From Marinobacter sp. X15-166B (GTDB lineage: Bacteria; Pseudomonadota; Gammaproteobacteria; Pseudomonadales; Oleiphilaceae), in assembly GCF_001752365.1 (NCBI RefSeq), contig NZ_MEIY01000001.1, positions 1,881,569-1,945,568 of the forward strand: a stretch of DNA of 64,000 bases. The letters run 5' to 3'. A program made the position numbers and the translations under genes. Of the stretch, positions 1 to 64,000 are shown piece after piece. Under the pieces are notes generated by a model that searched no databases, was not told the origin of the DNA, and saw only the letters and a program-made list of their open reading frames with translations. How positions within the stretch are numbered: position 1 is the first letter of the stretch; every line of letters starts with the position of its first letter.

Positions 1-21
1 GCTCGTTCGGTTCATTTGCAG

Positions 22-50
22 AAAAAGGGCTGCAACGCAGCCCTTTTTTT
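22..50 (+). terminator. Rho-independent terminator of the upstream gene
   Basis: A perfect 7-bp GC-rich stem (GGGCTGC / GCAGCCC, loop AAC) is flanked by an A-run and followed by seven T. It ends transcription entering from the left edge. In gammaproteobacteria the gene before rpsJ is often tuf, but that gene is outside the window, so its identity is an inference. Confidence 0.9.
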
Positions 51-99
51 GTCCGGGAGTAGTGGTGCCCAATTCTGTCGAGCAGCCGGTGATGGTTGC

Positions 100-128
100 T
101 TGACAGGGTTGGGTATTCTGCATACAAT
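100..128 (+). promoter_or_regulatory. Sigma-70 promoter of the S10 operon
   Basis: TTGACA at 100-105 and TACAAT at 123-128 are separated by exactly 17 bp, a near-consensus promoter. Initiation would fall near 135, leaving a leader of only about 54 nt before rpsJ. That is much shorter than the E. coli S10 leader used for L4-dependent attenuation. Confidence 0.88.
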
Positions 129-188
129 GCGACTCCTTTTTTCAAAGGTCGGCTAAGAGTAGCTGCAACGAGTGGAGTTTGGTGCATC

Positions 189-500
189 ATGCAAAGCCAA
201 AAGATCAGAATTCGGTTGAAGGCGTTCGATTATCGCCTGATCGACCAGTCAACGCAGGAGATCGTCGATACGGCAAAACGTACCGGCGCTCAAGTGCGTG
301 GACCAATCCCTCTGCCGACGCGGAAGGAAAAGTACACCATTCTGGTTTCACCGCACGTCAATAAAGACGCGCGCGACCAGTATGAGATTCGTACGCACAA
401 GCGTTTGCTTGACATTGTCGAGCCAACGGAAAAGACGGTTGATGCTTTGATGAAGTTGGACCTGGCAGCAGGTGTAGACGTTCAGATCAGCCTCGGTTGA
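189..500 (+). CDS. rpsJ: 30S ribosomal protein S10
   Basis: S10 sits in the 30S head and also joins NusB in transcription antitermination. The 103-residue product has the same length as the E. coli protein and shows the family start [14 protein letters not shown] and the PLPT segment. An upstream in-frame start at 96 would add 31 unrelated residues and lies upstream of the promoter -35 element, so ATG 189 is chosen. A GGAG at 174-177 serves as ribosome binding site. It is the first gene of the S10 operon. Confidence 0.98.
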
Positions 501-574
501 TGCGCCTGCATCAGCCAGTGTAACTGTCATAAGGCCATAGAGGGTGCAAGCCCCGTACACTTAAGAGGTGAAAC

Positions 575-1213
575 ATGGCAATTGGTATTGTCGGCCGTAA
601 AGCGGGCATGACCCGTATTTTTACGGAAGACGGGCAGTCAGTGCCCGTAACTGTTGTTGAGGTTGAGCCTAATCGCATTACTCAACTGAAAACACTCGAA
701 AACGATGGTTATCGTGCCGTTCAGGTAACTGTTGGTACCCGTCGTTCCTCCCGTGTGACCAAGGCCGAGGCAGGCCACTACGCGAAAGCCGGTGTTGAGG
801 CTGGTCGTGGTGTGTGGGAATTCCGCCTCGCCGACGGTGAAGGTGAAGATCTCGCCGCAGGCGGTGAAATCAACGCCTCTGTCTTTGAAGAAGGGCAGAT
901 CGTCGACGCCACAGGTCGTTCCAAAGGTAAAGGTTTTCAGGGCGGTGTGAAGCGCTGGAACTTTGCGATGCAGGACGCTACTCACGGTAACTCTTTGGCG
1001 CACCGCGCTCCGGGTTCTATCGGTCAGAACCAGACTCCGGGCAAGGTGTTCAAGGGCAAAAAGATGGCCGGCCAGATGGGTAATGCTCAGGTAACTGTGC
1101 AGAATCTTCAGGTTGTCCGTGTTGACGCCGAGCGCAACCTGCTGCTGATTCGTGGTGCTGTTCCTGGTGCTACCGGCGGCGATGTTGTCATCAAGCCTGC
1201 AGTTAAAGCCTGA
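575..1213 (+). CDS. rplC: 50S ribosomal protein L3
   Basis: L3 is an early-assembly protein of the large subunit that reaches towards the peptidyl transferase centre. The 212-residue product begins [16 protein letters not shown] and carries the highly conserved [10 protein letters not shown] loop, whose glutamine is methylated by PrmB in E. coli. A GAGGTG lies just before ATG 575. It follows rpsJ after a 74-nt gap and precedes rplD by 11 nt. Confidence 0.99.
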
Positions 1214-1224
1214 GGAGCGGTTCG

Positions 1225-1830
1225 ATGGAATTGACTATTACAGGCAGTGGTAAAGGTATTACTGTATCTGAAGCCGCATTTGCCAAAGAATTTAATGAAG
1301 CATTGGTTCACCAGGTTGTCACCGCTTACATGGCCGGTGGTCGTCAGGGAACCCGTGCGCAAAAAACCCGTTCTGAAGTTCGCGGTGGTGGTAAGAAGCC
1401 ATGGCGTCAGAAGGGTACAGGGCGCGCACGTGCCGGTACTATCCGTAGCCCGATCTGGCGCTCCGGTGGGGTAACTTTTGCTGCCAAGCCACAGAATTTT
1501 GAGCAGAAAGTTAACCGCAAAATGTATCGCGCAGCGATGTGTTCTATTTTGTCCGAGCTGGTTCGTCAGGATCGTCTGATTGTGGTCGATGACATGGTTG
1601 TCGACACCCCCAAGACCAAGGCGTTTACCGCCAAGCTGAAGGATTTGGGTGTAAGCAATGCGCTGATTCTCTCCGAGAGCGTCGAGCAGAACCTGCATCT
1701 GGCTTCTCGCAATGTCCCTCACGTCGACGTGCGTGACGTGGCTGGTCTTGATCCAGTCAGTCTGGTTGCCTTTGAGAAGGTCGTGGTGACTGTGCCGGCT
1801 CTTAAGAAGATCGAGGAGATGCTGGGATGA
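1225..1830 (+). CDS. rplD: 50S ribosomal protein L4
   Basis: L4 lines the nascent-peptide tunnel. The 201-residue product has the basic internal loop ([21 protein letters not shown]) that reaches into the tunnel constriction. In E. coli L4 is also the autoregulator of the S10 operon; the short leader here makes the same mechanism uncertain. The stop overlaps the rplW start by 4 bp (ATGA), indicating translational coupling. Confidence 0.99.
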
Positions 1831-2120
1831 ATCAGGAACGTATCTACAAGGTTCTTCTGGGGCCGCTCGTATCAGAGAAAGCAACTTTGGCTGGAGAGCG
1901 CGGGCAGGTGGTGTTTCACGTAGCCCCCGACGCAACCAAGCCAGAGATCAAGAAAGCCGTTGAGCAGCTGTTCAACGTCACTGTCGAAGGTGTTCAGGTT
2001 CTGAACCGCAAGGGTAAGCTCAAGCGTACCATGCGCGGTTTTGGCAAGCGCAATGACATTCGTAAGGCTTATGTGCAGCTTGCGGACGGTCAGAACATCG
2101 ATTTTCTGGATGTGGAATAA
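1827..2120 (+). CDS. rplW: 50S ribosomal protein L23
   Basis: L23 surrounds the tunnel exit and is the docking site for trigger factor and SRP. The 97-residue product starts [20 protein letters not shown], typical of the family, and ends with the conserved segment around [14 protein letters not shown]. It overlaps rplD by 4 bp and is followed by rplB after 17 nt. Confidence 0.99.
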
Positions 2121-2137
2121 GGTAAAGGGGTCGTAAT

Positions 2138-2965
2138 ATGCCGATCGTCAAAACCAAGCCAACATCTCCTGGCCGCCGTCACGTTGTAAAGATCCACAAC
2201 CCGGACCTGCACAAAGGGCGCCCTCACGATCCGTTGGTGGAAGCACTGAGTAAGACGGGTGGACGTAACCATTATGGTCGTATCACCACACGTCATATTG
2301 GTGGTGGACACAAACGCCATTACCGTCTGATTGATTTCAAGCGGACCAAAGATGGTATCCCGGCCGTAATTGAGCGTCTGGAATACGATCCGAACCGCAC
2401 CGCGCACATTGCGCTCCTGAAGTACGCCGACGGCGAGCGTCGTTACATCATCGCTCCCAAAGGTGTCAAAGCTGGAGACCAAGTGCGCTCCGGTATCGAC
2501 GCGCCGATTAAAGTGGGTAGTGCATTGCCGCTCCGGAATATGCCGGTCGGTTCTGTCGTCCACTGCGTCGAACTCAAGCCTGGCAAAGGTGCTCAGCTGG
2601 CTCGCTCTGCGGGCGCATCCGTACAGCTGGTAGCTCGGGAAGGCGCGTACGCGACCCTCCGCCTGCGCTCAGGTGAAATGCGTAAGGTGCTTGTTGACTG
2701 CCGCGCCACGTTGGGCGAAGTGTCCAACAGCGAAAACAGTCTGAAGCAACTTGGTAAAGCGGGTGCATCACGTTGGCGTGGCAAGCGGCCAACAGTACGT
2801 GGTGTTGCTATGAACCCAGTTGACCACCCGCATGGTGGTGGTGAAGGGCGTACCTCTGGTGGACGTCACCCTGTAACTCCGTGGGGTGTTCCGACCAAAG
2901 GGCATAAGACTCGTAAGAACAAACGTACTGATAACCTGATAGTACGTCGTCGTTCGGCCAAGTAA
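2138..2965 (+). CDS. rplB: 50S ribosomal protein L2
   Basis: L2 binds 23S rRNA near the peptidyl transferase centre and bridges to the 30S subunit. The 275-residue product is two residues longer than the E. coli protein and contains the invariant [13 protein letters not shown] segment that carries the functionally important histidine. The basic C-terminus ends in RRRSAK. Confidence 0.99.
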
Positions 2966-2988
2966 ACGACAACATAGAGGTATAAGCT

Positions 2989-3264
2989 GTGCCACGTTCT
3001 TTAAAGAAAGGTCCTTTTATAGACCTGCACCTGTTGAAGAAGGTCGAAGCAGCTCTGGAAGCGAATGACAAGCGGCCCATCAAGACATGGTCCCGCCGGT
3101 CAACCGTATTCCCAGAGATGGTAGGCCTGACGATAGCAGTCCACAACGGCAAGCAACACGTGCCCGTTTATGTCACCGAAGATATGGTTGGGCATAAGCT
3201 GGGTGAGTTCGCGGCAACGCGAACCTTCCGTGGCCATGCCGCCGACAAGAAAGCTAAACGCTGA
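2989..3264 (+). CDS. rpsS: 30S ribosomal protein S19
   Basis: S19 forms a complex with S13 in the 30S head. The 91-residue product starts [11 protein letters not shown] after the initiator and ends in the usual basic tail. The start codon is GTG, preceded by AGAGG at 2976-2980. The next gene, rplV, begins 17 nt downstream. Confidence 0.99.
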
Positions 3265-3281
3265 TTGCGAGGGGAATAGAA

Positions 3282-3614
3282 ATGGAAGTAGCGGCTAAGT
3301 ACAAGGGCGCTCGCCTCTCTGCTCAGAAAGCACGTCTTGTCGCCGACCAGGTTCGCGGTAAGGCTGTTGAGGACGCCTTGAATATTCTGACTTTCAGCCC
3401 GAAGAAGGCAGCTGGGATCATCAAGAAAGCTCTTGAATCCGCCATTGCCAACGCTGAGCATAACGAAGGTCTGGACGTTGACGAACTGCGGGTGTCCACG
3501 ATTTTTGTGGACGAGGGTCCGACGCTGAAGCGAATCAAGGCCCGGGCCAAGGGGCGCGCTGATCGGATTTTCAAGCGCAGCTGTCATATCACCGTCAAGG
3601 TCGCCGACAAGTAG
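3282..3614 (+). CDS. rplV: 50S ribosomal protein L22
   Basis: L22 has a globular domain on the subunit surface and a beta-hairpin that reaches the tunnel constriction, a known macrolide-resistance site. The 110-residue product has the same length as in E. coli. The hairpin region around [18 protein letters not shown] is intact, with no deletion of the resistance type. It lies between rpsS and rpsC with short gaps. Confidence 0.99.
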
Positions 3615-3625
3615 GAGATGCTCAG

Positions 3626-4309
3626 ATGGGTCATAAAGTAAATCCAATCGGCTTCCGCCTGGGTGTGATAAAAGAGCACAACTCAGTCTGGTACGCCGAG
3701 AAGCAGGAATACGCGAAAAACCTGTTGAATGATATTCAGGTTCGCGAATTCCTAGACAAGCGTCTGGAAAAGGCGTCTGTCAGCAAGATTGTGATCGAGC
3801 GCCCTGCTCAGAACGCCCGTATCACGATCCATACAGCCCGTCCCGGTATTGTTATCGGCAAGAAGGGTGAAGATGTTGACCGTCTGCGTCGCGAAGTCGG
3901 CGCCATGATGGGTGTGCCTGTGCACATCAACATCGAAGAGGTCCGTAAGCCGGATCTGGATGCCCGCCTGGTTGCCCAGAATGTAGCTGGTCAGCTGGAG
4001 CGTCGTGTCATGTTCCGTCGTGCTATGAAGCGCGCGGTACAGAACGCGATGCGTCAAGGCGCAAAGGGTATCAAGATTCAGGTCGGTGGCCGTCTTGGGG
4101 GTGCCGAAATTGCCCGTTCCGAGTGGTATCGTGAAGGTCGCGTTCCGCTGCACACACTGCGTGCAGACATCGATTACGCAACCTACGAAGCGCATACTAC
4201 GTACGGCATTATCGGCGTTAAGGTATGGATCTTTAAGGGTGAGATTCTTGGTGGTATGGAGCAAGTCCGTGCTGACAAGAACGCCTCTCGCAAGAAAGGT
4301 TCTAAGTAA
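3626..4309 (+). CDS. rpsC: 30S ribosomal protein S3
   Basis: S3 is part of the mRNA entry channel, with S4 and S5. The 227-residue product begins [13 protein letters not shown] and has a KH RNA-binding motif ([13 protein letters not shown], about residues 75-87) followed by the conserved C-terminal domain. The lysine-rich end is typical. It is followed by rplP after 12 nt. Confidence 0.99.
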
Positions 4310-4321
4310 AGGGGCACTCGT

Positions 4322-4735
4322 ATGCTGCAGCCAAAACGCACCAAATTTCGCAAAGTAATGAAAGGCCGTAACACCGGTCTCGCTCAGCGCGGTAACAAGG
4401 TGAGCTTCGGTGAGTACGGATTGAAAGCGACCAGTCGTGGACGTATAACTGCACGCCAGATTGAGGCGGCGCGTCGTACCATGACTCGTAAAATTAAGCG
4501 GGGCGGTAAAATCTGGATTCGGGTATTCCCCGACAAGCCGATTACCGGTAAGCCGCTGGAAGTACGTATGGGTAAGGGTAAGGGTTCCGTCGAGTACTGG
4601 GTGGCTGAAATCCAGCCCGGCAAGATGCTGTACGAGATGGAAGGTGTTGCCGAGGACGTTGCGCGTGAGGCCTTTACACTGGCCGCCGCCAAACTGCCCG
4701 TGTCGACCACCTTTGTAACGAGGACGGTGATGTGA
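4322..4735 (+). CDS. rplP: 50S ribosomal protein L16
   Basis: L16 contacts A-site tRNA and is a late-assembly protein needed for peptidyl transfer. The 137-residue product starts [17 protein letters not shown] and contains the [14 protein letters not shown] loop; the arginine in this loop is hydroxylated in E. coli. Its TGA stop shares one base with the rpmC ATG (TGATG), so the two genes are tightly coupled. Confidence 0.99.
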
Positions 4736-4926
4736 TGAAAGCAACAGAGCTGCGCGAAAAGTCCGTCGAAGAGCTGAACCAGCAGCTGATCGATCTCCTG
4801 AAGGAGCAGTTTAACCTGCGCATGCGCAAGGCGACGGGCCAGCTGAATCAGTCTCACCTTCTCCCCAAGTTGAAGCGTGACATTGCTCGCGTTAAAACAG
4901 TTATCAAAGAAAGGGCAGGACAGTAA
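4735..4926 (+). CDS. rpmC: 50S ribosomal protein L29
   Basis: L29 packs next to L23 at the tunnel exit. The 63-residue product reads [15 protein letters not shown] and matches the E. coli length exactly. A GTG one codon upstream is in frame, but the ATG at 4735 gives the family N-terminus. It overlaps the end of rplP by 1 bp and precedes rpsQ by 1 nt. Confidence 0.98.
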
Positions 4927-4927
4927 G

Positions 4928-5194
4928 ATGACTGAAGCTACCAAAACTGCCAGGACCCTGAGCGGAAAGGTTGTGAGTAACAAAATGGAGAAATCCATTG
5001 TGGTTCTGGTGGAGCGTCAGGTTAAGCACCCGTTGTACGGTAAGTACCTGAAGCGTTCTACTAAAATTCACGCTCACGATGAGAACAACCAGTGCAACAT
5101 CGGTGATCTAGTCGTCATCCAGGAAACCCGCCCGTTCTCAAAGAACAAGAGCTGGGCCCTGGTTGAGATCACCGAGCACGGATCGAAGGTGTAA
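4928..5194 (+). CDS. rpsQ: 30S ribosomal protein S17
   Basis: S17 is a primary 16S rRNA binder with an OB fold. The 88-residue product has the family core ([16 protein letters not shown], then [13 protein letters not shown]). The start at ATG 4928 is chosen over an upstream in-frame start at 4877, which would overlap rpmC and add unrelated residues. Confidence 0.98.
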
Positions 5195-5212
5195 TTCGCC
5201 CGGAGAACAACC

Positions 5213-5581
5213 ATGATTCAGACTGAAACTATGCTTGAAGTCGCAGACAACAGTGGTGCGCGTCGTGTTATGTGCATCAAGGTTCTGGGCGGGTCACACC
5301 GGCGCTATGCCCGGGTGGGAGACATCATCAAGGTGACCGTTAAGGAAGCCATCCCCCGCGGGAAAGTGAAGAAAGGCCAGGTTCTCAACGCTGTTGTTGT
5401 GCGCACCCGGAAGGGCGTTCGTCGCCCGGACGGATCGTTGATTCGCTTCGACGGTAATGCGGCTGTACTTCTGAACAACCAGGACGCGCCCATCGGCACC
5501 CGTATTTTTGGGCCGGTTACCCGCGAACTGCGTAACGAAAAGTTCATGAAGATTATTTCGCTGGCACCCGAAGTACTGTAA
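5213..5581 (+). CDS. rplN: 50S ribosomal protein L14
   Basis: L14 binds 23S rRNA, interacts with L19 and takes part in an intersubunit bridge; it is also the target of the silencing factor RsfS. The 122-residue product begins [27 protein letters not shown] and is near-identical to the family pattern. It is the first gene of the spc operon in E. coli; here I see no separate promoter before it, so it is probably read through from the S10 operon. Confidence 0.99.
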
Positions 5582-5597
5582 GAACTAGAGGCCGGTT

Positions 5598-5918
5598 ATG
5601 AGAAAGATCAAACGAGATGACGAAGTAATTGTCATTGCGGGGAAAAACAAAGGCAATCGTGGTAAAGTTCTGAAGGTTCAGAACGACGGTAAAGTGATCG
5701 TTTCCGGGATCAACATGATCAAGAAACACACTAAGCCGAACCCGATGCTGGGCACTCCGGGTGGCATCGTCGAAAAAGAAGCACCTATCCAGGTTTCCAA
5801 CGTGGCAATTTTTAATCCGCAGACCGGCAAAGCCGATCGCGTAGGCTTCCAGACTCTGGAATCCGGCGCTAAAGTGCGGATCTTCAAGTCCACGAAAGAA
5901 GCCATCGATAGCCAGTAA
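5598..5918 (+). CDS. rplX: 50S ribosomal protein L24
   Basis: L24 is an assembly initiator of the 50S subunit. The 106-residue product has the N-terminal KOW motif ([18 protein letters not shown]) and the internal segment [15 protein letters not shown] of the family. It is followed by rplE 12 nt downstream when rplE is started at its ATG. Confidence 0.99.
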
Positions 5919-5930
5919 GCGGTGGTCACG

Positions 5931-6470
5931 ATGCTTAATATGAAAGAGCAGTACAGCAAGGAAGTCATACCTGCCCTGCTGAAAGAGTTCAGTTACAAGA
6001 ACGTGATGCAGGTGCCGCGCATCGAAAAAATCACCCTGAACATGGGTGTCGGTGAAGCGGTGGGTGACAAGAAGCTGATTGAAAACGCAGTCGCCGATCT
6101 TGAGCGTCTGGCGGGACAAAAAGCGGTTGTTACCGTAGCGCGTAAATCGGTCGCGGGTTTCAAAATCCGTGAAGGTTGGCCCATTGGCTGCAAGGTTACC
6201 CTGCGCGGCGAGCGTATGTGGGATTTTCTGGATCGTCTGGTGCACATCGCGATACCTCGCGTGCGTGACTTCCGCGGTCTGAACCCCAAATCGTTCGACG
6301 GACGTGGCAACTACAGCATGGGTGTTCGTGAGCAAATCATCTTCCCGGAAATCGACTACGACAAGATCGATGCGATTCGCGGGCTGGATATCACCATCAC
6401 GACCTCAGCCGCCACCGACGACGAAGGCCGCGAACTGCTGAAAGCATTTGGCTTTCCGTTCAAGAAATAA
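5931..6470 (+). CDS. rplE: 50S ribosomal protein L5
   Basis: L5 binds 5S rRNA and contacts P-site tRNA. Started at ATG 5931 the product is 179 residues, the same as E. coli, and includes [20 protein letters not shown] and [24 protein letters not shown] at 5922 would add three residues; GGTGG at 5921-5925 is better placed as the ribosome binding site for 5931. Confidence 0.98.
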
Positions 6471-6481
6471 GGAACGAGAGT

Positions 6482-6787
6482 ATGGCTAAGGTTTCAATGA
6501 GAAATCGTGAGCTCAAGCGCGAAAAAACGGTTGCCAAGTACGCAGCCAAGCGCGCCGAGCTCAAAGCAATCATCAAAAACCCGAATACCAGCGACGATGA
6601 CCGTTGGGATGCACAGATGAAGCTGCAGCAGCTTCCTCGCGATGCCAGCCCTTCGCGTCTGCGTAACCGTTGCCAGGTGACCGGTCGTCCTCACGGCGTT
6701 TTGCGCAAGTTTCAGCTTTCCCGCATCAAGTTGCGCGAAGCCGGCATGCGTGGTGACGTTCCGGGCCTGACAAAGTCAAGCTGGTAA
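6482..6787 (+). CDS. rpsN: 30S ribosomal protein S14 (zinc-free type)
   Basis: S14 is in the 30S head. The 101-residue product is the long form without zinc ligands: it has a single Cys in [12 protein letters not shown] and no CxxC pairs. This contrasts with L36 in the same cluster, which keeps its zinc ligands. It is separated from rpsH by a 90-nt gap with a strong hairpin, unusually large for this operon. Confidence 0.99.
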
Positions 6788-6791
6788 AGCA

Positions 6792-6818
6792 GGCACCTTC
6801 AAGCTACACGAAGGTGCC
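6792..6818 (+). other. Perfect hairpin in the rpsN-rpsH gap
   Basis: GGCACCTTC at 6792-6800 pairs perfectly with GAAGGTGCC at 6810-6818 around a 9-nt loop. A second weaker stem (AGCGG 6827-6831 with CCGCT 6841-6845) follows. There is no T-run, so a terminator is unlikely; an RNA processing site or protein-binding mRNA element is possible. Confidence 0.65.
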
Positions 6819-6877
6819 CGTTGGTAAGCGGAGCGGGATGCCGCTGCACAACTAAAAAGATCAGGAGTCTCATACTA

Positions 6878-7270
6878 ATGAGCATGCAAGATACGCTTGC
6901 GGATATGATCACTCGTATTCGTAATGCCCAGATGGCATCGAAAGCCGACGTGGTGATGCCGTCGTCAAAGTTGAAGGTCTCCGTGGCCCAGGTCCTCAAG
7001 GACGAAGGTTACGTAGAAGACTTCTCGGTTTCAGCCGACGTAAAGCCTGAGTTGACCGTTGTCCTCAAATATTTTGGAGGCAAGCCTGTCATCGAAGAGA
7101 TCAAGCGCGTTAGCCGTCCGAGTCTGCGCCAGTACAAAGGCGCTGGGGAACTGCCGAAAGTTGCCGGTGGTTTGGGAGTCGCGATTGTCTCTACGTCCAG
7201 TGGCGTAATGACAGACCGCGCCGCACGAGAGGCAGGCGTGGGTGGCGAAGTCATCTGCACCGTATTCTAG
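6878..7270 (+). CDS. rpsH: 30S ribosomal protein S8
   Basis: S8 binds 16S rRNA helix 21 and is the spc-operon translational repressor in E. coli. The 130-residue product starts [16 protein letters not shown], matching the E. coli length and start. AGGAG at 6863-6867 supports ATG 6878. An upstream extension to 6821 would read through the hairpin region and is rejected. Confidence 0.98.
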
Positions 7271-7279
7271 GAGAAACAC

Positions 7280-7813
7280 ATGTCCAGGATTGCCAATGAT
7301 CCTGTCGTGCTGCCTACCGGTGTTGAGGTGAAGCTGAACGGACAGGAAATCAATGTGAAGGGCTCCAAGGGAGCGCTTCAGTTTACCGTACATCAGGCGG
7401 TGGAAGTGAAGCAGGAAGACAACATCCTGCACTTCGCGGCCCGTGACGGCGCAAAACAGTCCCGCGCACTTGCAGGAACGACCCGTGCCCTGGTTAACAA
7501 CATGGTGACAGGGGTGTCTGCAGGGTTTGAGCGTAAACTCCAGCTGGTTGGTGTTGGTTATCGCGCCCAGGCACAGGGGAAAAAGCTCAATCTGACACTG
7601 GGTTTTTCTCACCCGGTTGAGCACGAACTGCCCGAGGGGATTACCGTTGAAACTCCGTCCCAGACGGAAGTTATTGTTCGCGGAATCGATAAACAACAGG
7701 TTGGCCAGGTCGCTGCGGATATCCGCGCTTACCGTCCGCCCGAGCCTTACAAGGGCAAGGGTGTTCGTTATGCGGATGAGCAGGTCAGACGTAAAGAAGC
7801 CAAGAAGAAATAA
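7280..7813 (+). CDS. rplF: 50S ribosomal protein L6
   Basis: L6 lies near the factor-binding site and the sarcin-ricin loop. The 177-residue product equals the E. coli length and has the repeated L6 fold, with the C-terminal signature [16 protein letters not shown]. It is followed by rplR after 9 nt. Confidence 0.99.
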
Positions 7814-7822
7814 GGCGGGACT

Positions 7823-8170
7823 ATGAGCGCTAATAACGAAAGATTGCGTCGCGCACGCAAAGTGCGCATGAAAATCCGTGAGTTGGGTGCGACTCGCCTG
7901 TGTGTACACCGTACACCGCGGCACATGTACGCCCAGATCACTACTGCTGACGGCAGTAAAGTGCTGGCGACTGCCTCCACCTTGGATAAAGAACTGCGTC
8001 AGGGTGCAACCGGTAACATCGAGGCTGCCAAGAAAGTTGGTCAGCTGATCGCCGAGCGCGCCAAGGCCGCCGGGGTGGAGCAGGTCGCTTTTGACCGCTC
8101 GGGTTACCGTTATCATGGTCGTGTGCAGGCTTTGGCCGATGCGGCCCGTGAAGCTGGCTTGCAATTCTAA
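7823..8170 (+). CDS. rplR: 50S ribosomal protein L18
   Basis: L18 binds 5S rRNA together with L5 and L25 in the central protuberance. The 115-residue product has the basic N-terminus ([15 protein letters not shown]) and the conserved C-terminus [26 protein letters not shown]. It lies 9 nt after rplF and 11 nt before rpsE. Confidence 0.99.
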
Positions 8171-8181
8171 GGGGTGGAGAA

Positions 8182-8682
8182 ATGAGCTTTAACGAACAGA
8201 AGGCTCCTGAGCTCCAGGAGAAGCTGGTTCAGGTGAATCGAGTGGCCAAAGTGGTCAAGGGTGGACGCGTGTTCGCGTTCACCGCACTGACTGTTGTTGG
8301 TGACGGCAAAGGCCGTGTTGGCTTTGGTCGTGGCAAGGCGCGTGAAGTGCCGGCTGCAATCCAGAAGGCGATGGAAGCTGCTCGCAAAAACATGATCGAC
8401 GTTCCGCTGGACGGCACGACGCTGCAATACCCGGTGAAGGCCTCCCACGGCGGATCCAAGGTGTTCATGATGCCGGCCTCAGAAGGTACCGGTGTTATCG
8501 CCGGCGGTGCAATGCGTGCGGTACTGGAAGTGGCGGGCGTTCAAAACGTACTGTCCAAGTGTTACGGATCGACCAACCCGGTCAACGTGGTCCGTTCCAC
8601 CATCAAGGGTCTTCAGAGCATGCATGCGCCTGAAGATATTGCAGCCAAGCGCGGCAAGACCGTGGAAGATATTCTGGGTTGA
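8182..8682 (+). CDS. rpsE: 30S ribosomal protein S5
   Basis: S5 helps form the mRNA entry channel and affects decoding fidelity. The 166-residue product has the N-terminal dsRNA-binding fold ([24 protein letters not shown]) and the C-terminal segment around [16 protein letters not shown]. The length is the same as in E. coli. It precedes rpmD by 4 nt. Confidence 0.99.
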
Positions 8683-8686
8683 AGTC

Positions 8687-8875
8687 ATGGCGAATGCTAA
8701 AAAGATTACAGTAACACTGACCCGCAGCCCAATCGGTTGCAAGCCCAAGCACAAGTTGTGCGTCAAGGGCTTGGGTCTTCGCAAAATCGGTCATTCCGTG
8801 GAGCTGGAAGATACGCCTTCCATCCGTGGCATGATCAACCAGGTGGATTACCTGGTACGGGTTGAGGAGAACTAA
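8687..8875 (+). CDS. rpmD: 50S ribosomal protein L30
   Basis: L30 is a small 23S rRNA binder. The 62-residue product starts [20 protein letters not shown] and continues with [18 protein letters not shown], as expected. A longer in-frame reading starting inside rpsE is a read-back artefact. rplO starts 1 nt after its stop. Confidence 0.97.
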
Positions 8876-8876
8876 G

Positions 8877-9311
8877 ATGCGTTTGAACGAACTTAGTCCG
8901 GAGCCCGGTTCACGCAAAGCCCCTAAGCGGATTGGGCGTGGTATCGGTAGTGGCATGGGTAAAACCGGTGGTCGCGGTCACAAGGGTCTGAAGTCTCGCT
9001 CCGGAGGAAGCGTTGCCCCCGGATTTGAAGGCGGTCAGCAGCCTTTGGCACGTCGTCTGCCGAAGTTTGGTTTCACTTCGCGTCAGCAGCGTTATGTGGC
9101 CGAGATTCGTCTCAACGAATTGACCAAAGTCGAAGGTGATGTGGTCGATCTGGCGGCGCTGAAGAAGGCGGACATCATTCGTGAAGAAATTCGCGAAGCG
9201 AAGGTGATCCTGTCTGGCGAAGTCAGTCGCGCAATGACCGTCAAAGGTCTGAGAGTGACAAACGGCGCGCGCGAGGCAATCATAGCCGCGGGCGGGAAAG
9301 TCGAAGACTAA
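8877..9311 (+). CDS. rplO: 50S ribosomal protein L15
   Basis: L15 stabilises the core of the large subunit. The 144-residue product begins [20 protein letters not shown], followed by the glycine-rich [16 protein letters not shown] stretch. The length equals E. coli L15. GAGGAG before ATG 8877 is the ribosome binding site; an upstream in-frame start would overlap rpmD. Confidence 0.98.
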
Positions 9312-9328
9312 GACGAGTCGAGGACCAA

Positions 9329-10648
9329 ATGGCCAAGACAGCATCATTGCCTTCGGGCGCGGGGAAAGGACTGGCGGAGCTGCGTTCGCGGCTCTGGTTT
9401 GTCTTTCTGGCATTGCTGGTTTATCGCATCGGTGCGCATATCCCTGTGCCGGGTATCAATCCCGACCGCCTGGCGGCGCTGTTTGATCAGAATCAGGGCA
9501 CCATCCTGAGTCTGTTCAACATGTTCTCCGGTGGTGCGCTCGAACGCATGAGTATCTTTGCACTTGGGATTATGCCGTACATCTCGGCCTCGATTATTAT
9601 GCAGCTCATGACTGCGGTAAACCCGCAGCTTGAGCAGCTTAAAAAAGAGGGTGAGGCAGGGCGTCGCAAGATCAGTCAGTACACCCGCTACGGCACTGTG
9701 GTGCTGGCCCTTGTCCAGGGTATGGGTATCTCGGTCGGGCTGGCGTCGCAAGGCATAACGTTCAATGACAGCTTCAGCTTTCATTTCGTCGCGGTCATCT
9801 CTTTTGTCAGCGGTGCCGTGTTCATGATGTGGCTGGGAGAGCAGATCACGGAGCGGGGTGTAGGTAACGGTATTTCGCTGCTTATCTTCGCCGGTATCGT
9901 GGCAGGCCTGCCAGGGGCTGTCGGGCAAACGCTGGAGCAGGCACGCAACGGCGAAATGAGTTTGTTGGTGGTTCTCGGGATCGCCATTCTGGCAATCGCC
10001 GTGGTCGGTTTCGTGGTGTTCATGGAGCGCGGTCAGCGCCGGCTGACGATCAACTACGCCAAGCGACAGCAAGGGCGTCAGGTGTTTGCGCAGCAGTCCA
10101 GCCACTTGCCACTGAAAGTAAACATGGCCGGTGTGATTCCACCGATCTTTGCGTCGTCCATTCTGCTGTTCCCGGCCTCCCTCGGGCAGTGGTTCGGACA
10201 AAGTGAAGGCATGGAATGGTTGAGTGATATATCGCAGGTGCTGGCACCCAGCAGCCCGCTGTATATCCTGCTTTTTGCCGCCGCGGTTGTATTTTTCTGC
10301 TTTTTCTATACGGCTTTGATGTACAATCCGAAAGAAGTAGCAGACAACCTTAAGCGCTCTGGGGCGTTTATTCCAGGCATTCGTCCTGGCGAACAAACAT
10401 CCAGATACATTGATGGTGTGTTGACGCGTCTGACGCTGTTTGGAGCGATGTATATCGCAGCAGTTTCCCTGTTCCCTCAGTTTTTGATGGTGTTCGGGAA
10501 CGTGCCGTTTTATCTCGGCGGTACGTCTCTGCTGATTGTTGTAGTCGTAGTGATGGATTTTATGGCCCAGGTTCAATCGCACCTGATGTCTCATCAGTAT
10601 GAATCGCTGATGAAGAAATCCAACCTCAAGGGCTACGGTCGGAACTAA
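9329..10648 (+). CDS. secY: Protein translocase subunit SecY
   Basis: SecY is the pore of the SecYEG inner-membrane translocon. The 439-residue product has ten predicted hydrophobic segments, the first near residues 23-40, with the plug region following. The cytosolic loop with GIGNGxSLLIFAG-type sequence (here [15 protein letters not shown]) and the [10 protein letters not shown] motif of the C5 loop are typical. It closes the spc operon together with rpmJ. Confidence 0.99.
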
Positions 10649-10679
10649 GTTCAGTTCCACTTGAAAACTGGAGTCGACA

Positions 10680-10793
10680 ATGAAAGTACGCGCTTCGGTA
10701 AAGAAAATTTGCCGCAACTGCAAAACGATTCGTCGCAATGGCTCGGTAAGGGTCATTTGCTCGGAACCTCGTCACAAACAGCGTCAAGGCTAA
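10680..10793 (+). CDS. rpmJ: 50S ribosomal protein L36 (zinc-binding type)
   Basis: A 37-residue reading frame begins [19 protein letters not shown]. Cys11, Cys14, Cys27 and His32 form the zinc ribbon of the C+ type of L36. It is preceded by GGAG at 10670-10673. It lies 31 nt after secY, the usual place, and is the last gene before the alpha-operon promoter. Confidence 0.96.
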
Positions 10794-10835
10794 TTCCTCC
10801 GGAATAAGCAACGAACGATGAAAGTGTACGAACTG

Positions 10836-10871
10836 ATAACGCTTGACCTCTAGTTGGTCAAGCGTTATTAT
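10836..10871 (+). promoter_or_regulatory. Alpha-operon promoter embedded in a 13-bp palindrome
   Basis: ATAACGCTTGACC (10836-10848) and its exact reverse complement (10856-10868) flank a 7-nt spacer. TTGACC at 10843-10848 and TATTAT at 10866-10871 are 17 bp apart, a near-consensus sigma-70 promoter using one arm as -35 and abutting the other with the -10. The DNA could be an operator. Read as RNA from upstream, the same sequence would be a strong hairpin followed by TATTATTT that could end spc transcripts. Confidence 0.75.
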
Positions 10872-10931
10872 TTCGCGCCCTTTTGTGGCGGACAATTCAC
10901 ACAGCAAAGCTTTGAACGCGGAGTAATTTGG

Positions 10932-11288
10932 ATGGCACGTATAGCCGGTGTCAATATACCCGACAACAAACACGCTGCAATCTCGCTGACCTATATATTC
11001 GGGATCGGCAAGACAGCAGCTCTTAAGCTTTGCGATGCATCCGGTGTCAAGCCGGGCGTCAAGGTCAAAGACCTCACTGACGAAGAGCTTGAAGCGCTTC
11101 GTTCAGAAGTAGGTAAATTGACTGTTGAAGGCGATCTGCGTCGTGAAGTACAGATGAACATCAAGCGTTTGAAGGATCTCGGTTGCTTCCGTGGTCTGCG
11201 TCACCGTCATGGACTACCCGTCCGTGGGCAGCGCACCAAGACCAATGCTCGCACCCGTAAAGGTCCACGCAAACCTATTCGCAAGTAA
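10932..11288 (+). CDS. rpsM: 30S ribosomal protein S13
   Basis: S13 is in the 30S head and contacts P-site tRNA and the 50S subunit. The 118-residue product starts [15 protein letters not shown] and ends with the basic tail around [12 protein letters not shown], the same length as in E. coli. An upstream in-frame start at 10854 would lie inside the promoter palindrome. It is the first gene of the alpha operon, with a leader of roughly 50 nt. Confidence 0.99.
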
Positions 11289-11301
11289 CAGGTAGGCAAA
11301 C

Positions 11302-11691
11302 ATGGCAAAGCCAGGTACACGTACCCGTAAAAAGGTGAAAAAGACGGTTGTTGATGGCGTCGCGCACATCCACGCTTCCTTCAACAACACCATCGTGACC
11401 ATTTCTGACCGTCAGGGCAATGTCCTGTCCTGGGCTACTTCTGGTGGTTCCGGGTTCCGCGGGTCGCGTAAGAGTACACCTTTTGCTGCGCAGGTAGCAG
11501 CTGAAAGAGCCGGTAATGCGGCTGCTGAATACGGCTTGAAAAACCTGGATGTTGAAGTTAAGGGCCCCGGCCCTGGACGTGAATCTGCAGTGCGCGCGTT
11601 GAACGCGTGTGGCTACAAGATCACAAACATCACAGATGTGACGCCGATTCCCCACAACGGTTGTCGCCCGCCCAAAAAGCGCCGCGTCTAA
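11302..11691 (+). CDS. rpsK: 30S ribosomal protein S11
   Basis: S11 forms part of the platform and the mRNA exit channel. The 129-residue product equals the E. coli length, with the conserved [17 protein letters not shown] and the C-terminal [10 protein letters not shown]. In E. coli the mature protein is processed and carries an isoaspartate in its C-terminal part. It is followed by rpsD after 18 nt. Confidence 0.99.
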
Positions 11692-11709
11692 CACAGGAGA
11701 CAGTGAGAT

Positions 11710-12330
11710 ATGGCTCGTTACATAGGCCCGAAGTGCAAACTGTCTCGGCGTGAAGGGACAGATCTTTTTCTGAAGAGCGGTGTTCGCGCCCTCGACACCA
11801 AGTGTAACCTTGAAACTCCTCCGGGAATGCATGGTGCACGTCGCGGTCGTTTGTCCGAATACGGTCTTCAGCTTCGTGAAAAGCAAAAAGTCCGTCGTAT
11901 GTACGGCGTGCTTGAAAAGCAGTTCCGCAGTTATTACGTCGAGGCAGCCAGACGGAAAGGTGCAACCGGTGAGAACCTGTTGAAGCTTCTGGAAGGCCGT
12001 CTGGATAACGTAGTTTACCGCATGGGTTTTGGTTCAACCCGTGCAGAATCCCGTCAGCTCGTTTCTCACAAGGCGATCCTGGTTAACGATAAGGTGGTCA
12101 ACATTCCATCCTATCAGGTTAAAGCAGGGGACGTAGTGAGCATTCGTGAAAAGGCGAAGAACCAACTGCGCGTTAAAGGTGCATTGGAGCTTTCAGCCGG
12201 CCGTGCTGCGGTGAGCTGGGTAGAGGTCGACGCCAACAAGATGTCTGGCGTTTACAAGTCGGTGCCAGAGCGTACTGAGCTTCCGGCCGACATCAATGAG
12301 AACCTCATCGTCGAGCTTTACTCCAAGTAA
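11710..12330 (+). CDS. rpsD: 30S ribosomal protein S4
   Basis: S4 nucleates 30S assembly and represses the alpha operon translationally in E. coli. The 206-residue product starts [19 protein letters not shown] after the initiator and has an S4 RNA-binding domain ([20 protein letters not shown], from about residue 97). Both length and sequence are typical of Gram-negative, zinc-free S4. Confidence 0.99.
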
Positions 12331-12365
12331 AGCCTTGTTAGCAACGAGAGTAGATAGGGGCGTCT

Positions 12366-13370
12366 ATGCAGCGTTCAGTACAAGAGTTATTGACACCTCG
12401 TACCATTGACGTGAAAGAAGCCGATAACACGCGTGCCAAGGTGACGCTGGAGCCTCTCGAAAGAGGCTTCGGGCATACCCTGGGAAGTGCACTGCGTCGG
12501 ATTCTCTTGTCCTCAATGCCGGGCTGCGCTGTTACTGAAGCGCAGATTGACGGTGTTTTGCATGAGTACAGCGCAATTGAAGGTGTCCAGGAAGACGTCA
12601 TCGAGATTCTGTTGAATCTCAAGGGCGTCGCGGTAACCATGGCCGACCGGGACGAGACTGAGCTTACCCTCAGCAAGAAAGGTCCGGGCGTTGTTACAGC
12701 TGGTGATATCACGCTGGATCATGAAGTCGAGATCGCAAACCCTGACCATGTGATCTGTCATCTCAGTGAGAATGGCGAAATCAACATGCGGTTGACGGTG
12801 GCTCGCGGTCGTGGCTACGAAGCGGCAGATCAGCGCGGCTTCGACGAGAGCGAAACCCGTGCAATCGGGCGCCTGCAGCTGGACGCTACGTTCAGCCCGG
12901 TCCGTCGTGTGGCGTACACGGTCGATAGTGCCCGTGTCGAGCAGCGTACGGATCTGGACAAGCTGGTGATTGACCTGGAGACCAACGGTACGATCGATCC
13001 GGAAGAAGCAATTCGCCGGGCCGCGACCATCCTCCAGCAGCAATTGGCAGTATTTGTTGACTTCGATCATGAGAAAGAGCCCGAGCGCGTTGAGGAAGAG
13101 GAAGAAGTCGATCCGATTCTGTTGCGTCCGGTGGATGATCTGGAGCTAACCGTGCGTTCAGCTAACTGCTTGAAAGCTGAAAACATTTACTACATCGGCG
13201 ATCTTATTCAGCGTACAGAAGTAGAGCTGCTGAAGACGCCTAATCTGGGCAAAAAGTCGCTTACAGAAATTAAAGATGTGCTGGCTTCACGCGGTCTGTC
13301 TCTGGGTATGCGTCTTGATAACTGGCCGCCGGCAAGCCTTCGTGGTGACGACCGGGTTCTGGGCGGTTAA
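12366..13370 (+). CDS. rpoA: RNA polymerase alpha subunit
   Basis: Alpha dimerises to start RNA polymerase assembly, and its C-terminal domain binds UP elements and activators. The 334-residue product has the N-terminal dimerisation domain ([20 protein letters not shown] near residues 30-49) and an acidic linker ([10 protein letters not shown]). The C-terminal domain carries the family helix [17 protein letters not shown]. It lies between rpsD and rplQ as usual. Confidence 0.99.
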
Positions 13371-13406
13371 TCGCCGAACTGGTAGTTTAAGTAAGGAATC
13401 AGAGCA

Positions 13407-13802
13407 ATGCGTCATCGCAAGAGTGGTCGTAAATTTAGTAGGACCAGTGCGCATCGCAAAGCCATGTTTCGCAACATGGCTGCGTCACTAGTCGAGCATG
13501 AGCTGATCAAAACAACTCTGCCCAAGGCAAAAGAATTGCGCCGGGTAGCAGAGCCACTGATCACGCTGTCAAAAAATGATTCGGTAGCAAATCGTCGTCT
13601 GGCGTTCTCGCGTCTGCGTAACGATGCCGTGGTCGCCAAGCTCTTCACCGAGCTGGGCCCACGTTTCGCCGATCGTCCGGGTGGTTACCTTCGCATCATG
13701 AAGTGTGGCTTCCGTGCCGGGGACAATGCGCCTATGGCGTACGTCGAGCTGATCGGACGTCCGTTGGATATCGAAGCAGAAGAGATGGACGACGAAGAGT
13801 AA
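13407..13802 (+). CDS. rplQ: 50S ribosomal protein L17
   Basis: L17 lies near the tunnel exit. The 131-residue product begins [20 protein letters not shown] and contains [26 protein letters not shown] of the family. The acidic tail (EAEEMDDEE) resembles that of related gammaproteobacteria. It is the last gene of the alpha operon and is followed by a strong terminator. Confidence 0.99.
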
Positions 13803-13826
13803 ACGCTCCCAGTCGTGCTGAAAGAA

Positions 13827-13859
13827 AAGCCGGTGCCCTCAGGGTCACCGGCTTTTTTG
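13827..13859 (+). terminator. Bidirectional terminator between rplQ and uvrA
   Basis: AAAGCCGGTG pairs with CACCGGCTTT around a 10-nt loop that itself has CCCT/AGGG pairing. A T-run follows on the plus strand. On the minus strand the stem is followed by TTTTCTTTC, so it can also end uvrA transcription arriving from the right. Confidence 0.92.
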
Positions 13860-13882
13860 TTGCTGGCAGGGAAGCGGTGGGC

Positions 13883-16705
13883 TCATTTCGTTAACATGGC
13901 TTTCAGGTAACGGCCGGTGTGGGATGCCGGGTTGTCCGCGACCTCCTCCGGGGTGCCTTCAGCAATTATCCGGCCGCCGCCAGAGCCCCCTTCAGGCCCC
14001 AGGTCCACCACCCAGTCTGCGGTTTTGATGACATCCAGGTTGTGTTCAATCACCACAATGGTGTTGCCGTGATCCCGCAAACGCTGCAGCACGTTAAGCA
14101 GCTGCTGGATATCGTAGAAGTGCAACCCGGTGGTCGGCTCGTCCAGAATGTACAGGGTCTTGCCGGTGTCCCGCTTGGACAGTTCTTTGGCCAGTTTGAC
14201 CCGTTGGGCTTCACCGCCCGACAAGGTCACCGCGCTTTGCCCCAGGCGAATATAGGACAGCCCCACATCCATCAGGGTTTGTAATTTGCGGGCCAGAAAC
14301 GGCACCGGGTCAAAAAACTCCCGGCCTTCTTCCACAGTCATCGACAGCACTTCGTGGATGTTTTTACCCTTATAGCGGATTTCCAGGGTTTCCCGGTTGT
14401 ACCGCTGCCCCTTGCACACATCGCAGGGTACATACACATCCGGTAAAAAATGCATTTCTACCTTGATGACCCCGTCACCCTGGCAGGCCTCGCAGCGGCC
14501 GCCTTTCACATTGAAGCTGAAGCGGCCGGGCTTGTAGCCCCGGGAACGGGATTCCTGGGTGCCCGCAAACAGCTCGCGGATGGGCGTGAACAGGCCGGTG
14601 TAGGTGGCCGGGTTGGAGCGGGGCGTGCGGCCAATGGGGCTCTGGTCGATATCGATCACCTTGTCCAGGTGGTCCAGACCGCTGATGGATTGATAAGGCC
14701 CGTGGCTCAGCGTGGTGGCCTTGTTGAGGCTGGTGGCGCAGATAGGGTAGAGGGTGCTGTTGATCAGGGTCGACTTGCCGGAACCGGACACCCCGGTGAC
14801 GCAGGTCATGACCCCCAGTGGAATTTCCAGGGACACGTCTTGCAGGTTATTGCCGCTGGCGCCGGTGAGGGTCAGGAATTTGCCCGAGCCGGGGTTGCGG
14901 GTGGCCGGCACGCTGATTTCCTTGCTGCCACTGAGGTATTGGCCGGTCAGCGAAGCCGGATTGTCGATGATCGCTTGCGGGGAACCCTGGGCAATGATCT
15001 GGCCACCGTGAACGCCTGCACCCGGACCTATATCGATCACGTGGTCGGCGGCGCGTATCGCGTCCTCGTCGTGCTCCACCACGATGACAGTGTTGCCGAG
15101 GTCGCGCAGGTGGGTGAGGGTGGCCAGCAGGCGGTCGTTGTCCCGCTGGTGCAGGCCGATGGAGGGTTCGTCCAGAATGTACATGACCCCCACCAGGCCC
15201 GCGCCGATCTGGCTGGCGAGACGGATGCGCTGGGCTTCGCCCCCCGACAGGGTGTCCGCGCTGCGCTCCAGGGTCAGGTAATCCAGGCCCACATTGACCA
15301 GAAACTGCAGCCGCTGGTGCACCTCTTTGACGATCTTTTCGGCAATTTCGCCCCGTCGGCCGGGCAGGCTCAGGGTCTCAAAATATCTGAGTGCGTCGCC
15401 GATGGGCAGGTGGGTGAGTGCGGGTAGATTGTTGTGTTCAATAAATACATGGCGGGCGCTGCGACGTAACCGGCTACCCTGGCAGTCCTTGCAGGCTTGC
15501 TGACTCAGGTTTTTGGCCAGTTCCTCGCGCATGGTTTGCGAATCCGTCTCCCGGTAACGGCGCTCCAGATTGGGGAGTATGCCTTCAAAGGGATGGCTGC
15601 GCTCCATCATCTGGCCACGGGAATTCACGTAGCGAAAGGCGATCTCTTCAGTGCCGGAACCGTGCAGGATGATCTCCCGGAAGGACTCCGGCAACTCATT
15701 GAAGGGCGTGTCAAGGTCGACCCCGTAATGCTCGGCGACGCTGCTCAGTAGCTGAAAATAATACACCGCCCGCCGGTCCCAGCCTTTCACAGCGCCGGCT
15801 GCCAGGGTCGCCTCCGGGTGATGGACGATTTTGTCCCGGTCAAAGAATTGGCGCACACCAAGACCGTCGCAGGTCGGGCAGGCGCCGGCCGGATTATTGA
15901 ACGAGAACAACCGGGGCTCCAGTTCGCTCAAGGCGTAGCCGCACTGGGTGCAGGCGTAGCGGGCGGAAAAAATATGCTCTTCGCCGGTCTCCGACATGGG
16001 CGCCACCAGCGCCAGACCGTCCGCCAGCTGCAGCGCGGTTTCAAAACTCTCCGCCAGACGTTGCTCCAGCCCCGCCTGGACCTTGAAACGATCAATCACC
16101 ACGTCAATCTGATGCTTGCGCTTTTTATCCAGCGCGGGCAGTTCGTCGATGTCGTACACCGTGCCGTCGACCCGCAAACGGATGAACCCCTGACTGCGCA
16201 TGGTGTCAATCAGTTGCAGGTGCTCTCCCTTACGATCCCGGATCACCGGTGCCAGAATCATCAGGCGGCTGTCGGCGGGCATGGCCATCACCTGGTCCAC
16301 CATCTGGCTGACGGTTTGCGCTTCCAAAGGTTGGCCATGATCGGGGCAGCGGGGTTCCCCGGCCCGGGCAAACAGCAATCGCAGGTAATCGTAAATTTCT
16401 GTGATGGTGCCCACCGTCGACCGGGGGTTGTGGGAGGTCGACTTCTGTTCGATGGAGATGGCCGGCGACAGACCCTCAATGTGGTCGATCTCCGGTTTTT
16501 CCATCATCGACAGGAATTGGCGCGCGTAGGTGGACAGGGATTCCACATAACGCCTTTGGCCCTCTGCGTAGAGCGTATCAAAGGCCAGCGACGACTTGCC
16601 CGACCCGGACAAGCCGGTAATCACAATGAGCTGGTTGCGCGGGATATCCAGGTCGATGTTTTTCAGGTTGTGGGTTCTGGCCCCTTTGATCTGGATATGA
16701 TCCAT
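13883..16705 (-). CDS. uvrA: Excinuclease ABC subunit A
   Basis: UvrA is the damage-recognition ATPase of nucleotide excision repair and works with UvrB. The 940-residue product equals the E. coli length. It has two ABC modules: the first Walker [10 protein letters not shown] at residues 31-39, signatures [12 protein letters not shown] and [12 protein letters not shown], and CxxC zinc modules CTQCGY..CPTCDG and CEACQG..CDVCKG. It is divergent from the YajR-like gene. I see no CTG-N10-CAG LexA box in the 121-bp gap, so SOS control is not supported by the sequence. Confidence 0.98.
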
Positions 16706-16826
16706 AACATCCTCGAAAAGAAAAACGCTGAGTATACCGTGTTCCGGGCAATCCGGCTAAATGCCGCGACGGAGGGCTGCTTCTGCTACAATGCGCGTCT
16801 TTTAAGAGTTAAGGATCTGGAGGCGT

Positions 16827-18197
16827 ATGATTGCTTTGGAAAGACGCTCGGTTGCAGCGTTGGCCTCGGTCTATGCGGTGCGAATGCTGGGCCTGTTCAT
16901 GGTGATGCCGGTGTTCGTGCTGTACGGCAGTGGCCTTGGCGGGGCCACGCCCGCGCTGCTCGGCTTTGCCATTGGCGCCTATGGGCTGAGTCAGGCGGTG
17001 CTGCAAATTCCGTTCGGCGTACTGTCCGACCGGTTCGGTCGCAAACGGATGATCTATCTGGGTTTGCTGATATTTACCGCGGGCAGTTTGCTGGCGGCCG
17101 GAGCCGACACCATTTACGGGGTGATTGCCGGTCGCCTGTTACAGGGCGCCGGTGCCATCGCCAGCGTGCTGATGGCGTTGCTCAGCGACCTGACCCGGGA
17201 AGAGCAGCGCACCAAGGCCATGGCCACCGTGGGCATATCCATCGGTCTGTCGTTTTCACTGTCACTGGTGGTGGGGCCGCTGATTGCTGCCGCCTACGGC
17301 TTGGCGGGCATATTTTACGCCACCGCCGGGTTGGCGCTGGTGGCCATGGTGATTGTTTATGCTGCCGTGCCTAACCCCTACCAGGCCAGCCACTCGTTGG
17401 AGACCCGGCCGAACCGGGCGATGCTTTCCCAGGTGTTGAGGGACAGTCGCTTGCTGCGCCTCGATTTTGGTATCTTTGCGCTGCACTTCGTGCTCACAGC
17501 GGTCTTTCTGGTGGTACCGGGGTTGCTGGAGCACACCGTTGGGCTGGCTGCTGAGTCCCATTGGTGGCTGTATCTGACGGTGATGGTGACCTCATTCTTT
17601 GCCATGGTGCCGTTCATCATTATTGGTGAAAAGCGCCGGCAGATGAAGGCGGTGCTGTCGGGCGCCATCCTGATGTTGGCTGCGGCGACCGCGGCACTGG
17701 TGCTGGTCTCTGGCAGTCTGGCGGGGGCATGGGTTGTACTGTTTTTCTTCTTCATGGCCTTCAACCTGCTGGAGGCCTGCCTGCCGTCTCTGGTCAGCAA
17801 GGAAGCGCCCGCCGCCAGCCGGGGCACCGCCATGGGGGTGTATTCCACCTCTCAGTTCATGGGGGCCTTTCTGGGGGGCACCCTGGCGGGTGTGTTGCTG
17901 GAAGCCTACGGGTTTTACGGTGTTGTTGGTTTGATGGTGGGTGTTCTACTATGTTGGCTGGTGGTCGCGCTGACCATGTCGCCGCCAAGTCACGCGACCA
18001 GTTTCATGTTACAGTTGCGGACGGTCAGCCCTGAGCAGATTGCCGTCATTGACGAGCGGTTGCGGACACTGCCCGGGGTGCAGGATGTGGTGATTCTTGA
18101 AGAAGCCCATACCGCGTATCTGAAGGTTGATCGCCAGTATTTCAAAGAAGAGCTGCTAGCCGGTTACGAATTTATCCAGCCGCGCACACCGGCTTGA
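16827..18197 (+). CDS. YajR-like MFS transporter with C-terminal ferredoxin-like domain
   Basis: The 456-residue protein is a 12-TM major facilitator. MFS motif A is seen as [12 protein letters not shown], and other stretches closely match E. coli YajR ([30 protein letters not shown]). After the last membrane helix, from about residue 395, a soluble tail with the pattern of the small YAM domain of YajR follows. The substrate is unknown. GGAGG precedes the ATG. The position between uvrA and ssb is shared with Pseudomonas. Confidence 0.85.
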
Positions 18198-18258
18198 ATC
18201 CACACATCCGGCAATGGAATGCCCAGATTATTACAGACTGAGTCAGGAGCAAGAAGAC

Positions 18259-18795
18259 ATGGCACGAGGCGTTAACAAAGTAATTCTGATTGGCAATCTG
18301 GGGCAGGACCCCGAGACCCGGTTCACCCCCAACGGCAATGCCGTGGTCAACCTGTCCCTGGCGACCGACGAGAGTTACCGGGATCGGCAGAGCGGGCAGA
18401 TGGTTCCCAAAACGGAGTGGCACCGGATCGTAATGTTCGGAAAGATCGCCGAGATTGCGGGCCAGTATCTGCGCAAAGGGTCCAAAGTCTACATTGAAGG
18501 CAAGTTGCAGACGCGCAAGTGGCAGGGCCAGGACGGTAACGACCGGTACACCACCGAGGTGGTGGTGGACATCAACGGCCAGATGCAGATGCTCGATAGC
18601 CGTGGGGGTGAAGGCGGTATGCAGCAGGGCGCGCCAGCCGGCCGGCCGCAGTCGTCCAGCTACAACGCCCCTCCGGCCCAGCAACAGAATCAGCCGCCGG
18701 CGTCCGGTCAGCAATCCGGCGGCTACAACCAGCCGGCTCAGGGGGGCGGCGCCCCCGACCCGATGGATGATTTCGACGATGACATCCCGTTCTGA
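18259..18795 (+). CDS. ssb: Single-stranded DNA-binding protein
   Basis: SSB coats single-stranded DNA in replication, repair and recombination. The 178-residue product has the OB fold ([21 protein letters not shown], then GRNxxxxxE-type [16 protein letters not shown]). A Gln/Gly/Pro-rich linker follows from about residue 115, and the tip DFDDDIPF is the acidic protein-interaction tail. An AGGAG at 18245-18249 supports ATG 18259; an upstream in-frame start at 18214 adds unrelated residues. Confidence 0.98.
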
Positions 18796-18842
18796 CTCCC
18801 TCAAGTAAGGGAATACTGGGTGTGTCATTAAGCATCCAGCTC

Positions 18843-18867
18843 GAAAGCCCCGTACCGCGGGGCTTTC
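18843..18867 (+). terminator. Terminator after ssb
   Basis: GAAAGCCCCG and CGGGGCTTTC form a 10-bp perfect stem with a 5-nt loop. The following T content is modest (GCTATTT), so termination may be partial. The 250 bp between this gene and the next kinase hold an A/T-rich stretch with TATACT at 18996-19001 but no convincing -35 element. Confidence 0.7.
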
Positions 18868-19066
18868 GCTATTTGGGGAGGAAAAAGTGCGCTTGTTCAG
18901 CGCCCCCGAAAAGAACCGGGATTTGGTTTTTCAGGCGAATGATCCGGTGGGGTGTCCAGATACGAACTGTAACGAAGTTTGGCGTTTAAAATCATTATAC
19001 TCCAGCCGTATTGCGGCCTTTTCAAACAATAATTGACAGGCGATTTGTTTGTCCGGCGACCCGATT

Positions 19067-19918
19067 ATGACAGATGTTCCCAACTCCCCGGCGGACGACA
19101 CCGCTTTAAATGAGCAGCTCGAGCGTGTAAACCGTCAGCTGCTGCAGTCAGAAAAAATGGCGGCCATCGGTCAGCTGGCGGCGGGCGTGGCCCATGAGAT
19201 CAACAACCCCATCGGCTACGTCTACTCCAACCTGCAGAGTCTGGATCGATACCTGGTCGACATGTTCCGGTTGACCGATGCGATCGGTTCGGCATCGACG
19301 CAGGAAGAGCTGGAGGAACTCAAACAGAGCATTGACTATGAGTTTTTGCGCGGCGATCTGGAAGATCTGGTGGCCGAGTCCCGCGAGGGCATCGAGCGGG
19401 TCAAAACCATTATAACGACCCTCATGGATTTTACCCACGCGGATGAAGAAGAATTCAAACTTGCCGATATTCACTGGGGCATCAACACCACGCTTAGCGT
19501 GATCAATAACGAGATCAAGTATAAAGCGGAGGTGGTGAAAGACTTCGGCGACTTGCCGTTGGTGTCCTGCATTATTTCCCAGATCAATCAGGTGATCCTG
19601 AACCTGCTCGCCAACGCCGCCCACTCCATCGAAGGGTTTGGCAAAATCATCGTACGCACCCGGCACGAAAGTAACTACGTCGTTATTGATGTGGAAGATA
19701 CCGGTAAAGGTATTTCCCAGGAACACATCAATAAAGTATTTGATCCCTTCTTCACCACCAAGCCTATCGGCGAGGGCACCGGTCTCGGGTTGTCATTGTC
19801 TTTCAGTATTGTCGAGAAACATAACGGTCGCATTGACGTAACGAGTACCCCGGGCAAAGGCACCTGTTTTCGTATCATTCTGCCCATTGGCACTTCCGAT
19901 ACCGGCCGTTGTTCCTGA
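19067..19918 (+). CDS. Soluble sensor histidine kinase (HisKA/HATPase)
   Basis: The 283-residue cytosolic kinase has no membrane segment. It has a short N-terminal coiled helix, an H-box with GVAHEINNP (phosphoacceptor His43), an N-box INQVILNLLANAAHSIE, and G-boxes DTGKGIS and GTGLGLSLS. The ATPase domain is complete. ATG 19067 is chosen; a TTG at 19049 with an AGG before it is possible and adds six residues. It leads the signalling cluster, and the next gene starts 6 nt later. The input is not evident. Confidence 0.88.
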   Translation: MTDVPNSPADDTALNEQLERVNRQLLQSEKMAAIGQLAAGVAHEINNPIGYVYSNLQSLDRYLVDMFRLTDAIGSASTQEELEELKQSIDYEFLRGDLEDLVAESREGIERVKTIITTLMDFTHADEEEFKLADIHWGINTTLSVINNEIKYKAEVVKDFGDLPLVSCIISQINQVILNLLANAAHSIEGFGKIIVRTRHESNYVVIDVEDTGKGISQEHINKVFDPFFTTKPIGEGTGLGLSLSFSIVEKHNGRIDVTSTPGKGTCFRIILPIGTSDTGRCS

Positions 19919-19924
19919 TACCTC

Positions 19925-21301
19925 ATGGACATTAATTACTCCGACGTTGACACTCTCCCGTCGCAGCCGCCAGCCAAGGCGCGGTTGTTGCTGGTGGACG
20001 ATGAAGAAAATATTTTACGCAGCCTGCACCGGGTCATGCGTCGGGAGCCTTATGAGCTGGCGTTTGCCCGGTCCGGAGAAGAGGCGTTGCAGCGGCTGGC
20101 CACCGAAACCTTTGATCTGGTGATTTCCGACGCCCATATGCCGGGGATCAGTGGCCCGGATCTGCTGGCACGCATCAAACAGAAGTACCCGGGGTGCATC
20201 CGCATCCTGTTGACCGGGTACACCGACCTGGCCTCTACCATCGCCGCCATTAATGAAGGTCAGATTTACCGGTATATCAGCAAGCCGTGGGAAGAGGACG
20301 AGTTGCGTTTAACGGTACGGCAGGCGCTGGCCTTTCAGTACTCCGAACGTCGCCGGCTGGCATTGGAGCAATTGACCCGCGCCCAGAATCAGGAACTGCA
20401 GGTCTTGAATGCGACCCTCGAGGATAAGGTGCGGGCGCGCACCGAAGAGCTCGAGCAAACGGCCGGTATGCTCGATCTTGCCTATCAGGAGTTACGGCAG
20501 AGTTACACCACCGCAGCTGAAGTTTTTTCTGCGCTGATCAACAAGCGGTTGCCGGCCAAGCGCCAACCGAACGCCAAAGTGATCGCCCTGGTGAAGGCGT
20601 TTGCTGAGCACTGCCAGCTGGACAGTGCCCTCACCTGGGATGTAACCATGGCGGCGGCGCTCTACAACCTCGGCAAACTGAGCTGGCCGGACCAGATGAT
20701 TGAAACGCCCTCGGAATTAATGGGCAAAGTGCAGCGCGAAGAGTATCAGCGCTACCCCGTCACCGGTGAGAAGCTGCTGATGGCGCTGGAACCGCTGAGA
20801 AATGCGGCCTGTATCATCCGCCACCATCAGGAGCGCTGGAGTGGAAAAGGTGTGCCCGACCAGCTTGCGGGCGAGCAAATTCCGCTGGGGGCCCGTGTGC
20901 TGAAACTGGCAGTTGACTTCGTCGAATTTCAGTTCGGATTGATCCTCGAGCGCAAGGTATCCCGGGAGGACGCGATCACACTTGTCGGACGCTACAAAGG
21001 ACTCGTGTACGACCCTGAAATGGCGGATCAGTTTCTGCAGATGATTGTTCAGCAGGCCCCGGATGTGGAAGGTTACGACCCAGCCATTCTGCGCCTGGAC
21101 ACCTTGCGCGTGACCCCGGGCATGGTGCTGGCGCGGAACCTGTACGCCGCCTCGGGGATGCTGTTGCTTAATGAAGGGAAGGTGCTGACTGCATCACTGA
21201 TTGAAAAACTGACCGCGTTTGAGCAAAACGAGCCGAATGGGCTGCGCTATGAGCTGTATGTGTATCCCCCTGAGAACGAGGAAAAGGAGACTGCCTCATG
21301 A
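19925..21301 (+). CDS. Response regulator: receiver plus degenerate HD-GYP-like domain
   Basis: The 458-residue protein begins with a receiver (VDDEEN, phosphoacceptor Asp69, KPW near residue 120). A coiled-coil linker follows (about 140-185), then a domain shaped like HD-GYP c-di-GMP phosphodiesterases. The catalytic HD is replaced by Tyr247-Asn248 (YNLGK instead of HDxGK), and the HHERWDGxGYP motif reads HHQERWSGKGVP with His300-His301 kept. Hydrolysis is therefore doubtful; a sensor or scaffold role is possible. It overlaps the next gene by 4 bp (ATGA). Confidence 0.85.
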   Translation: MDINYSDVDTLPSQPPAKARLLLVDDEENILRSLHRVMRREPYELAFARSGEEALQRLATETFDLVISDAHMPGISGPDLLARIKQKYPGCIRILLTGYTDLASTIAAINEGQIYRYISKPWEEDELRLTVRQALAFQYSERRRLALEQLTRAQNQELQVLNATLEDKVRARTEELEQTAGMLDLAYQELRQSYTTAAEVFSALINKRLPAKRQPNAKVIALVKAFAEHCQLDSALTWDVTMAAALYNLGKLSWPDQMIETPSELMGKVQREEYQRYPVTGEKLLMALEPLRNAACIIRHHQERWSGKGVPDQLAGEQIPLGARVLKLAVDFVEFQFGLILERKVSREDAITLVGRYKGLVYDPEMADQFLQMIVQQAPDVEGYDPAILRLDTLRVTPGMVLARNLYAASGMLLLNEGKVLTASLIEKLTAFEQNEPNGLRYELYVYPPENEEKETAS

Positions 21302-21825
21302 TCAAGATTCAGTTGGTAGACGATGAGCCCAATATTTTGAAGGCCCTCAAACGCCTGTTGAAGGCACAAGGCTGGGAGGTGGATGCCTACGACAACGTGG
21401 ACGACGCGCTCGGCGGGCTGCTGGCACACGATTACGCGGTCATAGTGTCGGATTATCTGATGCCCGCGGTGGATGGCGTCACCTATCTGCAATTTGCCAA
21501 ACAGCGCCGTCCGGATGCAATGCGGCTGGTGCTCACGGCCCACGGTGACCGGCAATCGGTTATCAAAGCGATCAATCAGGCAGAGGTCTACCGGTACCTG
21601 ACCAAACCCTGGAACGACTATGAAATCGTGGCTGCGATTCAGTCGGCGGTAGAACTCCACCAGCTGGTGCGCGAGAACCACCGGCTGCTCCAGACGGTGG
21701 CGACCCAAAAAGCAATGCTGCAAGCGCGGGAGCAGGAACTGCAGCGGCTGGAAGCAGAACATCCCGGGATCACCCAGGTGTTGCGGGATACCGAGGGTTC
21801 GATTCTTGTCGGTGATGACAGCTGA
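21298..21825 (+). CDS. Single-domain response regulator with helical tail
   Basis: The 175-residue protein has a receiver (QLVDDEPN, phosphoacceptor Asp52, KPWND) and a C-terminal coiled-coil of about 50 residues (ENHRLLQTVATQKAML and onward). There is no DNA-binding or enzyme domain, so it probably acts by protein contact. The receiver has the same AINxxxVYRYLTKPW pattern as its neighbours. It is translationally coupled to the preceding gene by a 4-bp overlap. Confidence 0.85.
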   Translation: MIKIQLVDDEPNILKALKRLLKAQGWEVDAYDNVDDALGGLLAHDYAVIVSDYLMPAVDGVTYLQFAKQRRPDAMRLVLTAHGDRQSVIKAINQAEVYRYLTKPWNDYEIVAAIQSAVELHQLVRENHRLLQTVATQKAMLQAREQELQRLEAEHPGITQVLRDTEGSILVGDDS

Positions 21826-21839
21826 ACAGGTAAGGCGCC

Positions 21840-22508
21840 ATGGCCGTATACAACAAGAAAGCGTGCAAACTCACCTTGAAGGTGGTGTTCTACGGGCCCG
21901 CTCTGAGTGGTAAAACCACCAATCTGATGCAATTGCATTCTTTGCTCCATCCGGAGCGCATGGGTGAGCTGATGGTGCTGGAAACCCGAGGCGATCGTAC
22001 CCTGTTTTTTGACATGCTGCCCATCGGTTTGCGGGCAGCCTCGGGACTGGATCTGCGGTTGAAACTGTTCACAGTACCCGGCCAGGTTCAGCATGACAGT
22101 ACCCGCAAGGCAGTGCTGTCGCGGGCCAATGCGGTTGTCTTTGTCGCTGATTCCAAGGTATCCGCGCAGGACAGCAACGCGGCCGCCTTCGGCGATCTGG
22201 AGGACAATCTGGATAAGGTGGGGCTCGATATCGAAACCTTGCCCTTGGTCATTCAGTTTAACAAACGGGACGTTGGCGCTGTGGTGCCAGAGGACGAGCT
22301 GCAGCAATGCTGGGCGCACACCCCCTGGGCACCGTTAACCATGGCCTCGGCGCTGCAGGGTGATGGGGTGATCGAAACCTTTCGCCGGCTGCTCGACCGA
22401 TTGTACACCAGCGCGGACGCAGAGTTTTCATTAGCCCGAGACCATGGCATCGATCGCGAAACCTTTATCGCGCGCCTGAGCGCCCGGCATGGGGTCGCCT
22501 GTGCGTAA
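21840..22508 (+). CDS. MglA-like small Ras-family GTPase
   Basis: The 222-residue protein has a P-loop GPALSGKTT (residues 19-27), the switch-region sequence FFDMLPIGL, the G3 motif TVPGQ typical of bacterial MglA rather than DxxG, and G4 NKRD. MglA in Myxococcus sets the polarity of type IV pili and gliding machinery together with the roadblock protein MglB. No roadblock/LC7 GAP gene is visible next to it. It sits between a receiver and a kinase, which suggests control by phosphorelay partners (inference). Confidence 0.88.
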   Translation: MAVYNKKACKLTLKVVFYGPALSGKTTNLMQLHSLLHPERMGELMVLETRGDRTLFFDMLPIGLRAASGLDLRLKLFTVPGQVQHDSTRKAVLSRANAVVFVADSKVSAQDSNAAAFGDLEDNLDKVGLDIETLPLVIQFNKRDVGAVVPEDELQQCWAHTPWAPLTMASALQGDGVIETFRRLLDRLYTSADAEFSLARDHGIDRETFIARLSARHGVACA

Positions 22509-23661
22509 TTTTGAAGACGATCCCCATCTCGACGACTTGCTGACCCACGCACAGCAGGAGCAGTTGAATGACATACTGAGCCGCTTGTGTCAGGTCCCGG
22601 TGGTGCTGCGGGAGCGCCAGACGGGGGGACGGCACACCGGTGGAGTTCAATCTGGAAACCATTGGCTGGCTCTCAGGCGGGCGCTCCGAGGAAGAGCAGG
22701 GCGCAGTTGCCGAGTTGGTGTCGTTTTTGCTGATGTTCATTGCCAAGTACCGGTGGGCGGCCAATCTTCATCTTGATGTCACGGCGGCCAGCTACGACGA
22801 ACTGCAGCAAAAAAATGAGGCATTGCAAGCGTCCGAGGCGCGTTATCGGCAACTGTCAGACGAACTGCAGTGCAAAGTCGACGAGCAGGTCAGGGTGGTG
22901 CAGCGTACCCAGCAGGAACTCTACGAGTCTGCGCATATGCGCTCCGTTGGGCAGCTGGCGGCCGGGGTGGCCCACGAAATCAACAACCCCGTGGGGTTCA
23001 TCCGCAGTAACCTTGGGGTGGCCCGGGATTACGTGGATGTATTGGAGGGATCATTGCCGGAGGGGCACGGCAAACACGGTCTGCTTGCCGACTTTCGTGA
23101 CCTGTTGGCGGAATCCATGGACGGCACCCGGCGAATTGCCGGTATCGTTGCGGACCTGAAAACGTTTTCCAGCATTGACCAGCATGAATTTACGCGCTGC
23201 CGTATCAATGAGCTGTTGCTCAGTGCGGTGAATCTGGTGCAGGCCGAATACGGACATCAGCTGAATGTGACCGACCGTCTGGATGACCAGTCGGTTGTCA
23301 ACGGGTCACCGTCACGCCTGGCGCAAGCCTTTTTCAATCTGCTCGAAAATGCCGCCCAAGCGCTGGACGCGGCCGGAACGGGTCAGGGGGGGGGCAGATA
23401 TTGCTGCGCACCCAGGTGAGTCATGGACGGGTGCAGGTGACGATTCAGGACAATGGCTGTGGCATCCCGGATGCGGTTCGCGCGCAGGTGTTTGATGCGT
23501 TTTTTACCACACGCCCGGTGGGTGCTGGTACCGGGTTGGGGCTGACGGTCGCCCGTGATATCGTGCACATGCATCATGGTACGCTGCAACTTGACAGCCA
23601 GGAAGGGGGCGGCACACGGGTGACCCTCAGTCTGCCATTGGCCGAGGGTCAGAGGACATGA
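22489..23661 (+). pseudogene. Soluble histidine kinase, disrupted by two homopolymer frameshifts
   Basis: Three reading frames join into one kinase of about 390 residues. The N-terminal part runs from ATG 22489 to a G6 run (22623-22628); removing one G continues TGDGTPVEFNLETIGW. The middle part has a coiled helix and GVAHEINNPVG with an N-box LAQAFFNLLENAAQALD, and ends at a G9 run (23386-23394); seven or ten G would continue into the ATPase G-boxes (DNGCGIP, GTGLGLTVA) up to 23661. All kinase motifs survive across the breaks. It may be intact in reality (sequence error) or switched by slippage. It overlaps both neighbours, as an intact operon gene would. Confidence 0.8.
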
Positions 23662-25913
23662 ACCGTCGCTACGCATCCCTGTTCAACCGTGATTCATCGG
23701 GGCAAGACGCACCACCTGCGGCACAAAAAAAGCGGGCCCCTTACCGGTTGCTGTTTGTGGATGACGAGCCCAACATCCTCGCCGCCATGGCCCGGGTGTT
23801 TCAGCGTGAAAACTACGAATTGCTGTTCGCCGGCAGCGGCCAGGAAGCCCTGGCGACTATGGACAAGAAACCGGTGCATCTGATCGTCACCGATTTTCTG
23901 ATGCCGCGCATGACCGGCAGTGAGTTGCTGCGGGAAGTGCGTGAGCGCTGGCCGCAGACCATCCGTGTGATGCTCACCGGCCACGCCAATACCGACGCGG
24001 TGATGGGGTCGGTCGCAGACGGGGCGGTGTATCGGTTTATCCTCAAACCCTGGAACGATGACGAGCTTCGGGTGACCATCGCGCTGGCTCTGGAGCAGTA
24101 TCAGCTGATTCAGCTGTCCCGCAAGCTGACCGAACAAAACCGGAGCCAGGGTCGGGATCTGGAAACCATCAGCAAACTGACCGCCACCAACCGCAGTCCG
24201 CTGGCGATACTGCTCCATAAAAAAGCCTGGCTGGATTCACAGCAAATCCAGCAACTGCACCGGGAAATGCAGAGTCAGAAAACACCGGTGGTCCGACAGT
24301 TGCTGCAACACGAATGGGTCGATTTCCAGCGCATGTTCGAGATGCTGCGGGATGACATGCTGTTTGAGACCGTTGAGCTGGCGGAAGCGCAGCCAGACCC
24401 GGCATTGCTGTCCTTGATTCCGCAAAACATCTGTATGCGCCAGATGGTCCTGCCCTTGCGGCTAAACGGGCCACGCTTACGCCTCGCCATGGTGGATCCG
24501 ATGGACATCCACCTGATCGACGAACTGGGGTTCATGACGGGGTACAGCATTCACCCTCTGTTGTGCGAAACCGCGCAGATGCAGCAAAAACTGGCGGAAA
24601 TTTTTGGCGGAGCAGACCAACTCGACGACATCGCGACGCAAGTCAGCACCGAGGATCCTTACGAAGGGATCGAGATAGTACTGGACGACGAATCCGATCA
24701 GGAATCCCTGGAGCAGTTGCTGGGCAGCTCAGAGGAACCGCCGGCGATACGTCTGGTCAACGCCATTATCCTGGAGGCCCTGCGTCTCAGAGCCAGTGAC
24801 ATTCACGTGCACCCGCGCACGAAATCCCTGGTGGTGCGTTACCGGATCGACGGTGTGTTGCAGGATAAGATACACATCCCCTCGAACCTGTTGATGTCGG
24901 TCGTATCCCGCATCAAAGTGATGGCAGAGCTGGACATCACCGAGCGCCGCAAACCCCAGGACGGTCGTATCACGGTCAAAACACCCATGCGCATTGTCGA
25001 TCTGCGCATCTCCACCCTGCCAACGATCAACGGTGAGAAGGTGGTGATGCGGGTACTGGAACGCCAGTCCTCTGCCCAGTCGCTGGCCGATCTGGGGTTA
25101 TCCGCCCACAATTTGCAACGCTTGAAGCATGTAGTGGCCAAACCCCAGGGCATCATTCTGGCGACCGGACCAACCGGCAGCGGCAAAACCACCACCCTCT
25201 ATGCCTTGCTGCAGCATAATGCCTCCGCCGAGCGGAACTACGTCACCATTGAAGATCCGGTGGAATTCCACGTGGACATGGCCGGGCAAGTGCCGGTGAA
25301 GGAACGCATCGGATTGAGTTTTGCCAGCATTCTGCGCGCCATTCTGCGCCAGGACCCCGATGTCATTTTGCTGGGCGAGATCCGCGACGAAGAAACCGCT
25401 GATGTTGCTTTTCATGCGGCCATGACCGGGCATCTGGTCTATTCCACCTTGCACACCGGTTCGGCGGCAACCACCGTAGCCCGCTTGCTGGACCTGGGGC
25501 TGAAACCGTTTGTACTGGCGTCTGCCCTCGAAGCCATAGTAGCACAGCGCCTGTTGCGCAGAATCTGCAGTCTCTGCCGTGAGGAAGTCCCGCCACCGAC
25601 GGAGGTGCTCGCTCAGCTTGGTCCCCGGTTTATGGACGCCGAACTTACTTTCTATCGCGGTCAGGGGTGCGATCAATGCCACCAAGGGTATCGGGGCCGG
25701 GTAGCAATCCACGAGGTGTTGACCATAAGTGAAGAGCTGCGGGTCGCGATCATGGAGGGTGCCAGTGCCATGCAGATCGAAACCATCGCCCGTGACCGGG
25801 GGATGCGGGTGCTGCTGGACGACGCCCTGGAAAAATTACGTGACGGGCTCACCACCGCGGACGAAGTGTTGCGTTTGCTGGGGCCCCAGATTCTCGAGGC
25901 CGAGCACCTGTAA
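23658..25913 (+). CDS. Receiver domain fused to a PilB/GspE-type secretion ATPase
   Basis: The 751-residue protein starts with a receiver (VDDEPN, phosphoacceptor Asp79, KPWND). A GspE/PilB N-terminal-like region follows (about 190-330), then the type II/IV secretion ATPase core. Walker A GPTGSGKTTT starts at Gly504; the core continues with the Asp box DPDVILLGEIRDEET, the His box STLHTGSAATT and a tetracysteine zinc motif CSLC..CDQC. The core looks fully active. Such ATPases power pilus assembly or type II secretion, yet no pilin or secretin gene lies nearby. It overlaps the kinase by 4 bp. Confidence 0.9.
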   Translation: MNRRYASLFNRDSSGQDAPPAAQKKRAPYRLLFVDDEPNILAAMARVFQRENYELLFAGSGQEALATMDKKPVHLIVTDFLMPRMTGSELLREVRERWPQTIRVMLTGHANTDAVMGSVADGAVYRFILKPWNDDELRVTIALALEQYQLIQLSRKLTEQNRSQGRDLETISKLTATNRSPLAILLHKKAWLDSQQIQQLHREMQSQKTPVVRQLLQHEWVDFQRMFEMLRDDMLFETVELAEAQPDPALLSLIPQNICMRQMVLPLRLNGPRLRLAMVDPMDIHLIDELGFMTGYSIHPLLCETAQMQQKLAEIFGGADQLDDIATQVSTEDPYEGIEIVLDDESDQESLEQLLGSSEEPPAIRLVNAIILEALRLRASDIHVHPRTKSLVVRYRIDGVLQDKIHIPSNLLMSVVSRIKVMAELDITERRKPQDGRITVKTPMRIVDLRISTLPTINGEKVVMRVLERQSSAQSLADLGLSAHNLQRLKHVVAKPQGIILATGPTGSGKTTTLYALLQHNASAERNYVTIEDPVEFHVDMAGQVPVKERIGLSFASILRAILRQDPDVILLGEIRDEETADVAFHAAMTGHLVYSTLHTGSAATTVARLLDLGLKPFVLASALEAIVAQRLLRRICSLCREEVPPPTEVLAQLGPRFMDAELTFYRGQGCDQCHQGYRGRVAIHEVLTISEELRVAIMEGASAMQIETIARDRGMRVLLDDALEKLRDGLTTADEVLRLLGPQILEAEHL

Positions 25914-26009
25914 TGGATGAGTGGGAGCGGCTGTAGCTGAACCCCGTGGCCAGATAATAACCGACCGATGTGACCGTAAGGGCGCTGCTTCAATAAAAGC
26001 ACGGACAAT

Positions 26010-28907
26010 GTGACTGTGACCAATCCTGAATCCTGCAATATGACCGAAACCAATCCTGAACTCTGCGTTCTGCTTATTGATGATGACGAGCAGGACTATC
26101 AAGTTATCCGCAATCAGCTGCAACATACCGATCGTGGCATGTTTCGGCTGATATGGCGAAACACTGCCGCGGCGGGCCTTGCGGCCTTGCGAGCTGAGGC
26201 GGTTGACGTTGTTCTGGCCGGTCAGCGGCTGGGTACGGATGGCGTCCAGAGCCTGATCCAGAAGGCGCGCAGTGAGGGCCTGACCACGCCCTTCATTTTG
26301 CTGCTTGGTCTGCAAGGCGGGGACCTGCACGCTCGGATCGCGGCGCTGGGAGCCAGCGACTATTTGCGCAAAGAGTATCTCGGCGGCCCGGACCTCATAT
26401 CTCGAGTTCTCCATGCCGTTGAACAGGCCGCTGCCATTGCCCAGTTTTCTGATAGCGAAGCCCAATACCGCTTACTGTTTGAAAGCTCACCCGCTCCCAA
26501 GTGTCTGGTGGAGCCGCAGTCGGGCCGTGTTCTCAGCATGAACGCCGCCGCACAACGGCTTTATGGTTACGGAGGCGGCGTTCGCAGCATCGCCGGGCTC
26601 AGGTGGGGCGATTTGTGTGTGGATCCCAGCCCGGGCGGCACGGTCATCGATGGGGTGGTGCTGCAGGCGGGCGCCACACTGGAATTGCATCGCACCTCTT
26701 CCGGTCAGGAGCTCTTCGTAGAAGTATTGGCCGCGCCCATAGTAATCAATCGCCGCGCGCGGAGCCTGCGGGTGTTGAAAGATCTGACCCAACAGGTGGC
26801 CCATAGCCAGCAGTTGCGCTTGTTCAAACGCTGTATCGAGGCCAGTTCTAACGGCATCATTATCGCCGATGCCCGCCAGCCCGACATGCCGGTGGTCTAT
26901 GTGAACCCGAGTTTTGAGCGTATTACCGGGTATGACCGGGCAGAAGTGCAGGGCCGTAACTGCCGGTTTCTGCAGCATGACCACGCAGACCCCATGAACG
27001 AGCCGGCCCTGGCAGACATTCGCAAGGCGCTGAAAGAAGGTACGGAAGTGTCCGGGGTGCTGCGCAACTATCGCAAGGATGGCAGCACCTTCTGGAACGA
27101 GTTGTACCTGACACCGGTAACAGACGATACGGGACAGCTGACCCATGTTGTGGGTATTCAGAATGATATTTCCGCGCGCCGGGATATCGAACAAAGGCTC
27201 GCCTATCACATCAGCCATGATCTGGTCACCCGTCTGCCGAATCGCATGCTGCTGGAAGACCGCCTGCCTCAGGCCTGCCAGTTTGCCCGTCGCCATGGCC
27301 GGCACATCGGTGTGTTAATGGTAGGGCTTGACGGGTTCGAACAGATCAATGGCGCTTTTGGTCATCGTGTCGGAGACCAGGTGCTGGTGGAAACCGCCCG
27401 GCGGTTAATGGCATTGGTGCGCTCCGGGGATACCGTCGCCCGGATCAATGGGGATGAGTTTGTGGTTCTGCTGACCGATCTGGCGCAGCCCCGGGATATC
27501 ATGATCCCCGTCGAAAAAATGCATCTGGAACTGGCGCGACCTTACCGGCTGGGGTCCGAGACCGTTCATTTGACGGCGTGTATTGGCATTACGGTGAGCG
27601 ATGCCAGCCCTGAGCGACCTATGGAGCTGGTGCAACAGGCCAGCCTGGCCATGGTGCGTGCCAAACAGACCGGTAAAAATATCAATCAGTGGTTTTGTGA
27701 AGATTTCAATGCTGAAACCAGCCTGCGAATGAAGCTTCGCAATGAGTTACAGTCCGCAATCAACAAACAGACGCTTACCCTCCATTACCAACCGATTATT
27801 AATGCCCAAACCGGGCGGGTTGAATATGTGGAAGCGCTGGCCCGCTGGCCCCACCCCGTGCGCGGCATGCTCGAGCCGGCGGAATTTATTCCGCTGGCGG
27901 AGGAAACCGGCCAGATTGTCGAGCTTGGTACCCTGGTGTTGAATCAGGCCTGCCGGGACATCGCGGCGTTGCACGAGGCGGGGTTCAGAGACTGTGCCGT
28001 TGCGGTGAATGTGTCACCCAAACAGATTCAAAAACCCGGTTTTCCGGACGTCGTCAGCCGTGCCCTGAAGGCTAATGGCCTTACCCCAGAGGCGCTTGAA
28101 CTGGAAACCGTGGAATCGGCGTTGCTCAATTACACCGACCGGGCGGTACAGACACTCCATGAATTGCGTGACCTCGGGGTGCGGATCGCCATTGATGATT
28201 TCGGTACCGGATTTTCCAGTCTCAGCTACATCAAGCTGTTGCCGGTGAGCAAGATCAAAATTGACCGTTCGTTTGTCAAGGATGTGATCCACAGTCCGAG
28301 CGATGCGGCGATTACCCAGAGCGTCATATCCATGGGGCATCACCTGTCGTTGGTGGTGGTGGCAGAGGGCGTGGAAACCGAAGCACAAGCGGCCTTTTTG
28401 CGCCGCCAGAAGTGCGACCTGCTGCAGGGGTTTGTCTTTGCCCGGCCCATGCCCTTTGCAGAGCTCAAACGCTATTTGAGCAGCAGCAGGGCTGTTGCCG
28501 GCGGTCATAGCGTCATTGAAGGAGAGGTGCAGAAAACCTTATTGCTGCTGGATGATGAAGAAAACATTCTGCGGGCGCTTAACCGTGTATTGCGTCGTGA
28601 CGGGTATCGCATACTATCGACCACCAGCGTTCAGGAAGCCTTTAATCTGCTGGCCGAAAACGAAGTCCAGGTGATTCTCTCCGACCAGCGGATGGCCGAG
28701 ATGTCGGGCACGGAGTTTTTCCGCCAGGTGAAGGAGCTGTACCCCAACACCGTCAGGATTGTGCTGTCCGGATACACAGATCTGCGGTCGGTCACCGAGG
28801 CGATTAACCAGGGGGCGATCTATCGGTTCGTGACCAAACCCTGGGATGACCGTCAGATTCGCGAGCACATTCAACAGGCGTTCCGCTACCGCGAAGGCTT
28901 GCACTAA
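26010..28907 (+). CDS. Pseudo-receiver / PAS / LOV / GGDEF / EAL / receiver protein
   Basis: The 965-residue protein has, in order: a receiver-like domain (about 18-140) without an acceptor Asp (VVLAGQRL); a weak PAS domain (150-265); a LOV-type PAS with GRNCRFLQ, whose Cys318 is the residue that bonds flavin in blue light; a GGDEF domain with the altered motif RINGDEF (478-484), probably poor as a cyclase; an EAL domain with EALARW (from Glu608), DDFGTG and AEGVETE intact, predicted to hydrolyse c-di-GMP; and a C-terminal receiver (acceptor Asp892, KPWDD). The layout recalls FimX with added light input. It lies 96 bp after the ATPase gene. Confidence 0.87.
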   Translation: MTVTNPESCNMTETNPELCVLLIDDDEQDYQVIRNQLQHTDRGMFRLIWRNTAAAGLAALRAEAVDVVLAGQRLGTDGVQSLIQKARSEGLTTPFILLLGLQGGDLHARIAALGASDYLRKEYLGGPDLISRVLHAVEQAAAIAQFSDSEAQYRLLFESSPAPKCLVEPQSGRVLSMNAAAQRLYGYGGGVRSIAGLRWGDLCVDPSPGGTVIDGVVLQAGATLELHRTSSGQELFVEVLAAPIVINRRARSLRVLKDLTQQVAHSQQLRLFKRCIEASSNGIIIADARQPDMPVVYVNPSFERITGYDRAEVQGRNCRFLQHDHADPMNEPALADIRKALKEGTEVSGVLRNYRKDGSTFWNELYLTPVTDDTGQLTHVVGIQNDISARRDIEQRLAYHISHDLVTRLPNRMLLEDRLPQACQFARRHGRHIGVLMVGLDGFEQINGAFGHRVGDQVLVETARRLMALVRSGDTVARINGDEFVVLLTDLAQPRDIMIPVEKMHLELARPYRLGSETVHLTACIGITVSDASPERPMELVQQASLAMVRAKQTGKNINQWFCEDFNAETSLRMKLRNELQSAINKQTLTLHYQPIINAQTGRVEYVEALARWPHPVRGMLEPAEFIPLAEETGQIVELGTLVLNQACRDIAALHEAGFRDCAVAVNVSPKQIQKPGFPDVVSRALKANGLTPEALELETVESALLNYTDRAVQTLHELRDLGVRIAIDDFGTGFSSLSYIKLLPVSKIKIDRSFVKDVIHSPSDAAITQSVISMGHHLSLVVVAEGVETEAQAAFLRRQKCDLLQGFVFARPMPFAELKRYLSSSRAVAGGHSVIEGEVQKTLLLLDDEENILRALNRVLRRDGYRILSTTSVQEAFNLLAENEVQVILSDQRMAEMSGTEFFRQVKELYPNTVRIVLSGYTDLRSVTEAINQGAIYRFVTKPWDDRQIREHIQQAFRYREGLH

Positions 28908-28921
28908 ACGGGAGGGCGGTT

Positions 28922-30349
28922 TCAGTCGTCGGCCCCCTGACGGTCGTCCAGCCCCAGCTCGCCAAGTTTGCGGGTCAGGGTATTCCGGCCCCAGCCCAGC
29001 AGCAGTGCCGCGTCTTTTTTGCGGCCGCCGGTCTGCTGCAGGGCCGCTTCCATCAGAATGCGCTCGAACTGGGGCAGTGCCGTGGTGAGCAGGTTGCTGT
29101 GGCCTCGGCTGAACTCCAGACGGGCCCAGTCCCCCAGGTATTGGTGCCAAAGCTGACCGTCGGTGGCCGGGTCCGCCGGTTGGCGCAACTCGGCCGGTAA
29201 GTCATCGATATGGACCTCACGGCCGCTGGCCATCACCGTCAGCCAGCGACAGGTGTTTTCCAGCTGGCGCACGTTGCCGGGCCAGGGCAGGGCACACAGG
29301 TAGGCCTCGGTATCCGCGCGCAGTATTTTAGGCTCGACGGACAGTTCCATGGCGGCCCGTTGCAGAAAATGCTGGATCAGCTGCGGGATGTCCTCCCGCC
29401 GCTCCGCCAGGGTGGGCAGGTGCATACGGATCACGTTCAGGCGGTGAAACAGGTCTTCACGAAACGAGCCTTGCTGTACCAGTTGCTCCAGATCCTGATG
29501 GGTCGCCGCGATGATGCGTACATCCACTTTGATCGGGGTGGTGCCGCCAACGCGGTAGAATTCGCTGTCCGCCAGCACACGCAGCAGGCGTGTCTGGGTC
29601 TCGGCCGGCATGTCGCCAATCTCATCCAGAAACAGGGTGCCGCCGCTGGCCTGTTCGAAACGGCCGTGCCGTACCCCCGTTGCCCCGGTAAACGCCCCCT
29701 TTTCATGACCGAACAGTTCCGACTCGATCAATTCCTTCGGTATGGCCGCCATGTTCAGGGCGATAAACGGCTCCCGGGCGCGGGGACTGTGGTTGTGCAG
29801 TGCCCGGGCCACCAGTTCTTTACCGGTGCCGCTCTGGCCGTTAATCAGCACCGTGATGTTGGAGTGGGACAGCCGGCCGATCGCCCGAAACACCGCCTGC
29901 ATGGCGGGTGCCGCGCCGATGATGTCCGTGGCGGGTAAGGGGGGCTCATGCTGGCTTTCCCGGTGCTTGCGTTGCTCGCGGCGGTGGGCAATTGCCCGTT
30001 TGACCAGGGCCACCGCGTCATCCACATCGAAGGGCTTGGGAAGGTAGTCGAACGCGCCGGATTGATAACTGCTGACCGCGCTTTCCAGGTCGGAGTGGGC
30101 CGTCATGATGATCACCGGCAGGTCCGGGTGGGCGGCGGCCAGCTCGGCCAGCAGGGTGATGCCGTCGATACCGGGCATGCGGATATCACTGAGGATCGCA
30201 TCCGGTTGTTGCTGCTCCAGCAGGCCAGGGATGGTGTCGCCCCGCTCAAACACGCGGCAGGCGAGACCGGCCTGGGTCAGGGCACGCTCCAGTACCCAGC
30301 GAATGCTGCGGTCATCGTCGATGACCCACACCTGTTCCGTTGCGGTCAT
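28922..30349 (-). CDS. ntrC: Nitrogen regulation response regulator NtrC
   Basis: NtrC is the sigma-54 activator of nitrogen-limitation genes. The 475-residue product has a receiver ([18 protein letters not shown]), an AAA+ domain with Walker [18 protein letters not shown], the GAFTGA loop that touches sigma-54, and a Fis-type helix-turn-helix at the end ([21 protein letters not shown]). ATG 30349 overlaps the ntrB stop by 4 bp; a longer frame would extend back into ntrB. It converges with the LOV gene, only 14 bp away. Confidence 0.97.
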
Positions 30350-31422
30350 GGGGTGTCCTCCAGGGGCAGGAAAATCATAAAGTCCGTCTCGCCGGGCACA
30401 CTCTCGCACTCCACCAGTCCGCGGTGCTGACCAATAATGCTCTGGGTGATGGCGAGACCCAGCCCGGTACCCTGGGCCCGACCACTGATCATGGGGTAAA
30501 AAATATTCTGCAGTAAGGCGGCGGGTATGCCCGGGCCATTGTCGATGATATCGATGCGACAGACCAGCCGGTGGGGGGTGTGGCCAATGGTGAACTGACG
30601 CAGGGCGCGAGTCCGGAAGGTGATGGTGGGGCGCGCCCCGGCGGCGGGGTGGTCGAATTCGAAGGCGGCTTCCATGGCGTTCCGGGCGATGTTGAGCACG
30701 GCCTGAATCAATTGCTCCCGGTCCCCGGGAAACTCCGGCAGGCTGGGGTCATAATCCCGCTTGAAGACAAGGCGGTCACCGGCTTCGGCTTCCAGCAATG
30801 CCCGCACCCGCTCCAGCACTTCATGAATGTTGGTCGGCGTCAGGTTGAGCGCGCGGTTGGGGCCCAGCATGCGATCCACCAGGCTGCGCAAGCGGTCCAC
30901 CTCGTCCATGATCACCTGGGTATACTCTTGCTGTGCAGGGCTGAGTTCGCGCTGCAGCAACTGGGCCGCCCCGCGAATGCCCCCCAGAGGGTTCTTGATT
31001 TCGTGGGCCATGCCCCGCACCAGAATACGGCTGGCGGCTTGCTGCGCGAGTATGTCCTCTTCGCGGATGATGCGCAGCAGCCGGTCCCGGGATTGCACCT
31101 CCATCAGCAGCAGGGGCTGGTCGGTGCCCAGGGGCATGACGGAGTAATCGACGATCATGCTGGTGCCCGTGGTGAGCAGTAACTCTGTCTCGCGCCGGGT
31201 GTAGGACTGGCCGCTGGTGGCGGCGGCGCGCAGGGTTGCGCGGGTTTCCGTGGCATCTGCCAGCAGCTCAGCCAGAGCGCAGCCGGCCGCCCGGGTCAGG
31301 CTGGTTTCGAACAGGTTTTCGGCGGCCGGGTTCAGGTATTGAATGACCAGCTGGGGGTCCAGCACCAGCACCGACGTCGTCAGATGTTCGATGAGCTGCA
31401 TGTGTTCCGCAGGCGCTGCCAT
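30346..31422 (-). CDS. ntrB: Nitrogen regulation sensor kinase NtrB
   Basis: NtrB phosphorylates or dephosphorylates NtrC under PII control. The 358-residue product has a PAS domain (about 15-120), an H-box with GMAHEIKNPLGGIRGAAQLL, an N-box and G-boxes DNGPGIP and GTGLGLAI. No membrane helix is present. AAGGAG lies 5 nt before the ATG at 31422, which is preferred to a TTG at 31446. It is coupled to ntrC by overlap and follows the DUF4124 gene. Confidence 0.96.
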   Translation of the reverse strand: MAAPAEHMQLIEHLTTSVLVLDPQLVIQYLNPAAENLFETSLTRAAGCALAELLADATETRATLRAAATSGQSYTRRETELLLTTGTSMIVDYSVMPLGTDQPLLLMEVQSRDRLLRIIREEDILAQQAASRILVRGMAHEIKNPLGGIRGAAQLLQRELSPAQQEYTQVIMDEVDRLRSLVDRMLGPNRALNLTPTNIHEVLERVRALLEAEAGDRLVFKRDYDPSLPEFPGDREQLIQAVLNIARNAMEAAFEFDHPAAGARPTITFRTRALRQFTIGHTPHRLVCRIDIIDNGPGIPAALLQNIFYPMISGRAQGTGLGLAITQSIIGQHRGLVECESVPGETDFMIFLPLEDTP

Positions 31423-31503
31423 GACGCTCCTTGCAAACGGTGTCAAAAGGACAGCATAAACCGAAACGCGTTCGAATGGTGCGTCAGTTGCCTCGAATGA
31501 GGG

Positions 31504-32028
31504 CTAATTGTTGACGGTGGGGCGGTGCACGGTGAACGAAATGCTGTCCCCTGACATCACCCGCAGGCCCTGCCGGTCAACGATGTGTACATCCGCCCGG
31601 TGGGTGCCGCGGTAGACGTTGCGCACCGTCACTGAACCGGTGGTGCTCTGGCCTACCGGCTGGCCGTCCAGCTGCACCTCATACTTGTGGCCCGGGCGCA
31701 GGGCCGGATCGCTGCTGACCACAAATTCGACGTCGCCACTGCCGCTGTGAAAGGCGTCCTGGTCGTTGGGGGCGGAAAAGCTGACGCGCTTGTAGGCGGC
31801 TGGTGCGTCGCCGCGGGGCGGCGGTGACTGCAACACTTCCGACACGGTCTCCGGTTTCGGCAAGGTGATGGTGGTGACCGGTTTGACGTTGACCACCTTG
31901 GCGTTTTTGGTCGGTTCGTCGGAGTAAGTGACGTTGCCCTGAGCGTCAACAGAACGGTATACCTCGGCGTGCACGCTCACACTCACAAGGGCCAGCAGTC
32001 CGGCTAGCAGTCCAGATCTCACGTTCAT
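31504..32028 (-). CDS. DUF4124-containing exported protein
   Basis: The 174-residue protein has a signal peptide (MNVRSGLLAGLLALVSVSVHA) followed by the DUF4124 pattern VYRSVDAQGNVTYSDEP, then a Pro-rich spacer and a beta-rich C-terminal half. Function is unknown. A protein of this type between glnA and ntrB is also known from Pseudomonas, so the position is conserved. The start at 32028 gives the signal peptide; the longer frame to 32073 is less likely. Confidence 0.8.
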   Translation of the reverse strand: MNVRSGLLAGLLALVSVSVHAEVYRSVDAQGNVTYSDEPTKNAKVVNVKPVTTITLPKPETVSEVLQSPPPRGDAPAAYKRVSFSAPNDQDAFHSGSGDVEFVVSSDPALRPGHKYEVQLDGQPVGQSTTGSVTVRNVYRGTHRADVHIVDRQGLRVMSGDSISFTVHRPTVNN

Positions 32029-32181
32029 ATCCACATGTCCACTCGTTCTTATTCCCTTGATTATCGGTAGCACCGATCAACTATGCAACGCCGGGAAAAC
32101 CGTTGTCCGTTACCAAGTGTTAAGAAATGCCAGAGTGAGACCTGGGTCTCTCTGTCTCCCGCCGAGGCAGTCGAAGAGCCA

Positions 32182-32208
32182 TAAAAAACCCCGCGCAGGG
32201 CGGGGTTT
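32182..32208 (-). terminator. Terminator of glnA
   Basis: Read on the minus strand, AAACCCCGC and GCGGGGTTT form a 9-bp stem with a 5-nt loop, followed by a run of T. It lies just after the glnA stop. It separates glnA from the downstream DUF4124-ntrBC transcription unit, although some read-through to ntrBC is usual in this arrangement. Confidence 0.9.
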
Positions 32209-32234
32209 CCGGGGGTTGGGCGGACGCCGGCCAA

Positions 32235-33638
32235 TCAGCAGGAGTAGTACAGCTCAAACTCGACGGGGTGAGTGCTCATGTTAAGGCGCTCAACTTCACC
32301 GCGCTTCAGGTCAATGTAACCGCTGAGCATATCTTCGGTGAACACCCCGCCCCGGGTCAGGAACTCGAAATCCGCTTCGAGGCAATCGAGGGCCTCGTGC
32401 AGGGTGCCCGCCACCGTGGGAATGTTCTGGGCCTCTTCTTTGGGCAGGTCGTACAGATCCTTGTCCATGGCATCGCCCGGGTGAATCTTGTTCTGGATGC
32501 CGTCAAGTCCCGCCATCATCAGCGCGGCAAACGCCAGATACGGGTTCGAGGCCGCGTCCGGGAAACGTACTTCAACCCGCCGCGCTTTCGGCGAGTTAAC
32601 GTAGGGGATGCGGATGGAGGCGGAGCGGTTGCGGGCTGAATAGGCCAGCATAACCGGGGCTTCAAAGCCGGGTACCAGGCGCTTGTAACTGTTGGTGGAG
32701 GCGTTGGTGAACGCGTTGATCGCTTTCGAATGGCGGATAATGCCGCCAATGTAGTAGAGCGCGGTTTCGCTCAGGCCGGCGTAGCCGTCACCGGCGAAAA
32801 TATTCTTGCCGTCCTTGTTCAGGGACATGTGTACGTGCATGCCGGAGCCGTTGTCACCGACCAGCGGTTTGGGCATAAAGGTGGCGGTTTTGCCGTAGGC
32901 GTGGGCCACGTTATGGACGCAGTACTTCAGAATCTGCACTTCGTCGGCTTTTTTGACCAGGGTGTTGGGGCCGACGCCGATTTCGCACTGGCCCGCCGTA
33001 CCCACCTCGTGGTGGTGCACTTCAATGTCCAGTCCCATGGATTCCATGGCCGCACACATGGCGCCGCGCAGGTCGTGCAGGCTGTCAACCGGTGGCACCG
33101 GGAAGTATCCACCCTTGACCGCCGGGCGGTGGCCAATGTTGTTGCGCTCGAAATCATCCCCCGACACCCAGGCGGCTTCTTCCGAGTGGATGGCGTACAT
33201 GGAGCCGCTGATATCGGTGTTCCACTTGACGGAATCGAACACGAAAAACTCCGGCTCCGGGCCGAACAGGGCGCTGTCGGCGATACCGGTGGACTTCAGG
33301 TACTCTTCCGCCCGGCGGGCCACCGAGCGCGGATCACGCTCGTAGCCCTGCATGGTGGTGGGCTCGACGATGTCGCAGGTGATGTTGACGGTGGCCTCTT
33401 CGGTGAACGGGTCCAGCACCGAGCTGCTGTCGTCGGGCATCAGGATCATGTCGGATTCGTTGATGCCCTTCCAGCCGGCAATGGAGGAACCGTCGAACAT
33501 TTTGCCGTCAGCGAAAAAATCCTCACTTACTTCGGAAGCGGGCATGGTGACGTGTTGCTCTTTGCCGCGGCTGTCAGTGAATCGCAGGTCGATCCATTTG
33601 ACTTGGTGTTCGTTGATCAGATCAAGGGTTCTGGACAT
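32235..33638 (-). CDS. glnA: Glutamine synthetase, type I
   Basis: This enzyme makes glutamine from glutamate, ammonia and ATP as a dodecamer. The 467-residue product has [11 protein letters not shown], the metal/glutamate-binding region and NxxxRxP-type active-site segments. The [11 protein letters not shown] stretch holds the tyrosine adenylylated by GlnE, whose gene is in the same window. A sigma-54 promoter and two NtrC boxes lie upstream, so induction under nitrogen limitation is expected. Confidence 0.98.
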
Positions 33639-33762
33639 TGCGCAAGCTCCGTAAGGGTGCCCTGGCAGCGGGCGGTATCAATTATGTGGTGCCGAAATGG
33701 TCGATCAGCGCAGCTTAACAAAAGCCGGGTGTTGTTGCCTCCACATTTGGCAACAGAAACTG

Positions 33763-33778
33763 AGCAAATAGCTTGCCA
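33763..33778 (-). promoter_or_regulatory. Sigma-54 promoter of glnA
   Basis: The minus strand reads TGGCAAGCTATTTGCT, with the -24 GG and -12 GC exactly 10 nt apart and the TTTGC element intact. Transcription would start near 33752, giving a leader of about 115 nt. This is the form expected for an NtrC-dependent promoter. Confidence 0.9.
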
Positions 33779-33845
33779 GAATTTGCAAATCCTCCGCAGG
33801 TGCGGGTGTCAGGTCGGGACCGGGCCGACCAGGCGGGCGGTGACC

Positions 33846-33860
33846 GCACCGCCGCGGTGC
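33846..33860. promoter_or_regulatory. NtrC-binding site 1 (proximal)
   Basis: GCACCGCCGCGGTGC is a perfect palindrome matching GCAC-N7-GTGC. Its centre is about 101 bp upstream of the predicted glnA start, similar to the enhancer distance in E. coli. Confidence 0.88.
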
Positions 33861-33875
33861 AGGTGCGAACGATGC

Positions 33876-33890
33876 GCACCAAAAGGGTGC
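33876..33890. promoter_or_regulatory. NtrC-binding site 2 (distal)
   Basis: GCACCAAAAGGGTGC is a second perfect GCAC-N7-GTGC site, with arms extended to 7 bp (GCGCACC/GGTGCGC). Its centre lies 30 bp from site 1, close to three helical turns, which allows cooperative binding on one face. It is also close to the divergent typA promoter. Confidence 0.88.
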
Positions 33891-33946
33891 GCTGCGGAAT
33901 TGTTCGATTTCTATACGATCAGTGCGTATAATACCCGCCCGGATTT

Positions 33947-34080
33947 TGCTATAGTATCCGCCGCTTCAAATTGACCTGCCTCAGGCAGGAGGGCCGGCCA
34001 CTCTGGAAGGTCCGGTCCACTTTCACGGATTTGAGAGGCCATGCGGCAGGCTGCCCCGTCACCTTCCGATGCCCCTCTCA
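33947..34080 (+). promoter_or_regulatory. typA promoter and structured leader
   Basis: An extended -10 (TGCTATAGT, 33947-33955) and an upstream TATAAT (33927-33932) are both candidate typA promoters. The leader then holds CCTGCC-TCA-GGCAGG (33975-33989) and a longer-range pair TGAGAGG (34032-34038) with CCTCTCA (34074-34080). These could fold the mRNA shortly before the start. No known riboswitch class is recognised. Confidence 0.5.
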
Positions 34081-34110
34081 GGCCATTATGCATGCCTCAG
34101 GATACTGTTT

Positions 34111-35922
34111 GTGATAGAAAAACTTCGTAATATCGCGATCATCGCCCACGTCGACCATGGTAAAACCACGCTCGTAGACAAACTGCTGCGTCTCTCGGGC
34201 ACGCTGGATCGGAAAGAACTCGAAAATGAACGGGTCATGGACTCCGACGATCAGGAAAAAGAACGTGGCATCACCATTCTGGCCAAGAACACCGCGCTCA
34301 AGTGGAACGGTTACGACATCAACATAGTGGACACCCCGGGCCACGCCGACTTCGGTGGCGAGGTCGAGCGGGTGATGAGCATGGTGGATTGTGTGCTGCT
34401 GGTGGTCGATTCCATCGACGGTCCCATGCCACAAACCCGCTTTGTTACCCAGAAGGCCTTTGCGGCCGGGCTGCGGCCGATAGTCATTGTCAACAAGATC
34501 GATCGTCCCGGCGCCCGTCCGGACTGGGTGGTGGATCAGGTGTTTGACCTGTTCGACAGCCTCGGGGCCAGCGATGACCAGCTGGACTTCCCCATTGTCT
34601 ATGCCAGTGCCCTGAACGGCATTGCCGGGCTCGATCACGAGCAACTGGAAGACAACATGGACGCGGTGTTCCAGGCCATTGTGGATCACGTCCCCGCACC
34701 CGCCGTGGATCTGGACGGTCCGTTCCAGATGCAGATTTCCCAGCTCGACTACAACAGCTTTCTGGGGGTGATCGGTATCGGTCGCATCATGCGCGGCAAG
34801 GTCACCACCAACACGCCGGTGGTGGCGGTTGGTGCTGACGGTAAAAAGCGCCAGGGCCGGATCCTCAAGATCATGGGGCACTCCGGACTGCAACGGGTTG
34901 AGGTTGACGAAGCGCAAGCGGGCGACATCATCTGCGTGAGCGGTCTGGACGAACTGTACATTTCCGACACCCTGTGCGACATGAACCACGTGGAGGCCCT
35001 GCCCCCGTTGACGGTGGACGAGCCCACCGTGTCCATGACCTTCCAGGTGAACGACTCGCCCTTCTGTGGCAAGGAAGGCAAGTTCGTTACCAGCCGTAAC
35101 ATCAAAGAACGTCTGGAAAAAGAGCTGCTGCACAACGTCGCCCTGCGGGTTGAGGAAGGCGATTCGGCCGACAAATTCAAGGTGTCAGGCCGGGGTGAAC
35201 TGCACCTGTCGGTGTTGATCGAGAACATGCGCCGTGAAAACTTCGAGCTGGCGGTGGGTCGTCCGGAAGTGGTGATCCGCGAAGTGGACGGCGAGCAGCA
35301 GGAGCCCTACGAGAACGTCATTATCGACATTGAAGAGCAGCACCAGGGTTCCCTGATGGAGCAGATGGGGTTGCGTAAAGGCGAGTTGACCAACATGGTG
35401 CCCGACGGCAAGGGACGCATGCGGCTGGAGTACACCATCCCGGCGCGCGGCCTGATCGGTTTCCGTAACAGCTTCCTGACCATGACCTCCGGGACCGGTA
35501 TCCTGACCTCCACCTTCAGTCATTACGGCCCCATCAAGAGTGGTGAGGTGGCCAGTCGTCAGAACGGCGTGCTGGTGTCCATGGCCACCGGGACCGCGTT
35601 GACCTATTCTCTGGAAACACTGCAGAGCCGCGGCAAGCTGTTCCTGGATCCCGGGCAGGAAATCTATGAAGGCCAGTTGTGCGGTATCCACAGCCGGGAT
35701 ACCGATCTGGTGATCAACCCGACCAAGGGCAAGAAGCTCGATAACATGCGCGCGTCCGGCAAGGACGAGGTCATCGGCCTGGTGCCGCCGATCAAATTCA
35801 CGCTGGAGCAGGCGCTGGAGTTCATCGAAGACGACGAGCTGGTAGAAGTAACGCCCAGCTCGATCCGGCTGCGCAAAAAGCTGCTGACCGAGAACGAGCG
35901 CAAGCGGGCAAGCAGAAAATAG
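34111..35922 (+). CDS. typA: Ribosome-associated GTPase TypA/BipA
   Basis: TypA is a translational GTPase related to EF-G, used in ribosome assembly and stress or cold adaptation. The 603-residue product begins with [19 protein letters not shown] after the initiator, then [12 protein letters not shown] and NKID motifs, domain II, EF-G-like domains and the C-terminal BipA domain ([15 protein letters not shown]). The start is GTG 34111; an in-frame ATG at 34069 adds 14 residues not seen in the family. A CAGGA precedes GTG. Confidence 0.96.
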
Positions 35923-35957
35923 ACCAGCCACCGTGTGTCGAGCACGGCGCTGAATCA

Positions 35958-35987
35958 AGAGGGGGTGCTGCGGCACCCCTTTTTTTG
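35958..35987 (+). terminator. Terminator of typA
   Basis: GGGGTGC pairs with GCACCCC around a TGCG loop and is followed by seven or more T. It is a typical strong intrinsic terminator after typA, which converges with the DUF3581 gene. Confidence 0.92.
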
Positions 35988-36027
35988 TGGTCAACGACCG
36001 AGGAGTCAGGGCATTAGCGCAAGGGGA

Positions 36028-36759
36028 TCAGGAACCCGTAGTTTCAATTCCGTACCGGGGGCCACGGGCCTTGAGGCGATAGAACTCGTCCACAATGCCG
36101 CTCATGGCCTCCGCGCAATAAGGTCTGAGCCCGCCCAGCACCAGTTGTTTGTCCACTTCACCCACCACCGCGCCGTCAGCGATCAGGCGGTATGCAAGGG
36201 ACACATCGCCGCGCTTACCGTTGGCCGCCAGATCGGTATGGTGCAGTTCCAGATTCGCCGAGGCGGCGTCCGTGCTGTTAAGGGTAAGACTCATGCTCGC
36301 GTACATCACCATGGGGCGATCCGGGTTGAACATTACGCCGTTGGATTCCAGCAATGGCTGCAGGGTGTGCGGAAAGTTCTTGCCCGAGGCGGCCACGTAA
36401 TTGCGGATGAACTGTTCGATGATCTGTTCATCCCGGGTCACCTCGCCCTGCCGTGTGACCTCCAGATAAATCTTGCCGCTGTCATCGCACAACTCGATGA
36501 TGTCGTCGCCGCTTTCCCGGAACACCAGAGGTACGCCGTCACCCAGCAGGGCGCGGAACTGAAACTTCATGTGCCGGGACAGCCCGAAGCGTGAAACCAC
36601 CACCGCAAACAGCAGGTCACCAGGCACACAGAAGCGCCGCGCGTCCGGATCGTGAATGGGGTTGAAGTCTCCGGCCACTTCCTTGGCAAACAGGCTGGCC
36701 TGGGGGGCGGAAATATGTAGGCGTCCGTCCTGGACGGAATAAAAACTGTCTAGAAACAT
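36028..36759 (-). CDS. DUF3581 family protein
   Basis: The 243-residue cytosolic protein matches my recollection of DUF3581: it starts MFLDSFYS and has QQASxFAKxVAGDFNPIHDPDARRFCVPGDLLFA-type sequence (here GDFNPIHDPDARRFCVPGD). The FNPIH stretch resembles the hot-dog dehydratase (MaoC-like) active-site region, so binding of an acyl-CoA or acyl-ACP is possible, but no enzyme function is shown. AGGA precedes ATG 36759; the longer frame to 36795 is less likely. Confidence 0.75.
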   Translation of the reverse strand: MFLDSFYSVQDGRLHISAPQASLFAKEVAGDFNPIHDPDARRFCVPGDLLFAVVVSRFGLSRHMKFQFRALLGDGVPLVFRESGDDIIELCDDSGKIYLEVTRQGEVTRDEQIIEQFIRNYVAASGKNFPHTLQPLLESNGVMFNPDRPMVMYASMSLTLNSTDAASANLELHHTDLAANGKRGDVSLAYRLIADGAVVGEVDKQLVLGGLRPYCAEAMSGIVDEFYRLKARGPRYGIETTGS

Positions 36760-36954
36760 TTGCTGCTTTCCTGGTTGCAAAGGGGAAGGTGCCACGACCC
36801 GCCTATAGTACTGGGGTTGGGCGGTTAAGGATATGCGCTATTTGTCCATGAACGCCGGCACGGGTTCAATACGGGTGGCCCGCACCGCGGTTGCGCAGTG
36901 GCCCGGCGATAGTCGGCTACAATTTAAGGACACCCCCGACATGGATGAACCGCC

Positions 36955-37908
36955 GTGCTGAACCTCTACCCGGATATCAAACCCAACGCCGTGTATCGAC
37001 TGGCGGTGGCGTCGCCCCACGAACTCTATATAGAGGAGAGCGGCAACCCCGAGGGCATCCCGATTCTGGTGGTGCACGGAGGTCCGGGGGGCGGCTGCAG
37101 CGACAATCACCGGCGGTTTTTTGATGCGGAGCGATTCCGCATCATTCTGTTCGATCAGCGCGGGGCGGGGCGCTCACGACCCTTGGCGGAGCTGGCCGGC
37201 AACACCACCGCCGATCTGGTCGCCGATATGGAAACCATCCGCCAGTTTCTGGGGGTGGAGCGCTGGATGCTGTTTGGCGGCAGTTGGGGCTCCACCCTGA
37301 GTCTGGTGTACGCCGAGGCGTATCCCGAGCGGGTGCTCGGGCTGGTGCTGCGCGGTATATTTTTGTGCCGTGATCAGGACATCCACTGGTTTTACCAGCA
37401 AGGGGCCAGCCGCGTTTACCCGGATTACTGGCAGGCGTTTCTTGAGCCTATACCTGTCGCCGAGCGAGGCGACCTGGTGGCGGCTTATTACCGCCGCCTG
37501 ACCAGTACCGACGAACTGGAGCAGATCCGCGCCGCCAAAGCCTGGTCGGTGTGGGAGGGGCGCTGCGCCACCTTGCTGCCGAACCCGGGGGTGGTTGCGC
37601 ACTTCGAGCATCCGCATTTTGCCATTGCCCTGGCACGCATCGAGTGTCATTACTTCATCAACGGGGCGTTTCTGGAAGCGGACCAGATTACCCGTAACGC
37701 CGCCGCGCTGGCGGGCATTCCCGGGATCATCGTGCACGGTCGCTACGACATGGTGTGCCCGCTGGATAATGCGCTGGCGCTCAGTGCGGCCTGGCCGGGT
37801 GCGGAGCTGAGAATCATCCGCGAAGCGGGTCATTCGGCGACCGAACCGGCCATAATTGATGCACTGGTTCACGCTGTGGAAGAAATTGCCCAGCGGGTGG
37901 CTGGTTAA
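36955..37908 (+). CDS. pip: Prolyl aminopeptidase
   Basis: This alpha/beta hydrolase removes N-terminal proline from peptides. The 317-residue product has the oxyanion motif HGGPGGGC, DQRGAGRS, the nucleophile elbow GGSWGS, and later HGRYDMVCP (acid) and EAGHSATEP (base), so the catalytic triad is complete. The start codon is GTG. A TACAAT at 36918-36923 could be a -10 element but lacks a matching -35. It is divergent from the DUF3581 gene. Confidence 0.94.
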   Translation: MLNLYPDIKPNAVYRLAVASPHELYIEESGNPEGIPILVVHGGPGGGCSDNHRRFFDAERFRIILFDQRGAGRSRPLAELAGNTTADLVADMETIRQFLGVERWMLFGGSWGSTLSLVYAEAYPERVLGLVLRGIFLCRDQDIHWFYQQGASRVYPDYWQAFLEPIPVAERGDLVAAYYRRLTSTDELEQIRAAKAWSVWEGRCATLLPNPGVVAHFEHPHFAIALARIECHYFINGAFLEADQITRNAAALAGIPGIIVHGRYDMVCPLDNALALSAAWPGAELRIIREAGHSATEPAIIDALVHAVEEIAQRVAG

Positions 37909-37994
37909 GCCGCAGACAGCCTTGCGCTCTCGTTTTAGGCTGGTTAGACTCCATCCCGTTCTAAAAATTACAACCGCCTCATGTTCGGGATGGT

Positions 37995-38459
37995 ATGAAG
38001 GGACTGATTCAGCGAGTTACCCAGGCACAAGTCGTTGTTGATGGAAAGCTCATAGCCGCTATCCCCGCAGGCCTGCTGCTGTTTCTGGGCGTCGAGCGCA
38101 CCGACAGTGCCGGGCAGGTTAAGGAACTTTGCCAGAAAATACTGAGTTATCGGGTCTTCCCCGATGACGCCGGCCGCATGAACCTTTCCCTTAAAGATAC
38201 CTCAGGCTCACTGCTCGTGGTGCCCCAGTTTACCCTGGCGGCCGATACCCGTTCAGGTACCCGACCCGGATTTTCTTTGGCCGCCGCCCCCGAACTTGCT
38301 GACCAGCTGTTTCAGCAGTTTGTGGTGCAGGCGAAGTTGGGGCTGGGTGAAGCGCAGGTTCAGGCCGGCCGCTTCGGGGCGGATATGCAGGTGGCGCTGA
38401 CCAATGACGGCCCGGTCACCTTTATGCTGACGACCCGGGGCGCCGATATCGCAGCCTAA
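37995..38459 (+). CDS. dtd: D-aminoacyl-tRNA deacylase
   Basis: DTD hydrolyses D-aminoacyl-tRNAs and glycyl-tRNAAla mischarges. The 154-residue product begins MKGLIQRVTQAQVVVDG and has PQFTLAADTRSGTRPGF and the C-terminal LTNDGPVTF (the cross-subunit Gly-cisPro region). It is a little longer than the 145 residues of E. coli. It follows pip by 86 nt and no terminator is evident after it. Confidence 0.95.
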   Translation: MKGLIQRVTQAQVVVDGKLIAAIPAGLLLFLGVERTDSAGQVKELCQKILSYRVFPDDAGRMNLSLKDTSGSLLVVPQFTLAADTRSGTRPGFSLAAAPELADQLFQQFVVQAKLGLGEAQVQAGRFGADMQVALTNDGPVTFMLTTRGADIAA

Positions 38460-38797
38460 CTGTATGATATTTAATGTGTATATTGCGTGTGAACGATTGT
38501 TTTGGCCGGCAAATGGACGCTATATCGTTGAATTATCAATTGAAATGAAAGGCGGTTAATAAAAGTTACATAAAGGCGTGTTAAAAGTTTGCAAAACACT
38601 TTGGGTTGTATTAAAAATGGCTCATCATGCAGTGCCTTAAAAATGCGCTGTAAACAATTGAGTGTTATAGAGGTCATGGAAGCCGGGATTTCACTTGATT
38701 CACCATGAGTCCTGCCCGGTGTCAGGTGTTTTTACGACAGAAGAACGGGGCCAACCCGTCGCAAAACTTGAGTTAACTTAATAAGGAAGACGCAAAA
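38460..38797 (+). other. A/T-rich intergenic region before the porin gene
   Basis: This 338-bp stretch between dtd and the porin gene is clearly richer in A/T than its surroundings. It holds no ORF, no clear terminator for dtd and no sigma-70 promoter I can defend. AAGGAAG just before 38798 is the porin ribosome binding site. Long A/T-rich upstream regions are common for regulated porin genes. Confidence 0.6.
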
Positions 38798-39796
38798 ATG
38801 AAAAAAACGCTACTTGCCTCAGCGATCGCTGCTGCAACTTTCTCCGGCGCTGCACTGGCTCAGGACAGCAACCTGCCGACCGTTTACGGTAACATTCAGT
38901 ACGCGGTCACTCACGTTGACGTTGAAGGTTCTTCTACGATTGAGCATTTCGATAACGGTTCCACCCTGGGTGTAACCCACAGCCACCAGATTGCTCCGGG
39001 CATCACCGGCTTCTTCAAGATGGAGCTGGAAGGCATCGGCGCAGACGATAAGGCTGGCAGCAATGGTATCAGTGCCCTTGACGAAGCTTACATCGGTGTG
39101 AAAGGTGACAGCTTCGGTCAGATCTGGGTCGGTTCTGACGATTCCCGTTACGAAGACGCAATCGACAAGATCAGCAACTACTGGGAAGCCCTCAGCTCCG
39201 GTACCAAAATCGGCCACGACACCGGTGAAGGCGACCTGATCCAGTACAGCTCCCCGAGCTTCGGCGGTCTGCAGCTGAGCGCCGCCGTGCAGATCAACGG
39301 TAACGGCGAAGAGCGTGTCGACAGCACAGGTGCAAAAGTCGCCGGCAAGAAGTCCTACCCGTACCAGTTGGCGGCGGTCTACTCCATGGACGCGCTGGAA
39401 CTGGCTGTGGCCATGGACTCCAACGACGGCAACACCGCCTATAGCAGCAACGTTTTTGACAGTAGTGTTAACAACGAAAACACCTACGGTGTGCGCGCCA
39501 CTTACCGTGCGGGCGACCTGAGTCTGACCGGTTCCTTCCAGACCCGTAAAGACGTGGGCGATGCCTGGGGTCTGCTGGCGGGTTACAACGTGGGCGCCAA
39601 CACCTTCGCATTGGGTTACGGCTTTCAGGATGAAGACGGTGGCGATGGCGAAGTTTCTACCATCACTGCGCAAGCCCTGCACAACGTGTCCAGCAACCTC
39701 TACGTATACGTAGAAGGTCAGCTGAAAAACGAAGACAGCGGCGTGGCTGATCAGGACACCACGACTCTGGCTCTGGGTGCTACCTACTACTTCTGA
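38798..39796 (+). CDS. Gram-negative general porin
   Basis: The 332-residue protein has a signal peptide (MKKTLLASAIAAATFSGAALA) and then a beta-barrel of the general diffusion type, opening with VYGNIQYAVTHV. The alternating-strand pattern and a C-terminal phenylalanine (LALGATYYF) are the hallmarks of outer-membrane insertion. Substrate preference cannot be read from the sequence. A terminator follows. Confidence 0.93.
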   Translation: MKKTLLASAIAAATFSGAALAQDSNLPTVYGNIQYAVTHVDVEGSSTIEHFDNGSTLGVTHSHQIAPGITGFFKMELEGIGADDKAGSNGISALDEAYIGVKGDSFGQIWVGSDDSRYEDAIDKISNYWEALSSGTKIGHDTGEGDLIQYSSPSFGGLQLSAAVQINGNGEERVDSTGAKVAGKKSYPYQLAAVYSMDALELAVAMDSNDGNTAYSSNVFDSSVNNENTYGVRATYRAGDLSLTGSFQTRKDVGDAWGLLAGYNVGANTFALGYGFQDEDGGDGEVSTITAQALHNVSSNLYVYVEGQLKNEDSGVADQDTTTLALGATYYF

Positions 39797-39825
39797 TCTG
39801 AGTTAGCTCAGTCTGAAGCAGTCTG

Positions 39826-39860
39826 AAAAACCGGTGACCGCAAGGTCGCCGGTTTTTTTT
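39826..39860 (+). terminator. Terminator of the porin gene
   Basis: AAACCGGTGACC (39828-39839) pairs with GGTCGCCGGTTT (39844-39855), with one T-G pair and a GCAA loop, followed by further T residues. It lies directly before the CYTH gene. Confidence 0.92.
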
Positions 39861-39891
39861 GTTACAGTAATGAAAAATGACGGATGACCCC

Positions 39892-40740
39892 ATGGCCCAG
39901 GAACTGGAAATCAAACTGACCCTCAATGAGTGCGATTTGGCGGCGGTGCTGGTCTGGTTGAAGGCCCAGCCCTGCACCGCCCTTGGCGCCAGCAAGCGGC
40001 TGGAGAACACCTACTACGACACCCCCGGGGCCGACCTGAACCGGCAAAAAGCGGCCCTGCGGGTACGCCAGCAGGGCGATGCCTGTGTGCAGACGGTGAA
40101 AACCCAGGGGCGGTTTGTCAACGGCCTGCACCAGCGGGATGAGTGGGAGTGGCCCCTGGCAACGGCGACCCTGAACCTCGGTTTGCTGGCGGACACTCCG
40201 CTGGCGGAGGGCGTGAACCTGGCGCAGCTGGCGCCGGTGTTCGAGACCAATTTCAGCCGCCAGATTGTGATCATCGACGACGGCGAAGCGGTGATCGAGT
40301 GTGCGCTGGACCACGGGGTGGTCGTCGCCGGCTCGCGGCAAAAACCCCTGTGTGAAGTTGAATTCGAACTCAAGTCCGGCAACCCCCAGCGGCTGCTGGA
40401 GTGGGCCGGGCGCCTGGCCCAGCGGTGCCCGGTGTTTGTGAACCTGATCAGCAAAGCCGAGCAGGGCTATTACCTGGCCGGTGTGCACGCGCCTGCAGCC
40501 GATGCACAACCGGCGGATGCGGTGATTGCCTGGTGCCGGCGTCTGGCGCTGGCCTGGCTGTGCGGAACGGCGGTGGACCTGCAGGGGCTGGATGAGGAAG
40601 CGCTGGCCGTCCGGGCCGGACAGAAGGCGGTGACGGATGCACTGCAGCGGGTCATGACCCAGCTGCAGGCGGGGGCAGAGCCCGCCACCTTGCTGCAAGA
40701 CCCGACCCTGGGACAGCTGCAGCTGGCGCTGCTGGCCTAG
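39892..40740 (+). CDS. CYTH-domain inorganic triphosphatase, YgiF-like
   Basis: CYTH enzymes hydrolyse triphosphates in a beta-tunnel. The 282-residue product starts MAQELEIKLTL, with the ExExK metal/phosphate motif, and has RLENTYYDTP, LRVRQQG and CEVEFELKSG, matching the YgiF half of E. coli. The C-terminal CHAD domain is short or absent (about 80 residues remain). ATG 39892 is chosen over 39877 by comparison with YgiF. As in E. coli, glnE is near, but here two transport genes lie between. Confidence 0.8.
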   Translation: MAQELEIKLTLNECDLAAVLVWLKAQPCTALGASKRLENTYYDTPGADLNRQKAALRVRQQGDACVQTVKTQGRFVNGLHQRDEWEWPLATATLNLGLLADTPLAEGVNLAQLAPVFETNFSRQIVIIDDGEAVIECALDHGVVVAGSRQKPLCEVEFELKSGNPQRLLEWAGRLAQRCPVFVNLISKAEQGYYLAGVHAPAADAQPADAVIAWCRRLALAWLCGTAVDLQGLDEEALAVRAGQKAVTDALQRVMTQLQAGAEPATLLQDPTLGQLQLALLA

Positions 40741-40753
40741 GGGGGCACCGCCC

Positions 40754-42100
40754 TCAGCCGCTGCCGAGAATGGCGGTGGCAATGCTGAAGTAGATCAGCA
40801 CCCCGCTGACGTCGGCAATGGTGGTGATCAGCGGAATGCTGGCCGCCGCCGGGTCAATCTTCAGGCGGTTGAGCACCAGCGGCAGCAGCACCCCGATCAG
40901 ACTGCCGGCCAGCACCACGGCAATCATGGTCAGCGCCACGGTGGTGGCAATGTCGATGTTGGTGCGGAACACGCCCACCCCCCAGACGGTGAGCGCCATG
41001 GTCAGCCCCAGGGCCGAGGCCACCAGCAGCTCCTTGCGGAACAATCGCCACCAGTCCCGGTTGACCACGTCGCCGGTGGCAATGCCCCGAATCACCAGGG
41101 TGGCGGACTGGGCCCCGGCATTACCCGCACTGGCCACCAGCAGGGGCATAAAGAACAGCAGCGCCAGATGGGCACCGATGATGCTCTCAAAATGGGCGAT
41201 CCCGGCACCGGTGAAGATGTTGGCGAACACCAGAATCACCAGCCACTGGATGCGGGAACGGTACAGCGAAAACGGCGATGCGACGATGACGTTGGACTCC
41301 AGGGCACCGACGGAGCCCCCTTTGTGGATGTCCTCGGTGGCCTCGGCTTCGATCACGTCCATGGCGTCATCGTAGGTGATGATCCCCATCAGTTGCTGGT
41401 CCCGGTCCAGGACCGGCAGCGCCAGCAAGTCATACTTGGCAATCAGCTTGGCGGCATCATCCTGCAGGGTATCCGTATAGGTGTACACCAGCCCGGTGGC
41501 CATCAGGGTATCAACGATGGTGTCCGGCGGGGCGGTAATCAGTCGCCGCAGGGACACCACGCCAATCAGGTGGTGCTGATCATCCACCACGTAGGACTGG
41601 TAGATGGTCTCTTTGTCCATTGCGGTCTTGCGCAGGATGGTAATGGCTTCGCTGGCGGTGATTCCGGAATCAAAAATGGCGAAATCGGTGCTCATCAAAG
41701 AGCCCGCGGTCCCCTCCTCATACCCGAGCAGGGTGGTCAGGTCTTCGCGGTCGTCCTGATCGAGGGATTTGATCAGCTGCTGCTGGAGGGGCTCCTCCAG
41801 GCGGCTGAAAAAATCGGCCCGTTCGTCCGAGGGCATTTCTGCGGTGAGCAGGGCCAGCTCGGGAACCGGTGCGTCTTCGGTCAGTTCCAGTTGCGTCTCG
41901 GGGCTGATGTAACCCAGTACCTTGGCCCGGGCTTCCAGGGGCAACAGCTCGAACAGGGCTTCACCCATGCCGTCTTCCGGGTGCTGCTCAATAAATTCCG
42001 CCAGGTCAGCGGCATTGAACTGGCTGGCGGCTTCCACTATCGCGTGGTGCTGGCCTCCTGACAGGGCGTCGATCAGGGGTTGGTAGTGTACTGGCTGCAT
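40754..42100 (-). CDS. mgtE: Magnesium transporter MgtE
   Basis: MgtE is a Mg2+-gated channel. The 448-residue protein has the N-terminal superhelical domain (about 1-130), a CBS pair (about 135-255) and a C-terminal five-helix membrane domain that starts around residue 280. It lies 24 bp downstream of the K+-channel gene, probably in one operon. Its 3' end is 13 bp from the CYTH gene end, so the two converge without an obvious terminator. Confidence 0.93.
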   Translation of the reverse strand: MQPVHYQPLIDALSGGQHHAIVEAASQFNAADLAEFIEQHPEDGMGEALFELLPLEARAKVLGYISPETQLELTEDAPVPELALLTAEMPSDERADFFSRLEEPLQQQLIKSLDQDDREDLTTLLGYEEGTAGSLMSTDFAIFDSGITASEAITILRKTAMDKETIYQSYVVDDQHHLIGVVSLRRLITAPPDTIVDTLMATGLVYTYTDTLQDDAAKLIAKYDLLALPVLDRDQQLMGIITYDDAMDVIEAEATEDIHKGGSVGALESNVIVASPFSLYRSRIQWLVILVFANIFTGAGIAHFESIIGAHLALLFFMPLLVASAGNAGAQSATLVIRGIATGDVVNRDWWRLFRKELLVASALGLTMALTVWGVGVFRTNIDIATTVALTMIAVVLAGSLIGVLLPLVLNRLKIDPAAASIPLITTIADVSGVLIYFSIATAILGSG

Positions 42101-42124
42101 AGCAAAACCCTGGGTAGCGGTGGA

Positions 42125-43351
42125 TCAATCGGTGTCCGGGGTGGAATCCGCGGGGATGGTGGCATTTTCCTGTACTGTCCGCCACTTTTCCAGAAAACTT
42201 CGGTACCGGTCCAACGCTTCCTGCACGATCTCGACGGTGGGCGTATCCTGGGACTTGACCAGAATGATCAGTCCTTTGCCCTGTATTTTCTTGGTCACCG
42301 GCGGGTGACAGACCACCTCGCCGTCCGGGCCAATGTAGGCCAGTGCGGTGCCTATGCCATGACGGATCAAAGCGCTGACGATGTCCGCCCAGTTCAGATC
42401 GTCCACGTCGATCTCATACCGGTGGGGGTGGTCTTTTTCGTAATTGAACATGTCCTCGAGCACTTGTTCCGAACCCGGCGCCACCACGGCTCTGACCATA
42501 ATCTCGGGGTAGGTGCGCACCGGGCGGATGATGGTGCGGATACCCAGCGGGACAAAGCGCATTCGGTTCTCATCCACCACGCACTCAAGGGTGGTGCGGG
42601 AGGCCAGGTTGACCTCGCTCAGGCGGTGGGCGATATCAAAGGTGAGGCTGTCGGACACCGGGTCCGACTCGTCGGCCGCCAGCAACAGAATATGACGGGC
42701 GTCACCGGCGTGCACCGCCTTCAGGGCCTTGGGGTCGGCACCGTAACCGTGATAATGCACCAGCCCCATGTCGGACAATTCCTGGGGCAGGCCGTTGGGG
42801 TATTCCCGCGTCAGGATCTGGATCGGGATGGTTTCGTAGCCCGGCACCGCCCGCAATTGGGTGGCAATGCGCATGAAGTATTGCTCCCCGGCGTGGCGGG
42901 GGGTATTGATGATCACTATGTGGTCTTTCATGTTATAGATCCAGCGTCCGGTAAGAATGCGTTCCCGCCGGTAATAGCGGTACTCGATAAAATCACTGAT
43001 TATCAGCGTCATGATGGTGATGGAGGCGACGAAAATCAGGGCGATGGTGCTCAGCCGGCCCAGGGTGGTGGCGGGGGCGAAGTCGCCGTAGCCAACGGTG
43101 GCGAGGGTAGTCATGGTCATCCACGCCGATTCGAACAGGGACAGTTCTTCAACGCTCCAGATGATCAGCGTTTGCAGGGCCACCAGTCCACCCAGTATCA
43201 AGAACAACCGCTTGATGCGGGCCCGGATGATGCCGGAAATGGGCAGGTGGGAGTACTGGTGCTCGGGGTTGAGCGGACGACGGTTGCGAAGCATGTAAAG
43301 CCTATGGGCGTCAGTAATAACGGCGTGGCGGGCGAGCGCCATGGCGCTCAT
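42125..43351 (-). CDS. Potassium channel with RCK/TrkA-N domain
   Basis: The 408-residue protein has two membrane helices around the selectivity filter TVGYGD (near residues 85-90) and a large cytosolic RCK-type domain from about residue 140. It ends with a charged tail. The MthK-like layout suggests ligand-gated K+ flux; the ligand is unknown. GGAAG precedes the ATG. It is divergent from glnE with only 53 bp between. Confidence 0.88.
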   Translation of the reverse strand: MSAMALARHAVITDAHRLYMLRNRRPLNPEHQYSHLPISGIIRARIKRLFLILGGLVALQTLIIWSVEELSLFESAWMTMTTLATVGYGDFAPATTLGRLSTIALIFVASITIMTLIISDFIEYRYYRRERILTGRWIYNMKDHIVIINTPRHAGEQYFMRIATQLRAVPGYETIPIQILTREYPNGLPQELSDMGLVHYHGYGADPKALKAVHAGDARHILLLAADESDPVSDSLTFDIAHRLSEVNLASRTTLECVVDENRMRFVPLGIRTIIRPVRTYPEIMVRAVVAPGSEQVLEDMFNYEKDHPHRYEIDVDDLNWADIVSALIRHGIGTALAYIGPDGEVVCHPPVTKKIQGKGLIILVKSQDTPTVEIVQEALDRYRSFLEKWRTVQENATIPADSTPDTD

Positions 43352-43404
43352 CGAATCTTCCTATTACAGTACAAAAATATAACAGAGATACAGAGGTTTG
43401 CATT

Positions 43405-46329
43405 ATGCCTGAACCGTGGGGTGCATTGCCGCCCATTCTGGCCGCTGAAGTGGCGAACCATTGGGCAACCATCTTTCCGGACGGCTTGCCGGACTGGGTG
43501 GCCGACTCCGATCATCCGGCCGCCGACGGTCGGGTCAGCGTCCACGATCTGGCCGGGGCCCTGGCCCGCAGCGTGTTTGTGCGCCGCACTCTGGAACAGC
43601 AGCCCGCAGCGATGGCGGCCATGGCGGCCTCCCGGTCTTTGTCAGAACCCACCACGGCGGAGTATCTGCAGTCGCGCTGGCGCGGTTTTCTGGCCGAGGT
43701 GACCGACGAGGCCTCTCTGCACACCCAGTTGCGCCGCTTTCGCCGCGAGGTGCAGTTCCGGATCATCTGGCGGGACCTGCTGGGCTGGGCCGATCTGGCG
43801 GAAACCATGCAGGCCACCAGTGCGTTTGCCGATGTGTGTATCCAGGGGGCACTCGATTGGGTGTACGCCGACAGTTGCGCCCAGTTCGGGACGCCCTGGG
43901 GGCGTGACCCGGTCACCGGTCACGAGGCCCCGCAGCAGATGGTGGTGCTGGGCATGGGCAAGCTCGGTGGCTGTGAGCTGAACGTGTCCTCCGACATCGA
44001 CCTGATTTTTGCTTTCCCCAGTAACGGCGAAACCCGGGGCGGGCGCCGAGCGCTGGATAATCAGCAGTTTTTTGTGCGTGTGGGCCAGCGGCTGATTCAG
44101 GCGCTGGATCAGATCACCGCCGATGGCTTTGTATTTCGGGTGGACATGCGCTTGCGTCCCTACGGGCAAAGTGGTGCCCTGGCGTTGAGTTTTGCCGCGC
44201 TGGAAGCCTACTATCAGGATCAGGGACGCGACTGGGAACGTTACGCCATGGTCAAATCGCGGGTTGTGGCCGGCGACCGGCGTGCCGGCCAGGTATTGAT
44301 CGACTCCTTGCGGCCCTTTGTGTACCGCAAGTACATCGATTTCAGCGCCTTTGAATCGTTGCGCAACATGAAGCTGATGATCGGTCGGGAGGTCCGGCGT
44401 CAGGGTCTGGAAAACAATATCAAGTTGGGCAGTGGCGGGATCCGTGAGGTGGAGTTCGTGGTGCAGGCGTTTCAGCTGATCCGCGGCGGCCGCGACCGGG
44501 AACTGCAGCAACGGGAGCTGCTGACCATTCTGGATGAACTGGTGGAGCTGGAGCTGTTGCCCGAACCGGTGGTTGAGGAATTGCGCGCCGCGTATGTGTT
44601 TCTGCGCAATCTGGAGCATGCCCTGCAAGGGGTGGCCGATCAGCAAACCCAGTTGTTGCCCGCCGATCAGCTGACCCAGGCGCGCATCGCCCTGATCCTG
44701 GGGTTCAGCGACTGGCAGGCCTGCATGGACGCATTGAACGCCCACCGGGAGCGGGTCGCCCGTCATTTTGCCGACATCATCGCGATTGATGACCCGGAAC
44801 AGAACGGCACCGTGCTGGATGAGGACTGGCAGGCCCTCTGGTTGGGGGAAATGGACCCGTCGACTGCGGCAGCCTGGCTGGCCGGGCAGGGCTACGAGGC
44901 GCCGGAAGCCAGTGCGAGCCTGCTCGCCGAGCTGCGTGACGGGCGTGCGTTGCAGACCATGCAAACCCAGGGCCGGCAGCGCCTGAACCGGTTTATGCCG
45001 GTGTTGCTGGCAGAACTGACCCAGGTGGATTGCCCCTCAGAAACCCTCGGCCGGGTCATGCCGCTGGTGGAAGCGGTGTTGCGGCGCACCGCGTACCTGG
45101 TGTTATTGCTGGAAAATCCCGGTGCCCGCAGCCAGCTGGTCTGGCTGTGCAGTGAAAGCCCGTGGATCGCCAGCCAGCTGGCGGAAACCCCTCTGCTGCT
45201 GGATGAGCTGCTGAATGCCGAGAGTCTGTATCACCCGCCCCCGAAGAGCGAATTGCAGGACGATTTGCGCCAGCAGATGCTGCGCATTCCGTTCGAAGAC
45301 CTGGAAGAGCAAATGGAGTCCCTGCGTCACTTCAAAAAGGCCCACGTGTTGCGGGTGGCCGCTTCCGAAGTGCGGGGCACCCTGCCATTGATGAAGGTCA
45401 GCGATTATCTGACCTGGATTGCCGAGGTGGTGCTGGATCATGTGGTTGCGGTGGCCTTCGCCAATCTGGTGGCCCGGCACGGCTACCCCTGCCAGGCGGA
45501 CGGCTCGGTGTGTGACACCGGTTTCGCCATCGTCGGTTATGGCAAACTGGGGGGCATCGAACTGGGGTACACCTCGGACCTAGATCTGGTGTTCGTTCAC
45601 GATGCCGCCCCCGAGCAGAGCACCAACGGTGACAAACCCATCGACAACGCGGTGTTCTATACCCGTCTGGGCCAGCGCATAGTGCATATCCTCAGCACCC
45701 AGACGGCGGCCGGCCAGTTGTACGATGTGGACATGCGTCTGCGCCCCTCGGGAAACTCGGGGTTGTTGGTGACGACCCTGGCGGCGTTCGAACGCTATCA
45801 GCGCAACGACGCCTGGACCTGGGAGCACCAGGCCCTGGCCCGCGCCCGCGGTGTGGCCGGTGACCGGCGGACCCTGGCCCGGGTCGAGGCCCTGCGGCAC
45901 GACTTGTTGCGGATGAAGCGCGATCCGGACACCCTGCGTCAGGACGTGGTCGACATGCGCGAGAAAATGCGCACCAGTCTGGGTACCCCGGAAACGGGCG
46001 GGATAGCGGTTGAGGTGTTTCACATCAAGCACGATCGCGGTGGAATTGTGGACATTGAATTTCTGGTGCAATACCTGATGCTGGCCCACAGTGCCGCCCA
46101 CCCCGCGCTGACCCAATGGTCCGACAATATCCGCCAACTGGAAGAACTTGGGCGTGCCGGGGTGCTGCCGGTGGCGGACACCGAGACGCTGATTGCCGCC
46201 TACATTACCCTGCGCTCGACCATTCACCGACGGGCTCTGCAGAATCTCAACAGTCAGGTTTCCGGCGATGCGTTTGCGGACGAGCGCCGGTGTATTCAGG
46301 CGCTGTGGCAGCGGGTGATGCTGGCATGA
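43405..46329 (+). CDS. glnE: Bifunctional glutamine synthetase adenylyltransferase/deadenylase
   Basis: GlnE adds or removes AMP on the GlnA tyrosine under PII control. The 974-residue product has two nucleotidyltransferase modules: GMGKLGGCELNVSSDIDLIF (N-terminal, deadenylase) and GYGKLGGIELGYTSDLDLVF (C-terminal, adenylase), each with its GS/SDxD metal motif, and a helical linker between. The length is slightly above E. coli (946). Its substrate gene glnA lies about 10 kb away in the same window. Confidence 0.97.
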   Translation: MPEPWGALPPILAAEVANHWATIFPDGLPDWVADSDHPAADGRVSVHDLAGALARSVFVRRTLEQQPAAMAAMAASRSLSEPTTAEYLQSRWRGFLAEVTDEASLHTQLRRFRREVQFRIIWRDLLGWADLAETMQATSAFADVCIQGALDWVYADSCAQFGTPWGRDPVTGHEAPQQMVVLGMGKLGGCELNVSSDIDLIFAFPSNGETRGGRRALDNQQFFVRVGQRLIQALDQITADGFVFRVDMRLRPYGQSGALALSFAALEAYYQDQGRDWERYAMVKSRVVAGDRRAGQVLIDSLRPFVYRKYIDFSAFESLRNMKLMIGREVRRQGLENNIKLGSGGIREVEFVVQAFQLIRGGRDRELQQRELLTILDELVELELLPEPVVEELRAAYVFLRNLEHALQGVADQQTQLLPADQLTQARIALILGFSDWQACMDALNAHRERVARHFADIIAIDDPEQNGTVLDEDWQALWLGEMDPSTAAAWLAGQGYEAPEASASLLAELRDGRALQTMQTQGRQRLNRFMPVLLAELTQVDCPSETLGRVMPLVEAVLRRTAYLVLLLENPGARSQLVWLCSESPWIASQLAETPLLLDELLNAESLYHPPPKSELQDDLRQQMLRIPFEDLEEQMESLRHFKKAHVLRVAASEVRGTLPLMKVSDYLTWIAEVVLDHVVAVAFANLVARHGYPCQADGSVCDTGFAIVGYGKLGGIELGYTSDLDLVFVHDAAPEQSTNGDKPIDNAVFYTRLGQRIVHILSTQTAAGQLYDVDMRLRPSGNSGLLVTTLAAFERYQRNDAWTWEHQALARARGVAGDRRTLARVEALRHDLLRMKRDPDTLRQDVVDMREKMRTSLGTPETGGIAVEVFHIKHDRGGIVDIEFLVQYLMLAHSAAHPALTQWSDNIRQLEELGRAGVLPVADTETLIAAYITLRSTIHRRALQNLNSQVSGDAFADERRCIQALWQRVMLA

Positions 46330-46406
46330 TCGGGTTGCTTCGTGCTGGTGGTTTTTCCTGCTAGAATGCCAGCTCAACAGAACCTGCTTGCTTAGGAGCA
46401 CAAACA

Positions 46407-47333
46407 ATGTCGATGGCGGATCGCGATGGCCTGATTTGGTTGGATGGTGAGATGGTACCCTGGCGGGAGGCCAAAACTCACGTTCTGACTCATACACTGC
46501 ACTACGGATTGGGATGCTTCGAAGGTGTGAGGGCGTACAGCACCGACCAGGGTCCGGCAATTTTCCGTCTGCAGGAGCACACCGACCGTCTGTTTCGCTC
46601 GGCCCATATCCTCAAAATGAAGATGCCGTTCAGCAAAGAGCAGCTGAACGAAGCACAACGGGCCACCGTGCGGGAAAACAACCTGGATGAAGCCTACCTG
46701 CGCCCGATGGTGTTCCTGGGTTCTGAGGGCATGGGCCTGCGTGCCGACAACCTGAAGGTGCACGTCATGGTTGCCGCCTGGAGCTGGCCGTCTTATATGT
46801 CGCCCGAGGCCATGGAAGTGGGCATCAAGGTGCGTACCTCTTCGTATACGCGCCACCACGTCAACATTACCATGTGCAAGGCCAAGGCCAACGGCAACTA
46901 CATCAACTCCATGCTGGCGCTGAATGAAGCCATTGAGAGTGGTTGTGAAGAAGCCTTGTTGCTGGACAACGAGGGTTACGTGGCGGAAGGCTCCGGCGAG
47001 AACGTGTTCATTCTGCGCGACGGTGTACTGCACACCCCGGAACTCACCTCCTGTCTGGAGGGGATCACCCGGGCCACCATCATTGAGTTTGCCCGGGAAC
47101 TGGATATACCGGTCAAAGAACGCCGCATCACCCGTGACGAAGTGTACGTCGCCGACGAGGCTTTCTTTACCGGAACCGCCGCGGAAGTGTTGCCCATCCG
47201 CGAGCTGGATGGCCGTGCCATCGGCACCGGCAAACGGGGTCCGCTGACCGAAAAACTGCAAAAGATGTACTTTGATGCGGTCAAGGGCCGGGCCCCGCAG
47301 CACAGTGACTGGCTCACCGCTGTCCGAGACTGA
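46407..47333 (+). CDS. ilvE: Branched-chain amino acid aminotransferase
   Basis: IlvE is a PLP enzyme of valine, leucine and isoleucine synthesis. The 308-residue product begins MSMADRDGLIWLDGEMVPW and has HTLHYGLGCFEGVRAY, the lysine region CKAKANGNYINSMLA and the EGSGENVF phosphate-binding segment typical of fold IV. An extended -10 TGCTAGAAT at 46359-46367 lies after glnE and may be its own promoter. Confidence 0.97.
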   Translation: MSMADRDGLIWLDGEMVPWREAKTHVLTHTLHYGLGCFEGVRAYSTDQGPAIFRLQEHTDRLFRSAHILKMKMPFSKEQLNEAQRATVRENNLDEAYLRPMVFLGSEGMGLRADNLKVHVMVAAWSWPSYMSPEAMEVGIKVRTSSYTRHHVNITMCKAKANGNYINSMLALNEAIESGCEEALLLDNEGYVAEGSGENVFILRDGVLHTPELTSCLEGITRATIIEFARELDIPVKERRITRDEVYVADEAFFTGTAAEVLPIRELDGRAIGTGKRGPLTEKLQKMYFDAVKGRAPQHSDWLTAVRD

Positions 47334-47350
47334 CATCAGCAAACTTCCGG

Positions 47351-47386
47351 GCCGCCGTTGACTGAACCTCCGTCCGGCGGCTTTGT
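47351..47386 (+). terminator. Terminator of ilvE
   Basis: GCCGCCG (47351-47357) pairs with CGGCGGC (47375-47381) across a 17-nt loop, followed by TTTGTT. The long loop and short T-tract make it moderate. Confidence 0.6.
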
Positions 47387-47422
47387 TATGTGTTATCAAT
47401 CTATTACCTACAGGACGATCTA

Positions 47423-47827
47423 ATGGCAGATGTAATCAGGGTGCCGGTTTCTTTCGGCGAAGTGCTCGACAAAATCACCATCCTTGAGATCAAGTCAGAG
47501 CGGATTCAGGACGAAGCCAAAGTAAAAAACGTGCGTCTGGAGCTGGAAGAGCTGACCGCCACGTGGAATGAAGCGGTGCAAGATCAGACCGCCATTGCGG
47601 ATCTGCGGGCACAACTCAAAGCGGTCAATGAAGAACTGTGGGTGATTGAAGACGATATCCGCGACGAAGAGGCCGATCAGAATTTTGGCGAGCGCTTTAT
47701 CGAACTGGCCCGTGCCGTGTACGTAACCAATGACAAGCGTGCTGCCCTGAAAAAAGACATCAATCTGGCGCTGGGCTCGCGCTTTGTGGAAGAAAAGTCC
47801 TACCGGGACTACACCGCCCGCAAATAA
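47423..47827 (+). CDS. DUF6165-like small protein
   Basis: The 134-residue protein has VPVSFGEVLDKITILEIKSERI, ELWVIEDDIRDEE and FGERFIELARAVYVTNDKRAALK, a pattern I recognise as DUF6165. It is mainly helical with no membrane segment or signal. The function is unknown; similar proteins are often found near LPS or glycan genes, as here. ATG 47423, with AGGA before it, is chosen over an upstream in-frame start at 47390. Confidence 0.72.
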   Translation: MADVIRVPVSFGEVLDKITILEIKSERIQDEAKVKNVRLELEELTATWNEAVQDQTAIADLRAQLKAVNEELWVIEDDIRDEEADQNFGERFIELARAVYVTNDKRAALKKDINLALGSRFVEEKSYRDYTARK

Positions 47828-47983
47828 GCCCCCCCTCTCCCGCCAGGGGCGAGGGGAGCAAGCACCCCAAGCCTTCAGCAGTGCAGGAGCCCCCGCCCCT
47901 GGCCGGGGGAGCAAACACTCCAAGCGTTCTGCAGTGCAGTAGCCCCTCGCCCCTGGCGGGGGAGGGGTTGGGGAGTGGGGGTG
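47828..47983. repeat. Tandem palindromic G/C-rich intergenic repeat
   Basis: About two and a half units of 53-58 bp lie between convergent genes (approximate starts 47831, 47889, 47942). Each carries a CCCCTCGCCCCTGGCGGGGGAG-like palindrome followed by AGCAAxCACxCCAAGC and a CAGTGCAG element. The outer units are in opposite orientation, so the whole can fold as one long hairpin. It may serve as transcription end or as a REP-like element. There is no coding potential. Confidence 0.75.
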
Positions 47984-49012
47984 TCAGTGCGCCTCCACCC
48001 ACCTGTCCAGCATCGCCGTCGCATCGTCCACAGTCACCAATTCCATCGCCCCTGCAAACTCCGCTTTGGTCCCCCAGCGGGCGTCGTTCACCGACTTGCC
48101 GGTAAACTTCTTCAGGGCGTCGGGATAACGGTTTACACACCAGTTGAGCGAGTTATAAGGGCCTGACCGATAGGGATTGCTGGCGGCAAACAATCCCAAT
48201 ACATCCGTGCCGACCGCACTGGCAATATGCGCCGGGCCGGTATCCGGGGCCACCACCAGATCGGCCTCACTCAACAGTGCGGTCAATTGCTTGAGGGTAT
48301 CCTGTCCGCAGATGTTATGGGGGCGGTGGGTCATGGCCTGTTCGATGCGCTGGCAGTAATCGAGTTCAAACGGGGCCGGGCTGCCCACCAGCGTCACCTG
48401 CATGTTGTGCGCACTGATGGCGTGGTCCGCCAGCCGGGCGTAGCGCTCCACCGGCCAGTTTCTGAGGGGGTGGCTGGAGCAGGGACTGATGATCAGGTTG
48501 CGGCGGTCCGTCGCCAGGTGCGCACGGGCAAAGTCGTGGTCGGCGGCGGTGAGCGGAATGCGCCAGGTCGGCGCCGCCGGCTGCAACCCGAGCGGCTGCA
48601 GAAAACTGGCCAGGCAATCCCGCACATGCTGCTGCGGTGCCGGCGCGATACGCTGATTGATGAACAGGCTGTGCAGGTCTTTGCTGCGGGCCTTGTCGTA
48701 ACCCACTTTGACCCTGGCCGGGATCAGCGCCGCTGCCAGGTTGGCCCGAAAGGCCACCTGCATGTGCAACAGCGCATCAAAATGCCGGCCTTTCATTTGC
48801 CGGCGCAACTCCGCATAGGCCTGCTTGCCCGCCTTTTTATCAAACACGATGAATTCGACGCCGGGCAAGTCGCCGATCAGCCGGGCCTCCAGTTTGCCGA
48901 TGACCCAGGTCAGTTTCACCTCGGGCAGTTGTTGCTGAAGGCTGAGTACCACCGGGACGACATGGGTCACGTCGCCAATGGCGGACAGGCGGAGAATGCA
49001 GATAGAAGTCAT
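47984..49012 (-). CDS. GT9 heptosyltransferase family protein
   Basis: The 342-residue protein belongs to glycosyltransferase family 9, which adds heptose to the LPS inner core. It starts ICILRLSAIGDVTHVVPVV, the family N-terminus, and has SPCSSHPLRNWPVERYA and the sugar-nucleotide site VVAPDTGPAHIASAVG. Whether it adds heptose I or II cannot be told. It is divergent from the Kdo-kinase gene. Confidence 0.9.
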   Translation of the reverse strand: MTSICILRLSAIGDVTHVVPVVLSLQQQLPEVKLTWVIGKLEARLIGDLPGVEFIVFDKKAGKQAYAELRRQMKGRHFDALLHMQVAFRANLAAALIPARVKVGYDKARSKDLHSLFINQRIAPAPQQHVRDCLASFLQPLGLQPAAPTWRIPLTAADHDFARAHLATDRRNLIISPCSSHPLRNWPVERYARLADHAISAHNMQVTLVGSPAPFELDYCQRIEQAMTHRPHNICGQDTLKQLTALLSEADLVVAPDTGPAHIASAVGTDVLGLFAASNPYRSGPYNSLNWCVNRYPDALKKFTGKSVNDARWGTKAEFAGAMELVTVDDATAMLDRWVEAH

Positions 49013-49136
49013 GGGAAGGGTGATCCGTTACAGGTTCTTGGTCCGGGTCGGTAGAGCTTGGGCGGTAATCGTTGCTACACTGCGCGCCACCAATGCGACA
49101 AGCGCACATCATATCGTAAAAACGTTAAGGTTATAC

Positions 49137-49859
49137 ATGGGTGGAGTAGTACACAGGGTGGAAACCCGGTACGGGGTTTGCCTGATTGGCTCAGGTTACA
49201 CCGACGCCGGCATCACCTCAGATTGGTTCCAGCCTGATTACTGGGGTGGGCGCGCCCGGCCGGTGACCAGCGGTGGTCGTGGCAGCGCGTGGTTTGTGGA
49301 AGCCGCTGGTACCCCCATGGTGTTGCGTCGCTACCTCCGGGGAGGGATGGCGGCAAAACTGCTCCGGTCGAGTTATCTCTACACCAGCGAAGACCGTGTG
49401 CGCTCGTTTGCCGAGTTGCGCCTGTTGGAACACCTGATCGATCTGCAATTGCCGGTGCCAGCTCCGGTGGCGGCCTGGTACGGTAAAACGTCGGGCGCGT
49501 ATTACCAGGCGGGTATCATTATTGAGCGTATCGCCGATGCGGTGCCACTGGCGGATCTGATTGATACCCTGGCATTGGACGGGTGGGCTGCGCTGGGTTC
49601 ATTGCTGCGCCGGTTTCATGACGCGGGGGTTAAACACGCAGACCTGAACTGTTACAACATTCTGGTGCGGCAGAAGGAATTTTATTTGATCGACTTTGAC
49701 AAAGGGCAACTGATGGGCGCCGGGAGAAGCCAGCAATGGAAAGCGGCCAGTCTGGAACGGCTGGCCCGGTCATTGCGTAAAGTGGCGGGAGCGGCTGCAC
49801 AGCAACGGGTCTGGGACACAATGATGGCAGGATACGAGCGGAGTACAACAAGTGAGTGA
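49137..49859 (+). CDS. kdkA: 3-deoxy-D-manno-octulosonic acid (Kdo) kinase
   Basis: KdkA phosphorylates Kdo on lipid A precursors. The 240-residue product is close to Haemophilus KdkA in length. It has a kinase-like fold with LLRRFHDAGVKHADLNCYNILV (catalytic loop HADLNxxN) and LIDFDKG (DFG-like metal site). AAGG precedes ATG 49137; the longer frame from 48978 runs back over the divergent gene. It overlaps the next glycosyltransferase by 8 bp. Confidence 0.9.
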   Translation: MGGVVHRVETRYGVCLIGSGYTDAGITSDWFQPDYWGGRARPVTSGGRGSAWFVEAAGTPMVLRRYLRGGMAAKLLRSSYLYTSEDRVRSFAELRLLEHLIDLQLPVPAPVAAWYGKTSGAYYQAGIIIERIADAVPLADLIDTLALDGWAALGSLLRRFHDAGVKHADLNCYNILVRQKEFYLIDFDKGQLMGAGRSQQWKAASLERLARSLRKVAGAAAQQRVWDTMMAGYERSTTSE

Positions 49860-50963
49860 GGGGCGGCCGTTACCGGCAATACTTTGTCTGACGGACGCCT
49901 GTGACCGTCCCGAGTCAGAACTCTTTATAGGCCTTGCAAAAGCGGGCTTCGATGTGGGGGTCATGTGCAATCCGAAAGGGCGGAATTATCAGCGCCTGAT
50001 GGACGCCGGTCTGGTGGTCGGAACCCTGGCGTTGCAGGGCCGGTTTGATAAAGCGGGCACCGCGGCCATCAAGCAGCAGTTGGCGCAGAAACAGTATGAT
50101 GTGATTCACGCCTACAATCCGAGGGCGCTGGCATGCGGATTGCGGGCGTCCAAAGGCCTGCCAGTCAGCATCGTGGCTTACCGGGGCGTGATCGGCAACA
50201 TCAGTTTTTTGAATCCGGAATCCTGGATCACCTTCTTGCACCCCCGGGTCAGTCGCATTGTGTGCGTGGCGGATGCGATTAAAGACTATTTGGCGTCCAT
50301 ACGCTTGCTGGGACTCAGGATTCCGTCTCACAAACTGCAGCGTATCTACAAGGGGCATGATTTAAGCTGGTACACCGATCAGCCGGCTGACCTGCGTGAG
50401 GTTGGCGTACCCGCGGGTGCCTTTGTGGTGTGTTGTACCGGGCGGGATGTGCCCCGCAAGGGCTTTGATGTGCTGGTGAACGCCGTGGATCTGTTGCCCG
50501 CGGACGTCGAGGTGCATCTGTTGTTGGTGGGCGACGTCATCAACAACCAGACCTTGCAGGCTCAGGTGGCGCAGACCAAACGCCCTGAGCGAATCCATTT
50601 TGCCGGTTATCGCCAGGATGCGCCCGCCGTCGCGGCGGCCAGTGATGTGTTCGTGTTGCCCTCGACCGAGCGCGAAGGCTTGCCCCGGGCGGTGATTGAA
50701 GCCATGGCCTATGGAACCACCCCATTGGTGACCGCGGTGGGCGGTATGCCGGAACTGGTTGAGGACGGCGTCAGCGGCCTGGTGGTGCCCCCCCCAGAGA
50801 CGCCCAGGCACTGGCTGATGCCATGACGCGGCTGTACCGCGATCGAGGCCTGTTAACACAGATGGGGGCGGCCGCCCGCCAGCGCATCGCCGACGATTTC
50901 CATACGTCACGCACCGTTCAGCAGACCGGGGATTTGTACCAAACCCTGGCAGGTCATCAATAA
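49852..50963 (+). pseudogene. GT4 glycosyltransferase frameshifted at a C8 tract
   Basis: The gene reads as a GT4 enzyme from ATG 49852 (CLTDACDRPESELF, then the DVFVLPSTEREGLPRAVIEAMA nucleotide-sugar region). At a run of eight C (50788-50795) the frame shifts and stops at 50826. With six or nine C it would continue RDAQALADAMTRLYRD to a stop at 50963, immediately before the next ATG. The last 45 residues of the family fold are thus displaced. Phase variation or sequencing error are both possible. Confidence 0.82.
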
Positions 50964-52025
50964 ATGCGTCGTTACCTGTTTTTTGTCAATCAACCCTACT
51001 CCTATTCGATCCTGCGTCCGTTGCAGGAGGAAATTCGCCGCCGGGGCGATGAGGCCGCCTGGTTTGTCGCCGGCTGCACCGCCGACCCCCTGATGGCTGA
51101 CGAAATACGGTTGCATACGGTTCAGGAGGTCATGGACTATAACGCCTGTGCGACCTTTGTGCCGGGCGACTGGGTGCCGTATTTTTTCCCTGGCATCAAA
51201 GTGGAAGTTTTCCATGGCATGGCCCGCAACAAGCGCGGGCACGGCAGTGAGGACGACAGCGACCACTACCGGATAAGGGGCTGGTTCGACCTCTATTGCA
51301 CCCACGCAGACAAAGATACCGCCAGGTTCCAGCAGCTGGCCCGAAAACACGGTCATTTTGCGGTGGCCAAAACCGGTTGGCCCAAACTGGATCCATTGCT
51401 GCAGGCCGGGGTGAGTGGCCGAAGGGAAACCGGCGAAGATTCGCGCCCCGTTGTTTTTTACGCCTCCACCTTCAGCCGCTCGGTCACTTCCGCGCCCGCA
51501 CTGCTGGAAACCATTGCTGAATTGTCCCGCAGTGGCCGCTGGAAATTTCTGGTTACCCTGCATCCCAAAATGGATCCCGGGGTGGTGGAGGCCTATCGCA
51601 GTTTGGCCGGTGAACATCTGGACTTTATCGAAAGTGACCAAGACCTGCTGGAGGTGTTGCCCAAAGCGGACGTGATGTTGTGCGATACATCCTCCATCAT
51701 GTTCGAGTTTATGTTCCTCGATCGCCCAGTGGTCACTTATCGCACCAAAATGCCTGGCCCCTACCTGATCGATGTGGAGGAAGTAAGCGAGCTGGAGTCC
51801 GCCCTGACTCAGGCGGTGGCGGATGCAACGGATGTGTTGCGTGCGTCCAAAGCCCTCTGCCATGAGCTGCACTCGTTTACGGACGGGCAATCCAGTGGCC
51901 GGGTGCTCGACGCCGTGGAAGCGTTTCTTCAGGGGGGGCAAACCAGCCTGCGCCGCAAGCCGCTGAATCTGGTCCGTAAGTTAAAAGTTCGCCAGCGACT
52001 CAAACGGGAATTGGCCAAAAAATAG
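50964..52025 (+). CDS. CDP-glycerol glycerophosphotransferase-like (TagB/TagF) protein
   Basis: The 353-residue protein resembles the catalytic half of TagB/TagF polyol-phosphate transferases. It has the pattern VFHGMARNKRG, HPKMDPG and the signature LCDTSSIMFEFMFLDRPVV. It could add glycerol-phosphate to LPS or another glycan. It starts directly at the end of the full-length frame of the preceding glycosyltransferase and ends with a basic tail. The acceptor is unknown. Confidence 0.82.
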   Translation: MRRYLFFVNQPYSYSILRPLQEEIRRRGDEAAWFVAGCTADPLMADEIRLHTVQEVMDYNACATFVPGDWVPYFFPGIKVEVFHGMARNKRGHGSEDDSDHYRIRGWFDLYCTHADKDTARFQQLARKHGHFAVAKTGWPKLDPLLQAGVSGRRETGEDSRPVVFYASTFSRSVTSAPALLETIAELSRSGRWKFLVTLHPKMDPGVVEAYRSLAGEHLDFIESDQDLLEVLPKADVMLCDTSSIMFEFMFLDRPVVTYRTKMPGPYLIDVEEVSELESALTQAVADATDVLRASKALCHELHSFTDGQSSGRVLDAVEAFLQGGQTSLRRKPLNLVRKLKVRQRLKRELAKK

Positions 52026-52036
52026 CTTTTTGGCCA
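52012..52036. other. Perfect 10-bp hairpin over a stop codon between convergent genes
   Basis: TGGCCAAAAA (52012-52021) pairs with TTTTTGGCCA (52027-52036) around ATAGC. The loop holds part of the TAG stop of the preceding gene. The U-rich arm makes a bidirectional terminator plausible for the two convergent genes, but the stem is not GC-rich. Confidence 0.5.
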
Positions 52037-52053
52037 TTTGCGACGCGTCTTGT

Positions 52054-54075
52054 TCAACTGTCGTTGGTCTTTCGCTTTTCCGCACTCAGGGTCCACAACC
52101 CCGCATATTTATTAAAGGTGACCTGGGCATAGGTAACCGCAGTCAGGTAGCCAACCGCGCCGTCGAGGAACCCGAACCGCAGCAGATACACATGAGCGAA
52201 GGTGAGCCAGCCACGGAACGCGGGGTACAGCATGGTGCGTGTCTTCTGGCCTTGCCGCCGCTTTTCCTGAGCGCCCAGCCAGGCGTATTTCGCACTTTTT
52301 TCCAATGAGTGGCCGAAGTTTCGGTGGGTGTAATGGGTGAGCCGGCCGCGCAGGGTCTTGATGGTGCGCCCTGCGGGGATCAGGATGCGTTCATGCACCA
52401 GTGCGTCGGAGAAGCGCACGCCCTCGCGGCGGAACAGCCGCAAGGGTGCCCGGCCACTGCGGCCAAAATCCAGGCGTGCCCCGTAGATGGTCACCGCCCA
52501 AGGCAGTTTGTAGGCGTCTGCGTCCGGGGCAGCGAGGCGATGGTTGATCTCGCGCGCCAGCGCCGGCGTAATCCGCTCGTCGGCATCGATCGACAGCACC
52601 CAGTCACCGCTGGCTTTCTCCAGTGCTCTCTGTTTTTGCACGCCAAAACCTGGCCAGTCGGTGACTTCAACAATATCTGCGTACTGGCGAGCGATTTCAA
52701 CGGTGCGGTCGCTGCTGCCGCTGTCCAGTACGATGATTTCATCGGCCACCAGGCGGGCGGATTGCAGGCAGGCGGCAATGTGGTCTTCTTCATTTTTGGT
52801 GATGACGGTGGCCGATACGCGCACACGGCGTTGGCGGGTGTAGGATTGGCCGAGTTCGTGATACAGCGCTGCGGCCAGGCTGCTGATGGCCAGTAAGTAA
52901 AACGTCAGCAACAGACTGCGGTCGAAGGCAGCTTCGGTGAGCCCAAACATCAGGTAGCCGGTGGACACCATGGTCCCGGCGATGGCCAGATAGGCGCTGG
53001 GTCTGTGGGGATTGAACATCTGCTTACCGAATAACACCATGGGAATAAACAGTATAAAGGCCCAGCTGAAGGCGCCCGGGGTACCCCGTGTGGCTGCCAG
53101 ATTGAGCAGGTCGTTGTGGGGGTGGCCGGTGCAGCAGCTGGCGATCACTGCAGACACCTCGCCGCTGGAAGCGGCGTGTCTGGCGGCCTCGGTGAAACCG
53201 CCAAGACCGGCACCCACCAAAGGGTTGTCGACAAACAACTGCCAGGCGAGCGCCCAGAGTTCAAAGCGGATGTGCATGTTGGTATCAACACCGCCTTGTT
53301 GCGCCAGGGTGCCCAGAGCGGCGATGGCGCGACCGCTGGAAAAGGCGAACACCGACGTGAAGACGACCGCCACCAGTACAATGACGGTGCGCAGTTTGGG
53401 TTTCACCAGCGGCATAAAGAGCAGCAGCAACAGCGGCAGTGCGATCAGGTTGCTGCGGGTTTCTGACAGATTAGCGACGTATAGCCCGCCCAGACCAACA
53501 ATAATCAGCAGGGCGCCCGCACTGGAGTTCCTGCAGCTGAAGAAATAACCGGCCCCGAGCAGGGTGAGCACACTGCCCAACAGGGCGACGTTGCCAAAGG
53601 ATATGGCGTTGATGCCGCCGCCAAATCGGCCCGCGCGTAACGCGGCCAGAGAAACATCCTGGGTCAGGACCGTGTAAGCCACCATGGCGATGGCCGCAGC
53701 CGGCACCAGTGCCAGGGCGATGAATACACTGCGAGCGCTGAGCTGCGACTTGGTGAACGCCACGACCAACGGCCAAAACAGAATGAAGCGCGCGGCGGTG
53801 CCCAGGTTTTTTCCACCCTCATAAGTAAAGGATTCGAACACCCAGGCAATCAGGCTGACCAGAACAAAGAACCAGAATGCGAAGTGCATCAGACGCAGCT
53901 CTTTGGGCTTGTCCCAATCTGTTGCGGCCAATGTGTGGCGTTTTATGTACAGCAGGCCACAGAGGGCGGTCACCAGTGTGGCCGTTGCCAGCACACTGGA
54001 GGAAACCAGAGCCCCACCAAGACCGACCATTAGCAGCAGGTGGATTGCCCAGTCACTTTTGTTCATGGTCAGCAT
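52054..54075 (-). CDS. Fusion of O-antigen ligase-like and GT2 glycosyltransferase domains
   Basis: The 673-residue protein joins two LPS enzymes. Residues 1 to about 420 form a polytopic membrane domain of the Wzy/WaaL ligase type, with a large loop holding DNPLVGAGLGGF and the HPHNDLLNLAATRG motif. Residues from about 435 are a soluble GT2 enzyme (SATVITKNEEDHIAACL, DEIIVLDSGSSDRT, SIDADERI) like WaaE/KdtX core beta-glucosyltransferases. The frame is continuous. It starts inside the 3' end of the LpxL-like gene (7-bp overlap); ATG 54066 is an alternative. Confidence 0.85.
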   Translation of the reverse strand: MLTMNKSDWAIHLLLMVGLGGALVSSSVLATATLVTALCGLLYIKRHTLAATDWDKPKELRLMHFAFWFFVLVSLIAWVFESFTYEGGKNLGTAARFILFWPLVVAFTKSQLSARSVFIALALVPAAAIAMVAYTVLTQDVSLAALRAGRFGGGINAISFGNVALLGSVLTLLGAGYFFSCRNSSAGALLIIVGLGGLYVANLSETRSNLIALPLLLLLFMPLVKPKLRTVIVLVAVVFTSVFAFSSGRAIAALGTLAQQGGVDTNMHIRFELWALAWQLFVDNPLVGAGLGGFTEAARHAASSGEVSAVIASCCTGHPHNDLLNLAATRGTPGAFSWAFILFIPMVLFGKQMFNPHRPSAYLAIAGTMVSTGYLMFGLTEAAFDRSLLLTFYLLAISSLAAALYHELGQSYTRQRRVRVSATVITKNEEDHIAACLQSARLVADEIIVLDSGSSDRTVEIARQYADIVEVTDWPGFGVQKQRALEKASGDWVLSIDADERITPALAREINHRLAAPDADAYKLPWAVTIYGARLDFGRSGRAPLRLFRREGVRFSDALVHERILIPAGRTIKTLRGRLTHYTHRNFGHSLEKSAKYAWLGAQEKRRQGQKTRTMLYPAFRGWLTFAHVYLLRFGFLDGAVGYLTAVTYAQVTFNKYAGLWTLSAEKRKTNDS

Positions 54076-54974
54076 ACCCGGTCAGGATTGTAGGGGTTCA
54101 CTTCACCGGCGGGCCGGTGACGCATGCGTTTGTATTCCCATTGATACTGCGCCGGGACCGCGCGCACGCACTGCTCGACGGCGGTGTTCATGGCCGTGGC
54201 CGCCACTACCGGATCTTCGTTGTGGATGGCTCCGTCGACCTCACGGACAACAATGCGGAACCCCTGACTGTTTGGCAACCGCTCCGCATAGGTAATCAGT
54301 ACATCAGCTTGCGTGCGCTGGGCGAGTTTGGCCGCCAGGGTCATGGTGCGCACTTCCATGCCGAAAAAAGGCGCATACACGTTGCCTTTGCCCCGCGGGG
54401 ACTGGTCAGGCAGGATGCCGGCGACACCGCCTTCCCGCAGCAGGGTGGTCATCCGCACCAGACCACGGCGGTCGCCCCGCACCAGTTCGGAGCCCAGGCG
54501 GCTGCGCACCCGGATCATGTATTGTTCAAATTCGGGCATCTTGGGGGGGCTGTAGAGTGCAGCCATCTGGTAACGGGATGAAAAATACAGGCCCGCCAGT
54601 TCCCAGTTGCCCAAATGAGGGGCCAGCAGGATCAACCCTTTGTTGCTGGCTCTGGCCGCTTTCAAAAGTTGCTCACCTTCGATTTCTTTGACCAGACTGA
54701 GGCATTTTTCGACCGGCCATTCCCACATCAGCGGAATTTCGAGCGCGGTCATACCGGTATGACGCAAGGAATGGTGTGACAAGCGCCTGCGCTCTTCCTC
54801 CGGGGTGTCTGGCAAGCAAATGGCCAGGTTGATATCGGTCACCCGCCGGGCATCGGTTTTCAATCGCCACGCCAAGCTGCCCAGAAAACGCCCGATCGCC
54901 TGGGCGGCGGGCAAACACAACAATGCGGAGATGCGAAACAGAAAGGTAACAATGTAATACTTCAGTTTTCTCAT
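54069..54974 (-). CDS. LpxL/HtrB-family lipid A acyltransferase (first copy)
   Basis: The 301-residue protein has an N-terminal membrane helix (YYIVTFLFRISALLCLPA), the catalytic H-x4-D/E motif HLGNWE and the downstream DQSPRGKGNVYAPFFG, as in late acyltransferases of lipid A. ATG 54974 is used; 55007 is possible. Together with a second family member at 59046 the window has two potential secondary acyltransferases. The specific acyl chain is not predictable. Confidence 0.9.
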   Translation of the reverse strand: MRKLKYYIVTFLFRISALLCLPAAQAIGRFLGSLAWRLKTDARRVTDINLAICLPDTPEEERRRLSHHSLRHTGMTALEIPLMWEWPVEKCLSLVKEIEGEQLLKAARASNKGLILLAPHLGNWELAGLYFSSRYQMAALYSPPKMPEFEQYMIRVRSRLGSELVRGDRRGLVRMTTLLREGGVAGILPDQSPRGKGNVYAPFFGMEVRTMTLAAKLAQRTQADVLITYAERLPNSQGFRIVVREVDGAIHNEDPVVAATAMNTAVEQCVRAVPAQYQWEYKRMRHRPAGEVNPYNPDRVC

Positions 54975-55162
54975 GGGAGCCAAGATAAAGTAACGGGGTA
55001 TGTGCACAACAGGCTGTGTGCCAGCGGTGTCCGGACAGTGCGGCCAGAAAGACTTATCTGCGTAAAACTGCCATTATCCCGTGATTGTGGGTACAAAAAC
55101 AGCCCGTGACTGTAACAAGCAGGTTTCCTCAAGGCTATGAATGGCTTACTGCCGAGGTGTGC

Positions 55163-55945
55163 ATGACATTACCGCTATCAGTGTATTATATCACGCTCAA
55201 TGAGGAGCAAAGACTCCCCGAGTCTCTGGCCAAGGTCAAGGGCTGGGTCGATGAGATTGTTGTGGTTGATTCCGGCAGCACTGACAACACCAGGGCCATT
55301 GCCGAGGCCGCCGGCGCGCGGGTGGTGCATAACGACTGGCGGGGATTCGCCTGTCAGAAAGCGTTTGCAGCCAGCCTGTGTCGCAATCGCTGGGTGCTGG
55401 ATCTGGATGGGGATGAAGTCTTGTCGGATGAACTGGTGGCGAACATCCAGACGCTGTTCAGCAGTCCCTTACCGGCCGACGTTGCCGGCTACCAGATGCG
55501 CTGGGTGCTGTCCCAGCCCAATCCCGAACATCCTTTCCGGTACGACAAAAGCAAGTGGATATTGCGCTTGTACGACCGCCACAAAGCGCAGATACAGGCA
55601 GAAAAGAACAGCAACAATGATCGCCCTCAGGTCCTGACCGGCCGGGTTGAAAGGCTCCAGGGGGATGTGCTGCACCGTACATTGATATCCCTGGAGCAAA
55701 TGGAGCGCAAGTATTGTCAGTTATCGACGGAGCAGGCGCGCTTTATGGCTGCAAAGGGCCGGCGGATTTCCAGTGCGCGCTTGGCGGTGGAGTTTCCGCT
55801 GAAGTTTTTGAAGTACTATGTTCTGCATCAGCAGTTCCGCAATGGCTGGTTCGGACTGAGCGTGGCCATGGTGGCCGCCAACCGGAACTTTATGAGGTTG
55901 GCCAAAGCCAAGGAAATTCAACTGCAACAGCGGCTGGGCGGCTAG
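55163..55945 (+). CDS. GT2 glycosyltransferase, WaaE-like
   Basis: The 260-residue protein is a soluble GT2 enzyme. It begins MTLPLSVYYITLNEEQRLP, with DEIVVVDSGSTDNTRAIAE and LDLDGDEVLS as nucleotide-sugar and metal sites. It resembles the C-terminal half of the fusion at 52054, suggesting two related core sugar transfers. GAGG lies 5 nt before ATG 55163. Its stop touches the stop of the convergent GT4 gene. Confidence 0.88.
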   Translation: MTLPLSVYYITLNEEQRLPESLAKVKGWVDEIVVVDSGSTDNTRAIAEAAGARVVHNDWRGFACQKAFAASLCRNRWVLDLDGDEVLSDELVANIQTLFSSPLPADVAGYQMRWVLSQPNPEHPFRYDKSKWILRLYDRHKAQIQAEKNSNNDRPQVLTGRVERLQGDVLHRTLISLEQMERKYCQLSTEQARFMAAKGRRISSARLAVEFPLKFLKYYVLHQQFRNGWFGLSVAMVAANRNFMRLAKAKEIQLQQRLGG

Positions 55946-56974
55946 TTAACCGGCAGCGGCCGCGGCGCGATAGAGGTCGAGGGTATGTTGCACCATGGCA
56001 TTGAGCGTCAACTCGGTCTGCGCGCGCTTCCGCGCCGGGAGTTGCTCCTCATACACCTCGCTCAGATTGGTGTTCAGCAGCCGCGAAAAACCCTCAGCGT
56101 CATGGCCCTTGTAGATGTGCTGCGGCGGCAAAAACTCATTGGCAATCGGCACATCGGTGGCAATCACCGGCTTGCCCGCCAGCAGGGCTTCGGCGAACAC
56201 GTAAGAAAAGCCCTCCCGTCGCGAGGAAATCACCACACCGTCGCAGGAAGCCATCAGCTCGGGTACGTCGTTCCGGTGACCCAGCAGGGTGACGCGTCCG
56301 TTCAGCTGGTAATCGTTTATTCTCGTTTGCAGAGCCGCCCGGTCAGGGCCGTCGCCGGCGATGTACAGGCAACCCCCTGTGGTTCGGAATGCATCGATTA
56401 ACATATCGAAACCCTTGGCGTCGACCAGGCGGCCTGCGGCCAACCAAACAGGCCGCTGACCTGCGGCGGCGAACGCACCCCCATGAGCCGCCGTTAAGGT
56501 CTTGCAATCGAGGCCGTTGTAAACCACGGCAATGTTTTCGCCCGGGATGGTGTTGCCCAGGGTCTGACTGACCGCGATGACCCGGAAAAACGCGGGCGAC
56601 GCCGGGTAACGGGATTTGAACCCGTGAATGGTTGCCATAAGGCGGACGTCGCCCACAAAGTGGCGCAGTGACCGGAGCAGCGCCGCCGCCTTGGTTCCCT
56701 GGGCGTGCACGATATCGAAGCCTTCTGCGCCGATAAAACGCGCAATCTTGAACAATTGGCGAGGGTCGCGTCGTGATCGCCGCGGATTTAACGCCACCCG
56801 CGTCACCGCCACCGCCAGCAATTGCAAGTGTTGGGGCGCGGCCATCACCGTTACCCGGTGGCCCCGTTGCACCAGCCCGTTGGCGAGTTCCTGCGTGTGT
56901 TTTTCCATGCCGCCCACGCCCTCGTGAGACGAAATCATCAACAGCAGGATGTGCAGCGGAGCGTCTTTATCCAC
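55946..56974 (-). CDS. GT4 glycosyltransferase
   Basis: The 342-residue protein is a GT-B retaining glycosyltransferase. It has an N-terminal acceptor domain with EGVGGMEKHTQELANGL and a C-terminal donor site (WLAAGRLVDAKGFDMLIDA, then SSRREGFSYVFAEALLAGKPVIAT). The Ex7E pattern (EGFSYVFAE) is present. It is the last gene of a four-gene minus-strand operon and overlaps its upstream gene by 8 bp. Sugar specificity is unknown. Confidence 0.88.
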   Translation of the reverse strand: MDKDAPLHILLLMISSHEGVGGMEKHTQELANGLVQRGHRVTVMAAPQHLQLLAVAVTRVALNPRRSRRDPRQLFKIARFIGAEGFDIVHAQGTKAAALLRSLRHFVGDVRLMATIHGFKSRYPASPAFFRVIAVSQTLGNTIPGENIAVVYNGLDCKTLTAAHGGAFAAAGQRPVWLAAGRLVDAKGFDMLIDAFRTTGGCLYIAGDGPDRAALQTRINDYQLNGRVTLLGHRNDVPELMASCDGVVISSRREGFSYVFAEALLAGKPVIATDVPIANEFLPPQHIYKGHDAEGFSRLLNTNLSEVYEEQLPARKRAQTELTLNAMVQHTLDLYRAAAAAG

Positions 56975-58088
56975 GATGTTGTTCCTTGTGGCGAGCCAGT
57001 GCCTGCGCGTACACCCCCAGGGTCGCCTCTGTCTGCGCCTGCAGCCGGAACCGGTAGGGAATGTCGATGGTGTGTTGCGGCTGGTTCAGCAGGCGGATGG
57101 CCGTCTGCACAAAGCCGGCAAGGTCGTCCGGCTGCACCAACCCCTCGTTGAAACAGGCTTGCAGGATTTCCGAGGCACCGCCCCGATCGAACGCGACAAC
57201 GGGGGTACCGGTGGCGAGGGCTTCGGTCAGAGTGCGCCCGAACGGCTCGGGCTTGGTGGACAGGTGGCACACCAGGTCCGAGAGTCGGTACAGCTCGGCG
57301 ATGTCGCCGCGCTGGCCAAGAAAGCTGACGTGGGCGTCCAGTCCCAGCTCGCGGCGGCGACTGACCAGTTCTGTCATGAAGTGTTCCTTGCTGGGTTCCG
57401 CGCCCCCCACAATGATGCCGTGGCAGTCCGGTTGCTGGCGGATCAGCTCGGCCATAACGTCCAGAAACTGCAACTGACCCTTCCAGCGGGTGAGCCGACC
57501 GGGCATCATCAGGATGCGTTTGCCGGCGAGTTGCGGGTGTTCGTTCAGCAGTGTCTGGCGCCAGTGCTCCCCAGGCGGCCGCGGCTGAAACGCCTCCAGG
57601 TCGACCCCCCGTTGAATCACCGTGAGTGCGTTCGGGTCCACGGTGTAGTTGTTGAGGACGTAATCGCGCACGCACTCCGATACCGCAATCATGTGTTCGG
57701 CTTTGGCCATTATGGCGCTGTAGGGGCTTACCGAGTACATGCCATGAAAGGTGGATACCAGCGCCGGACGGCTCTGTGGAGAGAGTTTGCGCCAGGCCAG
57801 CCAGGTAATCCAGGCTGGCACGCGGGAGCGCACGTGGACGATGTCGGCCTGCAGTTCCTGCAGCAGCGCGCGCATGGGCGCGACCTGCAGCAGCGAAGCG
57901 GGGGATTTGCGGTGCACCGGGCGGTCGATGTGGCGGGAGCCCTGCTTTTCCAGCTGAGCCACCAAGGGGCCGCCTGATGACACCACGATGGACTCGTGTC
58001 CCTGTTTTACCAGGTCTGCGGCAAACTCGACGGTGCCCCGTTCCACGCCACCGCTGTGCAGGGCTGGCAGGACTTGCAGAACCTTCAT
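56967..58088 (-). CDS. GT4 glycosyltransferase
   Basis: The 373-residue protein is a second GT4 enzyme. It starts MKVLQVLPALHSGGVERGT, has PGRLTRWKGQLQFLDVMAEL and the donor-site stretch KPEPFGRTLTEALATGTPVVAFDRGG. ATG 58088 is used because the longer frame runs back through the upstream gene. It overlaps the ELM1-like gene by 4 bp and the next GT4 by 8 bp, a tight operon. Its family members act in LPS-core or capsule sugar transfer. Confidence 0.9.
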   Translation of the reverse strand: MKVLQVLPALHSGGVERGTVEFAADLVKQGHESIVVSSGGPLVAQLEKQGSRHIDRPVHRKSPASLLQVAPMRALLQELQADIVHVRSRVPAWITWLAWRKLSPQSRPALVSTFHGMYSVSPYSAIMAKAEHMIAVSECVRDYVLNNYTVDPNALTVIQRGVDLEAFQPRPPGEHWRQTLLNEHPQLAGKRILMMPGRLTRWKGQLQFLDVMAELIRQQPDCHGIIVGGAEPSKEHFMTELVSRRRELGLDAHVSFLGQRGDIAELYRLSDLVCHLSTKPEPFGRTLTEALATGTPVVAFDRGGASEILQACFNEGLVQPDDLAGFVQTAIRLLNQPQHTIDIPYRFRLQAQTEATLGVYAQALARHKEQHRG

Positions 58089-59035
58089 CGACGACTCCCC
58101 AACGCCAGAGTGTGGATCAGCCAGCGCGCGGCCCGGTCGGCTTCCCAGGGCGGCGTGGGCGGAGTGTGTTGCGGGTGCATCACCCGATGATGGTGGGGCC
58201 ACTGGATCACCCGGCCGCGTTCCAGCAACGCTTCGTTACCCTTTACCACCCGGCTGCGGCGCTGCGGCGTAAGGACTAAAAGGCCGGTGGGCACGCCCGA
58301 CGTCATGGCCTCGCACACCATGCTGCTGCTGTCCGGTGTCACCCAGACGGCCCGGGACATTGCCAGTTGCTGCGCCAGCCAGTTTTCGGGCGTGTGGTCC
58401 GGATCCACCACGGTAATGGCGGGGCCGGTCAGCCCGGCAAGCTGGGCCCTCAGACCCGGGGGCGTCCGGCGGGACCCGCTGACGGTCCAGTGCCAGTCCG
58501 GGTAGAGGGTGATCAGGCGGTTGATCTGCATGAACACGCTGGCATTGTCCCAGGTGTAGTGGGGGGAGGGACCGCCCACCAGCAACAGCGCGCCCGGCTC
58601 GGAGGGCAGCTCGGTCTGCGGTGATATGGCGTTGATCACGCCTTCGGTGATCAAGGTGTGCCGGCTGGCCGGCACACCGTCGTGCTCGGGGATAATGGCC
58701 GCGTCCACCCAGGATCGGGGGAACGCAGGATTCATCAGCACCACGGTGGCGGCACCTTTGAGTCGACGGTAACTCAGCAGCAATCGGTGAGTGCCGGTGC
58801 CGGCAGCGATAATCAGGGTCGGCTTGGGCGCATCACTGATGGTGACCGGAACGCCCGCCAGTGCCCGCCACAGCGGGACCCTGACGGCGGTGCTGTCAAT
58901 CCAGTGGAGCTCGGCGCCGGTCAGCGCCTGCAGGCGGCTACCCAGGCCTTTCAGCTGGTTGCGGTGGCCGGGCTTGAGGTCGGACACCAGCCAGATGACG
59001 GGAGGGTGGGTCGGGCTTGCGCTCGGGCTGCTCAT
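58085..59035 (-). CDS. ELM1-like (COG3660) nucleoside-diphosphate-sugar epimerase-fold protein
   Basis: The 316-residue protein matches the ELM1/COG3660 pattern: VIWLVSDLKPGHRNQLKGLGSRL at the start, a central VGGPSPHYTWD segment, and TPDSSSMVCEAMTSGVPTGL near the end. It looks like a GT-B-type fold. Relatives occur in bacterial LPS clusters, but their activity is poorly known. It lies 10 bp downstream of the second LpxL-like gene. Confidence 0.78.
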   Translation of the reverse strand: MSSPSASPTHPPVIWLVSDLKPGHRNQLKGLGSRLQALTGAELHWIDSTAVRVPLWRALAGVPVTISDAPKPTLIIAAGTGTHRLLLSYRRLKGAATVVLMNPAFPRSWVDAAIIPEHDGVPASRHTLITEGVINAISPQTELPSEPGALLLVGGPSPHYTWDNASVFMQINRLITLYPDWHWTVSGSRRTPPGLRAQLAGLTGPAITVVDPDHTPENWLAQQLAMSRAVWVTPDSSSMVCEAMTSGVPTGLLVLTPQRRSRVVKGNEALLERGRVIQWPHHHRVMHPQHTPPTPPWEADRAARWLIHTLALGSRR

Positions 59036-59045
59036 GGGTGGGGTA

Positions 59046-59981
59046 CTAGTAAAAGCCCGGGTCGTCTGGCGACGGCCGGGTCTTGAAACGCCGGTGCATC
59101 CACAGGTATTGATCCGGGTAGCGCCGAATTTCACCCTCTATGGTGGCGTTCACCAGGGTGGCGTCGGCAAGGTCGTCGCCGCTCGGAAAGTTTTCCAGCG
59201 GCGGATGAAAGTAGATGTCGTAGCCGATGCCCTGTGGGTGCCGGAAGTGGCTGAACGGGATCACCGCACAGCCGCTGCGCTCGGCGATTCGGGAGGTGGC
59301 CGTGATGCTGCCGGTAGCCACACCGAAGAAAGGCGCAAACACAATGCCCTTACGGCCGTAATCCTGGTCGGTGGCGTACCAGATGATGCGGTTCTGCTTA
59401 AGGCGGCGCAACAGGCCGCGCAAATCTTTGCTGTTCAGCGCCACGCCGTAGTGGCGCTCCCGGGCCCGGGTCATCACCGCATTCATCAGCGGGTTGTTGT
59501 GATCCCGCTGCATGACATCGGCGTCGATGAACAGGGACACCAGACTGCCGCCTAAATCCAGCGTGCTGTAGTGGCCGCCCAGCAGTAATATGCCTTTGCC
59601 CTTATCCAGCGCTGCGGTCACCTGTTCAAGGCCGTGCACTTCCGTGCGTGACCGCAGTCCTTCCGGGTTGCGGAACCAGGCCTGACCGATTTCCATGATG
59701 CCGATGCCATTGGAGTGAAACGCTTTGCGCACCAGTTGCCGTTGCTCGCTGGCGGACAACTCCGGAAAACACAGGCCGATATTGACGCTGGCGATGTGTC
59801 GGCGACGGGGCAGACAGCGGAACGCCAGCTCGCCAATGGCGATACCAAGCCACTGTTGCAGGCGCCGTGGCAATTGAGCCATCAGCCAGATGAGGCCGAT
59901 CAAGACCCAGGTGGGCCACCATCTGGGGTGGATGTATTGGTTGTAGCGGGTGTCGCGGGTAGTGTTGCGGTGCTTCTTCAC
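59046..59981 (-). CDS. LpxL/HtrB-family lipid A acyltransferase (second copy)
   Basis: The 311-residue protein has an N-terminal hydrophobic helix (WVLIGLIWLMAQLP), the catalytic motif HYSTLD (H-x4-D) and DQDYGRKGIVFAPFFG, typical of lauroyl/palmitoleoyl transferases. The start is GTG. It heads the minus-strand operon with the ELM1-like and two GT4 genes. It differs clearly from the copy at 54069, so the two are likely not redundant. Confidence 0.9.
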   Translation of the reverse strand: MKKHRNTTRDTRYNQYIHPRWWPTWVLIGLIWLMAQLPRRLQQWLGIAIGELAFRCLPRRRHIASVNIGLCFPELSASEQRQLVRKAFHSNGIGIMEIGQAWFRNPEGLRSRTEVHGLEQVTAALDKGKGILLLGGHYSTLDLGGSLVSLFIDADVMQRDHNNPLMNAVMTRARERHYGVALNSKDLRGLLRRLKQNRIIWYATDQDYGRKGIVFAPFFGVATGSITATSRIAERSGCAVIPFSHFRHPQGIGYDIYFHPPLENFPSGDDLADATLVNATIEGEIRRYPDQYLWMHRRFKTRPSPDDPGFY

Positions 59982-60141
59982 GTTCGCCAGGGCCGTCCGT
60001 CATTCGGTAACTGTAGGTGAAGGCAGTTTAGCAGGACACCGGCCATAGGCTAAAGTGAGAGGGGTGCTTAAGCCTCTGTCCTCTGGGCGATTCAGCATCG
60101 GATTAGGTAGAATGGCCGCGCGCAATTGACCCGGAGACCAC

Positions 60142-61395
60142 ATGCTGCATTTTTTGTATTCGACCTTTTTCAGACTCGCTCTGCCATTCATTATGGTGAA
60201 ACTCTGGTGGCACAGCCGCAGGAGTCCGGGAGAATGGTTGCACTGGCAACAGCGCCTCGGGTTTGTGCCGCGCTCCGAGCAACCGGTCATTTGGGTGCAC
60301 GCGGTGTCGGTCGGTGAAACCATTGCAGCGGCGCCGCTGGTGACCGCGTTGCTGGAGCGGGAGCCGGGGGCGCGTATTCTGATGACGGCGATGACCGCCA
60401 CCGGGGCCCGACAGGCCGAAGCCATATTTGGTGACCGGGTTCGGTACGCCTTTTCGCCTTACGACACCCCGGGCTCGGTGCGCCGCTTTGTGGATCGCAT
60501 CAACCCCAGTGCGCTGGTCATTATGGAAACCGAACTCTGGCCGAACATGATCAGCCTGACCCGCGCCCGCAATGTCCCGGTGTTTTTAATCAACGCGCGT
60601 TTGTCGGAGCGTTCCGCGCAGGGGTACGAGCGGCTGCAGATCTTTGCCCGCACCATCCTCAGTCGCATTACCTGGATCGCCGCCCAGGCCAATGACGATG
60701 CACAGCGGTTTTTGCGCCTGGGTGCGCGGCCCGAATCGGTCTCGGTCACCGGCAGTGTCAAATACGATGTGGTGGTCGATGATCCCTTGCGGGCGGCGGC
60801 GGCCCGCCTGCGCCAGGATCTGGGGGCGCGCCCGGTGTGGATCGCCGCCAGCACCCATGTCGGAGAAGATCAGCAACTTCTGGCGTGCCATCAGCAGATA
60901 TTGAAAAAACACCACAACGCTTTGCTCATTCTTGTGCCCCGCCACCCGGAACGGTTTGCCAGCGTTGCCGCGCTGGTCCGGGAGCAGGGGTTGACGTTGA
61001 CCCGCCGGACAGAGCACAGCGGGCCAGTCAATACCCAGGTCTATCTCGGCGATACCATGGGCGAGTTGCTGATGCTCTACGGGGCGGCGGACATGGCGTT
61101 TGTGGGAGGCTCACTGGTAGAGCGCGGGGGCCACAATCCGCTGGAGCCGGCCGCTTGGGGGATCCCGGTGTTGTCCGGCCCTCATGTGTTCAACTTCGAA
61201 GCGATCTACGCACAGCTGGCGGAGGGCAAGGGGTTGTTCAAAGTGGCCAACGACGCCGAGTTGGCCCGCTGTGTGAGTGGGTTGATGGACGGGCCGGAAG
61301 TGGCGGGCCGGGTGGGTGCCAACGCTCTGGCCACGGTAACGGCTAACCGGGGGGCCTTGCACAAGGTGGTTGATGGCATTGTCGAACGGGTCTGA
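60142..61395 (+). CDS. waaA: Kdo transferase (3-deoxy-D-manno-octulosonic acid transferase)
   Basis: WaaA attaches Kdo residues from CMP-Kdo to lipid IVA. The 417-residue product has an N-terminal membrane anchor (FLYSTFFRLALPFIMVKLWW), the conserved HAVSVGE and ETELWPNMI motifs and a C-terminal GT-B donor site (GGSLVERGGHNPLEPAAWGIPVL). With kdkA nearby the product may be phosphorylated at Kdo, as in Haemophilus and Vibrio, but the number of Kdo units is not readable. It is divergent from the LpxL operon. Confidence 0.97.
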   Translation: MLHFLYSTFFRLALPFIMVKLWWHSRRSPGEWLHWQQRLGFVPRSEQPVIWVHAVSVGETIAAAPLVTALLEREPGARILMTAMTATGARQAEAIFGDRVRYAFSPYDTPGSVRRFVDRINPSALVIMETELWPNMISLTRARNVPVFLINARLSERSAQGYERLQIFARTILSRITWIAAQANDDAQRFLRLGARPESVSVTGSVKYDVVVDDPLRAAAARLRQDLGARPVWIAASTHVGEDQQLLACHQQILKKHHNALLILVPRHPERFASVAALVREQGLTLTRRTEHSGPVNTQVYLGDTMGELLMLYGAADMAFVGGSLVERGGHNPLEPAAWGIPVLSGPHVFNFEAIYAQLAEGKGLFKVANDAELARCVSGLMDGPEVAGRVGANALATVTANRGALHKVVDGIVERV

Positions 61396-61425
61396 AAAAG
61401 CGCACGCCCTGGCGGGTGGTGCGCT
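61394..61425 (-). terminator. Terminator of tolC on the minus strand
   Basis: On the minus strand AGCGCAC/GTGCGCT form a stem with inner GCC/GGC pairing, followed by TTTTT. It lies just beyond the tolC stop and touches the waaA stop. On the plus strand no T-run follows, so it ends tolC only. Confidence 0.75.
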
Positions 61426-61456
61426 ATTGTGCGGTTTTCACGGTCAGCAATAACGT

Positions 61457-62824
61457 TTACTGCAACCGTGGGTCGGTGAGTGTTTCGGTGTCGTTTGCCA
61501 GCGCCTCTATGCCCGGCGCCGTGGCACTCAGCCAATTGTTGAGGTCAAGCAGGTCCTGCGGGCTCAGGGTGCCAGCGGCCAGCTTCAGACGCAGCGTGTT
61601 GATAATATAGTCGTAGCGGGCGTTGGCGAAATCGCGCAGGGCGAAGTAATACGCCTGTTCCGCATCCAGGACTTCCACAATATTGCGGGTGCCCACCTCG
61701 TAACCGGCGCGGGTGGCATCCAGCGCGCTGCGGCGCGACACAATGGTCTGTTCCAGTGCCGAGGCCGACTCGATGTTGGTGTTCACGGTGCGGAACAGGC
61801 TGCGGGTGTTCACCCGCACATCCCGGCGCACGGTTTCCAGAGTTTGCTCGGCCACTTCCACCAGCGAACGCTGTTGCCGGACCCGCGACTGGGTGCCGCC
61901 GCCCAGGTACAGCGGCACATTCAGGGTCAGGCTGATCTGGCCGTCGGTGGTGGTGCCGTCCCGCTGGGGCAGGTTGGTGCCGTTCAGACGGGTGTCCCCG
62001 TAGGCGGCGTTCAGATCCAGCGTCGGGTAGTGGCCGGACTTGGCGACGTTCAAGGTGGATTTGCTCGCACTCAGGTCATAAAGCGCAGATTGAATGGTCC
62101 AGTTCTGTTCGAGGGCGGTGGCTTCCCACAGGGTCGGGTTCATGGGCTCCGGCCGGCTCAGGGGAAAGTTTTGCCGCAGGTTTTCCAGGTCGTCATGGAA
62201 TTCGCCGGTTAACCGGGCCAGCTGTTCGCGAGCGATGTCCAGATCGCTTTCCGCCGCAATGCGCAGACTTTTGGTGGAATCGTAGCCGGCCCGGGCTTCG
62301 TGCACCTCGGTAATGGCGATCAGACCCACCTCAAAACGCTCCTGGGCTTGTTCGAACTGGCGCTGAATGGCGGCTTCGGCGGCGCGGGTGGCGGTGAGGT
62401 TATCGCTGGCGCGCAGTACGTTGAAGTAAGCCGTGGCCACATCGAGGATGAGCTGCTGTTGGGCCAGATTGTAACTGGCCCGGGCGGCCTGGCTTTGAAA
62501 CTTGCTGGCGTCGTATTGGTACCAGCGCTCACTGCGGAACACCGGCTGGGTCAGGCGCACCCCGTACGCAATCGCGGTAAACGCGTTATCCGTCTGGGGC
62601 CCGTCGCTATCGGTGTAGCTGGTTTCACCGAAGGCGCTTATCTGGGGCAGCAGGGTGCTTTTGCTGACGTCGACGTTGGCTTCCTGGGCTTCGAAACTGG
62701 CCCGGGCTGCGGCAATGCCGGAATCGTAGGAGAGTGCTTTCTCATAGGTCTCGATCAGGTCCAAAGACAGGGCGGGCTGAGCGACCAGAAGGCCGATCAG
62801 TCCGGAAAGCAGTGTTCTCTTCAT
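61457..62824 (-). CDS. tolC: TolC family outer-membrane efflux channel
   Basis: TolC is the trimeric outer-membrane duct for tripartite efflux pumps and type I secretion. The 455-residue product has a signal peptide (MKRTLLSGLIGLLVAQPALS) and the two OEP repeats of helices and beta-strands, each about 200 residues, with LNVPLYLGGGTQSRVRQQ near the equatorial region. AGGAG precedes ATG 62824. Longer in-frame starts upstream are not supported by family length. Confidence 0.93.
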   Translation of the reverse strand: MKRTLLSGLIGLLVAQPALSLDLIETYEKALSYDSGIAAARASFEAQEANVDVSKSTLLPQISAFGETSYTDSDGPQTDNAFTAIAYGVRLTQPVFRSERWYQYDASKFQSQAARASYNLAQQQLILDVATAYFNVLRASDNLTATRAAEAAIQRQFEQAQERFEVGLIAITEVHEARAGYDSTKSLRIAAESDLDIAREQLARLTGEFHDDLENLRQNFPLSRPEPMNPTLWEATALEQNWTIQSALYDLSASKSTLNVAKSGHYPTLDLNAAYGDTRLNGTNLPQRDGTTTDGQISLTLNVPLYLGGGTQSRVRQQRSLVEVAEQTLETVRRDVRVNTRSLFRTVNTNIESASALEQTIVSRRSALDATRAGYEVGTRNIVEVLDAEQAYYFALRDFANARYDYIINTLRLKLAAGTLSPQDLLDLNNWLSATAPGIEALANDTETLTDPRLQ

Positions 62825-62964
62825 GGTATCTCCTGAGTCAGTACATACGAATACGCAGATATGGAGGAGCGTCAGGCCCAGGTCACAAGACCCGAAGGCG
62901 GTGGACTCTGAGTGAGCAGGGAGGTCATTATGGACAATAACGGTTTCGATCTCTACACTTGCGA

Positions 62965-62992
62965 TTGGCACTGATTCAGGGTGTCACATACT
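62965..62992 (+). promoter_or_regulatory. Candidate promoter of thiC
   Basis: TTGGCA (62965-62970) and CATACT (62987-62992) are 16 bp apart, a moderate sigma-70 match. Initiation near 63000 would place the riboswitch at the very start of the transcript, as expected. Confidence 0.6.
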
Positions 62993-63006
62993 GATTTTTC
63001 GCGTCT

Positions 63007-63090
63007 TGACGGGGTGCTGGCAACTGGCCGGCTGAGATTGCACTGCAGAACCCGAATACCTGATCCGGATAATGCCGGCGTAGGAATATG
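63007..63090 (+). ncRNA. TPP riboswitch (thi box)
   Basis: The sequence shows the conserved TPP aptamer parts in order: GGGGTGC at 63011, GGCTGAGA, ACCC, and then ACCTGATCCGGATAATGCCGGCGTAGG. These pair as the P1-P5 arms. TPP binding would lower thiC expression. The 120 nt from here to ATG 63212 has a GCTGC/GCAGC hairpin but no clear terminator, so control may be at translation (inference). Confidence 0.95.
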
Positions 63091-63091
63091 A

Positions 63092-64000
<909 letters not shown>

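Follow-up and report, generated by a model that had tools for sequence, protein, structure and literature searches.

In Myxococcus, small GTPases steer pili and polarity. The MglA/MglB/RomR and SofG modules of Myxococcus xanthus tie Group-1 MglA GTPases to response regulators and to PilB/PilT pili (PMC4316618, PMC3441718, PMC11580455), and the Streptomyces conservons (CvnA kinase, CvnB, CvnC and CvnD GTPase) also bring a kinase and an MglA-type GTPase together, but as described in PMC4316618 they use Group-2 GTPases, include an MglB homologue and contain neither a response regulator nor a receiver-ATPase. Three further systems resemble parts of the locus described here: FimX-PilZ-PilB, in which a REC-PAS-GGDEF-EAL protein accompanies a PilB-type ATPase (PMC10333796, PMC5595344); the MshE-type c-di-GMP-binding ATPases, which combine MshEN and T2SSE domains (PMC5013675); and NosK-NosR, a kinase without a recognised sensor domain paired with a receiver protein carrying a degenerate HD-GYP domain (PMC12570481).

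Here, we analyse a seven-gene cluster within a 64,000-nucleotide stretch of the Marinobacter sp. X15-166B genome (the window). Unlike the Myxococcus modules as described, the cluster lacks an adjoining MglB, holds kinase, receivers and ATPase in one conserved gene cluster, and carries a receiver on the ATPase itself. Compared with the published accounts of the other systems, it differs from FimX-PilZ-PilB in its intact EAL domain, LOV domain, second receiver and ATPase with a receiver of its own; from MshE in the degenerate c-di-GMP motif and added N-terminal receiver of its ATPase; and from NosK-NosR in having no NosP among the seven genes and in the link of the kinase-receiver pair to a GTPase and an ATPase. 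A search of open-access papers by title and start of abstract returned none on an MglA-kinase-receiver-PilB cluster.

Gene order and conservation

All seven genes lie on the + strand at 19067–28907, the coordinates and shared orientation given in an earlier, sequence-only reading of this DNA. HK1 (from an ATG at 19067, or a TTG at 19049, to 19918) encodes a soluble HisKA-HATPase_c histidine kinase with no recognised sensor domain; it is followed by genes for a REC-HD-GYP protein (19925–21301), a stand-alone REC protein with a C-terminal tail (21298–21825), an MglA-family small GTPase (21840–22508), the histidine kinase HK2 (22501–23661), a PilB/GspE-type ATPase with an N-terminal receiver (REC-MshEN-T2SSE, 23658–25913) and a REC(degenerate)-PAS-LOV-GGDEF(NGDEF)-EAL-REC protein (26010–28907). 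Gene overlaps had been put at up to 20 bp; they are present and measure 4–8 bp, with 4 bp shared by the REC-HD-GYP and stand-alone REC genes, and HK2 overlapping the GTPase gene by 8 bp and the ATPase gene by 4 bp. A 96-bp gap separates the ATPase gene from the LOV-EAL gene. A promoter scan was uninformative (one promoter-like site against 4.6 expected, 15 terminator-like sites against 10.6), and Rfam gave no match inside the cluster at the gathering threshold. As to spread on plasmids, four plasmid records match the ATPase, none at more than 80% coverage and all below 60% identity.

Comparison of the gene order across genomes upheld the proposal that the GTPase, the receiver-ATPase and the kinases form one conserved module. 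In the host's family, all 43 loci examined have the GTPase, HK2 and ATPase genes side by side; they come from 43 of the 45 other GTPase-positive genomes (all but G008 and G010). Among 80 named loci from several phyla, which overlap with the family set in that both include Marinobacter genomes, GTPase-HK2-REC-ATPase adjacency was found in 71, scored by position as a kinase match followed by an ATPase match starting within ~2.9 kb; six of the other nine are contig ends. The trio is also present in six of seven class loci; the seventh (L097, genome G198) lacks an ATPase and matches the GTPase only in part. At L110 the GTPase and HK2 are kept and the ATPase is absent. Cultured carriers include a Marinobacter isolate, Stutzerimonas azotifigens and Geomonas edaphica. 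At the 53 of 80 loci where all three ORFs are full, correlations between the distance matrices of the three proteins are r 0.88–0.94, against 0.19 for the best of 999 shuffles.

When 973 ORFs (at least 100 aa) around the 80 loci were clustered, the biggest of the 25 clusters listed were kinases, ATPase, GTPase, REC-HD-GYP and REC. Ten representatives scanned from smaller clusters comprised EamA and MatE transporters, GGDEF, MCP, aldehyde dehydrogenase, a PAS/GAF kinase, three DUF6901 proteins and one without a match. Several antisense ORFs also occur among the smaller clusters.

Signalling proteins of the cluster

The motif YR(Y/F)xxKPW, noticed in the sequence-only reading, is indeed present in four of the seven proteins, as YRYLTKPW in the stand-alone REC protein and YRFVTKPW in the C-terminal receiver of the EAL protein. 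The corresponding DNA pattern has four matches in the whole 3.49-Mb genome, all in the cluster, and a reversed control pattern has none; receiver matches in the genome number 50. In a tree of 34 receivers, which included 29 of the 45 non-cluster receivers, taken from the best-scoring loci, the four motif receivers form a clade with support of 0.96. The EAL protein's N-terminal receiver, the fifth in the cluster, is degenerate.

Group 1 MglA proteins are marked by an arginine beside the G2 threonine and by TVPGQ in G3 (PMC4316618). The cluster GTPase, which matches PDB MglA at E 2e-38, is of this type (R53, TVPGQ, NKRD), with R53, T54 and TVPG kept in 79 of 79 sequences and Q82 in 78. A Roadblock (Robl_LC7) match is absent from its own genome and from 43 of 52 GTPase-positive genomes, the other nine having Roadblock proteins; a small local profile of low sensitivity found none among the 973 ORFs. 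Coupling to MglB is usual and not obligatory (390 of 449 MglA members), and Group 1 gene neighbourhoods differ widely, according to PMC4316618, in whose usage the cluster GTPase is an orphan MglA.

In this assembly the reading frame of HK2 is broken twice, beside a G6 run at ~22623 and a G9 run at 23386, one break lying at the longest homopolymer in the window. The gene is intact in relatives. Its N-terminal domain falls outside recognised Pfam families, and the full HK2 model returned kinase-core matches only, among those listed. Across 33 HK2 N-terminal domains, the best Pfam match was FBPase_glpX, in one member at E 0.0009, which we took as chance. Foldseek gave no match for the domain at E<=0.001, placing CodY GAF domains at the top (E 0.02) and MglB at rank 22 (E 0.21). 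By VIA Z, the GAF folds of CodY (7.2) and DevS (6.6) tie with Roadblock proteins (MglB chains 6.0–6.8, a Ragulator chain 6.9). Profile comparison with Roadblock proteins by hhalign was negative, and Roadblock homology by sequence was rejected on these negative searches. Matching none of the known families, and with a weak likeness to both GAF and roadblock/MglB folds, the domain is a candidate GTPase reader.

The REC-HD-GYP protein scores 522.8 bits against NF053512 (NosR-family response regulators; cut-off 400). Its HD pair is replaced by YN (AALYNLGK) and GYP by GVP (GKGVP), and the role in c-di-GMP handling ascribed to it was not supported. These motifs do not support HD-GYP hydrolysis, nor do those of the ATPase described below support c-di-GMP sensing.

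LOV domains carry the signature GxNCRFLQ with a flavin-binding cysteine. The EAL protein (P0008) has GRNCRFLQ, a predicted flavin site, and scores 130 bits against a YtvA-family model with a cut-off of 250. Of the 43 family loci, 26 have the signature, as do 15 of the 80 named loci, some loci ending before or inside the gene; since only part of the loci have it, light input seems to have been added in a single branch, outside the core. For the relay previously proposed to respond to light and second messenger, the LOV domain is present here, and light input would be confined to that branch. By inspection the EAL motif is intact (EALARW), and GGDEF reads NGDEF. GGDEF and EAL domains are both degenerate in the FimX family as described (PMC10333796); with its intact EAL, the cluster protein falls outside that definition. 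Many Marinobacter relatives have a multi-PAS kinase region between the ATPase and EAL genes, which is absent here.

The receiver-ATPase and its candidate platform

The ATPase matches PF00437 (T2SSE) at 431 bits, with Walker A and B motifs and zinc cysteines. In 61 ATPases (60 of the 80 named loci plus the window protein), receiver Asp79, Walker A and Walker B E574/D577 are kept in 61 of 61; together with the zinc cysteines, the Walker A and Walker B Glu/Asp positions are kept in 60–61 of 61, which argues for active ATP hydrolysis. MshE-type c-di-GMP receptors carry two RLGxx..G..Q motifs in MshEN (PMC5013675). With the motif placed by us, the Arg, first Gly, central Gly and Gln are missing from both halves in the window ATPase, and most of the 61 have a degenerate second half, so that c-di-GMP handling by this domain is not supported.

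The relay had also been called self-contained, a description that the loci do not bear out. With the genome's own PilC and GspF as queries (E<=1e-6), no relative turned up in any of the 130 loci (80 named, 43 from the family and 7 from the class), and target genes near the cluster were rejected because the platform protein is missing from all of them. Counts of ATPase-like matches elsewhere in the loci carry no meaning, since the query's receiver also matches other receivers. Far from the cluster, the genome has a T2SS-like gene row, with GspD-to-N-like genes and GspE- and GspF-type matches, and a locus for type IVa pili. The genome encodes four full-length T2SSE ATPases and two platform proteins, which leaves the cluster ATPase without a platform of its own; two shorter T2SSE ATPases are presumably retraction-type.

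Of 50 genomes with a named GTPase locus (50 of the 80 loci were examined, including L110, which has no ATPase), 46 have a PilC-like platform (E<=1e-75), against 276 of 369 class genomes, a comparison confounded by phylogeny and genome size. The other four genomes fall short of that threshold, and at E<=1e-10 all 50 have a platform match. In the host's family platform matches are universal (163 of 163), and in the carrier Vreelandella nanhaiensis (L106, genome G531) the sole match is PilC-like. We infer pilus rather than secretion control.

Proposed mechanism and alternatives

We put at about one in two the probability that the cluster encodes a spare extension ATPase that serves the type IVa pilus platform and is gated by the GTPase and by phosphorylation. 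In this scheme, where phosphotransfer, GTPase-HK2 contact, target and phenotype are all predictions, HK1 and HK2 (other kinases in relatives) would phosphorylate receivers that are closely related and private to the system, among them the one fused to the PilB/GspE-type ATPase; given this fusion, phosphorylation would gate the ATPase. The MglA-type GTPase, without a neighbouring MglB, would set the place and time of ATPase work, probably through the N-terminal domain of HK2. More specifically, this domain might be a built-in MglB-like reader, possibly a GAP, that turns the GTPase switch directly into motor-ATPase phosphorylation as an MglB stand-in, a tentative idea that we consider unlikely as it stands. 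For the ATPase itself, the predicted role is that of an alternative or modulating extension motor that uses a platform already present, most likely the type IVa PilC, and in the gammaproteobacterial branch the LOV-GGDEF-EAL protein may add blue-light and c-di-GMP input.

The same signalling logic could serve a T2SS (GspF platform) or other type-II-like machine, powered or modulated by the receiver-ATPase. The ATPase core is 47.9% identical to the genome's own GspE and 47.7% to its PilB, the T2SS-like row is there to be served, and the best NCBIfam model of HK1 is NF038348 T2SS_HK (307 bits, below its cut-off of 450). However, the PilB model (TIGR02538) scores 558.2 bits along its whole profile (cut-off 675.65) and GspE (TIGR02533) 539.3 (cut-off 630.25), each below cut-off, the best PDB match is PilB, and Vreelandella carries the module with a PilC-like platform only; we regard a secretion target as rather unlikely. 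The ATPase might instead be a signalling output and no active motor: under the control of phosphorylation it might compete with PilB/GspE or partner them in localisation, or it might act as a phosphate sink. The receiver in front of it and the missing platform would suit such a role, which the near-complete conservation of Walker and zinc-cysteine residues makes quite improbable.

We hold it equally improbable that the module is decaying in this strain, with HK2 a pseudogene and the system dead here and working in relatives. The two frame changes and the missing multi-PAS kinase region could be read in this way, but both breaks sit at G-runs, typical of sequencing errors, and the other six genes are open. 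That unrelated two-component genes have clustered loosely or by chance, without joint function, is very hard to credit: clustering is common for signalling genes, the last gene stands apart across its gap and the promoter scan does not help, yet the order is kept across phyla, genes overlap, the proteins co-vary and the receivers form a private clade. The conserved adjacency in family and named loci largely refutes it.

The spare pilus motor reading bears on how orphan MglA proteins act outside Myxococcus, and on regulation without MglB. If HK2 does read the GTPase, a GTPase-to-two-component-to-motor relay would be common to several bacterial phyla. The genes form a compact set, present in cultured species, whose motor ATPase is apparently controlled by its own phosphorylation site, and they make accessible the question of extension-motor swapping on one pilus machine.

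Organisation of the cluster and its receivers

In the genome of Marinobacter sp. X15-166B (3.49 Mb, 99.94% complete), the sequence-only reading had described seven genes sharing one orientation between 19067 and 28907, and our analysis showed this observation to be real. Using Pfam and NCBIfam, we assigned the genes, all on the plus strand, in order to a HisKA-HATPase_c histidine kinase (HK1), a REC-HD-GYP protein scoring above the cut-off of the NCBIfam NosR model, a single receiver, a small GTPase, a second histidine kinase (HK2, 22501–23661), a receiver-MshEN-T2SSE ATPase and a REC-PAS-PAS-GGDEF-EAL-REC protein (the EAL protein) whose second PAS domain is of the LOV type. Junctions include three overlaps of 4 to 8 bp and two gaps of 6 and 14 bp; a 96-bp gap precedes the EAL gene, which may therefore be less tightly coupled to the cluster. 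Convergent with the cluster, a sigma-54 response regulator and a PAS histidine kinase form a pair on the minus strand (28922–31446), and a TPP riboswitch lies at 63000–63104 (RF00059, 61.5 bits).

Four cluster receivers carry the motif YR(Y/F)xxKPW. The corresponding DNA pattern occurs four times genome-wide, every time inside the cluster, against zero occurrences of a reversed control pattern. The genome has 50 receiver matches. For the phylogeny proposed earlier, we built a tree from all five cluster receivers and 29 of the 45 others (34 in total): the four motif receivers group as one clade with a support of 0.96, and the degenerate fifth, at the N-terminus of the EAL protein, places outside it. 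The motif receivers thus look like a private family that could share kinases.

Conservation of a GTPase-HK2-ATPase core

Of 163 genomes of the host's family, 46 have a relative of the GTPase, as do 8 of 369 genomes sampled from its class (own genome included in both); among the matches listed, Marinobacter proteins are closest (M. pelagius, 79%). Each of the other 43 family loci retrieved shows the identical order GTPase, kinase, receiver-ATPase. From at least 575 relatives, the total being larger, we kept 80 loci from named records, spanning gamma- and betaproteobacteria, Geobacter and other deltaproteobacterial lineages, Nitrospirota and unclassified MAGs. Of these loci, 71 carry the trio side by side, six stop at contig edges, two have a displaced ATPase (L162, L174) and one has none (L110). 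Conservation of the gene order holds across phyla. Pairwise distances of the three proteins correlate at 0.88–0.94 (shuffles at most 0.19), which speaks to joint inheritance, not contact.

HK1, REC-HD-GYP and REC genes are frequent yet movable companions of the trio. An EAL-protein match lies downstream on the same strand at 4–9 kb in 36 of 43 family loci by our count; many Marinobacter relatives carry a multi-PAS kinase region and a small receiver between the ATPase and EAL genes, both absent from our genome. In L110 (Litchfieldella qijiaojingensis), the GTPase and HK2 are retained and a LOV-GGDEF-EAL protein comes immediately after them. Six of the 80 named loci, from different genera, also have a DUF6901 protein close to the cluster (L104:5294–6049, L107:4974–5687, L113:13149–13859 and three more).

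Residue state of the proteins and the HK2 domain

An alignment of the GTPase with MglA from the PDB gave E 2e-38, and the protein has the arginine and TVPGQ listed as Group 1 MglA features in PMC4316618; these residues are invariant or nearly so across 79 sequences. Our genome and 43 of 52 GTPase-positive genomes gave no Roadblock (MglB-like) match; the other nine (G048, G064, G067, G068, G072, G106, G122, G141, G411) have one or two such proteins each. In the usage of that paper, the GTPase is an orphan MglA.

Walker A, the Walker B Glu/Asp, the receiver Asp and the zinc cysteines of the ATPase are each conserved in 60–61 of 61 sequences; the c-di-GMP motif of the ATPase's MshEN domain is degenerate relative to that described in PMC5013675. 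In the REC-HD-GYP protein, YN replaces HD and GVP replaces GYP, comparable to NosR, likewise described as degenerate in PMC12570481; some relatives retain HHxExxDGxGYP. The EAL protein has an intact EAL motif, NGDEF for GGDEF and the LOV signature GRNCRFLQ. We found a LOV signature in 26 of the 43 family loci and in 15 of the 80 named ones, sets that include loci cut before or inside the EAL gene; light input therefore seems confined to a single branch.

HK2 is split in our assembly by two frame changes, beside G6 (about 22623) and G9 (23386), the latter being the longest homopolymer of the window; the frame is single and intact in relatives. An assembly error, a pseudogene or a variable tract would each account for the breaks, and we prefer none of the three.

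The N-terminal 110–140 residues of HK2 are conserved in relatives (L128, L125, L136 and others), with a predicted GAF/roadblock-like fold; a Pfam scan of 33 relatives gave no credible match. AlphaFold gave a confident small alpha/beta domain for L128 (pLDDT 91.9). Foldseek returned no match at E<=0.001, its top rows being CodY GAF domains (E 0.02); MglB ranked 22nd. VIA-align scores lie in that tool's unspecific range, both for MglB (Z 6.0–6.8) and a Ragulator chain (6.9) and, equally, for GAF domains (CodY 7.2, DevS 6.6). A profile comparison with six Roadblock proteins was negative. Since the fold comparisons are unspecific and the profile comparison negative, we only hypothesise, from context, that this domain reads the GTPase state.

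The machine that the ATPase may serve

Our genome encodes four full-length T2SSE ATPases, two shorter ones, presumably of the retraction type, and only two platform proteins (PilC/GspF-type). One platform adjoins a PilB-type ATPase with a PilD-size gene alongside, and the other adjoins GspE within a GspD-to-N-like row; gene names in both rows come from order, size and ATPase or platform matches. With four full-length ATPases to two platforms, the cluster ATPase therefore has no platform of its own, and no platform relatives were found near the cluster in 130 loci examined. A second orphan in our genome, an MshEN-T2SSE ATPase without a receiver (L083:7292–9082, about 3.467 Mb of contig C1), also has no platform gene found nearby.

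Core identity places the ATPase at the same distance from PilB and GspE, and the whole-length model score places it nearer PilB. Every family genome searched has a platform match. Among 50 genomes that carry named GTPase loci, 46 have a PilC-like platform (E<=1e-75), versus 276 of 369 class genomes, a suggestive and confounded enrichment, and in the GTPase carrier Vreelandella nanhaiensis, the only platform match is PilC-like. Taking these results together, we favour type IVa pili as the target, with a probability of about one in two.

Among the papers listed in our open-access searches, none describes this gene combination, judged by title and abstract. The cluster, whose mechanism we infer, represents a new form of surface machinery under MglA control, and its most novel piece is the HK2 domain without a named family.
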